This document shows positions 1-51,435 of a stretch of 51,435 nucleotides of DNA, piece by piece. A program made the translations under genes and the position numbers. The stretch is taken from assembly GCA_030740435.1 (NCBI GenBank), contig JASLXG010000149.1:1-51435 (forward strand), given 5' to 3'. The stretch comes from Alphaproteobacteria bacterium (GTDB lineage Bacteria; Pseudomonadota; Alphaproteobacteria; UBA2966). Position 1 is the stretch's first letter. Each line of letters begins with the position of its first letter. The notes beneath the pieces are model-generated. The model did not search any database. It was not told the origin of the DNA and saw only the letters and a program-made list of their open reading frames with translations.

Positions 1-123
1 TTGGTCGAGAACTATTTCGCCAAGATCAAGGAATTCCGGGGCATTGCTACGCGCTACGACAAAACCGACACAAGCTATGCCGCAAACTTGAGCCTCGTCG
101 CCACCATCATTGATTTGCGTTAA
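1..123 (+). CDS. IS5-family transposase, C-terminal fragment (partial, starts before the window)
   Basis: Frame 1 is open from the first base to a TAA at 121-123 and encodes 40 residues beginning LVENYFAKIKEFRGIATRYD. The pattern VE-x-x-F-x-K-x-K-x-F-R-x-IATRYDK is the conserved end of the DDE transposase of IS5/IS427-type elements, including the late catalytic-region glutamate. The first base is not the true start. Whether the upstream part is intact cannot be seen. Confidence 0.75.
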   Translation: MVENYFAKIKEFRGIATRYDKTDTSYAANLSLVATIIDLR

Positions 124-137
124 TTGTCAACGGACCC
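1..137 (+). mobile_element. right end of an IS5-family (IS427-like) insertion sequence
   Basis: The window opens inside an insertion sequence. The transposase C-terminus runs to 123 and is followed by a short tail ending in ACGGACCC. Read on the minus strand the tail gives GGGTCCGTTGACAATT, which resembles terminal inverted repeats of the IS427 group of IS5 elements. The other end lies outside the window, so the boundary at about 137 rests on one terminus only. It directly abuts the CTAG border of the palindromic element at 135-312. Confidence 0.6.
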
Positions 138-312
138 TAGAGCAGCGCCCGGTTAGATTTACCCATTCTGATACCCTGCGGCGGGTCCTTTTGATCCGAG
201 GCGGCGTCGGCGGGCTTGCGTGTAGTCCCACTACACGCTGAGCCCACCTCCTACCCTCGGAGCAAAATGCCTCCGTCAGAATGGGTAAATCTAACCGGGC
301 GATGCTCTAGGG
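135..312. repeat. 178-bp palindromic MITE-like element with CTAG borders
   Basis: Arms 135-171 and 276-312 are inverted repeats of 37 bp with one mismatch. Outer ends read CCCTAGAGCA and TGCTCTAGGG. Between them lies a second perfect hairpin: a 9-bp stem 218-226 / 230-238 with a CCC loop (GTAGTCCCACTAC core). There is no coding capacity, so a transposase supplied in trans would be needed. TA at both borders is what an IS630/Tc1-type transposase leaves. The element supplies the stop codon of the minus-strand gene at 307-1341. Confidence 0.75.
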
Positions 313-1341
313 CGTGACGTTGAACGACAGCAGCACGAGATTGCCGTCGGCCAAAACATATGCGACGCGCGGCGTCGGATCGATCTCGCTGGCAAACACG
401 ACGATTTCGGAAGCGATTTCGGTTTCGTGGTCGACTCGTGCCAGTTCGGCGAAGCGACGGGCAAAACTGACGATGCGCAGGCTGCGCCTGTGGCTCGCCG
501 GCACCAACAGGTCATCGACGCTGTCGCCGTTGACGTCGAGGATGGCGGCCATGCCGAGCTGGCGCGAGCCCATGGCGTGGTTGGAAAAGCCGCCTTGCCG
601 CGCCACCGGCCTGAGCAGCCCGGCTTCGAGACGGTAGAGCGTGAGTTCGCCGCCGATGTGGGGCGTCACCACGGCTGCCACCTCGATGCGTCCGTCGCCG
701 TCGAAGTCGCCGGCGCCTATGGGATTGAGCCAGCGCCGGGGCCGGCCGATGGGCGGCGACTGGCCCAGCAGCCTGAGGCCGCCGACGCCCACCGTGTAGG
801 CCGCCAGGGCGGCGCCGCGCGCCAGGTAGGAGCGCACCACGACGAGGTCGTCCTGGCCGTTGCCGTCGACGTCGAGCAGCCTGGGCGCCAGGTCCTCGAA
901 GACTGAGCTCGGACCCAGCACGGTCTCCAGCCGGCGGCCGTCGGCCAGTTCCACCATCAGGCCGCCGGCCTCGATGGCATCGCCCAGCACACCGTGGTCG
1001 TAGCGCCCCGTGGGCCGGCTCAGCCAGGCCGCGCGGATGCGGCCCGGGCCCTGGCTGACGCTGCCCTGGGGCAGCATGCCGGGGCGCCCGGGCGCTGGGG
1101 CGCGGGGCTGGTCCTGGCTTTCGAAGGAGATTTTTCCCTGGTCGAGACGCAGCCGGGCCCAGCCGGCGCCCCCGTCGCCAGCCCTGCCGATCAGCGCCAG
1201 CCCGTCAAGATCGCTTTCCAGGCCGGCGACGGCAAAAGGCAGCGGCGCGCTCTCCTGCTTGAGCTGCAATTCAGCGCCCGCCGCCGGCAGTGCCAGCAGC
1301 CCCAGCAGCAGCGCCGCCAGCGCCTTTTCGTGCTGTCTCAA
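307..1341 (-). CDS. exported FG-GAP/VCBS repeat protein, C-terminus set by inserted element
   Basis: The 344-residue product has a signal peptide (residues 1-22, hydrophobic stretch ending LPAAGA). It has three calcium-binding FG-GAP-type loops: DVDGNGQDD at 157-165, DFDGDGRIE at 212-220 and DVNGDSVDD at 269-277, each followed by a hydrophobic strand. This suggests a periplasmic or surface beta-propeller; ligand unknown. The start is a TTG, placed just after the stop of the upstream L,D-transpeptidase-like gene, so the two are probably translationally coupled. The stop codon TAG is the CTAG of the palindromic element at 135-312, so the native C-terminus may have been longer. Function beyond this is not recognised. 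Confidence 0.75.
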   Translation of the reverse strand: MRQHEKALAALLLGLLALPAAGAELQLKQESAPLPFAVAGLESDLDGLALIGRAGDGGAGWARLRLDQGKISFESQDQPRAPAPGRPGMLPQGSVSQGPGRIRAAWLSRPTGRYDHGVLGDAIEAGGLMVELADGRRLETVLGPSSVFEDLAPRLLDVDGNGQDDLVVVRSYLARGAALAAYTVGVGGLRLLGQSPPIGRPRRWLNPIGAGDFDGDGRIEVAAVVTPHIGGELTLYRLEAGLLRPVARQGGFSNHAMGSRQLGMAAILDVNGDSVDDLLVPASHRRSLRIVSFARRFAELARVDHETEIASEIVVFASEIDPTPRVAYVLADGNLVLLSFNVTP

Positions 1342-1342
1342 T

Positions 1343-1864
1343 TTAGGGCTTCACTGCTGTGCTTTGGGGTTGGCCGGGCTCGACCGTCATCACCGTCCGC
1401 GGGCCGCAATGCGTCAACACCGCCAACAAGTCAGCCGACGCCAGGGCGACGCAGCCCTCGGTGGGGCCCCAATCGGGGCGGGCGACATGCAGGAAGATGG
1501 CGCTGCCCAGGCCCGGCACCACGGGATCGTCGTTGAAACCCAGCACCACGATGACATCGTAAAGCCCGTCTTCGCGCCAGAGTTCCTCGCAGCTTGCCGC
1601 GTAGGGCAGCCTCACCTGGCAATTGTAGGCCCCATCGTCGGCAGCGTCGCACCAGCCGTCTTGGGGGCTGAGCGGGACGGCTGCCAGGCCGCCGGCCGGA
1701 GCGGCCAGGCGGTCGGGCCGGTAGAGCAGCCGGCGCAGCGGCCAGGTGCCGGCCGGCGTGATGCCGTCGCCCTCACGCTTTTTCGTGGCTATGCCGCCGC
1801 GTCCCAGCGCACAGCGATAGCGCCGGCCGGCGCACTCCAGCACCTCGTCTCGAACCAGGATCAT
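1343..1864 (-). CDS. L,D-transpeptidase (YkuD/ErfK-type) catalytic domain protein
   Basis: The 173-residue protein consists almost only of a YkuD fold. The catalytic signature is HVARPDWGPTEGCVAL, with His126 and Cys138. It also has KREGDGITPAGTW at 29-41, typical of the compact YkuD family exemplified by proteins annotated as L,D-peptidoglycan transpeptidase YkuD. YkuD enzymes cross-link peptidoglycan stems through an acyl-Cys intermediate. No signal peptide is visible at this start, so export is unclear. It is the first gene of a two-gene minus-strand unit with the FG-GAP protein, with one base between stop and next start. The ATG at 1864 is the only good start. Confidence 0.85.
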   Translation of the reverse strand: MILVRDEVLECAGRRYRCALGRGGIATKKREGDGITPAGTWPLRRLLYRPDRLAAPAGGLAAVPLSPQDGWCDAADDGAYNCQVRLPYAASCEELWREDGLYDVIVVLGFNDDPVVPGLGSAIFLHVARPDWGPTEGCVALASADLLAVLTHCGPRTVMTVEPGQPQSTAVKP

Positions 1865-1896
1865 CGACGGAGTTTAGCGCCTGGTGTGGGCTGTTG

Positions 1897-3060
1897 CTAC
1901 GCGCCGCCCGCCTGGGGGGCGGCAAAAAGGCCGCGCAGACGCTGGTTGCTGCGGTAGGCCTCGTGGCCTTCATGGAGGCGCGGCCCGGGACCGGCGGCGG
2001 CCACAGGGGCGGCCACAGGGGCGGCCGGAAGGGCAGCCGGTGGCGCCGCCACGGGCGCGGCCGGCTGGCGCAGGTTGGGCAGGTAGGAGACGAAACTCGG
2101 CGCCCGGCCTGGGGGCGGCAGGGCCGAGGTGGTGATGCTTTCGGCCCCGGCCGTGGCCCCGGCCGGAGCACCATTCAAGGCCTGGGAGCGGCGCAACCGC
2201 GCCAGGCGCTCGGCGATGACACGCGGGTCCTCGCCGGTCAGCTTGGCCAGGCGGGCCGCCTTGGCCAGGTCGTCGTTGACGTAGCTGGCAGCCGATGGTG
2301 CGCCGCCGGCCAGGGCGGCGACGGCCTGGCCGGACTGCTTGGCGCTGCCGGGGCCGCCGGGGGCGCTTTGGGCGCGGCGCAGGTGGGCCAGGCGCTCGGC
2401 AATAATCCGCGGGTCGTCGCCGGTCAGCTTGGCCAGGCGGGCCGCCTTGGCCAGGTCGTCCTCGGAATAGACGGCGGCCGGAGCGGCTGCCGGAGCGGGC
2501 GCGGCAGCAGCCTGAGCAGGCGCTGGCGGGGGTGTCTTGGCAGCCACTGCGACGGCGGTGGAACCGCCCGTGGCGGTCGGCGGCTGGGCCGGATCGGCAT
2601 CGGGCCAAGCGCCGGCCACGGTCGTCGGGCTGGTGGCATCGCCGTTGTTGATGGCCCGGGCCAGGGCCGTGGTGGCGCTGCTGTCGCTGTCGAGCAGCGC
2701 GATCAGATGGCCGCCCAGGTCGCTGCCGGTGGTCTCGTCGACCGCCGTGTTGATCAGGGCCGCGACCAGGCCGAGCGGCCCGCCATAGAGACCGCCGCCC
2801 AGCATACGCGAGGCCGGGGCGATGTCGTCGCCGGTGACGGCACGGTAGAGCGAGGACAGGATGGGCACGTGCTGCAGCGGATTGACCAGATCGACCAGGT
2901 CGCCAAAGGTGAAGCCGTCCTCGCCCCAGAGGCCCGTTTCGGCACCGTCCGGGGTGTCGTCGAGACTGGCGAAGGCATCGGGGGCGTTGTTGGCGGCGTG
3001 GGCGAAGACATCGGTCTCGGCCGGAAAGACGTAGCTGGTGCTGGCGGGGTCGACGGTCAT
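1897..3060 (-). CDS. unknown protein with an NPLQH-type N-terminal domain and two copies of a 31-residue repeat
   Basis: Not assigned to a named family. Of 387 residues, the first 110 form a compact region with DLVDLVNPLQHVPILSSLYR and a glycine-rich stretch LGGGLYGGPLGL. A low-complexity Ala/Pro linker follows. Then come two near-identical segments, DDLAKAARLAKLTGDDPRII and DDLAKAARLAKLTGEDPRVI, each continuing AERLAxLRR, separated by another Ala/Pro linker. The end is Pro/Ala-rich. There is no signal peptide. The repeat looks like a short helical docking or oligomerisation unit. The ATG at 3060 has GAGGAG just upstream, and a possible sigma-54 promoter lies 23-38 bp above it, hinting at flagellar or nitrogen-linked control. 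Confidence 0.7.
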   Translation of the reverse strand: MTVDPASTSYVFPAETDVFAHAANNAPDAFASLDDTPDGAETGLWGEDGFTFGDLVDLVNPLQHVPILSSLYRAVTGDDIAPASRMLGGGLYGGPLGLVAALINTAVDETTGSDLGGHLIALLDSDSSATTALARAINNGDATSPTTVAGAWPDADPAQPPTATGGSTAVAVAAKTPPPAPAQAAAAPAPAAAPAAVYSEDDLAKAARLAKLTGDDPRIIAERLAHLRRAQSAPGGPGSAKQSGQAVAALAGGAPSAASYVNDDLAKAARLAKLTGEDPRVIAERLARLRRSQALNGAPAGATAGAESITTSALPPPGRAPSFVSYLPNLRQPAAPVAAPPAALPAAPVAAPVAAAGPGPRLHEGHEAYRSNQRLRGLFAAPQAGGA

Positions 3061-3082
3061 GGCGCTCCTCGGGTTTTGGTGC

Positions 3083-3098
3083 GCAATCCCCGCGCCAA
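3083..3098 (-). promoter_or_regulatory. candidate sigma-54 (-24/-12) promoter
   Basis: On the minus strand the sequence reads TGGCGCGGGGATTGCG. This has the GG and GC dinucleotides of the RpoN consensus (TGGCAC-N5-TTGC) at the correct spacing, 10 bases between them. Transcription would start near 3071, giving a leader of about 11 nt that contains the GAGGAG ribosome site. No enhancer site was identified. Confidence 0.4.
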
Positions 3099-3172
3099 GA
3101 ATTTTTGTGTAATATCAATGGATTAAGATTGCTTCAGGAGGGCAGAAAGTCCCTTTCCGGCAAGTTCTTCCG

Positions 3173-3208
3173 CCCCACCCGGCAAAGCCGGTGGCGGGCC
3201 GCTTTTTC
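3173..3208 (+). terminator. GC-rich hairpin followed by T run
   Basis: CCCACCCGGC-AAA-GCCGGTGGCGGG can fold into a long stem with an AAA loop and is followed by CCGCTTTTT in the plus direction. It lies between the repeat protein start and the ribA stop. The T run is on the plus side, so it does not obviously end ribA (minus). It could end an unseen plus-strand transcript. Confidence 0.35.
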
Positions 3209-3213
3209 GGCCT

Positions 3214-4329
3214 TTACAGCAGATGCCCCGAACGCTGGCGTTTGGTGGCCAGGTAGCGTTCGTTGTGGGCGTTGGCGGGAAAGGCGTGGGACACGCGTTC
3301 GCTGACTTCGATGCCGAAATTCTCCAGGCCCAAGACCTTTTGCGGGTTGTTGGTGAGCAGGCGCACGCGTTCGTACCCCAGCCCGCGCAGCATTTCGGCA
3401 GCCGCCAAAAAGAGCCGCTCGTCGGCCTCGAAACCGAGCCTCAGGTTCGCCTCGACGGTATCATAACCCTGATCCTGCAGGCGGTAGGCGCGCAGCTTGT
3501 TGACCAGCCCGATGCCGCGGCCTTCCTGCGGCAGGTAGAGCAGAACACCGCCCTCCTTGGCCAAGGCCTCGAGGGCACCGCGCAACTGCTGGCCACAATC
3601 GCAGCGCAGCGATTCCAGCAGATCGCCGGTAAAGCATTCGGAATGCAGCCTGACCAGCACCGGCTGGTCGCGCGGCGGCTCGCCGACCACGATGGCCAGG
3701 TGCTCGGCGCCGCCGTCGGGCGGCCGGAAGGCCACCACGCGGCAGTCCTCGGCCGCTGCCAACGGCACCCGGGCCGAGCTCACCTGGCGCAGCGCCCGGG
3801 CCGTGCCCGCCTCGTAGGCCTCGATCTCTCCGGCCGCCACCGCCAGCAGATCGTGCTGCACCAGCCAGGCCGGGTCGACCTTGTCGAGCGGCACCAGCAG
3901 CGCCGCCGGCAGCAGTCTCGCCAGCTTGATCAGCGCGATCGCCGCCAGCGCCGTCGCCGGGGTCCGGCGGATCACCTTGAAGGGGCCGCGCAAGGGGTGG
4001 TCGAGATCGGCGGCGGGATCGGCCAGGGCGCTGACCAGGGCGGCATCGAAGCGCGGCTCGTACTCGACCAGCACCACCGGCGCCACCTGCGGCCTGATTT
4101 TCAGCACCTGGGCCCGTTCGGCGGTCAACGCCAGTTGCACCTCGCCCAGCCGGGTCAGTTCGGCCAGGCCCTCTTCGCTGGCCTGTTCAGCCGCCAGCAC
4201 CACGTAAGGCTGGTCGCCGCCGACCACCACGGCCAGTCCGCGCCTGAGTTCACCGACGGCGCGCTCGACCGCACGGCGGCCGCGCCGGCCGCGGCCCGCT
4301 TGCGGGTCATCGCTGGCTGTCCTTGGCAT
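3214..4329 (-). CDS. ribA: GTP cyclohydrolase II with N-terminal RibB-like extension
   Basis: Opens the GTP imidazole ring in the first step of riboflavin synthesis. The C-terminal domain (about 195-371) carries the zinc cysteines C232, C243 and C245 in SECFTGDLLESLRCDCGQQL, the active-site stretch LPQEGRGIGLVNKLRAY and the late motif RLLTNNPQK. Residues 1-190 have a diverged 3,4-DHBP synthase-like or alphaproteobacterial RibA N-domain and lack clear RibB catalytic motifs, so DHBP synthesis is probably done elsewhere. The frame is open further upstream to 4662. I chose the ATG at 4329 because AGGAC precedes it and the upstream part is Arg-rich, antisense to the divergent gene, and unlike the family. 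Confidence 0.9.
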   Translation of the reverse strand: MPRTASDDPQAGRGRRGRRAVERAVGELRRGLAVVVGGDQPYVVLAAEQASEEGLAELTRLGEVQLALTAERAQVLKIRPQVAPVVLVEYEPRFDAALVSALADPAADLDHPLRGPFKVIRRTPATALAAIALIKLARLLPAALLVPLDKVDPAWLVQHDLLAVAAGEIEAYEAGTARALRQVSSARVPLAAAEDCRVVAFRPPDGGAEHLAIVVGEPPRDQPVLVRLHSECFTGDLLESLRCDCGQQLRGALEALAKEGGVLLYLPQEGRGIGLVNKLRAYRLQDQGYDTVEANLRLGFEADERLFLAAAEMLRGLGYERVRLLTNNPQKVLGLENFGIEVSERVSHAFPANAHNERYLATKRQRSGHLL

Positions 4330-4454
4330 GCTTCGTCCTGTGTCCTTTTCGGCGCTCAATAAACGCTCTCTGGCGTCTGGCCGCAAGAAAAAGAGCGCCC
4401 CTTGCCCGGGTACTCGCCAGGAGACACAATCCGCTCCAGTCAAGGGGACGAAAC

Positions 4455-5315
4455 ATGCTCTATCGCGATTACGATCAAGCCGGGCTCGACGCCCAATATA
4501 ACATGCGCCTGCAAAATCCCGACTTTCAGGACCATTTAGACGCCTGGGCCGAACGCAACGCCGCCACGCGAGGGCGCCTGGATGCCCGTCTCGACCTGGC
4601 TTATGGCTCCTCGATGGCGGAAACACTGGACGTATTCGTGCCGGCCGGCGCCTCAGATGCACCGCTTCACGTCTTCATCCACGGCGGTTACTGGCAGTCC
4701 CGCGACAAGCACGACTTTTCCTTCGTGGCCGACGGCCTGGTGGCCGCCGGGGCCATCGTCGTGGTGGTCAACTATGCCCTGGCGCCCACGGTCGGGATGG
4801 ACGAGATCGTGCGCCAGAACCGGGCCGCCGTAGCCTGGACCCGGCGCCACGCCGGCGACTTCGGCGGCGATGAAGAACGCCTTTACGTCTCGGGTCATTC
4901 CGCCGGCGGCCACCTGACGGCGATGCTGCTGGCCACCGACTGGCCCGCCTTCGATGGTCTACCGGCTGACACCGTCAAGGGTGGCCTGGCCATCAGCGGT
5001 CTTTACGATCTCGAAGCCATCCGGCTTTGCTATCTCAACGAGGTGCTGGGCATGGACGCCGCCGCGGCCGCCCGCCTCAGCCCCCTCGACATGGCGCCGG
5101 GCAGCGGCGCGTGCATCGTCGCCGTGGGCGGCGGCGAGACGGACGAGTTCCTGCGCCAATCATCGAGCTTCGCCGAGCGCTGGCGCCAGGCCGGCGCCAC
5201 GCTGGAGGAATTGGTGCCGCCGGGCCACAACCATTTCACCATCATGAACCTGCTGGCCGACAACGACGGCACGTTATGTGCCGCGGCTTGCCGCCAGATG
5301 GGCCTCACCGGATGA
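4455..5315 (+). CDS. alpha/beta hydrolase, kynurenine formamidase-like
   Basis: A 286-residue alpha/beta hydrolase of the arylformamidase (KynB/AFMID-like) group. The oxyanion motif HGGYW is at 76-80. The nucleophile elbow GHSAGG (147-152) places Ser149. Asp230 (GGGETDEF) and His260 (GHNHFTI) complete the triad. N-formylkynurenine hydrolysis is the best-known reaction of the HGGxW branch, but no other kynurenine gene is nearby, so the substrate is open. The ATG at 4455 follows AAGGGGAC. It is divergent from ribA across a 125-bp gap (4330-4454) in which I see no clear promoter pair. Confidence 0.85.
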   Translation: MLYRDYDQAGLDAQYNMRLQNPDFQDHLDAWAERNAATRGRLDARLDLAYGSSMAETLDVFVPAGASDAPLHVFIHGGYWQSRDKHDFSFVADGLVAAGAIVVVVNYALAPTVGMDEIVRQNRAAVAWTRRHAGDFGGDEERLYVSGHSAGGHLTAMLLATDWPAFDGLPADTVKGGLAISGLYDLEAIRLCYLNEVLGMDAAAAARLSPLDMAPGSGACIVAVGGGETDEFLRQSSSFAERWRQAGATLEELVPPGHNHFTIMNLLADNDGTLCAAACRQMGLTG

Positions 5316-5410
5316 GCTCAGATCGCCCCGGCGCGTCAGTTGTAAGTGCTTGAAATTTGTAGCAGTATCGGGTTACGAGGGGGCACGAAGCCAAGTCTCG
5401 GAAGGGCGCG

Positions 5411-6121
5411 ATGACAGCGGCCAAGAACGTTTTGCTGGTTGACGACGACGAGGCCCTGCGCCAGTCGCTGGCCGAGCAGTTGGATCTGCACGAGGAATTC
5501 GTTTGCGCCCAGGCGGCCACCGGCGGCGAGGGGCTGGAGTTGGCCAAGAGCGAGCACTACGACCTGATCCTGCTCGACGTCGGCCTGCCCGACCTCGACG
5601 GCCGCGAGGTCTGCCGCATGATGCGGCGGGGCGGCGTGCGGGCCCCGATCATCATGCTGACGGGATCCGATTCCGACGCCGATACCATCCTGGGGCTGGA
5701 ATCGGGGGCCAACGATTACATCACCAAGCCTTTCCGGCTGGGCGTCCTGGTGGCCCGCATGCGGGCCCAGTTGCGCCAGCACGAGCGGTCCGAGGACGCC
5801 GTCTTCACCATCGGCCCCTATTCCTTCCGGCCGGCCGCCAAGCTGCTCGTCGACGTCGACGTCGACAATGACGGTGCTGGAGGCCGGGGCAAGGTACGGC
5901 TGACCGAGAAGGAAACCGCCATCCTCAAGTACCTCTACCGCACCGGCCCCAAGGTGGTGGCCCGCGATACCCTGCTGGCCGAGGTCTGGGGCTACAACGC
6001 CGGCGTCACCACCCACACCCTGGAGACCCATATTTATCGCCTGCGCCAGAAGATCGAGCGCAATCCTTCCGAGGCCGTGCTGCTGGTAACCGAACCCGGC
6101 GGCTACCGCCTGGTGCCCTGA
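5411..6121 (+). CDS. OmpR-family response regulator (orphan)
   Basis: The 236-residue protein has a receiver domain (1-120) with the acidic pocket DDD at 11-13, phosphoacceptor Asp56 (LILLDVGLPD), Thr84 and Lys106. A winged-helix DNA-binding domain follows (about 140-236), with the usual ETHIYRLRQKIE recognition region and GGYRLV end. No histidine kinase lies beside it, so its partner kinase is elsewhere. An acidic insertion (VDVDVDNDG) sits between the domains. It is followed 87 bp later by an MBL-fold gene on the same strand and may belong to a signalling cassette ending with the adenylate cyclase at 7886. Confidence 0.92.
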   Translation: MTAAKNVLLVDDDEALRQSLAEQLDLHEEFVCAQAATGGEGLELAKSEHYDLILLDVGLPDLDGREVCRMMRRGGVRAPIIMLTGSDSDADTILGLESGANDYITKPFRLGVLVARMRAQLRQHERSEDAVFTIGPYSFRPAAKLLVDVDVDNDGAGGRGKVRLTEKETAILKYLYRTGPKVVARDTLLAEVWGYNAGVTTHTLETHIYRLRQKIERNPSEAVLLVTEPGGYRLVP

Positions 6122-6131
6122 GCGGCGGACT

Positions 6132-6149
6132 TAGGCCTTTCACGGCCTA
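6132..6149 (+). terminator. short hairpin after response regulator
   Basis: TAGGCC-TTTCAC-GGCCTA is a perfect 6-bp stem 11 bp after the stop codon of the response regulator. What follows (TATCTCTGG) is only weakly T-rich, so it may be a weak terminator or a processing site. Confidence 0.3.
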
Positions 6150-6208
6150 TATCTCTGGGGCAGAATGCAAACCGGTCGGTCTCGCAGACCTCGCACAAGG
6201 GGGGCCTT

Positions 6209-7042
6209 TTGACCTCATCGCAGGAATTTTCCGTGCGCTTCTGGGGCGTTCGAGGAAGCGTGGCGTGTTTCGATCCCTCGATAACGCGCTACGGCGGCAA
6301 TACCTCGTCGCTCGAGGTTTGGTGTGGCGATCAGGTATTGCTGCTCGATGCCGGCACCGGCATGCGCTATCTCGGCCAGGGGCTGGACCAGTCCAAGCCC
6401 ATCGAGGCCGACGTCTTCCTCACCCACACCCACTTCGACCACGTCTGCGGCCTGCCCTTCTTCGGCCCCTTCTTCAACCCGGCCAACCATTTCAAGGTCT
6501 GGGCCGGCCACTTGGTGCCCGAGCACACCATCCAGCAGGTGATCTCGGACATGATGATCGCGCCGCTGTTTCCGGTGCCGCCGGAGATCTTCGCCGCCAA
6601 TGTCGAGTTTTGCGACTTCAAGGCCGGTGAGACCATGGAACCCAGGCCCGGCATCACCTTGAAGACCTTGCCGCTCAACCATCCCAACCGGGCCACCGGC
6701 TACCGCGTCGAGTTCGCCGGGCGCTCATTCTGTTACGTCACCGACACCGAGCACGTGCAGGGCGAAACCGACGAGAACATCCTGGAATTCATCAAGGACG
6801 CCGACGTCGTCGCCTACGACGGCATGTACACCGACGACGAATTCCCCAAGTTCATCTCCTTCGGCCACTCGACCTGGCAGGAGGGGCTCAGGCTGTGCCA
6901 GGCCGCGGAGGTAAAAAAGTACGTGCTGTTTCACCACGAACCCAACCACGACGACGACTTCCTCGATGCCATCGGCGAAGAACTCGAGCGCCTGGCCCCG
7001 GGCTCGGTAGTCGCCCGCGAGGGGCTGGTGCTCGAGATTTGA
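6209..7042 (+). CDS. metallo-beta-lactamase-fold hydrolase (PhnP/RNase Z-like group)
   Basis: A 277-residue MBL-fold protein. It starts RFWGVRGSVACFDPSITRYG, typical of the COG1235-like group that includes phosphoribosyl cyclic phosphodiesterase PhnP. The metal motif HTHFDH is at 73-78. Further His/Asp ligand candidates are in NHPNR, YVTDTEH and FGHSTWQ. The family often cleaves phosphodiesters, including cyclic ones. This makes a cyclic-nucleotide or cyclic-phosphate substrate plausible given the adenylate cyclase two genes downstream, but that is inference. The start codon is TTG, supported by AAGGGGGG just upstream and by conservation of the N-terminus. Confidence 0.85.
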   Translation: MTSSQEFSVRFWGVRGSVACFDPSITRYGGNTSSLEVWCGDQVLLLDAGTGMRYLGQGLDQSKPIEADVFLTHTHFDHVCGLPFFGPFFNPANHFKVWAGHLVPEHTIQQVISDMMIAPLFPVPPEIFAANVEFCDFKAGETMEPRPGITLKTLPLNHPNRATGYRVEFAGRSFCYVTDTEHVQGETDENILEFIKDADVVAYDGMYTDDEFPKFISFGHSTWQEGLRLCQAAEVKKYVLFHHEPNHDDDFLDAIGEELERLAPGSVVAREGLVLEI

Positions 7043-7049
7043 GCCGGCC

Positions 7050-7889
7050 ATGAGGGGGCGCCGCCTGGCGCTCGGGCTGGCCACCCTGCTGGGCATCCGG
7101 CGCCAGGGCTTTTTCATTCCCTATCGCTATGCCGACCAATTGCCCGCGCCCGGCCGGCTGCCGCCCTACGCCGCCATGGCGGCGAGGCTGGCCCGGTGCA
7201 GCCCGGCCATGACCCAGGTACTCGACTGGATCAACGGCTATGCTGCCGATCTCGCGGCCATCGGCGGCCAGCCGCCGCCGGCACCACGTTGGGACCAGGA
7301 CTGGTTCCCCCGCCTCGACGCCGCCGCCGCCTACGCCCTGGTGCGCCAGCTGCGGCCCGGGCGCATCGTCGAGGTGGGCTCGGGCCATTCCAGCCGCTTC
7401 CTGGCCCGGGCCATCGCCGACCAGGGCCTGGCGACGCGGCACCTCGCCATCGACCCGGCGCCGCGGGCGGTGCTGCGGGGACTGGAAATCGAGCTTTTGC
7501 GCTCCACCTTGCAAGACGCCGGTCTGGCGCCCTTCGAGGCGCTCGAGCCCGGCGATTTCCTGGTCGTCGATTCGAGCCACATTCTGATGCCGGGCAGCGA
7601 CGTCGATGCGCTGCTGGGCCGCATCCTGCCGCTGCTGCCGGCTGGCGTCGTGCTTCATTTCCATGACGTCTTTTTGCCCGACGACTATCCCGCCGACTGG
7701 GCCTGGCGGGGCTATAACGAACAAAACGCCGTGGCGCCGCTGATGGCGGCCCATGAGGTGCTGTTCGCCAGTCATTTTGCGCTGGGCCACTTGGCCGCCG
7801 CCGAACGGCCGGCGATTAGCGGCCTGGAGCTGGTGCCAGGCGCCTTTGAGAGCAGCCTCTGGCTGCGGCTCCGGGGCGCCCCCTCATGA
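7050..7889 (+). CDS. class I SAM-dependent methyltransferase (Methyltransf_24-like)
   Basis: A 279-residue protein with SAM-binding motif I RIVEVGSGHSSRF at 105-117, an acidic strand end (HLAIDP), and VVDSSH and VLHFHDVFLPDDY later, as seen in class I methyltransferases that act on sugars or small molecules near surface-polysaccharide loci. The substrate cannot be inferred from the sequence. The gap from the MBL gene is 7 bp and the stop overlaps the cyclase start by 4 bp (ATGA), so the three are almost certainly co-transcribed. Confidence 0.8.
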   Translation: MRGRRLALGLATLLGIRRQGFFIPYRYADQLPAPGRLPPYAAMAARLARCSPAMTQVLDWINGYAADLAAIGGQPPPAPRWDQDWFPRLDAAAAYALVRQLRPGRIVEVGSGHSSRFLARAIADQGLATRHLAIDPAPRAVLRGLEIELLRSTLQDAGLAPFEALEPGDFLVVDSSHILMPGSDVDALLGRILPLLPAGVVLHFHDVFLPDDYPADWAWRGYNEQNAVAPLMAAHEVLFASHFALGHLAAAERPAISGLELVPGAFESSLWLRLRGAPS

Positions 7890-9229
7890 CCGGCCGGCTC
7901 AGCCATTTTCTGTTCGGCCCCCAGCTTGCCGGCCAGCCTCCCGAACGCGTGCTCCAGGCCATCGCGGCGGCCCGCGGCCAGAGCGAGATCCTGATCGGCT
8001 GGGTACAGCTCGGCGTCGTGGCCGCCTTCGGCACGCTCTATGCCCTGGCGCCCAAGACCTTCGAGCCCGACGCCGAGTTCGTGCCGGTACCCTGGGCGCT
8101 GGGCCTCTATCTGGGATTCACGCTGCTGCGCTTGGCGTTGGCTTATCGCCGTACCCTGCCGGGCTGGTTCCTGGCGCTCTCGGTAATCATCGACATGGCC
8201 TTGCTGATGGGCCTGATCTGGAGCTTCCACATCCAGTACATGCAGCCGGCGGCGATCTTCCTCAAGGCGCCGACGCTGCTTTACGTTTTCATTTTCATAG
8301 CGCTCCGGGCGCTGCGTTTCGAGCCCGGCCTGGTGCTGCTGGCCGGTGCCGCCGGGGCAGTGGGCTGGCTCGGGCTGGTGCTGGCGGTGCTAGGGAGCGG
8401 CAGCGAGGTGACGCGGGATTACGTCCATTACCTGACCTCGAATAGCGTGCTGGTGGGCGCCGAGTTCGACAAGGTGATCTCGATCGCCGCCGTGACACTG
8501 ATCCTGGCGCTGGCCATCGAGCGTGCCAACCGGTTGTTGGCCCGGGCCGCCAGCCAACAGGCGGCGGCCGCGGACTTGTCGCGCTTTTTCGCCCCCGACG
8601 TGGCGCGCCAGATCACCGAGGCCGAGGAACGCATCGAGCCGGGCCACGGCAGCGAGCTCGAGATCGCCGTCTTGATGATCGACATCCGCGGCTTCACGGC
8701 GTTCTCCGCCGCCGCCGCCGCGGCGGACGACGTGATGGCGCTGCTGGCCGAATACCAGCGCCGCTTGGCACCGGTCATCCGGCGCCACCAGGGAAGCATC
8801 GACAAGTTCCTGGGCGACGGCATCATGGCCACTTTCGGGGCCGCGCCGCGCACCGACGCTTACGCCGCCGACGCCGTGCGGGCGGTCGACGAGCTGCTGG
8901 CGGTGGCCGCCGACTGGCAGGCCGAGCGCGCCGCGTTGGGCCACCCGCCCTTGGGCATCAACGCCGCCCTGGCCGTGGGGCCGGTGATCTTCGGCGCCGT
9001 CGGCGACGAGCGCCGGCTGGAGTACACCGTCATCGGCGAGCCGGTGAACCTGGCGGCCAAGCTCGAGAAACACAACAAGACCGCCAGCGTGAGGGCGCTG
9101 ACGACCAAGAATTCGTATGCCCAGGCCCAGGCCCAAGGGTATCGGCCACCGGCCGCCAAGGCGGAACTTCCGGGCAGCACCATCGAAGGCTTGACCGAGC
9201 CCGTCGATTTGATCGTCCTGGGCGATTAG
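7886..9229 (+). CDS. membrane-anchored class III adenylate cyclase
   Basis: The 447-residue protein has about five to six hydrophobic segments between residues 35 and 212, then a short linker helix, then a class III cyclase domain (about 258-440). Metal-binding Asp266 (LMIDIRGFT) and Asp311 (DKFLGDG) are present, and Lys307 fits the adenine-specifying lysine. The transition-state motif normally written N-x-x-x-R reads NLAAKLE here (N388, K392), so the arginine is replaced by lysine. Product is probably cAMP. No HAMP or GAF domain is visible; the membrane part may be the sensor. It overlaps the methyltransferase by 4 bp. Confidence 0.87.
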   Translation: MTGRLSHFLFGPQLAGQPPERVLQAIAAARGQSEILIGWVQLGVVAAFGTLYALAPKTFEPDAEFVPVPWALGLYLGFTLLRLALAYRRTLPGWFLALSVIIDMALLMGLIWSFHIQYMQPAAIFLKAPTLLYVFIFIALRALRFEPGLVLLAGAAGAVGWLGLVLAVLGSGSEVTRDYVHYLTSNSVLVGAEFDKVISIAAVTLILALAIERANRLLARAASQQAAAADLSRFFAPDVARQITEAEERIEPGHGSELEIAVLMIDIRGFTAFSAAAAAADDVMALLAEYQRRLAPVIRRHQGSIDKFLGDGIMATFGAAPRTDAYAADAVRAVDELLAVAADWQAERAALGHPPLGINAALAVGPVIFGAVGDERRLEYTVIGEPVNLAAKLEKHNKTASVRALTTKNSYAQAQAQGYRPPAAKAELPGSTIEGLTEPVDLIVLGD

Positions 9230-9284
9230 GGATACTGCGCCTATCATAGCCCGACCCCGTTCCGTACCAGCAAGGAGCCCCCCC

Positions 9285-10049
9285 GTGAGTTATGCCAATG
9301 TCGAAATCGAATCCCGCGGCACTGTCGCCATCGTGCGCTTCGACCGCAAGCAGAACCTCAACGCCTTCAACCAGGAACTGATCCTCGAGCTCACCGACGT
9401 GGCGCGGAGCTTCCAGGACGACACCGAGACCAGGGCCATCGTGCTCTCGGGCGCCGCCGACGGCTTTTCCGCCGGAGCCGATCTGCGCGACGCCAAGAGC
9501 TGGGAGAAGCTCGACAACGACGTGGCGCTGCGCCAGCGCTTCTACCGCGGCGTCAAGCTTTGCAAGGCCTGGGAAGAGTTGCCCCAGATCACCGTGGCGG
9601 CCATGGAAAAGTTGAGCGTCGGTGCCGGCGTGGCCCTGGCGCTGGCCTGCGACTGGCGGGTGCTGGCGCGTGACGCATTTTTGTATGTGCCCGAGGTTAA
9701 GATCGGCCTCAATCTGCAATGGAGCGCGCTGCCCCGCCTGATCACCCTGGTCGGCCCGGCCCGGGCCAAGCGCATCGTTATTCTCTGTGAGCGCATGGGC
9801 GCCGAACAGGCCCTCGACTGGGGCCTGGTGGACGAGTTGAGCGACCCCGGCGCCAGCACCGAAGGCGCGCTCGCCCTGGCCGAGGCGGCCGCCAGCATGC
9901 CCCACGCCACCGTCTGCATGATCAAGGAGGCGGTCAACGCCACGGCCAACGCGCTCAATCACGTCTCGGCCTACGCCGACGCCGACCTGAGTCAGTTGAC
10001 GGCCGGCTTCCAGGACGCCATCCAGGCCCGCGAAACCTTTGCCGACTGA
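9285..10049 (+). CDS. enoyl-CoA hydratase/isomerase family protein
   Basis: A 254-residue crotonase-fold protein. The oxyanion-hole segments are FSAGADLRD near 62-70 and KLSVGAGVALALACDW near 108-123. One catalytic glutamate candidate lies in VPEVKIGLNLQ. The second (usually in a PxxGGxxRL context) is not obvious because the stretch reads NLQWSALPRL. Hydratase, isomerase or hydrolase activity therefore cannot be told apart. An AAGGAG site precedes the GTG at 9285. The FAH-family gene follows 18 bp later, so the pair may act together on an acyl-CoA or a beta-keto acid. Confidence 0.85.
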   Translation: MSYANVEIESRGTVAIVRFDRKQNLNAFNQELILELTDVARSFQDDTETRAIVLSGAADGFSAGADLRDAKSWEKLDNDVALRQRFYRGVKLCKAWEELPQITVAAMEKLSVGAGVALALACDWRVLARDAFLYVPEVKIGLNLQWSALPRLITLVGPARAKRIVILCERMGAEQALDWGLVDELSDPGASTEGALALAEAAASMPHATVCMIKEAVNATANALNHVSAYADADLSQLTAGFQDAIQARETFAD

Positions 10050-10067
10050 CACGAAAGGAACCGCAAA

Positions 10068-10919
10068 ATGCGTCTTGCCTCATTCATCAAGGACGACACC
10101 GCTTCCTACGGCATCGTCAGAGACGACGGCATCGTCGATGCCGGGCGGCGGCTGGGAGCGAACCTGCCGACGCTGCGCCAAGCCCTCGGGGACCTCGACC
10201 AAGTGCCCGCGCTGGCCGGCGAGGCCGCCGACTTCGCCCTCGCCGACGTCCAACTCCTGCCGCCGATCCCCGACCCCCACAGGCTGCTGTGCATCGGCGT
10301 CAACTACCGTAAGCACGTCGAGGAAGTGGGCCACGAGGTGCCGGACTATCCTTCCATCTTCGCCCGTTGCCTCGACAGCATCGTCGGCCACGGCGCCGAC
10401 CTGGTGCGCCCGACAGCCTCCAGGCAATACGATTTCGAGGGCGAATTCGCCATCGTCATAGGCAGCGGCGGGCGCCACATCCCGGCCGAAAAGGCCTACG
10501 ACCATGTGGCCGGCTATACCTGCTTCCTCGACGGCTCGATCCGCGACTTCCAGTTCCACACGCCGACCCCCCACGCCAGCAAGAACTTCTGGCGCTCGGG
10601 CGCCTGCGGCCCCTGGATGGTAACCCGCGAGGCCATGCCCGAACCGCCTGAGCTCACCCTGACGACGCGCCTCAATGGCGAAGTGATGCAGCAAAGCGGC
10701 GTCGCCGACCTGATCTTCGACGTGCCGGAACTGATCGCCTATCTTTCCACCGTGGCGCCCCTCTACCCCGGCGACATCATCAGCACCGGAACCCCCAGCG
10801 GCGTCGGCCTGGCCCTCGACCCACAGGTCTGGATGAAGGCCGGCGACACCATCGAGGTCGAGATCACTGGCATCGGAACCTTGAAGAACTGCGTGGTCGA
10901 CGAGGCGGATTTGGCCTGA
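10068..10919 (+). CDS. fumarylacetoacetate hydrolase family protein
   Basis: The 283-residue protein has the FAH C-terminal fold: CIGVNYRKHVEE, then metal-binding glutamates in YDFEGEFAIVIG, an acidic FLDGSIRDFQ, and the late motifs DIISTGTPSGVG and AGDTIEVEI. Members hydrolyse or decarboxylate beta-diketo or 2-oxo acids, for example acylpyruvates or 2-hydroxyhepta-2,4-diene-1,7-dioate; the exact substrate is not determinable. AAAGGAACC precedes the ATG. It ends 7 bp before the convergent GST gene. It is likely an operon with the enoyl-CoA hydratase. Confidence 0.87.
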   Translation: MRLASFIKDDTASYGIVRDDGIVDAGRRLGANLPTLRQALGDLDQVPALAGEAADFALADVQLLPPIPDPHRLLCIGVNYRKHVEEVGHEVPDYPSIFARCLDSIVGHGADLVRPTASRQYDFEGEFAIVIGSGGRHIPAEKAYDHVAGYTCFLDGSIRDFQFHTPTPHASKNFWRSGACGPWMVTREAMPEPPELTLTTRLNGEVMQQSGVADLIFDVPELIAYLSTVAPLYPGDIISTGTPSGVGLALDPQVWMKAGDTIEVEITGIGTLKNCVVDEADLA

Positions 10920-10926
10920 TTGGCGG

Positions 10927-11556
10927 CTAAAGCGCCGCACTCGGCCGCGCACTCACCGCTTCATACCAGCGCTGGGCGTTGGCGGCACCGTCGGGGATGC
11001 CCATCTTGAGCCAGCGGGCGAAGTCGACCACCACCAAGAGGTCGATATCGGCCACCGAGAAACTGTCGCCGGCGACGAAGGGTTTTGTTCCGATCATGTC
11101 GTCGACGGTATCCAGGAAGCGCTCTACCCGCAGCCTGCCGCGCTCGGCCAGTTCGGGGATTTGTTGGTAGCCGTGGGGGCCCGTCAGCGCCCGCCCCGCC
11201 ATGGGCTTGGCGACGTTGCGCAAGGCCTCGCCCATGGCCGCCATGCCGTCCGTCTCGATGCGCCACTGCCAGTTGGCGATCAGGCCTTTTTCCAGGGGCG
11301 TGCTGCCCATCAGCGGCGGTTCCGGGTGCGCCGCCTCGAGGTAGTGCCAGATGGCCACCGTGTTGGTAAGCGTGGTGCCGTCGTCGAGCACCAGTACCGG
11401 CAGCGTGCAATAGGGGTTGATGGCCTGGAACTCGGGCGCCATCTGCTCACCGTCGCGGATGCTGATTTCCACCGTCTCGGTGTCCAAACCCTTCTCGGCG
11501 ATGAAGATGCGGGCGCGGCGCGGCGAGGGGGCGGTACTGCAGTCATAGAATTTCAT
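10927..11556 (-). CDS. glutathione S-transferase family protein
   Basis: A 209-residue two-domain GST. The thioredoxin-like N-domain starts MKFYDCSTAPSPRRARIFIA (catalytic Ser/Cys candidates at 6-7 and 11) and has cis-proline in CTLPVLVLDDG near 55-65. The helical C-domain includes the conserved SFSVADIDLL N-capping motif. Detoxification, isomerase or haloacid roles are possible. The frame is open above to 11883, but the ATG at 11556 has AAGGAG at good spacing and is the natural N-terminus. It lies 16 bp after tyrC, at the tail of the aromatic operon. Confidence 0.88.
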   Translation of the reverse strand: MKFYDCSTAPSPRRARIFIAEKGLDTETVEISIRDGEQMAPEFQAINPYCTLPVLVLDDGTTLTNTVAIWHYLEAAHPEPPLMGSTPLEKGLIANWQWRIETDGMAAMGEALRNVAKPMAGRALTGPHGYQQIPELAERGRLRVERFLDTVDDMIGTKPFVAGDSFSVADIDLLVVVDFARWLKMGIPDGAANAQRWYEAVSARPSAAL

Positions 11557-11572
11557 GGTTCCGATCTCCTTC

Positions 11573-12511
11573 TCAAATCCCGCCGTTCTCATCGGGCTTG
11601 GGCTTGGGCACCTCGGCCTGGCCGGCGGCGATGACCTCTCGGCGGATGCGCCGGGTACGAATAAAGAGCTTTTCCAGCACCTCGCCCTCGCCCCAGCGGA
11701 TGGCGCGCTGCAGCGCCGCCAGGTCCTCGTTGAAGCGGCCCAGCACCTCCAGCACGGCGTCCTTGTTGTTGACGAAGACGTCGCGCCACATGACCGGGTC
11801 CGAGGCGGCGATGCGGGTGAAGTCGTGAAAGCCACCGCCGGCGTACTTGACCACCTCGGAGCCCGAGACCGAGCCCAGGTCATCGGCCGTGCCGACGATG
11901 TTGTAGGCGATCAGGTGGGGCAGGTGCGAGGTTACCGCCAGCACCAGGTCGTGGTGCTTGGCGTCCATGATCTCGACGTTGGAGCCGGCCCGGCGCCAGA
12001 ATTCGGCGACCTTGTCCACCGCCGCTTCGTCGCAGCCCGGCGTCGGCGTCAGGATGCACCAGTGATTCTCGAAAAGCGAGGCAAACCCCGCCTCGGGCCC
12101 GGAATGTTCGGTGCCGGCCACCGGGTGGGCGGGCACGAAATGCACGCCTTCGGGCATGTGCGGCGCCACGGCGTCGATTACGGCCTGCTTGACCGAACCC
12201 ACGTCGCTGACGATGGCACCGGCTGCCAGGCCGGGCGCCAATTGCCGGGCGATATCGCCGCAAACGCCTACGGGCGTGCAGATGACCACCAGATCGGCGC
12301 CGGCCGCGGCTTGGGCCGGATCGTCGCTGGTGCTGTCGACGATGCCGAGCTCGGTTACCGTGTCCAGCGACGCCTGGCTTTTGGCGCAGCCCACGACATG
12401 GCCGGCCAGGCCATCGCGCTTGATCAGCCGGGCCAAGGAGGAGCCGATCAGGCCGACGCCGATCAGGGCGACGCGTTCAAACAGCGGCACCGGCGAGGCG
12501 GGATCGCTCAC
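11573..12511 (-). CDS. tyrC: prephenate/arogenate dehydrogenase
   Basis: Oxidatively decarboxylates prephenate or arogenate toward tyrosine. The 312-residue protein has an N-terminal Rossmann GVGLIG (18-23), the prephenate-binding segment AHPVAGTEHSG (128-138) and the helical dimerisation C-domain with SHLPHLIAYN. There is no fused chorismate mutase or ACT domain, as in the single-function TyrC/TyrA class. The start is GTG at 12511, four bases after the hisC stop; the SD is weak, so coupling is likely. The order CM, HisC-type, TyrC is a known alphaproteobacterial arrangement. Confidence 0.92.
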   Translation of the reverse strand: MSDPASPVPLFERVALIGVGLIGSSLARLIKRDGLAGHVVGCAKSQASLDTVTELGIVDSTSDDPAQAAAGADLVVICTPVGVCGDIARQLAPGLAAGAIVSDVGSVKQAVIDAVAPHMPEGVHFVPAHPVAGTEHSGPEAGFASLFENHWCILTPTPGCDEAAVDKVAEFWRRAGSNVEIMDAKHHDLVLAVTSHLPHLIAYNIVGTADDLGSVSGSEVVKYAGGGFHDFTRIAASDPVMWRDVFVNNKDAVLEVLGRFNEDLAALQRAIRWGEGEVLEKLFIRTRRIRREVIAAGQAEVPKPKPDENGGI

Positions 12512-12515
12512 CGGC

Positions 12516-13670
12516 TTAATCCGGGTTGCTGGCCGGGTAGCTGGCCAGCGCCTCGAGCACGGCCCGGGTTTCTTCCTCCGAGCCCACCGAGACGCGCAGG
12601 AAATCGCCCAGCCCGTAGCCCCCCATGCCGCGCACCAGCACGCCGCGGCCGATCAGGTGGCGGTTGAGGTCGTCGGCGGCGCCGCCGTCACGGCTGCCCA
12701 CCATGACGAAGTTGGCGACGCTGGGGATGACGCGAAAGCCCAGCGCCTTGGCCTCGTTTTCCAGCCAGGGCCGCCACTGGTCGTTGTGCCGCCGGGCACG
12801 TTCGAGGAATTCCTGATCGCCGAGCGCCGCGATGCCGGCGGCCTGGGCCGGCGCCGTGACGTTGAAGGGCCCGCGCACCCGGTTAAGCACGTCGATCACC
12901 GCCGCCGGGCCGTAACACCAGCCCAGCCTCAGCGCCGCCAGGCCGTAGGCCTTGGAGAAGGTCCGCGTCATGACCACATTCTCGGCCGCCCCGACCAACT
13001 CCAGGCCGGCGCTGTAATCCTCGGCGCCGACGAACTCGGCATAGGCCGAATCGACAACGAACAGCACGTTGCTCGGCAGGCCGGCGTGCAGCCGGCGCAC
13101 CTCGTCGGCCGTGATGTAGGTGCCGGTGCAGTTGGGATTGGAAAGAAAAACAATGCGGGTGCGTTCGTTGACCATCTCCAGCAGGGCGTCGACGTCGGCG
13201 GTATAGTCTTGCTCGGGCGCCGTCAGCGGCGTCGCCCCGACGCCCAGAGCGGCGATCTTGTAGACCACGAAGCCATGCCGGCTGTAGAGCACCTCGTCGC
13301 CCGGGCCGGCGTAGGCCGACACCAAAAGCCCCAGCAACTCGTCCGAGCCGTCGCCGCAGACGATGCGCTCGGCCGCGATGCCGAAGTGCGCCGCCAGCGC
13401 CTGGCGCAGCGCCACGGCGCCGCCGTCGGGATAGCGGTGCAGCTCTCCGGCCAGGGCCTGGTAGGCCTCGATGGCGGCCGGGCTGGCCCCCAGCGCCGCC
13501 TCGTTGGAGGAGAGCTTGTAGCTGCGGTTGAGGCCGGGCACCTGGGATGAGCCCGGCACGTAAGCCGCGATATCGAGAATGCCCGGGCCCGGCGCCGGCG
13601 GCCCGGGATCGCTATCGGCTTCGGGATCTGGGGCACCTGCCTCGGTGCCCCCGCTCTGGTTTTGCGTCAC
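12516..13670 (-). CDS. hisC: histidinol-phosphate/aromatic aminotransferase (HisC type)
   Basis: A PLP class I/II aminotransferase of 384 residues. The Schiff-base lysine is K240 in RTFSKAYGLAALRLGW; other family marks are SSNEAALGAS, HRYPDG, GDGSDELL and FLSNPNCTGT. Placed between chorismate mutase and tyrC, it probably transaminates prephenate or arylpyruvates as well as, or instead of, imidazole acetol phosphate. The frame runs upstream to 14309 inside the chorismate mutase gene, but the GTG at 13670 has GAGGAA just before it and two bases after the previous stop, so I take that start. The first 30 residues are an Asp/Pro/Gly-rich tail. Confidence 0.9.
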   Translation of the reverse strand: MTQNQSGGTEAGAPDPEADSDPGPPAPGPGILDIAAYVPGSSQVPGLNRSYKLSSNEAALGASPAAIEAYQALAGELHRYPDGGAVALRQALAAHFGIAAERIVCGDGSDELLGLLVSAYAGPGDEVLYSRHGFVVYKIAALGVGATPLTAPEQDYTADVDALLEMVNERTRIVFLSNPNCTGTYITADEVRRLHAGLPSNVLFVVDSAYAEFVGAEDYSAGLELVGAAENVVMTRTFSKAYGLAALRLGWCYGPAAVIDVLNRVRGPFNVTAPAQAAGIAALGDQEFLERARRHNDQWRPWLENEAKALGFRVIPSVANFVMVGSRDGGAADDLNRHLIGRGVLVRGMGGYGLGDFLRVSVGSEEETRAVLEALASYPASNPD

Positions 13671-13672
13671 GG

Positions 13673-14542
13673 CTATTCCTCGTTGCGGTAGGGGACGGCG
13701 TAGCCGCCCAGCGACACCATGCGGTCGATGCTGCCGTCGCTGGCTTCCAGGAAGTCGGCGACGCGGGCGTCGTCCTTGGCCACGAAATCGTCGATCTCGA
13801 TCAGGTAAAGTGCCTCGGGCTGGTCGCTGTCGCGTTCGCTGACGGCCAGGGCACCGCCTTCGAGCCCGATCGAGGTCAGTTGTTCGACTAGCCTGGCACG
13901 GCTGACCGGGGTCTCGGTGGCCAACACCAGCAGGCTGCGGTCCTGGCCCGTCTGCTGGCGGTCGAGGGGGGCGACGACGAAGGCACCGAGATCCTCGAAG
14001 CGGCTCGAGCGGTTCTCGACGAAGGGCAGCTTGGCGATGATGCGGGGTGCCTTGGGGGCGTCGGCGGCAAGTTGCTGCCACCAGGGCGCGGGATCGTCCT
14101 CCTGGGGCAGCGGCAGCACCGCCACGGTGCCCTCGCCCTCGGTCACGGCACGCAACACGACGGTGGGCGAGCGGTGCAGCGTCATGGCGGCGTCGGTGCC
14201 GAAGTGGGCCCGCGCCAGATCCCAGTAGCCGACCGACTTTTCGGGCGCGCAGACCGCCACCTCGAGCGGCCCCTGCAGGCGCACGAAGGCGCTCATCAAG
14301 CCACGCCACAGATCGGCCACCACGATGGCCGGCAGAACGCCGCGATGGCGGTCCAAAAGCCGGCGCAGCACCTCGGCCTCGCGGCCCGGATGCATGGCGC
14401 TCCCCCGGTCGCGCTCTGGCGGCTTGGCGGCGAGGATCTCGGTCGCCAACTCGCTACGCTCGATCAGGAGGTCGTGAACGGCATCGTCGATCGCGTCGAT
14501 GCGACGGCGAAGATCGTCGAGCGCCTTTGATTTGCTGCTCAT
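13673..14542 (-). CDS. chorismate mutase with degenerate prephenate dehydratase-like region
   Basis: A 289-residue protein. Residues 1-95 are an AroQ-type chorismate mutase: SKALDDLRRRIDAIDDAVHD, LLIERSELATEILAAKP, and a following active-site helix with GREAEVLRRLLDRH. The rest (about 90-289) resembles PheA in layout, with a periplasmic-binding-like region and an ACT-like tail, but the dehydratase TRF motif is not seen (VENRSSRFEDLG instead). Phenylpyruvate formation may be lost. It heads the aromatic operon. Promoter elements are unclear; a weak TTGACG-17-TATGGG pair lies just upstream. Confidence 0.85.
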   Translation of the reverse strand: MSSKSKALDDLRRRIDAIDDAVHDLLIERSELATEILAAKPPERDRGSAMHPGREAEVLRRLLDRHRGVLPAIVVADLWRGLMSAFVRLQGPLEVAVCAPEKSVGYWDLARAHFGTDAAMTLHRSPTVVLRAVTEGEGTVAVLPLPQEDDPAPWWQQLAADAPKAPRIIAKLPFVENRSSRFEDLGAFVVAPLDRQQTGQDRSLLVLATETPVSRARLVEQLTSIGLEGGALAVSERDSDQPEALYLIEIDDFVAKDDARVADFLEASDGSIDRMVSLGGYAVPYRNEE

Positions 14543-14883
14543 CCAGGTCGGTCCGGCGTGCGGAAATTAGGGCCCATAGTCATAGTCTCCCGAGGCGTCA
14601 AAAGCAAAGAAAACGTTGACTTTCCGGGACCTTGAACCTGGTACCCGCTTGCGCAAAAGAATGATGCCTCTGATGGCTTTGCCGGTGCCAGCGGTGGTGA
14701 CGGTGGTGGTGGCGGCGGTAGCCGCTGAAACTTGCCGCCCCATTCGGCAGCGGCGCCAATCCCCACGGCCCCTTGTCCCAAAGCAGGACGTGACCGGAGG
14801 GGAAATGCCGCCACTGTATTGCTGGGCACGGGGCGCGTTGCTACAGTCGCTCGAACGCAGGTTCGCAAGGGTGGCGGCGCGGC
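14543..14883. other. 341-bp divergent gap between aromatic operon and phnA
   Basis: No convincing gene. On the minus strand a short reading frame ends VNVFFAFDASGDYDYGP-stop (codons 14568-14621), rich in Phe and Tyr, 26 bases before the chorismate mutase start; its start would have to be a TTG. On the plus strand a frame from 14616 has a Val-rich stretch (PVPAVVTVVVAAVAAE) followed by a hairpin GCCGCTG/CAGCGGC. Either may be a coincidence of GC-rich sequence. TTGACG and TATGGG with 17-bp spacing (minus) could be the operon promoter. Confidence 0.35.
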
Positions 14884-16095
14884 ATGTCCTGGATCGAACT
14901 CAACGGCCGCTCTTACCATCGCCCCGCCGCGCCCACCGTCGTGGTTTGCCTCGACGGTAGCGAGCCCGGATACATCGAAGCCGCCGTGGCGGCGGATCTC
15001 GCGCCCTTCTTCACGGCCCTGGCGAAACGCGGCACCGAGGCCTTGGCCCAGGGCGTGATGCCCAGCTTCACCAATCCCAACAATCTCTCCATCGTCACGG
15101 GCGCGCCGCCCGACCGGCACGGTATCTCGGGCAACTATTTCCTCGATCCCGAAAGCGGCGAAGAGGTCATGATGAACGACCCCCGGTTTTTGCGCGCGCC
15201 GACGATCTTCGCCGCGGCGCAAGCCGCGGGGGCGACGCTGGCCACCGTCACCGCCAAGGACAAGCTCAGGGGGCTTTTGGCCCACGGCCTCGAGCCGGGG
15301 CCCGATGCCGTCTGCTTTTCGGCCGAGAAGGCCGACCAGGCGACCCTCGATTTCGTCGGCCAGCCCTTGCCCGATGTCTACAGCGCCGAGCTCTCGGAGT
15401 TCGTCCTGGCCGCCGGGGTGGCGCTGATGCGAGAACGCCGGCCCGAGCTGATGTACCTCTCGACCACCGACTACATTCAGCACAAGCACGCCCCCGGCAG
15501 CCCCGAGGCCAACGATTTCTACGCCATGCTGGACCATTACCTGGGTGAGCTCGACGCCCTGGGCGCCGTCATCGCCGTGACCGCCGACCACGGCATGAAG
15601 CCGAAGCACGACGAACGGGGCCGGCCCGACGTCATCTATCTGGCGGAGGAGCTGGACCAACGCCTGGGCGCCGGGCGGAGCCGGGTGATCCTGCCCATCA
15701 CCGATCCCTACGTGGTGCACCATGGCGCCCTGGGCTCCTATGCCGTGGTCTACCTCGAAAACGCCGACGGGCCGGCGGTGGCCGATTTCTTGTCGCAGCT
15801 TATGGGCATCGATCTGGTGCTTGAGCGCGAGAGGGCGGCGGCACGTTTCGAGTTGCCGCCGGACCGCTTGGGCGATCTGGTCGTGATCTCGGCCGCCGGC
15901 AAGGTCTTGGGCACGCGTGAGCGCGACCACGACCTCTCGGGCCTAGATGTTCCGCTGCGCTCGCACGGCGGCCTTTCGGAGCAAGCGGTACCGCTGCTGC
16001 TCAATCGGCCCTGCCATATTGCCGAACCCAACGAGCTCCGGAATTTCGACGCCTTCCACCTCGCGCTCAACTGCCTCCGGGAACCCAGACCATGA
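14884..16095 (+). CDS. phnA: phosphonoacetate hydrolase
   Basis: Cleaves phosphonoacetate to acetate and phosphate, a step of C-P bond catabolism. The 403-residue protein belongs to the alkaline-phosphatase superfamily. Metal and nucleophile positions are Asp24 (CLDGSE), Thr63 (SFTNPNNLS), Asp196 and His200 (STTDYIQHKHAPG), Asp235-His236 (TADHGM) and His361 (LRSHGGLSEQ). SIVTGAPP and ITDPYVVHHGALGSYA match what I recall of Pseudomonas fluorescens PhnA. No phnW/phnY or C-P lyase genes are adjacent. It overlaps the MetE-like gene by 4 bp and may form one operon through 20468. Confidence 0.92.
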   Translation: MSWIELNGRSYHRPAAPTVVVCLDGSEPGYIEAAVAADLAPFFTALAKRGTEALAQGVMPSFTNPNNLSIVTGAPPDRHGISGNYFLDPESGEEVMMNDPRFLRAPTIFAAAQAAGATLATVTAKDKLRGLLAHGLEPGPDAVCFSAEKADQATLDFVGQPLPDVYSAELSEFVLAAGVALMRERRPELMYLSTTDYIQHKHAPGSPEANDFYAMLDHYLGELDALGAVIAVTADHGMKPKHDERGRPDVIYLAEELDQRLGAGRSRVILPITDPYVVHHGALGSYAVVYLENADGPAVADFLSQLMGIDLVLERERAAARFELPPDRLGDLVVISAAGKVLGTRERDHDLSGLDVPLRSHGGLSEQAVPLLLNRPCHIAEPNELRNFDAFHLALNCLREPRP

Positions 16096-17141
16096 CCGAG
16101 CAAGCTTTCCTCACCACCGTCGTCGGCTCCATGCCCAAGCCCACCTGGCTGCAGGAAAAACTGCCCCTCAATGCCGACAACAAACAGGTCCATGGCAAGG
16201 GCGCCGACTGGAGGCTGTCGGACGAGGACCTCGAGGCGGCCCAGGACGATGCCGTGCGGCTCACGCTGCACGACCAGGGCCGGGCCGGCATCGACATCGT
16301 CAGCGACGGCGAACAGCGTCGCAAATCCTACGTCACCTATGTCACCGGGCGGCTCGAGGGTTTCGACTACCAGACCACGGCCAAGAAATGGACGCGCAAC
16401 CGCCGCCGCCTGGCCGAGGTCGGCCGCTGCACGGGCCCGGTAGAACGCCGCGCGCCCATCGTCGTCGACGACTTGCGATTTATCCTGGCCGAAACCGAAC
16501 GGCCGACCAAGATCACGCTCCCTGGCCCCATGACCGTGGTCGATTCGACGGCTGATGAACACTACGGCGACGAACGCGAGTTCGCCCTGGCCGTGGCCGC
16601 GGCGCTCAACGCCGAAGCCCGCGAGCTCGACGCCCTGGGCGCCGCCGTCATCCAGTTTGACGAGCCGGTTTTCTCGCGCTACCCGGAAAAGGTGGCGGAC
16701 TGGGGGATCGAAGTGCTGGACCGTTGCCTGGAAGGGGTCGACCAGGCCAAAACGGCGGTCCACATCTGCTACAGCTATCCCATGCCGGGTGTGCCCAGGC
16801 CCATCGTCGACAGCTACCCGGTGATCCTGGTCGAGCTCGAGAAATCCAAAATCGACCAGCTTTCGCTGGAGTTCGAAGCCTCCAAACTCGATCCCGAACT
16901 GCTGCGGCTCTGTCCCTCCAAGACGGTGATGTTCGGCTGCATCGACAATGGCACGGACGCCGTCGAAGCACCCGAGCAGATCGCCGAAAAGCTGCTGGCC
17001 GCCGCCCAGCACCTGCCGCCCGAGCAAATCCAGGCGGCGCCCGACTGCGGCCTGGTGCCGCTATCGATGGACGTGGCGCGGGCCAAATTGCGGGCCCTGG
17101 TGGCGGGAGCCGAATTGGCCCGGCAGCGCCTGGGTCGCTAG
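16092..17141 (+). CDS. core-MetE-like (cobalamin-independent methionine synthase C-domain) protein
   Basis: The 349-residue protein matches only the catalytic C-terminal barrel of MetE, lacking the N-terminal half. The zinc ligands are all in place: His224 and Cys226 (VHICYSYP), Glu248, 24 residues after the His as in MetE, and Cys319 (APDCGL). Core-MetE proteins transfer methyl groups to homocysteine or other thiols from donors other than methyl-H4-folate-triglutamate, so the donor is open. Start ATG at 16092 overlaps the phnA stop (ATGA). Its pairing with phosphonoacetate hydrolase is unusual. Confidence 0.85.
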   Translation: MTEQAFLTTVVGSMPKPTWLQEKLPLNADNKQVHGKGADWRLSDEDLEAAQDDAVRLTLHDQGRAGIDIVSDGEQRRKSYVTYVTGRLEGFDYQTTAKKWTRNRRRLAEVGRCTGPVERRAPIVVDDLRFILAETERPTKITLPGPMTVVDSTADEHYGDEREFALAVAAALNAEARELDALGAAVIQFDEPVFSRYPEKVADWGIEVLDRCLEGVDQAKTAVHICYSYPMPGVPRPIVDSYPVILVELEKSKIDQLSLEFEASKLDPELLRLCPSKTVMFGCIDNGTDAVEAPEQIAEKLLAAAQHLPPEQIQAAPDCGLVPLSMDVARAKLRALVAGAELARQRLGR

Positions 17142-17209
17142 AGTGCGCCAGGATTGAGCCGGGCCGCCCGGCTGCCAGGCCCGGGCAATGGTTCTTGAGG
17201 AGTTGCGGC

Positions 17210-18370
17210 ATGGATTTCGAGTTGACGGAAGAACAGCGCATGTTCCGCGACTCTGTGCGTGGGCTGGCCCAGCGTCACCTGGCGGCCGGTGCCCTGGAAC
17301 GTGCGCATGCGCCGGGCTTCCCCTTCGATGTCGCCAAGCTGTTCGCGGCGCAGGGCTTGACCGGCATCACCATTGCCGAGGCCGACGGCGGCCAGGGTGG
17401 TTCGCTGATGGATGCCGTGCTGGCCATCGAACAGGTGGCCCTGGTTTGTCCCCGCAGTGCCGACGTCGTGCAGTCGGGCAACTTCGGCCCCTTTCGCACC
17501 TTCGCCGAATACGCCAGCCCCTGGCAGAAGCAGCGCTACTTCGCCAAGCTGCTGGCCGGCGAGGCCATTATCGCGCTGGGCATGACCGAGGCCGAAGCGG
17601 GCTCGGCGGTCACCGACCTCACCACCCGGGCGCGGCCCGACGGCGAGGGCTTTCGCGTCAGCGGCGGCAAAGTCTTCACCAGCAACTCGCCCGATGCCGA
17701 TCTCTTTCTGGTTTACCTGCGCTTCGCCGAGGGCCTCGAGGGTATCGGCTCGGTGCTGCTGGAACGCGGCGCCGACGGCTTCGAGCTGGGCCAGCCGTCA
17801 CGCTACATGAACGGCGAGACTTGGTGCGCGCTCTATTTCGACGAAGTCTACGTGCCGCCGGAAACCGTGCTGCTGGGGCCGGGTGGCTTCAAGCGGCAGA
17901 TCGCCGGCTTCAACGCCGAGCGCATCGGCAACACCGCGCGTTCGCTGGCGCTGGGCCAGTTTGCCTTCGAACGGGCCCGCGAACACGCCATGACCCGCCA
18001 ACAGTTCGGCCGGCCGCTGTGTGAGTTTCAGGGCATCCAATGGAAATTCGCCGACATGCAAATCAAGCTCGATGCCGGCCGGCTGTTGCTCTATCGGGCC
18101 GCCGTGAACGCCGACCGCGGCCTGCCTTTGGTCCAGGAAACCAGCATCGCCAAGGCCTTCTGCAACCAGGCCGGTTTCGAGCTCTGCAACGAGGCCATGC
18201 AGATCATGGGCGGCACCGGTTATTCCCAGGAATCGCTGGTCGAATACTGCTTTCGCAAATCGCGGGGCTGGCAAATCGCCGGCGGCTCCAGCGAGATGAT
18301 GAAGAACCGCATCGCCGAGGGCGTCTTCGAACGGCGCTTTTCGCAACGCCCTCCCAAAGCGCATGATTAG
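17210..18370 (+). CDS. acyl-CoA dehydrogenase
   Basis: FAD enzyme that desaturates an acyl-CoA. The 386-residue protein starts MDFELTEEQRMFRDSVRGLA. It has FAD/substrate motifs GMTEAEAGSAVTDLTT and the C-terminal helical region with ERIGNTARSLALGQFAFERA and QIMGGTGYSQESLVE. The ATG at 17210 follows GAGGAG; the frame stays open upstream through the MetE-like gene, but that is the other gene's shadow. It begins 68 bp after the MetE-like stop and overlaps the next gene by 8 bp. Chain-length preference cannot be read from sequence. Confidence 0.9.
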   Translation: MDFELTEEQRMFRDSVRGLAQRHLAAGALERAHAPGFPFDVAKLFAAQGLTGITIAEADGGQGGSLMDAVLAIEQVALVCPRSADVVQSGNFGPFRTFAEYASPWQKQRYFAKLLAGEAIIALGMTEAEAGSAVTDLTTRARPDGEGFRVSGGKVFTSNSPDADLFLVYLRFAEGLEGIGSVLLERGADGFELGQPSRYMNGETWCALYFDEVYVPPETVLLGPGGFKRQIAGFNAERIGNTARSLALGQFAFERAREHAMTRQQFGRPLCEFQGIQWKFADMQIKLDAGRLLLYRAAVNADRGLPLVQETSIAKAFCNQAGFELCNEAMQIMGGTGYSQESLVEYCFRKSRGWQIAGGSSEMMKNRIAEGVFERRFSQRPPKAHD

Positions 18371-20468
18371 CGGCCCGGACCTCTACCGGGCGCTGTTCGC
18401 ACCGCGCGGCGTGGCCCTGGTCGGGGCTTCGTCGGACCCGGCGAAAACCAGCGCCCGACCGCTGCGTTATATGCGGAAGCATGGCTATTCGGGTGCCATC
18501 TATCCGGTAAACCCCGGCGCCGAAGAGATCTCCGGCCTGCCTTGTTTCGCCGACTTGAAGTCGCTGCCGGGGCCGGCCGATCAGGCCTTCATCACGCTGC
18601 CGGGCGAGGCCGCCTCGGCCGCCCTTCGCGACTGTGCCGAGGCCGGCATCGGCTGCGCCACGATTCTGGCCGGCGGCTTCGCCGAGGCCGGCGAGGCCGG
18701 CCGCCAGCGCCAGGACACCTTGCTCGAGGTGGCCAGATCCGCGGGCGTTCGCCTGCTTGGCCCCAACAGCATCGGGGTCATAAATAGCGCCACAGGCCTG
18801 GCCCTGAGTGCCAACGCCATGCTCGAGTTGCCCGAGCTGAAAGTGGGCCGCACGGCCGTGATTTCGCAAAGCGGCAGCTTGATCGGGGCGCTGCTGTCGC
18901 ACGCCGAGGCCCGCGACGAGGGCTACTCCAAACTGATCTCGGTGGGCAACGAGGCCGACATCACGCTGGGCGAGATCGGCGAATTACTGCTCGACGACGA
19001 GGCCACCGAGGTCATCGTGCTGTTCCTCGAGACGCTGCGCCAGCGCCGGCGCGTGGCGGCCTTCGCGCGCCGCGCCCAGCAGGCCGGCAAGCCGGTCATC
19101 GCCTACCAGCTTGGGCGCTCGGTCCAGGGCCAGGAACTGGCGCGATCGCACACCGGCGCCATCATCGGCAGCGCCCGCACCCTGGCAGCCTTCCTCGACC
19201 ATCACGGCATCGCCCGGGTAAACGTATTCGAAGCGCTGATCGAGGCGCCGGCGCTGTTTAGCGGCCGCCGTGCCAGGGCCGCCGATCAGCGACAGCCCTC
19301 GCCGCGGACGGCCGTGGTCACCACCACCGGCGGCGGCGGCGCCATGGTGGTCGACAATTTGGGACTCTCCGGCATCGACGTCGCCCCGGCCCCGGCCCAG
19401 GTCGTCGAGCGCCTGGCCGCCGAGGGCATCGCCCAGGATGGCGGCCGCCTGATAGACCTGACCATGGCCGGCGCCCGGCCCGAGATCGTGGCCGGCGTGA
19501 TCGGCGATTTGATGGCCGATGAGGACATCGACGCCGTGGCCATGGTGGTGGGATCGACGGCCCGCTTTTCGCCGCAGTTGGTGATCGACCCGCTGCTCGA
19601 ATGGCGCCAGGCGCCGAAGCCCTTCGCCATCTACCTGGCGCCGGATGCCGAGGCTTCGCGCCGCCGCCTGGCTCAGGCCGGCATGGCCGTCTTCCGCACC
19701 CCGGAATCCTGCGCCGATGCCCTGCAGGCGCTGTTGACCTGGCCGGCGCCGGCGGTAGAGGCCGAGCCGCCAAGCTCATTGCCGCCGCCGTTGCCCGGCC
19801 CGAGCGATCGGTCCTTGCTCGACGAAACCGAGGCTTTGGCTGTGTTTGCCGGACTGGGGATCGCGGTGGCGGCGGGCGAGATTGCCGAGAGCTGCGAAGC
19901 CGCCCTGGCGGCGGCCCGGCGGCTGGGCTACCCGGTGGTACTGAAGATCGCCTCGCCCCAGATCGCCCACAAAACCGAGTGCGGCGGCGTCGCCGTCGGT
20001 ATCGCCGATGACAGCGCCCTGGTCGAAGCCTATGAGCGGATCCTGAAGAACGCCAGGGCGGCCGAGCCGCAGGCCGAGATCGCGGGGGTGTTGGTGCAGA
20101 AAATGCACCAGGGCCGGGCCGAGGTCCTGCTCGGCCTGAAGCACGACGGCGTGGTCGGGCCGACGCTGGTGTTGGGCCTGGGCGGCATCCTGGCCGAGCT
20201 CACCCAGGACACCAGCCTGCGCCTGGCGCCGGTCAGCGCCGATCAGGCCCGGGCCATGATCGAAGAGGTGGCGGGCCTGGCGCCGCTGCGGGGCTATCGC
20301 AACCTGCCGCCCGGCGACGTTGTGGCCCTGGCCCGGGCCATCGCCGCCTTCTCGCAACTGGCCTGGCACGAAGAGGTGCGGGAGGCGGAGATCAACCCCC
20401 TTTTGGTCGGCCATGAAGGCGCCGGCGTGGTCGCCGTGGACGGCCTGATCGTGCGGCAAACGAACTGA
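18363..20468 (+). CDS. NDP-forming acyl-CoA synthetase (acetate-CoA ligase family)
   Basis: A 701-residue fused alpha-beta enzyme: CoA-binding domain (1-130, GASSDPAKTSA), succinyl-CoA-ligase-like domains (150-470) with the phospho-His candidate His263 in ARSHTGAIIG, and a C-terminal ATP-grasp domain (480-701) with VLKIASPQIAHKTECGGVAVG. Such enzymes make acyl-CoA with ADP + Pi release or act as regulators. With phnA, acetate is a natural candidate substrate; with the acyl-CoA dehydrogenase, a branched or short acid is equally possible. Overlaps the dehydrogenase by 8 bp (start ATG within its last codons). Confidence 0.88.
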   Translation: MISGPDLYRALFAPRGVALVGASSDPAKTSARPLRYMRKHGYSGAIYPVNPGAEEISGLPCFADLKSLPGPADQAFITLPGEAASAALRDCAEAGIGCATILAGGFAEAGEAGRQRQDTLLEVARSAGVRLLGPNSIGVINSATGLALSANAMLELPELKVGRTAVISQSGSLIGALLSHAEARDEGYSKLISVGNEADITLGEIGELLLDDEATEVIVLFLETLRQRRRVAAFARRAQQAGKPVIAYQLGRSVQGQELARSHTGAIIGSARTLAAFLDHHGIARVNVFEALIEAPALFSGRRARAADQRQPSPRTAVVTTTGGGGAMVVDNLGLSGIDVAPAPAQVVERLAAEGIAQDGGRLIDLTMAGARPEIVAGVIGDLMADEDIDAVAMVVGSTARFSPQLVIDPLLEWRQAPKPFAIYLAPDAEASRRRLAQAGMAVFRTPESCADALQALLTWPAPAVEAEPPSSLPPPLPGPSDRSLLDETEALAVFAGLGIAVAAGEIAESCEAALAAARRLGYPVVLKIASPQIAHKTECGGVAVGIADDSALVEAYERILKNARAAEPQAEIAGVLVQKMHQGRAEVLLGLKHDGVVGPTLVLGLGGILAELTQDTSLRLAPVSADQARAMIEEVAGLAPLRGYRNLPPGDVVALARAIAAFSQLAWHEEVREAEINPLLVGHEGAGVVAVDGLIVRQTN

Positions 20469-20636
20469 ACGAAAACCAGTTTCGGAGTTTCGAGTTTCGG
20501 GGGCAGGGGCGCTTAAGCGATTGAAATCATTGACATAATTTCGGGGACAGAGACCAGTTTTTCTAGTTTCGGTTTCAGATCCGCCATCAAGGCAGCGGCC
20601 TGGGCACGGTGGTTGGGCTGATGGGGCATAAATGGC
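20469..20636. other. 168-bp gap with a dispersed-repeat copy
   Basis: Convergent gap between the acyl-CoA synthetase and the LysR gene. It contains two partial runs of TTTCGG(G/A) and one copy of TTTCGGGGACAGAGACC at 20539-20555 (see repeat). A short minus-strand frame ends EKLVSVPEIMSMISIA-stop, which only translates the repeat; I do not call it a gene. Confidence 0.5.
20539..20555 (+). repeat. dispersed repeat TTTCGGGGACAGAGACC, copy 1
   Basis: The same 17-bp core, with ACAGGGACC or ACAGAGACC, recurs at 30996-31019 and 37535-37575. Motifs of the type GGTCTCTGTCCCC are often seen near REP-associated (RAYT) transposase genes and their remnants; no such transposase is visible here. Confidence 0.6.
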
Positions 20637-21524
20637 CTAGCTGAACTCCGCCGCCACCTCGCGGATGAAGTCGAGCGCCTGCCCGGCCTCGTCGCTGAGC
20701 GCCAGGCTGCGCGGCGCGAAGACACCGTAGCTGTGGCCGAAGGCGGGCTCGGCACGGCAGGTGACGACGGAGCCGGCGGCCAACGAGCGGGCCACGAAGG
20801 GATCGAGAAAGGCGCAACCGGTGCCGAGTTCGACCAGCCTGGCCGCCGTCAGGGTGGAACTGGTCTCGCAGACGAATTGCACCGCCACTCCGGCCGCCTC
20901 GAGGTTTCGCTCGACGCTTTCCTGATAGCTGGCGAAGGGATCGAGCGAGATGAAGGGCAGATCGCCGAGCCGCTCCAGGGCGACGACCTCGCCCAACCCC
21001 GGCAGCAAACCCCGAGGGAGCACCAGGCGGAGATCGAAGGCGATGCTTTCGACCAGTTCGAAATGCGGCGGACGGAAGGGCAGGGGCGCCAACACGAGGT
21101 CATAGCGGCTTTCCGGGCCGAGGTCGTTGAGCTCCTGCAGGCTGCGCATGACGACGTTGGGCGCCAGGCCCGGCCGAGCGGCCACGTAACGCGCCACCGC
21201 CGGCGGCAGCAGGCCGTGCACGATGCCGCTGGTGGCGGCCATGACGACGCGGTCGATGGCGCCCGAGGCGATGGCCCGGGCGGCCCGCGGCAGGTGATCC
21301 ACGGCCTCGACGGTGCGCCGCACCTGGCGCAGGAAAACCTCGCCCTTGCGATTGAGCACCAGACGGCCGCGCAGCCGGTCGAAGAGAGAAAATCCAAGCT
21401 CCGATTCCAGGGCCGCTATCTGCCGGCTGACACCGGACTGCGTCAGGGCCAGGCGGCCGGCCGCCTCGGTCACGCTGCCGCTGTCGGCTACAGCCAGGAA
21501 TGCCTTCAGGCCTCTGAGATTCAT
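20637..21524 (-). CDS. LysR-family transcriptional regulator
   Basis: A 295-residue LysR protein: N-terminal HTH (1-60, SGSVTEAAGRLALTQSGVSR, ALESELGFSLFDR) and a LysR substrate-binding domain. It is divergent from the TctC gene at 21640. The intergenic stretch 21525-21639 contains a perfect palindrome 21534-21548 that fits a LysR box (T-N11-A). This makes it the likely activator of the 21640-30994 cluster, sensing its transported compound. Start ATG at 21524 chosen as the conserved family N-terminus. Confidence 0.92.
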   Translation of the reverse strand: MNLRGLKAFLAVADSGSVTEAAGRLALTQSGVSRQIAALESELGFSLFDRLRGRLVLNRKGEVFLRQVRRTVEAVDHLPRAARAIASGAIDRVVMAATSGIVHGLLPPAVARYVAARPGLAPNVVMRSLQELNDLGPESRYDLVLAPLPFRPPHFELVESIAFDLRLVLPRGLLPGLGEVVALERLGDLPFISLDPFASYQESVERNLEAAGVAVQFVCETSSTLTAARLVELGTGCAFLDPFVARSLAAGSVVTCRAEPAFGHSYGVFAPRSLALSDEAGQALDFIREVAAEFS

Positions 21525-21533
21525 GGAGATTCC

Positions 21534-21548
21534 TTAGTCTATGACTAA
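21534..21548. promoter_or_regulatory. LysR-type palindrome between lysR and tctC
   Basis: TTAGTC-TAT-GACTAA, a perfect 6-bp inverted repeat with a 3-bp spacer, fitting the T-N11-A LysR box. It lies 10 bp above the lysR ATG and just upstream of GATAAT at 21566-21571, the likely -10 of the tct cluster, so binding could control both directions. Confidence 0.55.
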
Positions 21549-21639
21549 ATCGCATGGAAGGATGAGATAATAGAAATTTACATCATGGGAGACCCAGCGC
21601 TAGTTTTTTCCCAATCAACAAACATGGGAGGCAAGCAAG

Positions 21640-22593
21640 ATGATCAGCGCAGCGCGTATTATTGCCCTGGCGGCGGCAGCGATATTGCTCCCCTTCATGG
21701 CCCAGGCCGGCAGCTACCCCGAAAAGTCCATCACCTTCATCTGCCCCTATTCGGCGGGCGGCGGCGGCGACACCGCCTCGCGCATGATCGCCAAGCTGGC
21801 GGGCGACATGATGGGCGTCAAAATCAACGTCGAGAACAAGACCGGCGGCGGCGCCACCATCGGCATCGGCGCGGTGGCCAAGTCGAAACCCGACGGCTAC
21901 ACCGTCGGCTTCGTCTCGACCAGCCCCATCACCATCCGCCCGCACATGATGAAGGCGCCCTACCATCCGCTCAAGGACTTCAGCTACATCGGCCAGTTCG
22001 TGGCTTCGAGCCAGCCGCTGGTGGTGCTGAAAGGGAGCCCCCACAAGACCCTCGACGACGTCATCGCCTATGCCAAAGCCAATCCCGGCAAGCTGCGCTG
22101 GTCGACCTCGGTACAGCGCGGCGGGCCCCACGTGGCGGTCGAAGCGATGTTCAAGGCGGAAGGCGCCAAGGCCACCTTCATACCCTTTAAGGGCGGCTCC
22201 AAGGTACTGGCGGCGCTGCTCGGCAAGACCATCGACGTGGCCATGATCTCCGAAGGCAACAAAGCCACCCTTGACGGCCAGACCCGCATCCTGGCCGAGG
22301 GCACGCCCAACAAGAACCCGGTGGCCCCCAACGCGCCGATCCTTACCGACCGCGGCTACCCCCTGGCACCGGCCATCTTCTTCGGCGTCGCCGGCCCTGC
22401 CGGTCTCTCCGACGAGGTCCTCCAGAAGTGGGACGAAGTGCTGGCCAAGGTGGTCCAGAGCCCCGAGTTCAAGGCCCTGGCCAGCCAGCGCAAGTGGAGC
22501 CTGGATTTCGCCGGCCACAAGGCTTTCACGAAAACCGTGATTGCCGATTACAACGCCGCCAAGAAGGCGGTGGCCGACATCGGCATGAAGTAG
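21640..22593 (+). CDS. TctC-family substrate-binding protein (tripartite tricarboxylate transporter)
   Basis: A 317-residue periplasmic binding protein with signal peptide (residues 1-23, AAAAILLPFMAQA) and the TctC layout: SYPEKSITFICPYSAGGGGD, then GGGATIGIGAVAKSKPDGYT and PFKGGSKVLAALLGKTID. It captures a ligand, probably a carboxylate or amide-type compound, for the TctA/TctB pair downstream. The neighbouring aminotransferase, Hyu and ThDP genes suggest an amino-acid-like or lactam/hydantoin ligand. GGAGGCAAG precedes the ATG. Confidence 0.9.
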   Translation: MISAARIIALAAAAILLPFMAQAGSYPEKSITFICPYSAGGGGDTASRMIAKLAGDMMGVKINVENKTGGGATIGIGAVAKSKPDGYTVGFVSTSPITIRPHMMKAPYHPLKDFSYIGQFVASSQPLVVLKGSPHKTLDDVIAYAKANPGKLRWSTSVQRGGPHVAVEAMFKAEGAKATFIPFKGGSKVLAALLGKTIDVAMISEGNKATLDGQTRILAEGTPNKNPVAPNAPILTDRGYPLAPAIFFGVAGPAGLSDEVLQKWDEVLAKVVQSPEFKALASQRKWSLDFAGHKAFTKTVIADYNAAKKAVADIGMK

Positions 22594-22603
22594 ACGGCAG
22601 CTC

Positions 22604-22627
22604 GAACTTAGTGCCGAACTTAGTGCC
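22604..22627 (+). repeat. tandem direct repeat, 2 x 12 bp
   Basis: GAACTTAGTGCC occurs twice in tandem 10 bp after the tctC stop. It precedes the alternative hairpins at 22632-22670. Role unknown; it may be replication slippage or part of an RNA structure. Confidence 0.7.
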
Positions 22628-22631
22628 GTAA

Positions 22632-22670
22632 GGGGTGCCGATGAGACGTGTCGGCACCCACCGGCACCCC
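22632..22670 (+). promoter_or_regulatory. alternative hairpins between tctC and tctB
   Basis: The arm GGGGTGCCGA (22632-22641) can pair with TCGGCACCC (22651-22659), loop 9 nt, or with CGGCACCCC (22662-22670), loop about 21 nt. These exclude each other. No T run follows, so it is not a simple intrinsic terminator; partial attenuation or mRNA stabilisation, which would give more binding protein than permease, is possible. Confidence 0.5.
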
Positions 22671-22702
22671 ATCTGCGCTATCCTGAGGCCGGATGACGAG
22701 GG

Positions 22703-23212
22703 GTGAAATCCGTGCCGTTGGCCGTCGCAAAGTCCGAATTTTGGCAGCTCATTGTGCTGCTGCTGGCCGACGCCGTGTATCTCTTCGTGATCATTCCGCT
22801 TGGCATCCAGGACCCCGAGGGCTTCGGCATCGACCAGGGCCTGCCGCCCAGCTTCTCGGCCCGCCTGGCGGCGCTGCTGGCGGCGGCGTTGATGCTGTTG
22901 CGCCTGGCGCAGCTGCGCTGGGGCTCGGCCAGCGAGGTAGCGCCGGCCGCCTTCGCGGATAGCGACACGGATAACCCCGCGGGCCTGCCGCTGCGCGGCC
23001 TCACGGGCATGGTCGTGGCCCTGGCATTTTCCATCGTACTGGTGCCGCTGGTGGGGTTTTATGCCGGCGCCGTGGTTCTGCTGCTGGTTCTGGGTGAGCG
23101 AAGTTGGCCCAGGCTGGTGCTCTATCCGGCGATCGTTACGCTGCTGGTCTGGGGGCTGTTTGCCCAGTTGCTGTCGATCCGGCTGCCCTCGGGCACGCTG
23201 TTCGGGAGCTGA
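22703..23212 (+). CDS. TctB-family small membrane subunit
   Basis: A 169-residue protein with four predicted membrane helices (about 14-32, 50-67, 97-115 and 119-158), matching TctB, the small permease subunit of tripartite tricarboxylate transporters. The sequence is poorly conserved, as usual for TctB, so the call rests on size, hydrophobic pattern and position between tctC and tctA. The start is GTG at 22703 with GACGAGG just upstream. The stop is 7 bp before the tctA ATG. Confidence 0.8.
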   Translation: MKSVPLAVAKSEFWQLIVLLLADAVYLFVIIPLGIQDPEGFGIDQGLPPSFSARLAALLAAALMLLRLAQLRWGSASEVAPAAFADSDTDNPAGLPLRGLTGMVVALAFSIVLVPLVGFYAGAVVLLLVLGERSWPRLVLYPAIVTLLVWGLFAQLLSIRLPSGTLFGS

Positions 23213-23219
23213 GCCGGCC

Positions 23220-24740
23220 ATGGAGCAGATCCTCGAAGGCCTCAGCCTGGCGCTGACCTGGGAAAGCCTGATCGCCATCATCCTGGGCGTGGCGGCGGGC
23301 CAGATCCTGGGAGCCATTCCCGGCCTCACGGCCTCGATGGCGGTGGCGCTGCTGATTCCCTACAGCTTCTATTTCAGCCCCTGGGTGGGCATTCCCATGC
23401 TGCTGGGCATGTTCAAGGGCTCGCTCTTCGGCAGCAGCACCACGGCGATTTTGATCCGCACGCCGGGAACGCCCGCGGCCTCAGCCACGATCCTCGACGG
23501 CTATCCCCTGGCCCAGCAGGGCAAGGGCGCCAAGGCCATCAAGATGGCGCTTTATGCCTCGGTCTTCGGCGACAGCTTCAGCGACATCTGCCTGATCTTC
23601 TTCGCCAGCCTGCTGGCCATCGTGGCGCTCAGCTTCGGGCCGGCCGAATACACCGTGCTGATCGCCGTGGCGCTCGGCTCGTTGGGCATGCTGTCGAGCA
23701 AGCCGGCCTGGAAGGGCCTGATATCGATGCTGATGGGCGTCTCCATCGGCATCATCGGCCTCGATCCCATCACCGCCAGCGAACGCCTGACCTTCGGCAG
23801 CCTGGAGCTGGAAGAAGGCATCGGCCTGATCCCCATGCTGATCGGCTTTCTCGCCGTCTCCGAGGTCTTTCGCCAGATGGACTCATCGCTCGCCGATCTC
23901 TCGGGACGGGCCATCCGCTATTCGCCAAAGCGCGAGGACAACCGGGTCTCCTGGGCCGAATTCCGGGGATGCATCCCGGTGCTTTTCCGCTCCTCGGCCC
24001 TGGGTACGGTGATCGGTGCATTGCCCGGGCTGGGCTCGACGGTGGCCGCTTTCCTGGCCTATGGCGAGGCCCGGCGCACCTCGCCCCACCCCGAACGCTT
24101 CGGCACGGGCGTGCTGGAGGGCGTGGCGGCGCCCGAGGCCGCCAACAACGCCGTTTCGGGGGCAAATCTCATTCCGCTGCTGGCCTTCGGCATTCCCGGC
24201 GATATTGCCGCCGCGCTGATCCTCAGCGCCTTCATGATCCAGGGCATCAACGTCGGGCCGCTGGCTTTTTCGGAAAACCCGGTGCCGCTTTACGCCATTT
24301 ACGGCGCGCTGTTGATGGCCAACCTGGTCAATCTGGTGCTGGGCCAGGGGCTGGTCCACGTGGCGCGGTTCGCCTTCGCCATTCCCCGACGGCTGCTGCT
24401 GTCCAGCGTCCTGGTGATCGCCTCGGCCGGCAGTTACGCCTTGCGAGGATCGCTCTTCGACGTACAACTGGTCTTCGTCTTCGGCGTGCTGGGCTTCGTC
24501 ATGATCCGCTACGGCTTTCCCACGGTGCCGCTGCTGATCGGCTTCATCCTGATGCCGCTGCTGGAAGAGAACCTGCGTACCGTGTTGCTGCTGGCCTCGA
24601 CCTACGACGAAAATATTCTTTTCGTATTCAGCCGCCCGGCCTTTCTTTCGCTGACCGGCTTGATCGTGCTGGCCATTGCCCTGTTCGCCTGGCGCCGCAT
24701 TCGTATACGCCGTGCCGCCCTGCCGCCCGCGGATTCCTGA
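23220..24740 (+). CDS. TctA-family large permease subunit
   Basis: A 506-residue multi-helix membrane protein of the TctA family. It has AAGQILGAIPGLTASMAVAL near the start, FKGSLFGSSTTAILIRTPGTP, and the internal repeat ALPGLGSTVAAFLAYGEA with PEAANNAVSGANLIPLLAFG later. These duplicated Pro/Gly-rich segments are the hallmark of TctA. It uses ion-coupled uptake with the TctC binding protein. The start ATG at 23220 is 7 bp after tctB; the frame is open upstream inside tctB, which I treat as shadow. Confidence 0.92.
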   Translation: MEQILEGLSLALTWESLIAIILGVAAGQILGAIPGLTASMAVALLIPYSFYFSPWVGIPMLLGMFKGSLFGSSTTAILIRTPGTPAASATILDGYPLAQQGKGAKAIKMALYASVFGDSFSDICLIFFASLLAIVALSFGPAEYTVLIAVALGSLGMLSSKPAWKGLISMLMGVSIGIIGLDPITASERLTFGSLELEEGIGLIPMLIGFLAVSEVFRQMDSSLADLSGRAIRYSPKREDNRVSWAEFRGCIPVLFRSSALGTVIGALPGLGSTVAAFLAYGEARRTSPHPERFGTGVLEGVAAPEAANNAVSGANLIPLLAFGIPGDIAAALILSAFMIQGINVGPLAFSENPVPLYAIYGALLMANLVNLVLGQGLVHVARFAFAIPRRLLLSSVLVIASAGSYALRGSLFDVQLVFVFGVLGFVMIRYGFPTVPLLIGFILMPLLEENLRTVLLLASTYDENILFVFSRPAFLSLTGLIVLAIALFAWRRIRIRRAALPPADS

Positions 24741-24756
24741 TCATCGGACGAGAGAC

Positions 24757-25692
24757 ATGAGCGCCCAAAACGGAACCGACGAAAGACCCGAATTCGCCAC
24801 CATAGACGGCCGCATCGTGCCCTTTGCCGAGGCCAAGATCTCGATCATGGCGCCGGGTCTGACCTTTGCCGTCACCGTTTTCGAGGGCCTGCGCGCCTAT
24901 TGGAACGGCGAACAGGAGCAACTTTTCGTCTTCCGGCTGGCCGAGCACCTGGCGCGCTTGCAATTCTCGATGCGGGTTATCGAGATCGAGCCGCCGCCGG
25001 CCTCGGCCGATCTGGCGGCCCAGATTCTGGACCTGCTGCGGGCCAACGATTTGCGCCAGGACAGCTACGTCCGGGTGCAGACCTATGTCGACGACTGGGG
25101 CGAAATGACGGCCACCGGCCCGGTCGGCTCCTCCGTCATCTGCCGCTCCCGACCTCGCGTCGCGGGCTTCGAGACGGGCAAGCATTTCGCGGTCAGCAGT
25201 TGGCGGCGCAACGCCGATGACGCCAGCCCGCCGCGCCTCAAGGCGGCGGCGAATTATCTCAACAGCCGCCTGGCCGGGCTCGAGGCGCGGCGCGCGGGCG
25301 CCGGCGGCGCCATTATCCTCAATCGCGACGGCAGCCTCAGCGAGGGACCGGGCGGCTGCCTCTTCATGGTTCGCGCCGGCCGCCTGATCACGCCGCCGCT
25401 GACGGCCGGTATCCTGGAAAGCATCACCCGGCTGACGCTCTTGGAGTTGGCCGCCGGGCTGGGCCTCGATTGCCAGGAACGCGAGGTCGACCGCACCGAG
25501 CTTTATCTCGCCGACGAGGCCTTCTATTGCGGCACCGGACAGGAGATCGTGCCGATACTCTCGGTCGACGGCAAAAACTTGGCGGATGGTGCGCCTGGGC
25601 CACTGACACGAAAGCTCCAAACCGCCTATGACGACGTCGTGCGCGGCCGCGACGAACGCTTCCGGCACTGGCTGACGCCGGTTTACGAGTAG
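24757..25692 (+). CDS. class IV PLP aminotransferase (branched-chain aminotransferase-like)
   Basis: A 311-residue fold-type IV enzyme. The PLP lysine is K162 in PRLKAAANYLNSRLA. It also has EGLRAYW (43-49), GAIILNRDGSLSEG and the C-terminal TELYLADEAFYCGTG that binds PLP. It resembles branched-chain or D-amino-acid aminotransferases; substrate unclear. It lies 16 bp after tctA and 9 bp before hyuB, so it is part of the same operon. In this context it may convert the amino acid released by the Hyu enzymes to a 2-oxo acid. Confidence 0.88.
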   Translation: MSAQNGTDERPEFATIDGRIVPFAEAKISIMAPGLTFAVTVFEGLRAYWNGEQEQLFVFRLAEHLARLQFSMRVIEIEPPPASADLAAQILDLLRANDLRQDSYVRVQTYVDDWGEMTATGPVGSSVICRSRPRVAGFETGKHFAVSSWRRNADDASPPRLKAAANYLNSRLAGLEARRAGAGGAIILNRDGSLSEGPGGCLFMVRAGRLITPPLTAGILESITRLTLLELAAGLGLDCQEREVDRTELYLADEAFYCGTGQEIVPILSVDGKNLADGAPGPLTRKLQTAYDDVVRGRDERFRHWLTPVYE

Positions 25693-25701
25693 GCCCCGGG
25701 C

Positions 25702-27321
25702 ATGGCAACCACTCCCCTCGACCCGGTACGCCTGGGCCTGATTTGGCACCGCCTCGACGGCATTGTCGACCAGGTGGCCGAGACCTTCGTACGGGCCGCC
25801 TTTTCCGTGGTGGTGCGCGACAATTTCGACATGGCGTTCAGTCTGTTCGACGGACGCGGCCGGCAATTGACCCAATCGAAGCGCAGTATCCCGAGCTTCA
25901 TGGGCACCCTGCCCCGCACCTTGGCGGCCGTGCTCGAGCGCTTTTCGGCCGACCAACTGGCGCCTGGCGACACCATCATCAGCAACGATCCCTGGATCGG
26001 CACAGGCCACCTCAACGACATCTCGATGCTGCACCCGATCTTCAGCACCGGGCCCGGCCGGCGCCTGGTGGCCTTCGCCGCCAGCACGGCCCACAGCGTC
26101 GACATCGGCGGAGCGCCTTCGCCCAGCGCCCACGATCGATACGAGGAAGGGCTGTGCATCCCCATCTGCAAGATCGTCGAGGGCGGCCGGGAGAGCGCCA
26201 CCGTCATCGACTTCCTCAGCCAGAACCTGCGCCAGCCCGACGAGACGCTGGGCGACATCCGGGCCCAGTTCGCCGCCTACCGCGACTGCGGCGAAAAACT
26301 GCTGGCGCTGATGGAGGAAGAAGGCCTCGACAGCCTCGAGCCGGTGGCCGAAGAGATCATCGACCGTTCCGAACAAAGCATGCGCCGCGCCGTCGCCGAG
26401 CTGCCCGACGGCCGCTACCAAGACGCCTTCGAGATCGACGGTGTCGACGAAACGCTGCGCATCCAATGCGTCGTGGACATCAGCGGCGACGCCTTGGCCA
26501 TCGACTTCGCCGGCACCTCGGCCCAGGTGCGCTGGCCCATCAACAGCGTCCTCAACTACACCCAGGCCTACGCCAGCTATGCCGTCAAATGCCTGCTCGA
26601 TCCGGGCGCCCCCAACAATGGGGGCACCCTGGCCCCGATCAGTGTCAGCGCACCTCAGGGCTCGCTGCTCAACGCCACTTCGCCGGCGCCGGTCTGGGGG
26701 CGCCATCTTTCCGGCCACTACGTGCCGCCGGCCGTCTTCGGCGCCCTGGCGCCGCTGCTGCCGGACCGTATCGTGGCCGAATCGGGCTCGCCGCTGTGGA
26801 ATGTCTATTTCAGCGGCCGAGACCACCACGACCAGGCCTTCGTCAAGATGTTCTTCATGAACGGCGGTCACGGCGCCCGGGCCAGCGGTGACGGTCCGGG
26901 ATGTTTGAGCTTCCCCAGCAACGTCTCCAACCAGCCCATCGAGGCCTTCGAGCACCAGGTGCCGCTGCTGGTGACGGAAAAGTGCCTGGTGCCCGACACG
27001 GGCGGTGCCGGGCGTTGGCGCGGCGGCAACGCCCAACGCATCGGATTCCGCTCGCGCTCCGAGCACCCCGTGACCATGACCATCCGCCACGAACGAACGC
27101 GCTTTCCGCCGCGCGGCCTGCTGGGCGGCAAGGTCGGCAGCGCCGGCCGGGATCTGGTCAATGGCCAGACCATCCCAGCCAAATCGCGCACGGAGCTGCA
27201 GTTGGGCGACGAGGTGACGTTTCAGACGCCGGGCGGCGGCGGGCTTTTTGCCCCCGCCGAACGCGCCGCTGAAGACATCGCCGCTGACATCGAGAGCGGC
27301 CTGGTGAGTGCGGAGCCATGA
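25702..27321 (+). CDS. hydantoinase B/oxoprolinase family protein (HyuB)
   Basis: The 539-residue B subunit of the N-methylhydantoinase/5-oxoprolinase/acetone-carboxylase family. The family core is SNDPWIGTGHLND from residue 94; also NNGG, GDGPGCLSF and the C-terminal TPGGGGL. With HyuA it uses ATP to open a cyclic amide or carboxylate-linked substrate; the substrate is not predictable. Overlaps hyuA by 4 bp (ATGA). Start ATG at 25702 follows the aminotransferase by 9 bp. Confidence 0.9.
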   Translation: MATTPLDPVRLGLIWHRLDGIVDQVAETFVRAAFSVVVRDNFDMAFSLFDGRGRQLTQSKRSIPSFMGTLPRTLAAVLERFSADQLAPGDTIISNDPWIGTGHLNDISMLHPIFSTGPGRRLVAFAASTAHSVDIGGAPSPSAHDRYEEGLCIPICKIVEGGRESATVIDFLSQNLRQPDETLGDIRAQFAAYRDCGEKLLALMEEEGLDSLEPVAEEIIDRSEQSMRRAVAELPDGRYQDAFEIDGVDETLRIQCVVDISGDALAIDFAGTSAQVRWPINSVLNYTQAYASYAVKCLLDPGAPNNGGTLAPISVSAPQGSLLNATSPAPVWGRHLSGHYVPPAVFGALAPLLPDRIVAESGSPLWNVYFSGRDHHDQAFVKMFFMNGGHGARASGDGPGCLSFPSNVSNQPIEAFEHQVPLLVTEKCLVPDTGGAGRWRGGNAQRIGFRSRSEHPVTMTIRHERTRFPPRGLLGGKVGSAGRDLVNGQTIPAKSRTELQLGDEVTFQTPGGGGLFAPAERAAEDIAADIESGLVSAEP

Positions 27322-29414
27322 CCGCGAGCGCCTCCTGGCGGCTGGGCGTCGACATCGGCGGCACCTTCACCGACGTCGTGCTGTGGCAGGAAGGTGGCGA
27401 CCGTCTGATTCAGAAAAAACTGCTGACCACGCCGGATGATCCCTCGCGGGCGGTGCTCGAAGGCGTCGAGCAAGCCTTGGCCGATGCCGGCATCGGCGGT
27501 GGGCAACTGAACTCGGTGATCCACGGCACCACCCTGGTGGCCAACGCCCTGATCGAACGCAAGGGCGTGAAGACGGCGCTGATCACCACGCGGGGCTTTC
27601 GCGACGTGCTGGAGATCGGCCGCGAGTGGCGCTACGATCTTTTCGATCTCCATATCGAAATGCCGCCACCACTGGTGCCGCGGCCTCTGCGCTTCGAGCT
27701 CAACGAACGCATCGACGCCGCAGGGCGGATCCTGGTGCCCTGCGACCAGCACGAAGTGGGCCGCATCATCGCAACGCTGCGCCAGGCCGGGGTGCGTTCG
27801 GTCGCGGTCTGCCTGCTGCACGCCTACCTCAACCCCGAGCACGAACGCGCGCTCGGCGGGAGGCTCAGGGCCGAGCTGCCCGGGGTATCGGTGTCGCTCT
27901 CGTCGGACGTCAGTCCCGAGCTCGGCGAATACGAACGCAGCTCGACGACGGCGGCCAATGCCTACGTCCATCCCCTCTTCGAGCACTACGTCGAGCGCCT
28001 GGTCGGCGCCTTGGGTGCGCTGGGTTACCGCCGCGACCTGCTGTTGGTGCTCTCCGACGGCCGCTGCGTGGCCGCCGAGGTGGCCCGACGCTACCCCGTC
28101 CGCCTGGTACAATCGGGACCGGCCGCGGGGGCCGAGGCGGCGCGCCTCTTTGGCGAGCTTTCGGCAACCCCCGACGTGCTCTGCTTCGACATGGGCGGCA
28201 CCACGGCCAAGGCCTGCCTGATCAAGGACGGCCGGCCCGAACGCACGACGGAATTCGAGGTGGCCCGCGAAACCCGCTTCGCCGCGGGCAGCGGGCTGCC
28301 CTTGCAGATCCCCGCCATCGACATGATCGAGATCGGTGCCGGCGGCGGCTCCATCGCGCGGCTCGACGAACGCGGGCTGCTGCAGGTGGGGCCGGAGAGC
28401 GCCGGGGCCGATCCGGGACCGGTGTGCTACGGCCAGGGCAACCTCCGTCCCACGGTGACGGACTGCGATCTCCTGCTGGGCTACCTGGACGAAGCCTCGT
28501 TCCTGGGCGGGCGCATGGCGCTGGACCGGGCGGCGGCCGAAAGGGCGGTGGCCGAGCACCTGGCCCAGCCGCTGGGCATCGACATCTCCGAGGCGGCCTG
28601 GGGCGTGCATGAGACGGTAACCGCCAACATGGCCCAGGCCGCCACCATCCACGCCATCGAGCGCGGCCTCGACACCAGCCGCTTCAGCATGCTGCCGATC
28701 GGCGGGGCGGGACCGCTGCACGCCTGCGCCATGGCCCGCAAGATGGCCATCACCAAGCTCATCTCGCCCCCCGGGGCCGGCGTCGCCTCGGCCATCGGCA
28801 TGCTGGCCTCGGCCATTTCCTTCGAGATCTCGCGGGCCGCCCCGGCGGTGCTGGCGGCGTTGGATTTCCCCCGGCTGCAGGCATTGCTCGACGACATGAA
28901 CACCGGGGCCTCGGCCCTGGTGGCCGGCGCCGGCGTCGCCGCGGCAGAAGTGACTCGGCACTTCAGCGCCATGATGCGCTACGTCGGCCAGGGCTACGAG
29001 ATCGAAACGCCGGTGACGGCCGATATGGTGGCGGGCGGCGATCGGCAGGCGCTGCTGGCGGCCTTTACGGCGGCCTATGATCGGCGCTACGGGCGCAGCG
29101 AGAAGATGCCGGTCGAGGTGCTGTCGTGGCGGCTGGTGGTCAGCGGACCGGACTCGCCACTGGCCCAGGCCCTGGCCCGGAAGCCGGCGGCGGCGGCGGC
29201 TGCTGCTGCTCCCGAAGCCGACGGCCGGCGCCCGGTCTGGTTCGGCCGGGGTTTCGTCGAGACGCCTGTCTATCAGCGTCGGCGGCTCGCGGCGGGGGTG
29301 CGGTTGGCCGGGCCGGCCATCGTCGAAGAGGTCGAATCGACCGTCGTCGTGCCGCCCGATTTTGCCCTCGCCGTCGATGCCGCCGCCAACCTGATCCTGA
29401 CGGCTCCGCCGTGA
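27318..29414 (+). CDS. hydantoinase A/oxoprolinase family protein (HyuA)
   Basis: The 698-residue A subunit: N-terminal actin-like ATPase phosphate loop VDIGGTFTDVVLW (11-23), a second nucleotide loop around Asp291 (CFDMGGTTAKA), EIGAGGGSIA and the late VRWQGYEIE-like GQGYEIET region. It activates the cyclic substrate by phosphorylation for HyuB. The pair's reaction is ATP-dependent ring opening in known N-methylhydantoinases and 5-oxoprolinases. The gene overlaps HyuB by 4 bp and the ThDP gene by 4 bp (GTGA). Confidence 0.9.
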   Translation: MTASASWRLGVDIGGTFTDVVLWQEGGDRLIQKKLLTTPDDPSRAVLEGVEQALADAGIGGGQLNSVIHGTTLVANALIERKGVKTALITTRGFRDVLEIGREWRYDLFDLHIEMPPPLVPRPLRFELNERIDAAGRILVPCDQHEVGRIIATLRQAGVRSVAVCLLHAYLNPEHERALGGRLRAELPGVSVSLSSDVSPELGEYERSSTTAANAYVHPLFEHYVERLVGALGALGYRRDLLLVLSDGRCVAAEVARRYPVRLVQSGPAAGAEAARLFGELSATPDVLCFDMGGTTAKACLIKDGRPERTTEFEVARETRFAAGSGLPLQIPAIDMIEIGAGGGSIARLDERGLLQVGPESAGADPGPVCYGQGNLRPTVTDCDLLLGYLDEASFLGGRMALDRAAAERAVAEHLAQPLGIDISEAAWGVHETVTANMAQAATIHAIERGLDTSRFSMLPIGGAGPLHACAMARKMAITKLISPPGAGVASAIGMLASAISFEISRAAPAVLAALDFPRLQALLDDMNTGASALVAGAGVAAAEVTRHFSAMMRYVGQGYEIETPVTADMVAGGDRQALLAAFTAAYDRRYGRSEKMPVEVLSWRLVVSGPDSPLAQALARKPAAAAAAAAPEADGRRPVWFGRGFVETPVYQRRRLAAGVRLAGPAIVEEVESTVVVPPDFALAVDAAANLILTAPP

Positions 29415-30994
29415 CGCTGCCGGCCGGGCAATTCGTCGAATGGCTGGCGGCGCGCCTGGCCCGGGCCGGTCTGACACGCGGCTTCGGCGTACCCGGCGGC
29501 GGCAGCAGCCTCGATCTCATGGCGGCGCTCAGGCACCAGGGCGTCGCCACCGTCGTCACGGCGCGCGAAGACGCCGCGGTGATGATGGCCGGGGTAACGG
29601 GGGCCCTGGCCGGCACACCAGGCCTGGCCTTCACGACCAAGGGGCCGGGGCTGGCCGCGGCTGCCAACGGCCTGGCCTCGGCCGCCCTCGATCGCCTGCC
29701 GGCGCTGCTGGTGACCGAGGCCTTCGAGGCCGCCGAGCTGGGCTTCCTCAGCCATCAGGTCTTCGACCAGGCCGAGCTGGTGGCGCCGCTGCTGCGCGTC
29801 GGCGGGGCCGAGGTTCTGGCCCCCGATGAAGCCTGCGTCGAGACCTGGATCGCGTCGAGCGGCCGGCCGCCGCGGCGGCCGGCGGTGGTCTTCCCCGGCG
29901 CCGCGGCGCCCGAGCGGACAGCCAGCCCGGAGCCGCCCGCAGCCGGCGATCAAGAGCGGGCCGCGGCCCTGCTCGCCGCCAGCCGCCGGCCGGTGGTCAT
30001 CGTCGGTCTGGAGGCCACCTGCGCCGCCACCGCGGCCGCCTTGCGCCCCTTCGTCGAGCGGCTCGGCGCGCCCACCCTGGTCAGCTACATGGCCAAGGGT
30101 TGCCTGCCCGATGGGCACCCGCTTTACGCCGGCATCTTCACCGGCGGCGCCGTCGAAAGGCCTTGCGTCGGCGAGGCCGACCTGATCGTTCTGGTCGGCC
30201 TCGACCCCATCGAGCTGATCCGCCAGCCCTGGGCCTACCAGGCACCGGTGTTGGATCTCTGCGAGGCCGCCCATGAGCCCCACTATGTGGTGCCCGAAGT
30301 GCGGCTGACCGGTCCGCTTGACGAGAGCCTGGAAGCAATGACCGCCGGGGCGCGGCAAAGTTCCTGGACGGCGATCGAGATCGCCGGCCATCGCCAGCAC
30401 TATCTGCGGGGCATGGAAATCGCCGCGGGCGGCGGCCTGAACGCCGTCGAGGTGGTCAAGGCAGCGGCCCGGGCCTTCGGCGCCAAAGCGCGGCTGGCGG
30501 TCGATGCCGGGGCCCACATGTTCTCGGCTTGCGCCTTCTGGAACTCGGCCCAGCCTCTGGACCTGCTCATCTCCAACGGCCTCGCCAGCATGGGGTTTGC
30601 TGTGCCCGCGGCCATCGCGGCGGCGCTATATGATCCCGAACGCGGCGCCCTGGCGATCACCGGCGACGGCGGCTTGATGATGTGCCTGGGCGAGCTAAAA
30701 ACGGCGGCCGAGACCGGCGCCCGGATCTGCGTCGTAGTTTGCAACGACGGCCGGCTCTCGCTGATCGACATCAAGCGCGCCGGGCGCCAACTACCCGATC
30801 TCGGCCTGACCTGGCAGCCCCCCGACTTCGCCGCCGTGGCGCGCGGCTTCGGCCTGGCCGCCTGGCGCGTCGAGCAGAGCGCCGACCTGGCCTCGGCCTT
30901 CACGGCAGCCGCCGTGCACGAGGGGCCTTCACTGATCGACGTCCGCCTCGACCCCAGCGGCTACCCCGACCAGTTGCGGGCCCTCAGGGGCTAG
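29411..30994 (+). CDS. thiamine diphosphate-dependent decarboxylase-like enzyme
   Basis: A 527-residue ThDP enzyme of the acetolactate synthase/benzoylformate decarboxylase family. PYR domain 1-165 with catalytic Glu53 (AREDAAVMMA); middle domain about 180-330; PP domain with ThDP-binding GDG 418-420 and Asn445 (CNDGRL). Glu53 fits a 2-oxo-acid decarboxylase or a carboligase; substrate unknown. The start is GTG at 29411, overlapping the hyuA stop by 4 bp. This is the last gene of the island, ending 33 bp before convergent ppdK. Confidence 0.88.
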   Translation: MTLPAGQFVEWLAARLARAGLTRGFGVPGGGSSLDLMAALRHQGVATVVTAREDAAVMMAGVTGALAGTPGLAFTTKGPGLAAAANGLASAALDRLPALLVTEAFEAAELGFLSHQVFDQAELVAPLLRVGGAEVLAPDEACVETWIASSGRPPRRPAVVFPGAAAPERTASPEPPAAGDQERAAALLAASRRPVVIVGLEATCAATAAALRPFVERLGAPTLVSYMAKGCLPDGHPLYAGIFTGGAVERPCVGEADLIVLVGLDPIELIRQPWAYQAPVLDLCEAAHEPHYVVPEVRLTGPLDESLEAMTAGARQSSWTAIEIAGHRQHYLRGMEIAAGGGLNAVEVVKAAARAFGAKARLAVDAGAHMFSACAFWNSAQPLDLLISNGLASMGFAVPAAIAAALYDPERGALAITGDGGLMMCLGELKTAAETGARICVVVCNDGRLSLIDIKRAGRQLPDLGLTWQPPDFAAVARGFGLAAWRVEQSADLASAFTAAAVHEGPSLIDVRLDPSGYPDQLRALRG

Positions 30995-30995
30995 A

Positions 30996-31019
30996 GTTTC
31001 GGGGACAGGGACCCTTTCG
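30996..31019 (+). repeat. dispersed repeat, copy 2
   Basis: GTTTCGGGGACAGGGACCCTT (and onward) lies between the convergent stops of the ThDP gene and ppdK. It is one base different in its core from copies at 20539 and 37535. Confidence 0.6.
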
Positions 31020-31026
31020 CGACGCC

Positions 31027-33705
31027 TCAGTCGCCGTCGGGACCGGCCGTGCCGATGGCGGCCTGGGCCGCGGCCAGGCGGGCGATGGGGACACGGTAGG
31101 GCGAGCACGAGACGTAGTCCAGTCCGGCCCGGTGGCAAAAGGCGATGGAGGCGGGATCGCCGCCGTGTTCGCCGCAGATGCCGAGCTTGAGGTCGGGCCG
31201 GGCGCCGCGGCCCCGCGCCGCGGCGATGGTCACCAGCTCGCCGACGCCGTCCTGGTCGAGGCTGACGAAGGGATCCGTGGCGATCACGCCCTGGGCCAGG
31301 TAATGCTCCAGGAAATGGGCCGAATCGTCGCGGCTGATGCCGAACGTGGTCTGCGTCAGGTCGTTGGTGCCGAAGCTGAAGAACTCCGCCGTACTCGCGA
31401 TCTCGGCTGCCCTCAGGGCCGCCCGCGGCAGCTCGATCATGGTGCCCACCAGGTAGGTCGGGCGCTGGCCCCGGGCCGCTGCCACGTCCTCGGCGACGGC
31501 GTCGATCTCGGCCTTGAGGAATTCGAACTCGCGGCGGCTGGCGACCAGCGGGATCATCACCTCGGCGTTCACCGGCCGGTCCAGCTCGGCGCCGACCTCG
31601 AGTGCCGCCTCGAAAATGGCGCGGGCCTGCATGCGGTAGATCTCGGGGTATGAGATACCCAGGCGGCAGCCGCGGTGGCCGAGCATGGGATTGCTCTCCT
31701 CGAGCCGCAGCACGCGCTGGCGCAAATGCTCGAGCGTCACCCCGGCGGCCTCGGCGACGGCTGCCTTCTCCTCGTCGGTGTGCGGCAGGAACTCGTGCAG
31801 CGGCGGATCCAGCAAACGCACCGTGACCGGCAGACCGGCCATGATGCGGAAAATCTCGACAAAATCCTGGCGCTGCATGGGCAACAGCTTGTCCAGCGCC
31901 ACTTGGCGCCCGGCCTCGTCCTCGGCCACGATCATCTCGCGCATGGCGACGATGCGCTCGGCCTCGAAGAACATGTGCTCGGTGCGACAGAGCCCGATGC
32001 CCTGGGCGCCGAACTCGCGCGCCGTGCGGGCATCGGCGGGCGTGTCGGCATTGCAGCGCACCTCCAGCCGGCGCACCTCGTCGGCCCATTCCATGAGGCG
32101 GTCGAAGCTGCCGCTGAGCTCGGGTTGCACCGTCGGCACACGGCCCAACATGACCTCGCCCGAGCTGCCGTCGATGGTGATGACATCACCCTTGGCCACC
32201 GTGTGGTCGCCGGCGCTCAGCGTCTGGGCCACGTAATCGACCCGGATCAGCCCGGCCCCGGAGACGCAAGCGCGGCCCATGCCCCGGGCCACCACGGCGG
32301 CGTGGCTGGTCATGCCGCCGCGCGTGGTCAGAATGCCGCGGGCGGCGTGCATGCCGTGGATGTCCTCGGGGCTGGTCTCGATGCGCACCAGGATGACGTC
32401 CTCGCCATCAGCCGCCCGGGCCTCGGCCTCGTCGGCGCTGAACACAACCTGGCCCGAGGCGGCACCGGGCGAGGCCGGCAGGCCCTTGGCCAGCACCTCA
32501 CGCTCGGCCTCGGGGTCGAGCGTGGGGTGCAGCAGCTGGTCGAGCGAGGCCGGCTCGACCCGGGCCAGCGCTTGCGCCTGGCCGATCAGGCCTTCCTCGG
32601 CCATGTCGACGGCGATCTTCAGGGCGGCCGCGGCGGTGCGCTTGCCGCTGCGGGTCTGCAACATCCACAGCCGGCCGCGCTGCACCGTGAACTCGATGTC
32701 CTGCATGTCGCGGTAGTGGGCCTCGAGGGAGCGGTAGACCTCGACCAGTTCGGCGAAGACCTCGGGCATGGCTTCTTCCATCGAGGCCAGGCGCGAGCCC
32801 TCGGCCTCTCGCGCCTCCATGGTCAGGGGCTGCGGTGTGCGGCTGCCGGCGACCACGTCCTCGCCCTGGGCGTTGAGCAGGAACTCGCCGAAAAAACGCT
32901 TGTCGCCGGTCGAGGGATCGCGGGTGAAGGCGACGCCGGTGGCGCAGTCCTCGCCCATGTTGCCGAACACCATGGCCTGGACGTTGACCGCGGTACCCCA
33001 GGATTGGGGGATGTCGTTGAGCTTGCGGTAGGTCACCGCACGGCGGTTCATCCAGGAGCCGAAGACGGCATCGATGGCGCCCCAGAGCTGCAGCGTAGGG
33101 TCCTGGGGGAAGTCGGCGCCGGTGTCCTGGCGGACCTGGCGCTTGAAGATCTCGACGATGGTGCGCCAGTCCTCGGCGGTGAGCTCGGTATCCAGGGTCA
33201 GGCCACGGCCGGTCTTGTGGGTTTCCAGCAGCTCCTCGAACTGGAAGGCATCGGCGCCAAGCACCACGGCGGCATACATCTGGATGAAACGGCGGTAGGA
33301 ATCGTAGGCGAAGCGAACGTCGCCGCTGGCCGCCGCCAGGCCCTCGACGGTGGCATCGTTGAGGCCCAGGTTGAGCACAGTGTCCATCATACCCGGCATC
33401 GAGGCCCGGGCGCCCGAACGCACCGAGACCAGAAGCGGCTTCTCGGCCTCGCCGAAACGGGCACCGACGCTGGCCTCGATATGACGGATGCCGGCCCTTA
33501 CCTGGTCCTCGAGATCATCCGGGTAGTGGCGCTCGGCGTCGTAGAAGGCACGGCAGAGCTCGGTGGTGATGGTGAAACCGGGCGGCACCGGCAGCCCCAA
33601 CCCGGCCATCTCGGCCAGATTGGCACCCTTGCCACCGAGCAGATCACGCATTTCGGCACCGCCCTCGGTGGCTTCGTTGCCGAACGTGTAGACCCACTTG
33701 CTCAT
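31027..33705 (-). CDS. ppdK: pyruvate, phosphate dikinase
   Basis: Interconverts pyruvate + ATP + Pi with PEP + AMP + PPi. At 892 residues it is full length: N-terminal ATP-grasp (GGKGANLAEMAGLGLPVPPG), phosphohistidine His468 in GGMTSHAAVVARGMG, and C-terminal PEP/pyruvate barrel with FGTNDLTQTTFG and CGEHGGDP and the catalytic Cys-containing DYVSCSPYRVPIARLA. Start ATG at 33705 has a good family N-terminus. It is 8 bp after glyS, so it is co-transcribed with the glycyl-tRNA synthetase genes. Confidence 0.97.
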   Translation of the reverse strand: MSKWVYTFGNEATEGGAEMRDLLGGKGANLAEMAGLGLPVPPGFTITTELCRAFYDAERHYPDDLEDQVRAGIRHIEASVGARFGEAEKPLLVSVRSGARASMPGMMDTVLNLGLNDATVEGLAAASGDVRFAYDSYRRFIQMYAAVVLGADAFQFEELLETHKTGRGLTLDTELTAEDWRTIVEIFKRQVRQDTGADFPQDPTLQLWGAIDAVFGSWMNRRAVTYRKLNDIPQSWGTAVNVQAMVFGNMGEDCATGVAFTRDPSTGDKRFFGEFLLNAQGEDVVAGSRTPQPLTMEAREAEGSRLASMEEAMPEVFAELVEVYRSLEAHYRDMQDIEFTVQRGRLWMLQTRSGKRTAAAALKIAVDMAEEGLIGQAQALARVEPASLDQLLHPTLDPEAEREVLAKGLPASPGAASGQVVFSADEAEARAADGEDVILVRIETSPEDIHGMHAARGILTTRGGMTSHAAVVARGMGRACVSGAGLIRVDYVAQTLSAGDHTVAKGDVITIDGSSGEVMLGRVPTVQPELSGSFDRLMEWADEVRRLEVRCNADTPADARTAREFGAQGIGLCRTEHMFFEAERIVAMREMIVAEDEAGRQVALDKLLPMQRQDFVEIFRIMAGLPVTVRLLDPPLHEFLPHTDEEKAAVAEAAGVTLEHLRQRVLRLEESNPMLGHRGCRLGISYPEIYRMQARAIFEAALEVGAELDRPVNAEVMIPLVASRREFEFLKAEIDAVAEDVAAARGQRPTYLVGTMIELPRAALRAAEIASTAEFFSFGTNDLTQTTFGISRDDSAHFLEHYLAQGVIATDPFVSLDQDGVGELVTIAAARGRGARPDLKLGICGEHGGDPASIAFCHRAGLDYVSCSPYRVPIARLAAAQAAIGTAGPDGD

Positions 33706-33713
33706 GACGCTAC

Positions 33714-35840
33714 TCAGCCCTCTATTTGCGAGAAATCAGCCAACAGCAGGAACCAAACCCTTACTTTGTCCAACAGGCGCAATCTGTTTTTTCGCAGCTC
33801 CTGGTCGTCAACGTTGACCGTGACATCATCGAAGAACTTGTCTATGGGCTGGCGCAGCGTTGCAAAGGCTTGGCAGGCGCGGCCGAAATCCTCTTCCTCC
33901 AGGGCTTCGAGAACGAGCTCCTTGACCTTGTTCAGCCGAGCCAAGAGGTCGCGTTCAGCTTGCTCGATCAGCGAATCTTCCTCTAGATCGTCGCCTTCAT
34001 AGCGGCAGCCGTCCTTCTTTTCCTCAATCTCGACGATATTGTTGGCCCGGCGGTAGGCGGTCAAAAGATTGCTACCGTCGTCGCTGGCGAGAAAACCGGC
34101 CAAGGCCTCGACCCGGGCCAGCAGCCGCACCAGATCGTTTTCCCTGAGCGCGAAGGCGGCGGCGATGAGATCGTGGCGCACGCCGTCGGCGCGCAGGTGG
34201 ACCTGCAGGCGGTCGGCGAAGAAGGCCATGACGATCTCGATCACCTGGCCGGCATCGGGCAGCGTATCGAGGGCGTTGGCGTATCGCGCCAATGCTTCCC
34301 CCAGCACGCCGCGCAAATCGAGCCGGATGCCGTTTTGCAGGATCAAACGAATGATTCCCAGGGCCGCCCGCCGCAACGCGAAAGGATCCTTCGAGCCGGT
34401 GGGCCGCTCATCGATGGCGAAAAAGCCGATCAGGGTGTCGACCTTGTCGGCCAGTGCGACAGCCACGCTCAGTGAATCGGTGGGGCAGGAATCGCCGGGC
34501 CCCTGCGGCGCGTAGTGCTCGCCGATGGCCTGCGCCACGTCCTCAGACTCGGGCTCCTTGACGGTGTCGCCGCTCATGGCTAACTGGTGCGCGGTCTCAG
34601 GCTGGCCACCCCGAAGGGCGTAGTATCTGCCCATTATTCCCTGCAGTTCGGGAAACTCGCCGACCATCTCGGTGCTCAGGTCAGCCTTGGCCAGCAGCCC
34701 GGCGCGAGCTGCGGCGTCCGGATCAGCGTCGCCCAATGCCTGGGCCACGAAACGGGCCAGTTCGGCAATGCGTTCGGCCTTTTGCCCCAGGCTGCCGAGA
34801 CGGGCGTGGAAGACGATGTCATCGAGCGCCGCCAGGCGGCTCTCCAGCGTCACCCGACGGTCCTGGTCCCAGAAGAACTTGGCGTCGGCCAGGCGGGCCC
34901 GCAAGACGCGCTCGTTGCCGGCCACGATGGCGCTGGGGTCGGCGCTTTCGTTGTCGGCCACGAAGATGAAGCGCGCTGCCAGTTGGCCGTCGGGACCGAG
35001 CAGCGAAAAATACTTCTGGTGGGTGCGCATGGCGGTGGCCAGGACCTCCGGCGGCAAAGTCATGAAGTCGGCATCGATGCGGCCCATCATCACCACCGGC
35101 CATTCGGCCAGGCCCACGACTTCCTGCAACAATCCCTCGTGCGTCACCAGCGCCAGGCCCTCGGCACTGGCCAGCGCCGTCGCCTGTTGGCGGATCAGCG
35201 CCTGGCGTTCATTGGCATCAAGCATGACGCGGGCCGCCGCAAGCTTTTGGCGATAATCGGCCAGCGAGTCGACGCTGAAGGGAGCCGGCGCCAGAAAGCG
35301 GTGGCCGCGGCTCTCCAGGCCGGCCACGATGGGCCCGAACGAGAGCGGCACGAGACGGCCCTCGAAGAGCGCCACGATGCCGTGGATGGGCCGCACCCAG
35401 CGCACGTCGTGGCTGCCCCAGCGCATCGACTTGGGCCAGGGAAAGCCGGCCAGCGCCTGGCCCACGACCTCGGCCAGCACGTCTGCGGTGGGCCGCCCGG
35501 GACGCTCGATGACGGCGAACAGCGCCGGGCCCTTGGGCGTCTCGCGCGTCTCGAGCTGATCGCGCTCGAGCCCGGTGGCGCGCAGAAAACCGGCGATGGC
35601 CTTCTCCGGGGCGTCGGCCTTTGGGCCTTTGCGTTCCTCGCGGACGTCGGGCTGGCGCCGCGGCAGACCATAGGCGAGCAGCGCCAGGCGCCGCGGCGTG
35701 GCAAAGACAAAAACCTCGTCATAGCCGATGCCGGCCGCCTCGAGGCCGGCGGAGATCAGCCGCTCGAGGTCCTCGCCGGCGCGGCGCTGCATGCGCGACG
35801 GCACCTCCTCGGAGAGGATTTCGAGCAGGAACCGGGCCAC
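33714..35840 (-). CDS. glyS: glycyl-tRNA synthetase beta subunit
   Basis: A 708-residue beta subunit of the alpha2beta2 glycyl-tRNA synthetase: N-terminal LLEILSEEVPSRMQ, the conserved RFIFVADNES region, the middle GMKWKK-like/FPKSMRWG (here FPWPKSMRWG) and FALRRAALGIIR in the HD-like/anticodon-binding part. Two GTG starts are possible: 35858 and 35840. I choose 35840 because GGGGAGG sits 9 bp upstream and it gives the family N-terminus right after the glyQ stop (4-bp gap). Confidence 0.95.
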   Translation of the reverse strand: MARFLLEILSEEVPSRMQRRAGEDLERLISAGLEAAGIGYDEVFVFATPRRLALLAYGLPRRQPDVREERKGPKADAPEKAIAGFLRATGLERDQLETRETPKGPALFAVIERPGRPTADVLAEVVGQALAGFPWPKSMRWGSHDVRWVRPIHGIVALFEGRLVPLSFGPIVAGLESRGHRFLAPAPFSVDSLADYRQKLAAARVMLDANERQALIRQQATALASAEGLALVTHEGLLQEVVGLAEWPVVMMGRIDADFMTLPPEVLATAMRTHQKYFSLLGPDGQLAARFIFVADNESADPSAIVAGNERVLRARLADAKFFWDQDRRVTLESRLAALDDIVFHARLGSLGQKAERIAELARFVAQALGDADPDAAARAGLLAKADLSTEMVGEFPELQGIMGRYYALRGGQPETAHQLAMSGDTVKEPESEDVAQAIGEHYAPQGPGDSCPTDSLSVAVALADKVDTLIGFFAIDERPTGSKDPFALRRAALGIIRLILQNGIRLDLRGVLGEALARYANALDTLPDAGQVIEIVMAFFADRLQVHLRADGVRHDLIAAAFALRENDLVRLLARVEALAGFLASDDGSNLLTAYRRANNIVEIEEKKDGCRYEGDDLEEDSLIEQAERDLLARLNKVKELVLEALEEEDFGRACQAFATLRQPIDKFFDDVTVNVDDQELRKNRLRLLDKVRVWFLLLADFSQIEG

Positions 35841-35844
35841 CCGT

Positions 35845-36729
35845 TCAGGCCTCCCCACCGGCCAGCCAGGCTTCGCAACAGGCCTTGGCCAGGGCCCGCA
35901 CGCGGCCGATGTAGGCGGCCCGTTCGGTGACGCTGATGACGCCGCGGGCCTCGAGCAAATTGAAGAGGTGGCTGGCCTTCATGCACTGGTCGTAGGCCGG
36001 CAGCGCAAGTTCGGCCGCGATCAGGTTCTCGCATTCGTTTTCGGCGTCCTCGAAATGGCGCAGCAGGACGTCCGTATTGGCGTGCTCGAAGTTGTAGGCC
36101 GAGAACTCGCGTTCGTTGCGCAGGAAAACCTCGCCATAGGTCATGCCCGCCTCGCCCTCGGCACCGTTCCAGTCGAGGTCATAGACGTTCTCGACGCCCT
36201 GGACATACATGGCCAGGCGCTCGAGGCCGTAGGTGATCTCGCCCGAGACCGGATTGCAGTCGATGCCACCGACCTGTTGGAAGTAGGTGAACTGCGACAC
36301 CTCCATGCCGTCGCACCAGACCTCCCAGCCCAGCCCCCAGGCGCCCAGCGTGGGGCTTTCCCAGTCGTCCTCGACGAAACGGATGTCGTGGTGCGCCGCA
36401 TCTATGCCCAGCGCGGCCAGGCTTTGCAGATAGATCTCCTGAATGTCGTCGGGAGAAGGTTTGAGGATGACCTGGAACTGGTAGTAGTGCTGCAACCGGT
36501 TGGGATTGTCGCCGTAGCGGCCGTCGCTGGGCCGGCGCGAGGGCTGCACGTAGGCCGCCTTCCAGGGCTTGGGCCCCAGCGCCCGCAAGGTCGTGGCGGG
36601 GTGGAAGGTGCCGGCGCCCACTTCCAGGTCGTAGGGCTGCAGCAAGACGCAGCCCTGGTCCGACCAGAACTCCTGCAACGTCAGTATGAGGCGCTGAAAC
36701 GACGGCGCGCGGGCCTCGGAGGTCGCCAT
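35845..36729 (-). CDS. glyQ: glycyl-tRNA synthetase alpha subunit
   Basis: A 294-residue class II catalytic subunit: [40 protein letters not shown] (class II motif 2 region), [20 protein letters not shown], and [10 protein letters not shown]. It activates glycine and charges tRNA-Gly with GlyS. Start ATG at 36729 is the only candidate that keeps the family N-terminus. It heads the minus-strand glyQ-glyS-ppdK unit. Confidence 0.97.
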
Positions 36730-36873
36730 CGACGAATTTCCTTGTGGCGAATTTCCCTGTGGCGCCGGGGCGCGGGCGTCCCGGTCAATTGCGCCGGACA
36801 GTAATCGTGGCTCCAGAACCGGTCAAGGTCGGCGCCAAGAGGTGCGCATCGGGTGGCTGCGCAGGAGGCGGGA

Positions 36874-36922
36874 AATGCGGACAGATCACGTGTTACCTAA
36901 TGCGGACATATCATCTGTTACT
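36874..36922 (+). repeat. two imperfect 24-bp direct repeats, IS-end-like
   Basis: AATGCGGACAGATCACGTGTTACC (36874-36897) and AATGCGGACATATCATCTGTTACT (36899-36922) match at 20 of 24 positions. TGCGGACAnATCAnnTGTTAC-type repeats are commonly seen at ends of IS21-like elements, so this may be an IS remnant, but no transposase is present. The rest of the gap 36730-36943 shows nothing else. Confidence 0.5.
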
Positions 36923-36943
36923 GACATTTCAGCACTCGCAGAA

Positions 36944-36983
36944 TTGAAATCATCATACTTAGTGCTATAATGCTAGGTATGAT
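36944..36983 (+). promoter_or_regulatory. promoter with overlapping operator of toxin-antitoxin locus
   Basis: The -35 TTGAAA (36944-36949), 16-bp spacer and -10 TATAAT (36966-36971, extended TGC before it) form a near-consensus sigma-70 promoter. An 11-bp inverted repeat, ATCATACTTAG (36952-36962) and CTAGGTATGAT (36973-36983), with one mismatch, brackets the -10. This is the expected operator for the XRE antitoxin. Confidence 0.75.
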
Positions 36984-37004
36984 AGCTGTGGCGCGGTGAG
37001 CTTG

Positions 37005-37211
37005 ATGCGCATCTTCAAAACGAAACCCTTTGCGCGTTTTGCCGAACACGAAGGCATCGATGATGCTGCGTTATGCGATGCGATCCAGCGGGCGGAACGA
37101 GGGCTGGTCGACGCCGATCTGGGCGGCTGCGTGATTAAGCAGCGGATTGCGCGGAAGGGGCAAGGCAAGTCCGGTGGCTTCCGCTCCATTGTGCTGTTCC
37201 GCAATGGTTAA
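37005..37211 (+). pseudogene. truncated RelE/HigB-type toxin
   Basis: The 68-residue frame starts MRIFKTKPFARFAEHEGIDD and continues with LVDADLGGCVIKQRIARKGQ and GKSGGFRSIVLFRNG-stop. This is the first part of the RelE-like (PF06296-type) toxin family, whose members as I recall are about 110-120 residues. About 45-50 C-terminal residues, including the end of the catalytic beta-sheet, are missing. The stop overlaps the antitoxin start by 8 bp. A longer GTG-initiated form starts at 36996. It is probably inactive, though a short toxin cannot be excluded. Confidence 0.7.
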
Positions 37212-37521
37212 GCAGTACAAAAGTGACCCGCTGGCTTCGGTTCACGAGACGGCGCTCGGCCTGACAGAGGCAGGCGTCATGGCAAAACAGACCATGAAGG
37301 CCTTCGATGAGATGTGCTTCACTCCGGTCGAAGAACTGACGCCGGAGGAAATCCGCGACATCCGGCTACGTGAGAAGGCAAGTCAAGCGGTCTTCGCTCG
37401 CTACCTGAATGTCACCACGGGCCTTGTCAGCCAGTGGGAGCGGGGTGAGAGGCATCCCCGTGGCGCGTCCTTGAAGCTCCTGACGTTGGTCGCGAAGAAG
37501 GGGTTACAGGCGGTCGCCTAA
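37204..37521 (+). CDS. HigA-type XRE antitoxin/regulator
   Basis: A 105-residue antitoxin with an N-terminal neutralising segment (MVKQYKSDPLASVHETALGL) and a C-terminal XRE helix-turn-helix (about 55-105, REKASQAVFARYLNVTTGLV, SQWERGERHPRG). It matches the usual partner of RelE/HigB-like toxins: YLNVTTGLVSQWERG is a family hallmark. It is intact although the toxin is truncated. It probably represses its own promoter by the inverted repeat at 36952-36983. Start ATG at 37204 overlaps the toxin stop by 8 bp. Confidence 0.85.
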   Translation: MVKQYKSDPLASVHETALGLTEAGVMAKQTMKAFDEMCFTPVEELTPEEIRDIRLREKASQAVFARYLNVTTGLVSQWERGERHPRGASLKLLTLVAKKGLQAVA

Positions 37522-37534
37522 AAGGATGAAGGAA

Positions 37535-37575
37535 GTTTCGGGGACAGAGACCCTTTTGGCAGAGACCCTTTCGGG
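37535..37575 (+). repeat. dispersed repeat, copy 3 (doubled)
   Basis: GTTTCGGGGACAGAGACCC (37535-37553) is followed by a partial second copy CAGAGACCCTTTCGGG (37560-37575). It lies 14 bp after the antitoxin stop and 11 bp before the stop of the convergent gene. It is the same core as copies at 20539 and 30996. Confidence 0.6.
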
Positions 37576-37585
37576 AAAGCCCCAA

Positions 37586-37840
37586 TCAATAAGGGCAGTC
37601 GGCGCGGTCGCACGAGGTGGCGCCGACGGCGGCCACGAAGATGCCGCAGACGTCGCATTCGATCATTTCCTGACTGTCGGCATCGACCCGGGCCTTGGAC
37701 TTCTTGCGCCGGCCGGCGACCCGCCCCGGGCCGCGGCCCTCGCGGGCCTCGTTGCGCCGGCTTATCAGCTTGAAGCCGTACCAGACGCCGCCGATGATGA
37801 CGATCAGAACCAACAGCTTGGTTAGGCCGAAACCGAACAT
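37586..37840 (-). CDS. small membrane protein with C-terminal cysteine cluster
   Basis: An 84-residue protein I cannot name. Residues 4-24 form one membrane helix (GFGLTKLLVLIVIIGGVWYG). A basic linker (about 27-50) is followed by CDVCGIFVAAVGATSCDRADC, a four-cysteine C-x2-C...C-x4-C arrangement that could bind zinc or iron. It follows the S49 peptidase gene in the same direction after 25 bp, so it may work with it. ATG at 37840 has GAGGAA upstream. No homology claim beyond this. Confidence 0.75.
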   Translation of the reverse strand: MFGFGLTKLLVLIVIIGGVWYGFKLISRRNEAREGRGPGRVAGRRKKSKARVDADSQEMIECDVCGIFVAAVGATSCDRADCPY

Positions 37841-37865
37841 TTTTTTCGTTCCTCTCCCGTTCGCC

Positions 37866-38756
37866 CTAAAGCCCGAAGCGGCCCCACAGCGCCCGGTCTT
37901 CGATGGCCGCGATGAGCTCGTCGGCCCAGCCCGCCGGCGCTCTCGCCAGGGGACGCGCCGCTCCCAGATTGCCGCGGCCCAGCAGCCTACGCAACAGCCG
38001 GCGTTCTGCCCCGATCTGGCGGAATTTCACCTCCTCGCCGAAGCGCTCACGGCAGACGCTGCGCAAATCGCCGAGGCCGTCGATCAGGCCCAGCTCGAGG
38101 GCCTGACGGCCGCTCCAGATATCGCCCGAGAAGATTTTTCGCGCGCCCCCCTTGAGGCGTTCGCCGCGGCGCTGGCGGACCAGTTCCTTGAAGCTCTCGT
38201 GGATATCCTTTTGCAACGCCGCCAGGCGCTTCACGTCGGCCGCCTTCTCCTCGCTGAAGGGGTCGAGCAGTGATTTTTTCTCGCCCGCCGTGTGCAGCCG
38301 GCGCTCGACGCCCAGTTTCTCCATAAGCCCTGTGAAACCGAAGCCGGAAAAGATCACGCCGACCGAGCCCACGATGGAATTCTCGTCGGCGAATATTTCG
38401 TCGCCGGCGCAGGCCAGCCAATAGCCGCCCGAGGCCGCCAGGTCCTCGGCAAAGGCCAAAACCGGCACCTCGTGTTCCTCGGCCAGGGCCCGGATGTGCT
38501 TGTAGATCAGGTTCGATTGCGTCGCCGCGCCGCCCGGCGAGTTGATGGCCAGCGCCATCGCGGCCAGCCGCCTGAGGCCGAAGGCGGTCTCCAGCGGCCG
38601 GGCCAGCGTGGCCAGGTCGAGGCCCTCGCGAAAGCGCCCGCCCCGGCCGATGACGCCATCAAGCCGGACCACGGCCACCACCGGACGGCGGCGCCAACGC
38701 CTGAGCGGCCACAGGGATCCGAGCGGTAGCCTGGCAACGAAGGAAGGCAACGGCAT
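37866..38756 (-). CDS. S49-family peptidase (SppA/SohB-like)
   Basis: A 296-residue serine peptidase of the SppA/SohB family, which degrades signal peptides and membrane protein remnants. Ser109 in EDLAASGGYWLACAGDE and Lys160 or 161 in HTAGEKKSLLDPF are the Ser-Lys dyad candidates; INSPGGAATQSN is the usual oxyanion segment. An Arg-rich N-terminus (residues 19-24) and no clear transmembrane helix suggest a cytosolic or peripheral form rather than long SppA. Start ATG at 38756. It is downstream of the TrmN6-like gene by 27 bp. Confidence 0.9.
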   Translation of the reverse strand: MPLPSFVARLPLGSLWPLRRWRRRPVVAVVRLDGVIGRGGRFREGLDLATLARPLETAFGLRRLAAMALAINSPGGAATQSNLIYKHIRALAEEHEVPVLAFAEDLAASGGYWLACAGDEIFADENSIVGSVGVIFSGFGFTGLMEKLGVERRLHTAGEKKSLLDPFSEEKAADVKRLAALQKDIHESFKELVRQRRGERLKGGARKIFSGDIWSGRQALELGLIDGLGDLRSVCRERFGEEVKFRQIGAERRLLRRLLGRGNLGAARPLARAPAGWADELIAAIEDRALWGRFGL

Positions 38757-38783
38757 GGCATCAAAATAGGGACGGGCGCCGGG

Positions 38784-39542
38784 CTATGCAACCAGCGCCT
38801 GGCCGTCGCGCAGCAGCGCCTGGGCGGCCGGTGTGGCGCTGCCGTCGGCCTGGTGCAGCACCACGCCCGGGGCCAGCCTGAGCGGCGTTCTGGCACCACG
38901 GCGGGCCTGCACCACAACGCGCTTGGCGGCCTCGCCGGCCTTGGGCCAAAGCGGGATGACGACCACGGCACCGGCCCGGCCGGCCAACCCGGCCAGCACC
39001 TCGTCGAGGCGGTCGGCGCGGTGGATCACGGTGACGGAACCGCGCGCCGCCACCATGGTCAGGCAGAAACCGAGCCAGTCGGCCAGGCCGCTGGCGCCCT
39101 CGCGGTTGGCCAAGTCCTTGCCGGCATGAGGTGAGGCCGGGCCGCGTTCGGCCGCCTGGTGGGGCGGATTGGCCATGACGTGGTCGAAACCGGGATCGAG
39201 GCCAGGCGGTGGCGCCGCCAGGTCGCCACAATGGACGGCAAAGCGCGCGGCGCAGCCGTTGGCCTCGGCGTTCCGCCGCGCCAGGGCCGCCAGATCGGGC
39301 TGGATCTCGAGGCCGCTGATATGGCATTCGGGCTGGCGCAGCGCCAGACACAGCGCCGCCGTACCGACGCCGGTGCCGACATCGAGCACGCGCTGGCCGG
39401 GCGCCGCCGCCACGGCCGCGGCCAGCACGATGGGATCGATGGCGCTGCGATAGCCCTGCCTCGGCTGCCACAGCTCGAGGCGACCGTCGAGCAGGCTGTT
39501 CCGCCTGACGCCGGCCTCGACCGGGTTTTCAGTCCCCGCCAT
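38784..39542 (-). CDS. tRNA1(Val) A37 N6-methyltransferase-like protein
   Basis: A 252-residue class I methyltransferase with motif I VLDVGTGVG (52-60) and NPPH at 125-128 in MANPPHQAAERG, the N6-adenine signature of the TrmN6/YfiC group. N6-methylation of A37 in tRNA1(Val) is the best guess; rRNA or protein N-methylation is possible. Start ATG at 39542 overlaps the DUF2007 gene by 14 bp, and the S49 gene follows, suggesting one operon. Confidence 0.82.
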   Translation of the reverse strand: MAGTENPVEAGVRRNSLLDGRLELWQPRQGYRSAIDPIVLAAAVAAAPGQRVLDVGTGVGTAALCLALRQPECHISGLEIQPDLAALARRNAEANGCAARFAVHCGDLAAPPPGLDPGFDHVMANPPHQAAERGPASPHAGKDLANREGASGLADWLGFCLTMVAARGSVTVIHRADRLDEVLAGLAGRAGAVVVIPLWPKAGEAAKRVVVQARRGARTPLRLAPGVVLHQADGSATPAAQALLRDGQALVA

Positions 39543-39747
39543 CGCCGACCCCCGCCTCGGCCATCAGGCGCCGCGCCGAAGCGGCATCGTCACGGCTTAC
39601 CATGAGGCGCCGCTGAATGGCCGTGACGGAGCCCTCGAGAACCGCGGTATGGCCGTCGAACACCACCGCCGGGATGCCCTGGTCGGCCAGCAGCGCACCC
39701 AGCCACGAGAGCAAAATCGGATCGTTGGTACGCAAAAGCTCGACCAT
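39529..39747 (-). CDS. DUF2007-type small protein
   Basis: A 72-residue protein: MVELLRTNDPILLSWLGALL, then GIPAVVFDGHTAVLEGSV, fitting the DUF2007 (putative signal-transducing) family. The role is unknown. It overlaps the TrmN6-like start by 14 bp. It is the first gene of the minus-strand operon that ends at 37586 and is divergent from the polyprenyl synthase. Confidence 0.8.
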   Translation of the reverse strand: MVELLRTNDPILLSWLGALLADQGIPAVVFDGHTAVLEGSVTAIQRRLMVSRDDAASARRLMAEAGVGDGGD

Positions 39748-39876
39748 GGCGCCTCTCTGCCCCGCCGGGGCGCGTCAATAGGACGCAGCCGGAGCGGCCG
39801 CCTTGGGCTTGACCGGCCGCGAAACCGGCTTCTATGCTCGCCTCGCGCTGAAATCAGGTCAAGCGAGTGGTTTCCG

Positions 39877-40899
39877 TTGGCTAGTGTCATCCCCATCACC
39901 ACCTCGGCCGCGCCGGAGATCCGGCCTGGCGTCGATTCGCTGCTCAATCTGGTGGCTGACGACTTGGCCCAGGTCAACAAGGTCATTGTATCCCGCATGG
40001 GAAGCCGGGTGCCGCTGATCCCCGAACTGGCGGGCTATATCGTGGCTTCGGGCGGCAAGCGGCTGCGTCCTTTGCTGACGCTGGCCAGCGCCCGGCTCTG
40101 CGAATATCCGGGCGAGCGCCACATCAAGCTGGCGGCCTGCGTCGAATTCATCCACACGGCGACGCTCTTGCACGACGACGTGGTCGACGAAAGCGATCTC
40201 AGGCGCGGCAACGCCACCGCCAACGCGATCTGGGGCAACCAACCCAGCGTGCTGGTCGGTGACTTCCTTTTCAGCCGCGCCTTCCAGCTCATGGTCGAGG
40301 ACGGCTCGCTCAGGGTGCTGGGCATTCTCTCCAATGCCTCGGCCGTGATCGCCGAGGGCGAGGTCATGCAGCTGGTCACTTCGAACGACACCGAAACCAG
40401 CGAGGAGGCTTACCTCGAGGTTATCACGGCCAAGACGGCGGCGCTGTTCGCCGCCGCCTGCCGCATCGGCGCCGTGGTCGGCGAACGTCCGCCGACCGAA
40501 GAGCAGGCGCTGGATTCCTACGGCCGCAATCTCGGCATCGCCTTCCAGCTGATCGATGACGTGCTCGACTATTCGGCCCGCCAGGCGACCTTGGGCAAGA
40601 CCGTCGGCGACGATTTCCGCGAGGGCAAGATCACGCTGCCGGTGCTGCTGGCCTTTCGCCGCGGCAACGAAGAGGAGCGCAGCTTCTGGCGCCGCACGCT
40701 GGAACGCCGCGATCACACGGAAGGCGATCTGCAACACGCCGTGCAGTTGCTCGAGCACCATACCGCGCTGGCCGACACCATCGAGCGCGCCCGCCACTAC
40801 GGCGCCATCGCCCGCGACGCGCTGGGCATCTTCGCCGACAGCCCGGGCAAGCGGGCGCTGACCGACGTCATCGATTTCTCCATCAGCCGGGCGCATTAG
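39877..40899 (+). CDS. polyprenyl diphosphate synthase (octaprenyl/decaprenyl type)
   Basis: Trans-prenyltransferase for the ubiquinone side chain. The 340-residue protein has GGKRLRPLL, the first aspartate-rich motif DDVVDESD from D100, and the second DDVLDYSA from D227; FQLIDDVLD is the FARM/SARM context. The start is TTG at 39877, giving LASVIPIT, which matches the family N-terminus; the frame is open upstream, but that part is antisense to the divergent genes. There is a weak SD (GAGTGG). Chain length cannot be set by eye; ispB is the common name. Confidence 0.9.
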   Translation: MASVIPITTSAAPEIRPGVDSLLNLVADDLAQVNKVIVSRMGSRVPLIPELAGYIVASGGKRLRPLLTLASARLCEYPGERHIKLAACVEFIHTATLLHDDVVDESDLRRGNATANAIWGNQPSVLVGDFLFSRAFQLMVEDGSLRVLGILSNASAVIAEGEVMQLVTSNDTETSEEAYLEVITAKTAALFAAACRIGAVVGERPPTEEQALDSYGRNLGIAFQLIDDVLDYSARQATLGKTVGDDFREGKITLPVLLAFRRGNEEERSFWRRTLERRDHTEGDLQHAVQLLEHHTALADTIERARHYGAIARDALGIFADSPGKRALTDVIDFSISRAH

Positions 40900-40930
40900 C
40901 CCGCAATTCTGAATCTCTGGGAACGGCCCT

Positions 40931-41494
40931 TCAGGCGTGGCCGAACTCGCCTGACAAGAGCGAAAGATCGACGCCCACCGAGGCCACAGCGGCCTGCCAT
41001 TTGCGCTCCAGGTCGGGCTCGAATATGAGGCGCAAGTCGGCCGGGGCGTGGAGCCAGCCGTTGGCCTGGATTTCGGCGTCGAGCTGGCCCGGCCCCCAGC
41101 CGGCGTAGCCCAGCGCCAGGATGGAGTGGCGCGGGCCCTCGCCGTTGGCGATGGCCTTGAGCACGTCGAGCGAGGCGGTCAGCGCAATGCTTTCGTCGAT
41201 CACCAGAGAGGCATCCTGAAGATAGTCGCTGGAATGCAGCACGAAGCCGCGGGTCTGCTCCACCGGGCCGCCAAAATGGACCTGGATGCGCTGCTCCAGC
41301 GTCGGCGCCTTGATGCCCAGCTGTTCCAAAAGATCGGGGAAAGTGATGTTGTCCAGCACCTTGTTGATGACCAGCCCCATGGCGCCCTGGGCGGAGTGGG
41401 CGCACATGTAGATCACCGTGCGCTGGAAGCGGCTATCGCCCATCGTGGGCATGGCCACCAGCAACTGGCCGGGAAGATATCCATCCTCGCTCAT
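40931..41494 (-). CDS. UPF0301 (YqgE/AlgH) family protein
   Basis: A 187-residue protein of the YqgE/AlgH family with the hallmarks YLPGQLLVAMPTMGDSRFQR, GAMGLVINKVL, FGGPVEQTRGFVLHS and LGYAGWGPGQLDAEI. Members are conserved in proteobacteria, with a possible link to alginate regulation, but the molecular role is not established. I chose the ATG at 41494 over a TTG at 41506. It is convergent with the polyprenyl synthase and divergent from the DsbD-like gene. Confidence 0.9.
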   Translation of the reverse strand: MSEDGYLPGQLLVAMPTMGDSRFQRTVIYMCAHSAQGAMGLVINKVLDNITFPDLLEQLGIKAPTLEQRIQVHFGGPVEQTRGFVLHSSDYLQDASLVIDESIALTASLDVLKAIANGEGPRHSILALGYAGWGPGQLDAEIQANGWLHAPADLRLIFEPDLERKWQAAVASVGVDLSLLSGEFGHA

Positions 41495-41585
41495 GGCGCC
41501 TCGCAACCGCGGTCAGGACCGTATCCGTCGATCGACGAACCCTAGCATATCTGGCCAATCCTTAACATCCGCTGTATCTCTAGAT

Positions 41586-42452
41586 ATGGATTCGCGGGGA
41601 ACAGATTGCCATCGGAAATTCGCGGCGTTTTTCGGCCTGCTGGGGCTGCTGCTGTGCGGCGGCGGGCCGGCGTTGGCCAAGGCGACGCCCTGGATCAGCG
41701 TCGATATGGCCCAGATTCGTCTGCTCAGCGCCGGCCCGGCGGTGGCCGGGCGAAGCATCCTCGACTTCGGCTTCCAGATCCGCCTGGAGAGCGGCTGGAA
41801 GACCTACTGGCGCACGCCGGGCGCTGCCGGCATCCCGCTCAGGGTGAGCTGGGCGGGATCGCGGAACCTGACCCGGGCCGAACTCGGCTGGCCGGCTCCC
41901 AAGCGTTTTTCCCAGGCCGGCATCGCCAGCTTCGGCTATGCCGGCGAGGTGGTGCTGCCGATCCGCGTCGAGCTCCAGCGGCCCGGCGCCGGGCTCGGTC
42001 TGCGGGCCCAGGTCAGCTATGCCGTCTGCCGCGAGATCTGCGTGCCCCTGGAGGCAACGCTGGTGCTCGACCTGCCAGCCCGGGCCGGCGGCGACAGGGT
42101 GGCCGGAGCCTCAGAGGTCCACCGGCGGCTGATCGAACGCTTCCAGGCACGCCTGCCGGGGGACACCGGCCTGGCCATCGAGGGGGCCGAGCTGCAGGCC
42201 GGCAAGCCGCCCGTGCTGGCCGTCTCGGTACGCTCGCAAGGGGCCCTGAAAAAACCCGACCTTTTCGTCGAGGGAGCGCCCGCCTACGCCTTCGGACCGC
42301 CGGCACTGGAGCGGCTGGGGCCCAACCGGGGCATCCTGCGCCTCACCGTCGAGCCCGACCTGGGCGCCCTCCCCTTTGCCGGCGGGCGCCTCACCTTGAC
42401 CCTGGTCGACGGCCCCCGGGCGCTCGAGAAAAGCCTTTTCGTGGCACCCTGA
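41586..42452 (+). CDS. exported DsbD N-domain-like protein
   Basis: A 288-residue protein with a signal peptide (about residues 1-30, FFGLLGLLLCGGGPALA) and a region like the alpha-domain of DsbD: GGWKTYWRTPGAAGIPLRVS-type segment near 75-95 and the cysteine pair VSYAVCREICVPLEATL near 150-165. It lacks the membrane and thioredoxin domains. This form is seen beside redoxin genes in alphaproteobacteria; here a peroxiredoxin follows 93 bp later. It probably takes part in periplasmic thiol exchange. Start ATG at 41586 follows TCTAGAT; SD is weak. Confidence 0.75.
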   Translation: MDSRGTDCHRKFAAFFGLLGLLLCGGGPALAKATPWISVDMAQIRLLSAGPAVAGRSILDFGFQIRLESGWKTYWRTPGAAGIPLRVSWAGSRNLTRAELGWPAPKRFSQAGIASFGYAGEVVLPIRVELQRPGAGLGLRAQVSYAVCREICVPLEATLVLDLPARAGGDRVAGASEVHRRLIERFQARLPGDTGLAIEGAELQAGKPPVLAVSVRSQGALKKPDLFVEGAPAYAFGPPALERLGPNRGILRLTVEPDLGALPFAGGRLTLTLVDGPRALEKSLFVAP

Positions 42453-42545
42453 ACCGGCACTGGACAACGGGCGCGATCGGCGTATCTCAGTAATCTCTGT
42501 GAAGAGTTGAACGCCACACGCACTTATCTGGGAAGGACCAAGGGT

Positions 42546-43028
42546 ATGACGATCAAGGTGGGGGACAGGATTCCCGAGGCCACGCTGGCGGTGATGCGGG
42601 ATGGCGGACCGGCGCCGGTCAAAAGCCGCGAGCTCTTTGCCGCCAAATTGGTGGTGATGTTCGGGCTGCCCGGTGCCTTCACGCCGACCTGTTCGGCCCA
42701 GCACCTGCCCGGCTTCGTGAGCCACGCCGCGGCGCTGAAAGCCAAGGGCGTCGACACCATCGTCTGCCACGCCGTCAACGACGTCTTCGTCATGGCGGCC
42801 TGGGGCAAGGAGCAGAACGTCGGCGACGACGTGGTCATGCTGGCCGACGGCTCGGCCGCGCTCACCCAGGCCATGGGCATCGAGCTCGATCTTGTGGAGC
42901 GCGGCCTGGGCCGGCGTTGCCGGCGCTATTCGCTGATCGCCGAGGACAGCGTGGTCAGCGTCCTCAATATCGAGGAAGGCGGTGCCTTCGAGGTCTCCAG
43001 CGCGGAAAAAATCCTCGAGCAGCTATAG
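42546..43028 (+). CDS. peroxiredoxin (Prx5/AhpE-like, atypical 2-Cys or 1-Cys)
   Basis: A 160-residue redoxin that reduces peroxides. The peroxidatic Cys49 lies in [16 protein letters not shown], the Prx5 signature with Thr and Arg partners downstream. No clear second resolving Cys; Cys65-type residues may serve. The ATG at 42546 follows GGAAGGA. Its last codon and stop form CTATAG (43023-43028), which on the other strand is the last codon and stop of rnhA, so the two convergent genes overlap by 6 bp. Confidence 0.92.
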
Positions 43029-43475
43029 GTTTTTTGCCGCTAGGGCGCCTTCGCGGGCGAGGGCGTCGGCGCGTTCGTTGCCGGCATCGCCGGCGTGGCC
43101 CTTGACCCAGCGCCAGTCGATCCGGTGCTCGCCCAGCGCCGCCTCCAGGCGCTGCCAGAGATCGGCGTTCTTGACCGGCTTCTTGGCCGCCGTGCGCCAG
43201 CCGTTCTGGCGCCAGCGCCCGATCCATTCGGTGATGCCGCTGCGCACATAGGTGCTGTCGGTATGGAGCCGCACCCGGCAGGGCCGTTTGAGGCTTTCCA
43301 GGGCCTGGATGGCGGCCATCAGTTCCATGCGGTTGTTGGTGGTTTCGGGCTCGCCGCCCGAAAGCTCGCGTTCGTGCCCCTGGTAAAGCAGCAGCGCCCC
43401 CCAGCCGCCCGGCCCCGGGTTTCCCGAGCAGGCCCCGTCGGTGTAGATCTCGACTAGATTGCCCACGGTCGCCAT
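43023..43475 (-). CDS. rnhA: ribonuclease HI
   Basis: Removes RNA from RNA-DNA hybrids. The 150-residue type 1 RNase H has [17 protein letters not shown] with catalytic Asp13, NNRMELMAA with the catalytic Glu, [10 protein letters not shown] with Asp, and the late GNERADALA with the fourth acid. It is full length. The ATG at 43475 lies inside the end of thrB (22-bp overlap), and ispH-thrB-rnhA is a common order in alphaproteobacteria. Confidence 0.97.
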
Positions 43476-44434
43476 TCCAGACCATAGGCGGCGGGGCCGC
43501 GCACGCTCTGGTGAAAGCGCAGCTTCTGCAGGTATTCCAGCGGGTCCTTGGGTTTCACCAGGGCGCCCTCGACGTGGTTGAGCCAGTCGTAGAGCCGGGT
43601 CAACAGAAAGCGCAGCGCGGCGCCGCGGGTCAGCAGGGGCAGGGCCTCGAGCTCGGCCTCGGAAAAGGGCCGACGGCGGCGGTAGGCGGCCAGCATCAGC
43701 CGCGCCTTGGTGACGTTGAACTGGCGGTCGGGCTCGAAGCACCAGGCGTTGAGCAAAATCGCCAGCTCGTAGGCGAAGCTGTCGTTGCAGGCGAAATAGA
43801 AATCAATCAGCCCCGACAGCTGGTTGGTCAAAAAGAAAACGTTGTCGGGAAAGAGGTCGGCGTGGATAACCCCGGCCGGCAGATCCCTGGGCCAGTCCCT
43901 TTCCAGCACCTCGAGCTCGGCGGCGATCTCCTCGGCCAGACCCGGCGCCACCTCGTCGGCGCGCCCGGCGCAGCTTTCGAAGAGCGGCCGCCAGGCCGCC
44001 ACCGAGAGCGCGTTGGGCCGGCTCAGGGCGAAATCGCTGCCGGCGATATGCAAGCGTGCCACGGCATCTCCGAGCTGGCCGCACTGGTCGGGTCGCGGCC
44101 GGCGCGGCCAGACACCGTTGAGAAAGCTGACGATGGCGGCGGGCCGTCCTGCGAGCTCGCGCAGGGCCTCGCCGTCGCGACCCACCAGCGGCGTCGGACA
44201 AGGTACTCCGCGCCCCGCCAGATGCTCCATCAGGCCCAGGAAGAAAGGTAGATCGGCCGGTTCGACGCGCTTTTCGTAGAGCGTCAGGATGTAGTTGCCG
44301 GTCTCGGTCTGCAGCAGGTAGTTGGAGTTCTCGATACCCTCGGCGATGCCCTTGCACGAGACCACCCGGGCGATGTCGTACTGGGCCACGAAAGCCTCCA
44401 GCTCCTCGTCGGAAACCTCGGTGTAGACGGCCAT
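43454..44434 (-). CDS. thrB: homoserine kinase (ThrB, APH/fructosamine-kinase-like type)
   Basis: Phosphorylates homoserine in threonine synthesis. The 326-residue protein is the APH-type (not GHMP) ThrB of alphaproteobacteria: [31 protein letters not shown], and the catalytic [14 protein letters not shown] with the DFG-like [10 protein letters not shown]. The start ATG at 44434 is 3 bp after the ispH stop. The stop lies inside rnhA. Confidence 0.93.
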
Positions 44435-44437
44435 GGC

Positions 44438-45379
44438 TCAGGCCGTGAGGGCCAGGGGGAGCTTGAAGCGGACGTCCTCGCGGACCGCCTCGAGGAGCTC
44501 GACGCTGACCTCGAAACGCTGGCCCAGCACCGCCAGCAACTCCTCGACCAGGTGTTCGGGAGCCGAGGCACCGGCGCTGAGGGCCAGCGTCGCAGCACCA
44601 TCGAGCAACGCCCAGTCGAGATCGGCGGCACTTTCCACCAGTTCGGCCCGGGGGCAGCCGTGGCGCCTCGCCATCTCCACCAGGCGCAGCGAATTCGACG
44701 AGTTGGGGGCACCTACCACCAGGCAGACGTCGGCCCGCGCCGCCGCCTGCCGCACGGCTTGCTGGCGGTTGGTGGTGGCGTAGCAGATGTCCTCCTTGGT
44801 CGGCGCCTGGATACCCGGAAAGCGGCGCTCCAGCACGGCGATGATCTCGGCCGCATCGTCCACCGACAGCGTCGTCTGGGTCAGGTATGCCAAGTCCGCC
44901 GAGCCCGGCACCAGGCTTTCGGCCGCCGCCACGTTTTCAACCAGCAGCACGGCACCATTGGGCAACTGGCCCATGGTGCCGATCACCTCGGGATGGCCGG
45001 CGTGACCGATGAGCAGACACTGACGTCCGGCTCCATGGTGGGCCTCGGCCTCGCGGTGGACCTTGGAGACCAGCGGGCAGGTGGCGTCGAGCCATTCCAA
45101 ACCACGCCGCGCCGCCTCGGCCGGCACCGTCTTGGCCACGCCGTGGGCAGAGAATATCACCACGGCACCATCGGGCACCTCGTCAAGCTGGTCGACGAAG
45201 ACCGCGCCTTTTTGCTCGAGCCCGGCCACCACGGTGCGGTTGTGCACGATCTCGTGGCGCACGTAGACGGGGGCGCCCCGGCGCTCCAGCGCCGCCTCGA
45301 CGATCTGGATGGCCCGGTCGACGCCGGCACAAAAGCCGCGGGGGCTGGCAAGCAATACGGTGAGTGGCGCTTTGGGCAT
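44438..45379 (-). CDS. ispH: 4-hydroxy-3-methylbut-2-enyl diphosphate reductase
   Basis: Last step of the MEP pathway, making IPP and DMAPP. The 313-residue protein has the three Fe-S cysteines Cys17 ([12 protein letters not shown]), Cys101 ([11 protein letters not shown]) and Cys199 ([10 protein letters not shown]), plus HEIVHN and LIGHAGHPE. It is full length. The start ATG at 45379 is conserved. The palindromic element at 45413-45692 begins 33 bp upstream and could affect its promoter. Confidence 0.97.
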
Positions 45380-45412
45380 GGCGATCGAACCCGGGGAACT
45401 GAGGCAGCATTC

Positions 45413-45692
45413 TAGCCCGCATTTCTCACCGGGTCATGGCCTGCGTCGCCCCCAGGTGATGCGATCCGAAAGGAAAAGACCGAAGAGCGTAGTGGGACTA
45501 CGCGCTTCGGTCTTTTGCCAAAGCGGACGCGCGGCTGGGGGCGACCCTTCGGGCGCCGCTGTCGCACCGACAGGGTGTGTCACGCTGCTTGCCCGATGTC
45601 CCACATCGCGCGGCGCAGCCAAAGGTCCCTGGGCCTACCCTGTCGGCGCGACAGCGACGCGCAGGCCGTAACCCGGTGAGAAATGCGGGCTA
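45413..45692. repeat. 280-bp composite palindromic element with CTAG borders
   Basis: Outer 33-bp arms 45413-45445 and 45660-45692 are inverted repeats with 2 mismatches; the borders read CTAGCCCGC and GCGGGCTAG. Inside are: a long hairpin 45474-45516 (AAAAGACCGAAG ... CTTCGGTCTTTT, tip AGTGGGACT); a 20-bp inverted repeat 45557-45576 / 45637-45656 with one mismatch; and, within it, CGATGT-CCC-ACATCG (45594-45608). No coding capacity. It lies between the ispH and lipoprotein starts. The GTCCCAC/GTGGGAC hairpin tips also occur in the element at 135-312. Confidence 0.75.
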
Positions 45693-45724
45693 GGCCCGGA
45701 TTTCTCACCGGGTCATGGCCCGCG
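45691..45724 (+). repeat. extra half-arm copy beside the composite palindrome
   Basis: TAGGCCCGGATTTCTCACCG and onward to 45724 repeats the left arm of the element at 45413-45445 with a few changes, directly after its right arm. It may be the remnant of a second, adjacent copy. Confidence 0.65.
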
Positions 45725-45821
45725 CTGGCTTTCCTTGCGTGGCGTCCGGGGCTCACATACAGTCCCCGGGAGCAAAGGGCGAAGCGACGGGCGCCAGCCT
45801 CGAGAAGCGAAAGGAAAGGGC

Positions 45822-46361
45822 ATGCTGAGGCCGCACCGGGGGGTGTTTGCCGCGCCGCTGTTGGCGCTGCTGCTGGCCGGCTGCGGCCCGGACGGGCTGC
45901 TCTCCAAGCAGACCAACATCCCCTGCCCCGCCATCATGCTGCTGGGCGAGGCCGAACGGCTGACCCAGTTCAAGGAAGGTGATGGCCGCGACCTGATCGA
46001 CGTGCGCTACGAGGCGACGATCTCCAACCTGGTACTGCAGTGCGTCTTCAAGGAGGGCCGGGTCGAGGTTGTCGCCAGCTTCGATCTGGTGGCCACGCGG
46101 GGCCCGGCGGCTCGCGGCCGGGTCGGTGAGTTCCCCTTTTTCGTCGCCGTCACCGGCCCCGAAGGCGGCGTCATGGCCAAGGAGGTCTTTTCCAGCCGCC
46201 TCGAATTCGGCTCCAACCGCCGGCGCACCGGCGTGGTCGAGCAGATCGAGGAAATCATCCCCCTGGCCAAAGGCCAGAAAGCCGAGGATTTCGAGGTGCT
46301 GATCGGTTTCCAACTCGCCCCCGACCAGCTCGAATACAACCGCCGCCGCCGCGGCCGCTAA
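45822..46361 (+). CDS. lipoprotein of unknown function
   Basis: A 179-residue protein. Residues 1-20 are a type II signal peptide with lipobox LLAGC (Cys21), so a lipid-anchored envelope protein. The mature part has a conserved-looking core: CPAIMLLGEAERLTQFKEGD, IDVRYEATISNL, and an Ig-like beta-rich C-part with GEFPFFVAVTG. I do not recognise a named family. AAAGGAAAGG precedes the ATG at 45822. The frame is open upstream to 45735, outside the lipobox distance. It ends 130 bp before the glycine riboswitch. Confidence 0.8.
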   Translation: MLRPHRGVFAAPLLALLLAGCGPDGLLSKQTNIPCPAIMLLGEAERLTQFKEGDGRDLIDVRYEATISNLVLQCVFKEGRVEVVASFDLVATRGPAARGRVGEFPFFVAVTGPEGGVMAKEVFSSRLEFGSNRRRTGVVEQIEEIIPLAKGQKAEDFEVLIGFQLAPDQLEYNRRRRGR

Positions 46362-46490
46362 GCCGTGCGGCGGCCAAGCCGCACGGCGGCCCGCGCGGCG
46401 GGAATTTCGCAAGATTGATCCTGGCCACCCGGCCGTCTATCATCACCAACATCGCGCGGCACCTCCGGTGCCTCGTGACCAGACAGATGA

Positions 46491-46686
46491 GGCCTGCGGG
46501 AGAGATCGGTTCGCCGGCGCCGAAGGAGCAACCGCCCCGGAAACTCTCAGGCAAAAGGACCGCAGGCGGATGGCACTCTGGAGAGCGGGCGCCGGCTTCG
46601 ACCCGGCGCCCCACCGAAGGGGTAAACCGGCAGGCGGCATATGCGGCGGCTGGCTAATCTCTCAGGTCCCGGACAGAGGGGGCTAA
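46491..46686 (+). promoter_or_regulatory. tandem glycine riboswitch
   Basis: Aptamer 1: P1 strands CCTGCGG (46493-46499) and CCGCAGG (46560-46566) enclose GGGAGAGA, GCCGAAGGAGCAA and AAACTCTCAGGCAAAAGGAC, the glycine-aptamer core. Aptamer 2: ACTCTGGAGAG, then CCACCGAAGGGGTAAACC and ATCTCTCAGGTCCCGGACAG (ending 46676), with the tail GAGGGGG. Both copies keep the core in the usual order, so this is the tandem, glycine-sensing type that turns on glycine cleavage genes. The gcvT start is about 65 bp downstream. Confidence 0.93.
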
Positions 46687-46750
46687 GGTCGCGTTCCGGC
46701 AACGAGTATTGTCGACAGCGCCTTGGCGTAACCTTGGGTCGGAGGGACCG

Positions 46751-47857
46751 GTGAGCGAGAACCCACAAAAGACGGCGCTCCATGACCTGCACCTCGAGCT
46801 GGGTGCCCGCATGGTGCCCTTCGCCGGCTATTTGATGCCGGTCCAGTACCCCGCCAGCATCCTCACCGAGCACCGCCAGACACGCGCCAGCGCCGGGCTT
46901 TTCGACGTCTCCCACATGGGCCAGATCGTGCTGCCCGGGCCGCTCGCCCCAGCGGCAGCGGCGCTGGAGCGCCTGGTGCCGGGCGACATCGCCGGCCTGG
47001 TGCCGGGCGGCCAGCGCTATACCCTGCTGACCAACGAGGCCGGCGGCGTGCGCGACGACCTGATGGTGACGAATGCCGGCGATCATCTCTTTCTGATCGT
47101 CAACGCCGCCTGCAAGGAAGCCGACGTGGCCCATCTCAGGGCCCATCTCGACGGCCTGGGCGGCCCGCTGGAGGTGCTCGAGGATCGCGGCCTGCTGGCG
47201 CTGCAGGGCCCGGCCGCCGCCACCGTGCTGGCCCGCCACGGGGCGGTTGGCGGGATGACCTTCATGACGGCGGCGATGATGGAGATCGCCGGCCTGGCCT
47301 GCCGCGTCTCACGATCGGGCTACAGCGGCGAGGACGGCTTCGAGATCTCGCTGGCCAACCGGGATCTCGAGACCTTGGCGCGCCTGCTGCTGGCCGAGCC
47401 CGAGGTCGAGGCCATCGGCCTGGGGGCCCGCGACACGCTGAGGCTGGAAGCCGGGCTCTGCCTCTATGGCCACGAACTCGACGCCGAGACGACGCCGATC
47501 GAGGCCGGGCTGGCCTGGACCATCGCCAAACGCCGGCGGCGCGATGGCGGCTTTCCCGGAGCCCGGGTGATCCTCGATCAGTTGGCCCAGGGACCGGCGC
47601 GCCGCCGCGTCGGCCTCTGCCCCGAGGGCTGCGCCCTGGCCCGCGAAGGGGCCGAGGTGGTGGCCGGGGGTGACGTCGTCGGCCGGGTTACCAGCGGCGG
47701 CTTCGGGGCCAGCGTCAATGGACCCATCGCTATGGCAAGCGTCGCCGCTGAGCGGGCCGAAGTGGGCAGCGAACTCGGCCTGATGGTGCGCGGCAAAAGC
47801 CAGCCGGCCCGGGTGGTGGCGCTGCCCTTCGTGCCGCACCGCTACGTCAAGACTTGA
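46751..47857 (+). CDS. gcvT: glycine cleavage system T protein (aminomethyltransferase)
   Basis: Releases NH3 and moves the methylene group from the lipoyl arm to H4-folate. The 368-residue protein has LGARMVPFAGYLMPVQYPAS, AGLFDVSHMGQI, RYTLLTNEAGGVRDDLMV and RSGYSGEDGFEI, plus LYGHELD. The GTG at 46751 follows GGAGGGA; the frame is open to 46709. It is the first gene under the glycine riboswitch and precedes gcvH by 27 bp. Confidence 0.96.
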   Translation: MSENPQKTALHDLHLELGARMVPFAGYLMPVQYPASILTEHRQTRASAGLFDVSHMGQIVLPGPLAPAAAALERLVPGDIAGLVPGGQRYTLLTNEAGGVRDDLMVTNAGDHLFLIVNAACKEADVAHLRAHLDGLGGPLEVLEDRGLLALQGPAAATVLARHGAVGGMTFMTAAMMEIAGLACRVSRSGYSGEDGFEISLANRDLETLARLLLAEPEVEAIGLGARDTLRLEAGLCLYGHELDAETTPIEAGLAWTIAKRRRRDGGFPGARVILDQLAQGPARRRVGLCPEGCALAREGAEVVAGGDVVGRVTSGGFGASVNGPIAMASVAAERAEVGSELGLMVRGKSQPARVVALPFVPHRYVKT

Positions 47858-47884
47858 AGAGTTTGCAATCGGAAAGGTTCGATC

Positions 47885-48262
47885 ATGTCTGAGACCCGAT
47901 ACAGCGTGGACCACGAGTGGATCAGCCTGAACGGCGATATCGGTACCGTCGGCGTCAGCAACTACGCCCAGGAACAGCTCGGCGACATCGTCTTCGTCGA
48001 TCTTCCCGCCCCCGGCACCCGCTTCGCCAAGGGCGACGAGGCGGCGGTGGTCGAATCGGTCAAGGCGGCCAGTGAGATATACGCCCCGGCGGCCGGCGAG
48101 GTAACGGCGGTCAACCAGGCCCTGGCCGACGATCCCAGCAAGGTCAACGCCTCGGCCGAGGCTGAGGGCTGGTTCTTCCAATTCCGCCTCGATGACGCCG
48201 ACGAGCTCGAAGGCCTGATGGACGGCGCCGCCTACGCCACCTACGTCGACAGCCTCGACTGA
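47885..48262 (+). CDS. gcvH: glycine cleavage system H protein
   Basis: Lipoyl carrier of the glycine cleavage system, 125 residues. The lipoylated Lys60 is in [20 protein letters not shown]; the N-terminus [20 protein letters not shown] is typical. AAAGGTTCG precedes the ATG. The stop TGA overlaps the gcvPA ATG by one base (TGATG), so expression is coupled. Confidence 0.97.
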
Positions 48263-49608
48263 TGCGCTACCTGCCGCTGACGCCAGCCGACCGGGCCGCC
48301 ATGCTGGAGCGCGCGGGCGCCGCCTCGGTCGACGAGTTGTTTGCCGACGTGCCGCCGGCGGCACGGCTCGAAGGCTTGCTCGACTTGCCCGCCGGCCAGG
48401 GCGAGATGGCCGTCGAACGGACGCTCACGACGCTGGCGGCGCAAAACCGGGCGAGCGACAGCCTGGCTGCTTTCATCGGCGCCGGCGCCTACCGCCATCA
48501 CCTGCCGGCCAGCGTCGATCACCTCATCCAACGCAGCGAATTCCTCACCGCCTACACGCCCTACCAGCCCGAGGTCAGCCAGGGCACGCTGCAGTTCCTC
48601 TTCGAATTCCAGACCCAGGTGGCGCTGCTCAGCGGCCTCGAGGTGGCCAACGCCTCGCTCTACGACGGCTCGACGGCGACCACCGAGGCCATCCTGATGG
48701 CCGGCCGTGTGACCCGGCGCCGCCGCGCCGTGATCTCGGGCGGGCTGCACCCCCACTATCGCGCCGTGGCCCAGACGGCCAGCCAGTTCATCGACCTCGA
48801 GCTCGACCTGGCCCCGCCCGAGCCGCGCGCCGACGAGGACCTGGCGGCCAGGATCGACGGCGATACCGCCTGCGTCGTGGTGCAGTATCCCGATTTCTTC
48901 GGCCGCATCGGCGACCTGGCGCCGCTGGCCGCGGCCTGCCACGAGGGGGGCGCGCTGCTGCTGGTGGTGGTAACCGAGGCCGTCTCGTTCGGGGCGCTCA
49001 GATCGCCGGGCGAGATGGGCGTCGACATCGTCGCCGCCGAGGGCCAGTCGCTGGGCAACCCGCTGGGCTTCGGCGGGCCCTATCTGGGATTGCTGGCGGT
49101 GCGCCAAAAGTACGTCCGCCAGATGCCCGGGCGCCTGGTCGGCGAAAGCCTCGACGCCGACGGCCTGCGGGCCTTCACGCTGACCCTGGCAACGCGCGAG
49201 CAGCACATCCGGCGCGACAAGGCGACCAGCAACATCTGCACCAATTCGGGCCTTTGCGCGCTGGCTTTCTGCATCCACCTGACGCTGCTCGGCGAGGACG
49301 GACTGAGGCGGCTGGCGCGCCTCAACCACGCCACGGCGGTGCACCTGGCCGAGCGGCTGGCCGGGGTGCCCGGGTTGGCGCTGGTGAACGATCGCTTCTT
49401 CAACGAGTTCACCATCGACCTGGGGCGGCCGGCCAGCCCGGTGGTCGAGGCCTTGGCGGAACGCGGCATTCTGGCCGGGGTGGCGCTTTCACGCCTCTAT
49501 CCCGAGCGGGAAAGCCTGGCCAACCTGGCCGTGGTGGCGGCCACCGAAACCAACACGGCGGACGAGATCGAGGCCTTGGCCGGGGCCCTGGCGGAGGAGT
49601 TGTCATGA
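48262..49608 (+). CDS. gcvPA: glycine dehydrogenase (decarboxylating) subunit 1
   Basis: N-terminal half of the split P protein, 448 residues: [67 protein letters not shown] and [16 protein letters not shown]. It forms a PLP-dependent complex with GcvPB and decarboxylates glycine onto lipoyl-H. A two-gene P protein is common in alphaproteobacteria and Gram-positives. It overlaps gcvH by one base and gcvPB by 4 bp (ATGA). Confidence 0.96.
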
Positions 49609-51104
49609 CCGCCGGCCGCCGCCGCGCCTTGGACCACGAGGAGCCCTTGATCTTCGAACTCGGCGCGCCGGGACGCACGGGCGTCGACCTCGCGGAACCA
49701 GAGCCCTTCAACGACCGTCTCGGCGATCTCGGGCGCAGCCGCGAGATCGGCCTGCCCGGCCTTTCCGAGCCCCAGGTGGTGCGCCATTTCGTCAGGCTTT
49801 CGCGGCACAATTATTCCATCGATGCCGGGCTCTACCCGCTGGGCTCGTGCACCATGAAGCACAACCCCCGGCTCAACGAAAAACTGGCCCGGCTGCCCGG
49901 CTTCGCCGAGCTGCATCCGCTGCAGCCGGCCGCCACCACCCAGGGCGCGCTGGCCCTGATCGCTGCCGTCGGCCACTGGCTCAAGGTCATCACCGGCCTT
50001 CCCGGCATCGCCATGTCGCCGGCCGCCGGGGCCCATGGCGAGCTCTGCGGCCTGATGACCATCCGCCGCGCCCTCGAGGCCCGGGGCGACGGCCGGGCCC
50101 GGGTGCTGGTGCCCGATTCGGCCCACGGCACCAATCCCGCCACCGCCGCCATGTGCGGCTATGCCATCGATGCCGTGCCCGGCAACGACCGCGGCCGCAT
50201 CGACGTGGCGGCGCTCAAGGCCAAACTGGGCGACGACGTGGCGGCCGTGATGCTGACCAATCCCAACACCTGCGGCCTCTTCGAGGACCAGGTGCTGGAG
50301 GTGGCCGAGGCCATCCACGGGGCCGGCGGCTTTTTCTATTGCGACGGCGCCAACCTCAACGCCATCATGGGCCGGGTGCGGCCCGGCGACCTCGGTGTCG
50401 ACGCCATGCACATCAATTTGCACAAGACCTTCTCGACGCCCCACGGCGGTGGCGGCCCGGGCGCCGGACCGGTGGTGCTATCCCAGGCCCTGGTGCCCTT
50501 TGCGCCGCTGCCTTGGGTGGTGGAGGACGGCGAGGGCTATGCGCTCCGCGAACACGCCACCGACGAGGCCGCCCAGTCGCTGGGCCGCATGCGCGCTTTC
50601 CACGGCCAGATGGGCATGTTCGTGCGGGCTTATGCCTACATGCTCAGCCTGGGCGCCGAGGGCCTGCGCCAGGTCTCCGAGGACGCCGTGCTGGCCGCCA
50701 ACTACCTGCAAGCCGAGCTCGACGGCGACCTCACGCCCTCGTTCCCCGGGCCCTGCATGCACGAGGTGCTGTTTGATGAGCGATTCCTGAAAGACACCGG
50801 CGTCACCACCCTGGATTACGCCAAGGCCCTGATCGACGAGGGCTTCCATCCCATGACGATCTATTTTCCCCTGGTGGTGCACGGCGCGCTTCTCACCGAA
50901 CCCACCGAAAGCGAAAGCAAGGAAAGCCTCGACCAGTTCATCGCCGCCATGCGCCGCCTGGCCCAGCGCGCCAAGTCGGGCGACGTCGACTTTTTTCAGC
51001 AAGCCCCCCGCCATGCCCCCCGCCGCCGCATCGACGAGACCCAGGCGGCCCGCCACCCGGTGCTGCGCTGGCGCCCGCCCGGGCCGGACCAGGCGGCGGA
51101 GTAG
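49605..51104 (+). CDS. gcvPB: glycine dehydrogenase (decarboxylating) subunit 2
   Basis: The C-terminal half of the split P protein, 499 residues, carrying PLP on Lys274 ([16 protein letters not shown]). Other marks are [49 protein letters not shown] and NPNTCGLFE. Start ATG at 49605 overlaps the gcvPA stop. Full length; the last gene of the riboswitch-controlled operon. Confidence 0.96.
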
Positions 51105-51127
51105 GCGCCACGGGCGCGGTTTTCTTG
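51105..51127 (+). terminator. intrinsic terminator after gcv operon
   Basis: GCGCC-ACG-GGCGC stem directly after the gcvPB stop, followed by GGTTTTCTT. The stem is short but GC-rich with a T run at the right place to end the gcv transcript. Confidence 0.6.
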
Positions 51128-51150
51128 TGCCATTCCCGCGTCGATTGCGG

Positions 51151-51195
51151 CTGCCGCCCCCACAAGGGGGGAGGGCAGGGAGGGGGTGTTTTTTT
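51151..51195. repeat. GC-rich CCCCCACAAGGGGGG hairpin with T run
   Basis: A GCCGCCCCCACAAGGGGGGA-type hairpin followed by GGGAGGGGGTGTTTTTTT. Such CCCTCCC...TTGTGGGGG motifs are dispersed in many alphaproteobacterial genomes. It may act as a second terminator in the plus direction. No gene in 51128-51224. Confidence 0.45.
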
Positions 51196-51224
51196 CGCCT
51201 TGCGGCCGCCAGCCCGAAATCGGT

Positions 51225-51290
51225 TCAGTGCGCGCTTTTGCCCAGTTCGCGGATGGCGTCGTCGATGATGGTGTCGGCGGTTTGCTGGTC
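51225..51290 (-). pseudogene. 3' end of a gene cut off by the IS630-type insertion
   Basis: On the minus strand a frame runs DQQTADTIIDDAIRELGKSAH to a TGA stop (51225-51227). It is open right up to the CTAG at 51290-51293, where the IS630-type element starts. This is too short to name, but codon use is like the neighbours, so the rest of the gene probably lies on the far side of the insertion. Confidence 0.45.
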
Positions 51291-51435
51291 TAGAGCATTT
51301 CAAGATTGCATTGAATCGGATGTGCTGATTCACTGGTGTCTCCACATGATGTTGTGTTCGTATCAAAGGAGGCTACCAGATGGGGTGCAGTCATCCTCTC
51401 GCTCTTCGGTCTCGGATCATCGCTGCGGTGCAGGC
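51291..51435 (+). mobile_element. left end of an IS630-type insertion sequence (runs off the window)
   Basis: Starts at the TA of CTAG (51290-51293) with TAGAGCATTTCAAGATTGCA and leads to a transposase start at 51380 with a strong AAAGGAGG site. TA target and terminal GAGCA fit the IS630/Tc1-mariner superfamily. The other end is outside the window. Confidence 0.65.
51380..51435 (+). CDS. IS630-family transposase, N-terminal fragment (partial, runs past the window)
   Basis: ATG at 51380 after AAAGGAGG (51365-51372, 7-bp spacing) encodes MGCSHPLALRSRIIAAVQA, the usual N-terminus of IS630-type transposases, where an HTH with RSRV-x-AA follows. Only 18 codons are in the window, so the catalytic core is not visible. 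Confidence 0.65.
   Translation, partial: MGCSHPLALRSRIIAAVQ

Follow-up and report, generated by a model that had tools for sequence, protein, structure and literature searches.

The common view of MITEs is that each derives by deletion from a single transposon and has an interior peculiar to itself. NEMIS, ERIC, RUP and Nezha are MITEs of 70-300 bp that carry terminal repeats, are non-coding and intergenic, and adopt strong secondary structure (PMC3733652). GTAG- and CGTC-tagged REP dimers consist of inverted hairpin pairs with short conserved unpaired tags, and the CGTC type, which is common in Alphaproteobacteria, has 8-9-bp stems that start with AT, loops of 4-5 bases and a CCA tail (PMC3733652). 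RIME sequences (Rhizobium-specific intergenic mosaic elements, Osteras et al. 1995) are palindromic intergenic repeats of Alphaproteobacteria. IS1380-family ISs (PF13701 / NF033539) are about 1.6 kb long and hold a transposase gene; their terminal repeats are of the type CCCGG/CATTTCTCA..., and they use YTAR target sites.

The element reported here shares its terminal repeats and target sites with the IS1380-family ISs, but it is only 274 bp long, is gene-less and contains a folded cassette. Its inverted hairpins with unpaired tags recall the REP dimers, from which it differs in having a 94-nt module and terminal repeats of 25-35 bp at YTAR sites (PMC3733652). Unlike NEMIS, ERIC, RUP and Nezha, it belongs to a set in which one interior layout recurs across unrelated terminal repeats, families and classes. 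No description of the module was found in Rfam or the searchable literature, and the closest systems found are the GTAG- and CGTC-tagged REPs (PMC3733652). If a relative has been described before, it is most likely to be found among the RIMEs; these are rhizobial, and the module likewise occurs on an Agrobacterium plasmid. The element thus appears to be an IS1380-type MITE whose double-module interior is undescribed and widely shared, although relatives may be known by another name.

The element occupies positions 45416-45689 of the window, by which we mean the whole 51,435-nt stretch of alphaproteobacterial DNA that was analysed, and is bounded by CTAG tetranucleotides (Table 1). No transposase frame is present in its 274 bp. 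Its left neighbour is ispH (PF02401; minus strand, 44438-45379) and its right neighbour a predicted plus-strand gene (45822-46361) that matches no Pfam or NCBIfam family. The first-pass annotation had described nested palindromes at this place, and every repeat that it listed was recovered on measurement. The outer inverted repeat is 34 nt long and 94% complementary (45412-45445 / 45660-45693), the arms of the long hairpin match at 95%, the inner repeat, first given as 20 bp, extends to 24 nt at 92% (45553-45576 / 45637-45660), the small hairpin at 45594-45608 is present, and the extra half-arm comprises 31 nt with 94% identity to the left arm in direct orientation. A further nested pair (45445-45455 / 45535-45545; 11 nt, 100%) had gone unlisted. 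Folded as RNA, the sequence reaches -226.5 kcal/mol, where shuffled versions average -145.5 (z = -15.2), and DNA folding gives z of about -15 on each strand against shuffles, well beyond chance. Some 11 nt are inserted near 45620 in module B of the window copy. The adjoining half-arm is probably, judging from its letters, what remains of a further copy that ended at this CTAG site.

Table 1. Features of the element near ispH and of a related element in the same window
Feature	Position	Strand	Basis
Second related element, one module (183-276), AGCA-type ends flanked by CTAG	135-312	+	cmsearch R1, 66.1 bits, E 1.2e-12
Left target tetranucleotide CTAG (YTAR)	45412-45415		Motif at both ends in most of 26 aligned copies; related IS1380 element duplicates exactly 4 bp (YTAR)
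Left terminal inverted repeat, IS1380-like (CCCGCATTTCTCACCGGGTCATGGCCTGCG)	45416-45445	+	104 matches of its 19-mer in own genome; ends of IS1380-family elements
Module A, degenerate inverted copy of the structured module, includes hairpin 45474-45516	45445-45542	-	cmsearch R1 with the full model, unfiltered: 23.6 bits, E 0.0047
Tip hairpin of module A, 20-nt arms	45474-45516		Varies on both sides among copies
Mini-hairpin linker (CCCTTCGGG) between modules	45543-45555	+	RNA and DNA folds; gap 11-15 nt in 45/53 elements
Module B, structured module, conserved core 45589-45608	45556-45660	+	cmsearch R1, 64.7 bits, E 2.5e-12; alignment A1
Right terminal inverted repeat	45660-45689	-	Repeat analysis
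Right target tetranucleotide CTAG	45690-45693		Motif at both ends in most of 26 aligned copies
Solitary terminal-repeat remnant adjoining the element	45694-45724	+	94% direct repeat of left arm; no element sequence after it

Two further observations concern the surroundings of the element. A promoter-like match (ATGACC, 17 nt, TAGAAT; 45437-45409, minus strand) spans the left terminal repeat and the CTAG and points toward ispH, so that the insertion might supply a promoter. Further to the right, a tandem glycine riboswitch (RF00504, 76.8 and 39.4 bits; 46487-46680, plus strand) lies upstream of a glycine-cleavage T-protein-like gene.

About 40 places in the element's own genome (G000) match a large part of it, and many copies occur in G001, a second species and the sole other genome of the genus in the comparison. 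The 19-mer ATTTCTCACCGGGTCATGG from the terminal repeat occurs 104 times in G000 at no more than 2 mismatches, and its reversed control 0 times. Among 60 relatives searched with BLAST, other genera hold short fragments at most and clear matches fall within one genus. An exact 16-mer of the terminal repeat was found among 385 genomes of the class in the element's own genome only, which indicates that the terminal repeat is lineage-specific; the module, as shown below, is not. Twenty-six complete copies were aligned over 270-292 bp, and these have the form YTAR, CCCGCATTTCTCACC ... GGTGAGAAATGCGGG, YTAR.

Comparison of the two species establishes that the element is, or was, mobile. At the ispH locus G001 lacks it (61 bp, against 324 bp in the window), and when the flanks of 15 insertions were queried together, seven orthologous sites proved to be uninterrupted in whichever of the two species lacks the insertion, cases being found in both directions. 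The alignments are partly noisy, and L067 (CTAA) and L126 (CTAG) are the clearest. Empty sites contain one target-like tetranucleotide (CTAA, CTAG, CAAG and similar) and filled sites two, the empty ones being centred on a single YTAR/TA site. The right flank of L053 (query 1927-1963) holds a different short repeat, about 37 bp long, that is present dozens of times in G000 and G001. In the window's family, the central TA is retained on both sides in 19 of 26 copies, and the base adjoining the element is almost always G (left) or C (right). The element is thus short and non-coding, with 30-nt terminal repeats, dispersed copies and empty sites, as is typical of MITEs. These results, together with the covariation reported below, exclude a single-copy sequence whose stems fail to covary, and they uphold the proposal of a non-autonomous transposable element, to which the IS1380-type terminal repeats also point.

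The terminal repeats of the window's family, CCCG[C/G]ATTTCTCAC, match the IS1380 ends CCCGGATTTCTCAC. Full-length IS1380-family elements of other Alphaproteobacteria (G070, G100) end in CTAG, CCCGGATTTCTCA; a member of the same family in G006 has one TTAG, and that in G049 has IS1380 ends with CCCGGATCTTTCAC. The complete genome G080 carries an intact IS of 1638 bp that is recognised by the IS1380 equivalog NCBIfam NF033539 (393.9 bits). Its eight intact copies are flanked by exact 4-bp duplications, namely CTAG in six cases, CTAA/CTAA in one and TTAG/TTAG in one, and the two non-palindromic cases fix the duplication length of this IS at 4 bp, YTAR. At the MITE, the 4-bp flanks are identical in only 10 of 26 copies; mutation, homogenisation of the ends or a 2-bp duplication could contribute to the mixed flanks. 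Because its terminal repeats match those of intact IS1380-family transposons of other Alphaproteobacteria, we class the window element as an IS1380-type MITE.

The element shares its repeats with autonomous IS1380-family transposons of related genomes. In G000, whose assembly is 98.6% complete and fragmented, no transposase belonging to the matching IS1380 subgroup was found. The IS1380 content found there consists of fragments of another subgroup, so that the partner is deduced from relatives. One such fragment, fused on contig C225 to a MITE copy without a right end, was rejected as the autonomous partner because its transposase, at 94-96% identity, belongs with a subgroup whose ends differ and because the junction lies at a contig end. 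Two contigs of this genome (L090, 1500-1643 of C225; L091, 1-140 of C52) end at the same base inside the transposase of the other IS1380 subgroup. In G001, matching ends that lie 1.2 kb apart on contig C11 were also discarded as an IS, since no transposase was recognised on reading the long frames between them. An IS1380 element with an internal deletion (L197, 603-1137, in G003; about 535 bp) has matching ends and is possibly a MITE in the making. The structured module is absent from all three full-length IS1380 elements tested.

The interior of the element was characterised through its conserved fold. Within the window's family, stems vary on both sides yet stay paired at 15 positions. A search for the 20-mer TTGCCCGATGTCCCACATCG across 84,980 species genomes returned 64 places; alphaproteobacterial MAGs account for almost all of them, and a single isolate, Thalassobaculum fulvum, is represented. 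The letters flanking the 20-mer differ wholly between genomes while complementarity is kept. A gap-free module alignment of 26 sequences and 94 columns has 89.3% of cells paired against 66.4% when shuffled, and 203 cells changed on both sides against 65. Its covariation score is 0.554, compared with 0.138 for shuffled alignments and no more than 0.125 with partners slid. The 20-mer served as the search key and is invariant in this alignment; in a wider set its stem also varies in pairs. Single sequences folded without the model adopt the same nesting. The module thus defined comprises 94 nt, three nested stems and conserved unpaired letters (CGTY, CTTGC, CCT), and the strong covariation of the inner stems answers the question that the first reading had left to an alignment of copies.

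With R1, a covariance model of the module, a second module copy was found on the opposite strand in most elements, which mostly measure 259-273 bp overall. Module A of the window is weak, and its equivalent position gives a strong R1 match in other elements. The cassette also occurs between non-IS1380 ends (TAGAGCAnnTnC..., TAGTACCyC..., TAGTGGCTCGACACAGAG..., TAGGGTCCGGACCC..., ATACCAAG..., AGTGGACAGGG...) and is accompanied by at least six unrelated terminal repeats, nearly always adjoining TA. A single genome can hold two end types, since the window itself includes the AGCA-type relative listed in Table 1. No IS-sized pair with AGCA-type ends was seen in G370 among about 100 of 109 matches listed; contigs C7, C8, C14, C15, C17 and C30 of that genome end at or inside elements.

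The distribution of the module is wide. Of 385 genomes drawn from across the class, R1 detects it in 38, usually at least several times per positive genome, with no more than 11 candidates scored in any one. In a phylum-wide sample of Pseudomonadota, 22 of 398 genomes are positive, 11 of them outside the class. Three loci from outside the class that were read (L303, L305, L308) repeat this architecture, with ends enclosing a module, a mini-hairpin and a second module in inverted orientation; a lone match, L306, may be false. Plasmid and phage records yielded no match to the window element, and other queries matched one Agrobacterium plasmid and, weakly, one Rhizobium plasmid. A contig labelled Verrucomicrobia (L254) carries this Rhodospirillaceae-type element and is probably mis-binned.

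We put at roughly three in four the probability that the joint explanation is correct, namely a gene-less MITE moved in trans by an IS1380-family enzyme and carrying a folded two-module cassette. The terminal repeats, the copy number, the empty sites, the target motif and the match to IS1380 ends are direct observations for the MITE. Its mover, we infer from the likeness of the ends, would be a DDE transposase of the IS1380 family, with the CCCG[C/G]ATTTCTCACC terminal repeats as its recognition sequence and YTAR sites (CTAG, TTAA, CTAA, TTAG) as its targets for insertion. The two inverted modules and the mini-hairpin give each DNA strand the module in both polarities, making the element insensitive to the orientation of insertion. 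In other genomes the same cassette recurs between unrelated terminal repeats and is thus kept independently of the transposase. Our best guess, from pairing statistics, is that the cassette acts as a DNA hairpin or cruciform which may be exposed in single-stranded or supercoiled DNA and bound by a host or transposition factor, thereby aiding spread of the element.

The strongest competing account is that transposition has spread the cassette as a structured RNA, whose role could be in trans, in mRNA stabilisation or in the titration of a protein; with inverted modules, a read-through transcript from either direction would contain one correctly oriented module. The strong conserved fold with its covariation, the conserved unpaired letters and the mostly intergenic placement all agree with this account, which we consider possible while leaning against it. 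RNA stems usually accept G-U pairs. Among 50 representatives of less than 80% identity, 1456 of 1637 cells are Watson-Crick (796 when shuffled), in an alignment fitted to the model so that pair counts lean toward structure; the others are 32 G-U, 60 A-C and 89 of other kinds. G-U is thus rare (2%, or 3.7% on the other strand) and not favoured, which hints at a constraint on a DNA hairpin rather than on RNA, although the comparison with A-C is only suggestive, as a few columns dominate the A-C count. For the same reason, and because A-C on the model strand is G-U on the opposite strand (60 against 32 the other way), the counts are compatible with RNA. Against the RNA account, DNA folds equally well on both strands and orientation to genes is inconsistent. 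A known RNA family was rejected, as Rfam gave no match to element or module above the gathering score and only chance-level miRNA matches at a relaxed threshold. Of the first-pass suggestion of a structured RNA, the structure and its covariation stand, with the balance leaning from RNA towards a DNA hairpin.

Gene context, obtained with a simple codon-based gene finder, is unremarkable. Forty elements have readable surroundings, of which 35 are intergenic and 5 overlap predicted genes. The intergenic ones lie in 15 tandem, 12 divergent and 8 convergent gaps (background gaps: 53, 25 and 21), and no clear orientation bias relative to genes was seen in the 40. This looks like ordinary MITE tolerance and not terminator function. 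No intrinsic terminator (GC-rich hairpin, then at least 5 T in 8 bases) is present in 45300-45900, and the element is multi-copy and mobile; a terminator alone was dismissed, in line with the first reading.

The inner fold could also be functionless, with template switching in replication repairing quasi-palindromes and the MITE being a mere parasite. Such correction would yield exchange of one Watson-Crick pair for another without G-U intermediates, so the scarcity of G-U fits it as well as it fits a DNA-hairpin constraint, and the gene context agrees. Correction does not, however, account for unpaired letters that are conserved, for a module length of 94 nt, for a spacing of 11-15 nt or for the recurrence of one layout beside unrelated ends in distant genomes. 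Since the unpaired letters and the fixed geometry disfavour correction alone, we regard this account as unlikely.

It is very improbable that the modules are REP-like hairpins arranged as a head-to-head, BIME-like dimer, which a tyrosine transposase of the REP-associated kind would have moved or copied and around which terminal repeats would have been placed later. Head-to-head pairs do resemble REP dimers, CGTY stands on one side of the module, many copies have CCTAC (GTAG in the complementary strand) opposite it, and both REP types occur in Alphaproteobacteria (PMC3733652). But REPs are 20-40 bp without terminal repeats, the module is a 94-nt unit inside them and not a 20-40-bp GTAG-tagged hairpin, and the stem, loop and CCA tail of CGTC REPs (PMC3733652) all misfit the module consensus; duplicated YTAR sites with IS1380-type ends point to a DDE enzyme.

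For the IS1380-type MITE with its folded cassette, the significance lies in what is conserved, as here the interior is kept and the ends change across distant genomes. The covariance model uncovers a repeat class largely missed by sequence search, with BLAST confined to one genus, and the presence of elements at many contig ends makes the class relevant to the assembly of draft genomes. The role of a folded DNA cassette in the spread of mobile elements becomes testable. A broader proposal, which we hold to be rather doubtful, is that these elements form a pan-proteobacterial superfamily of roughly 265 bp, defined not by its letters but by a shape made up of outer arms, two inverted hairpin modules and a mini-hairpin, with swappable ends and folded DNA recognised by a host or transposition factor. 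If this is true, an element lineage could swap its terminal repeats and so change its transposase partners over evolution.
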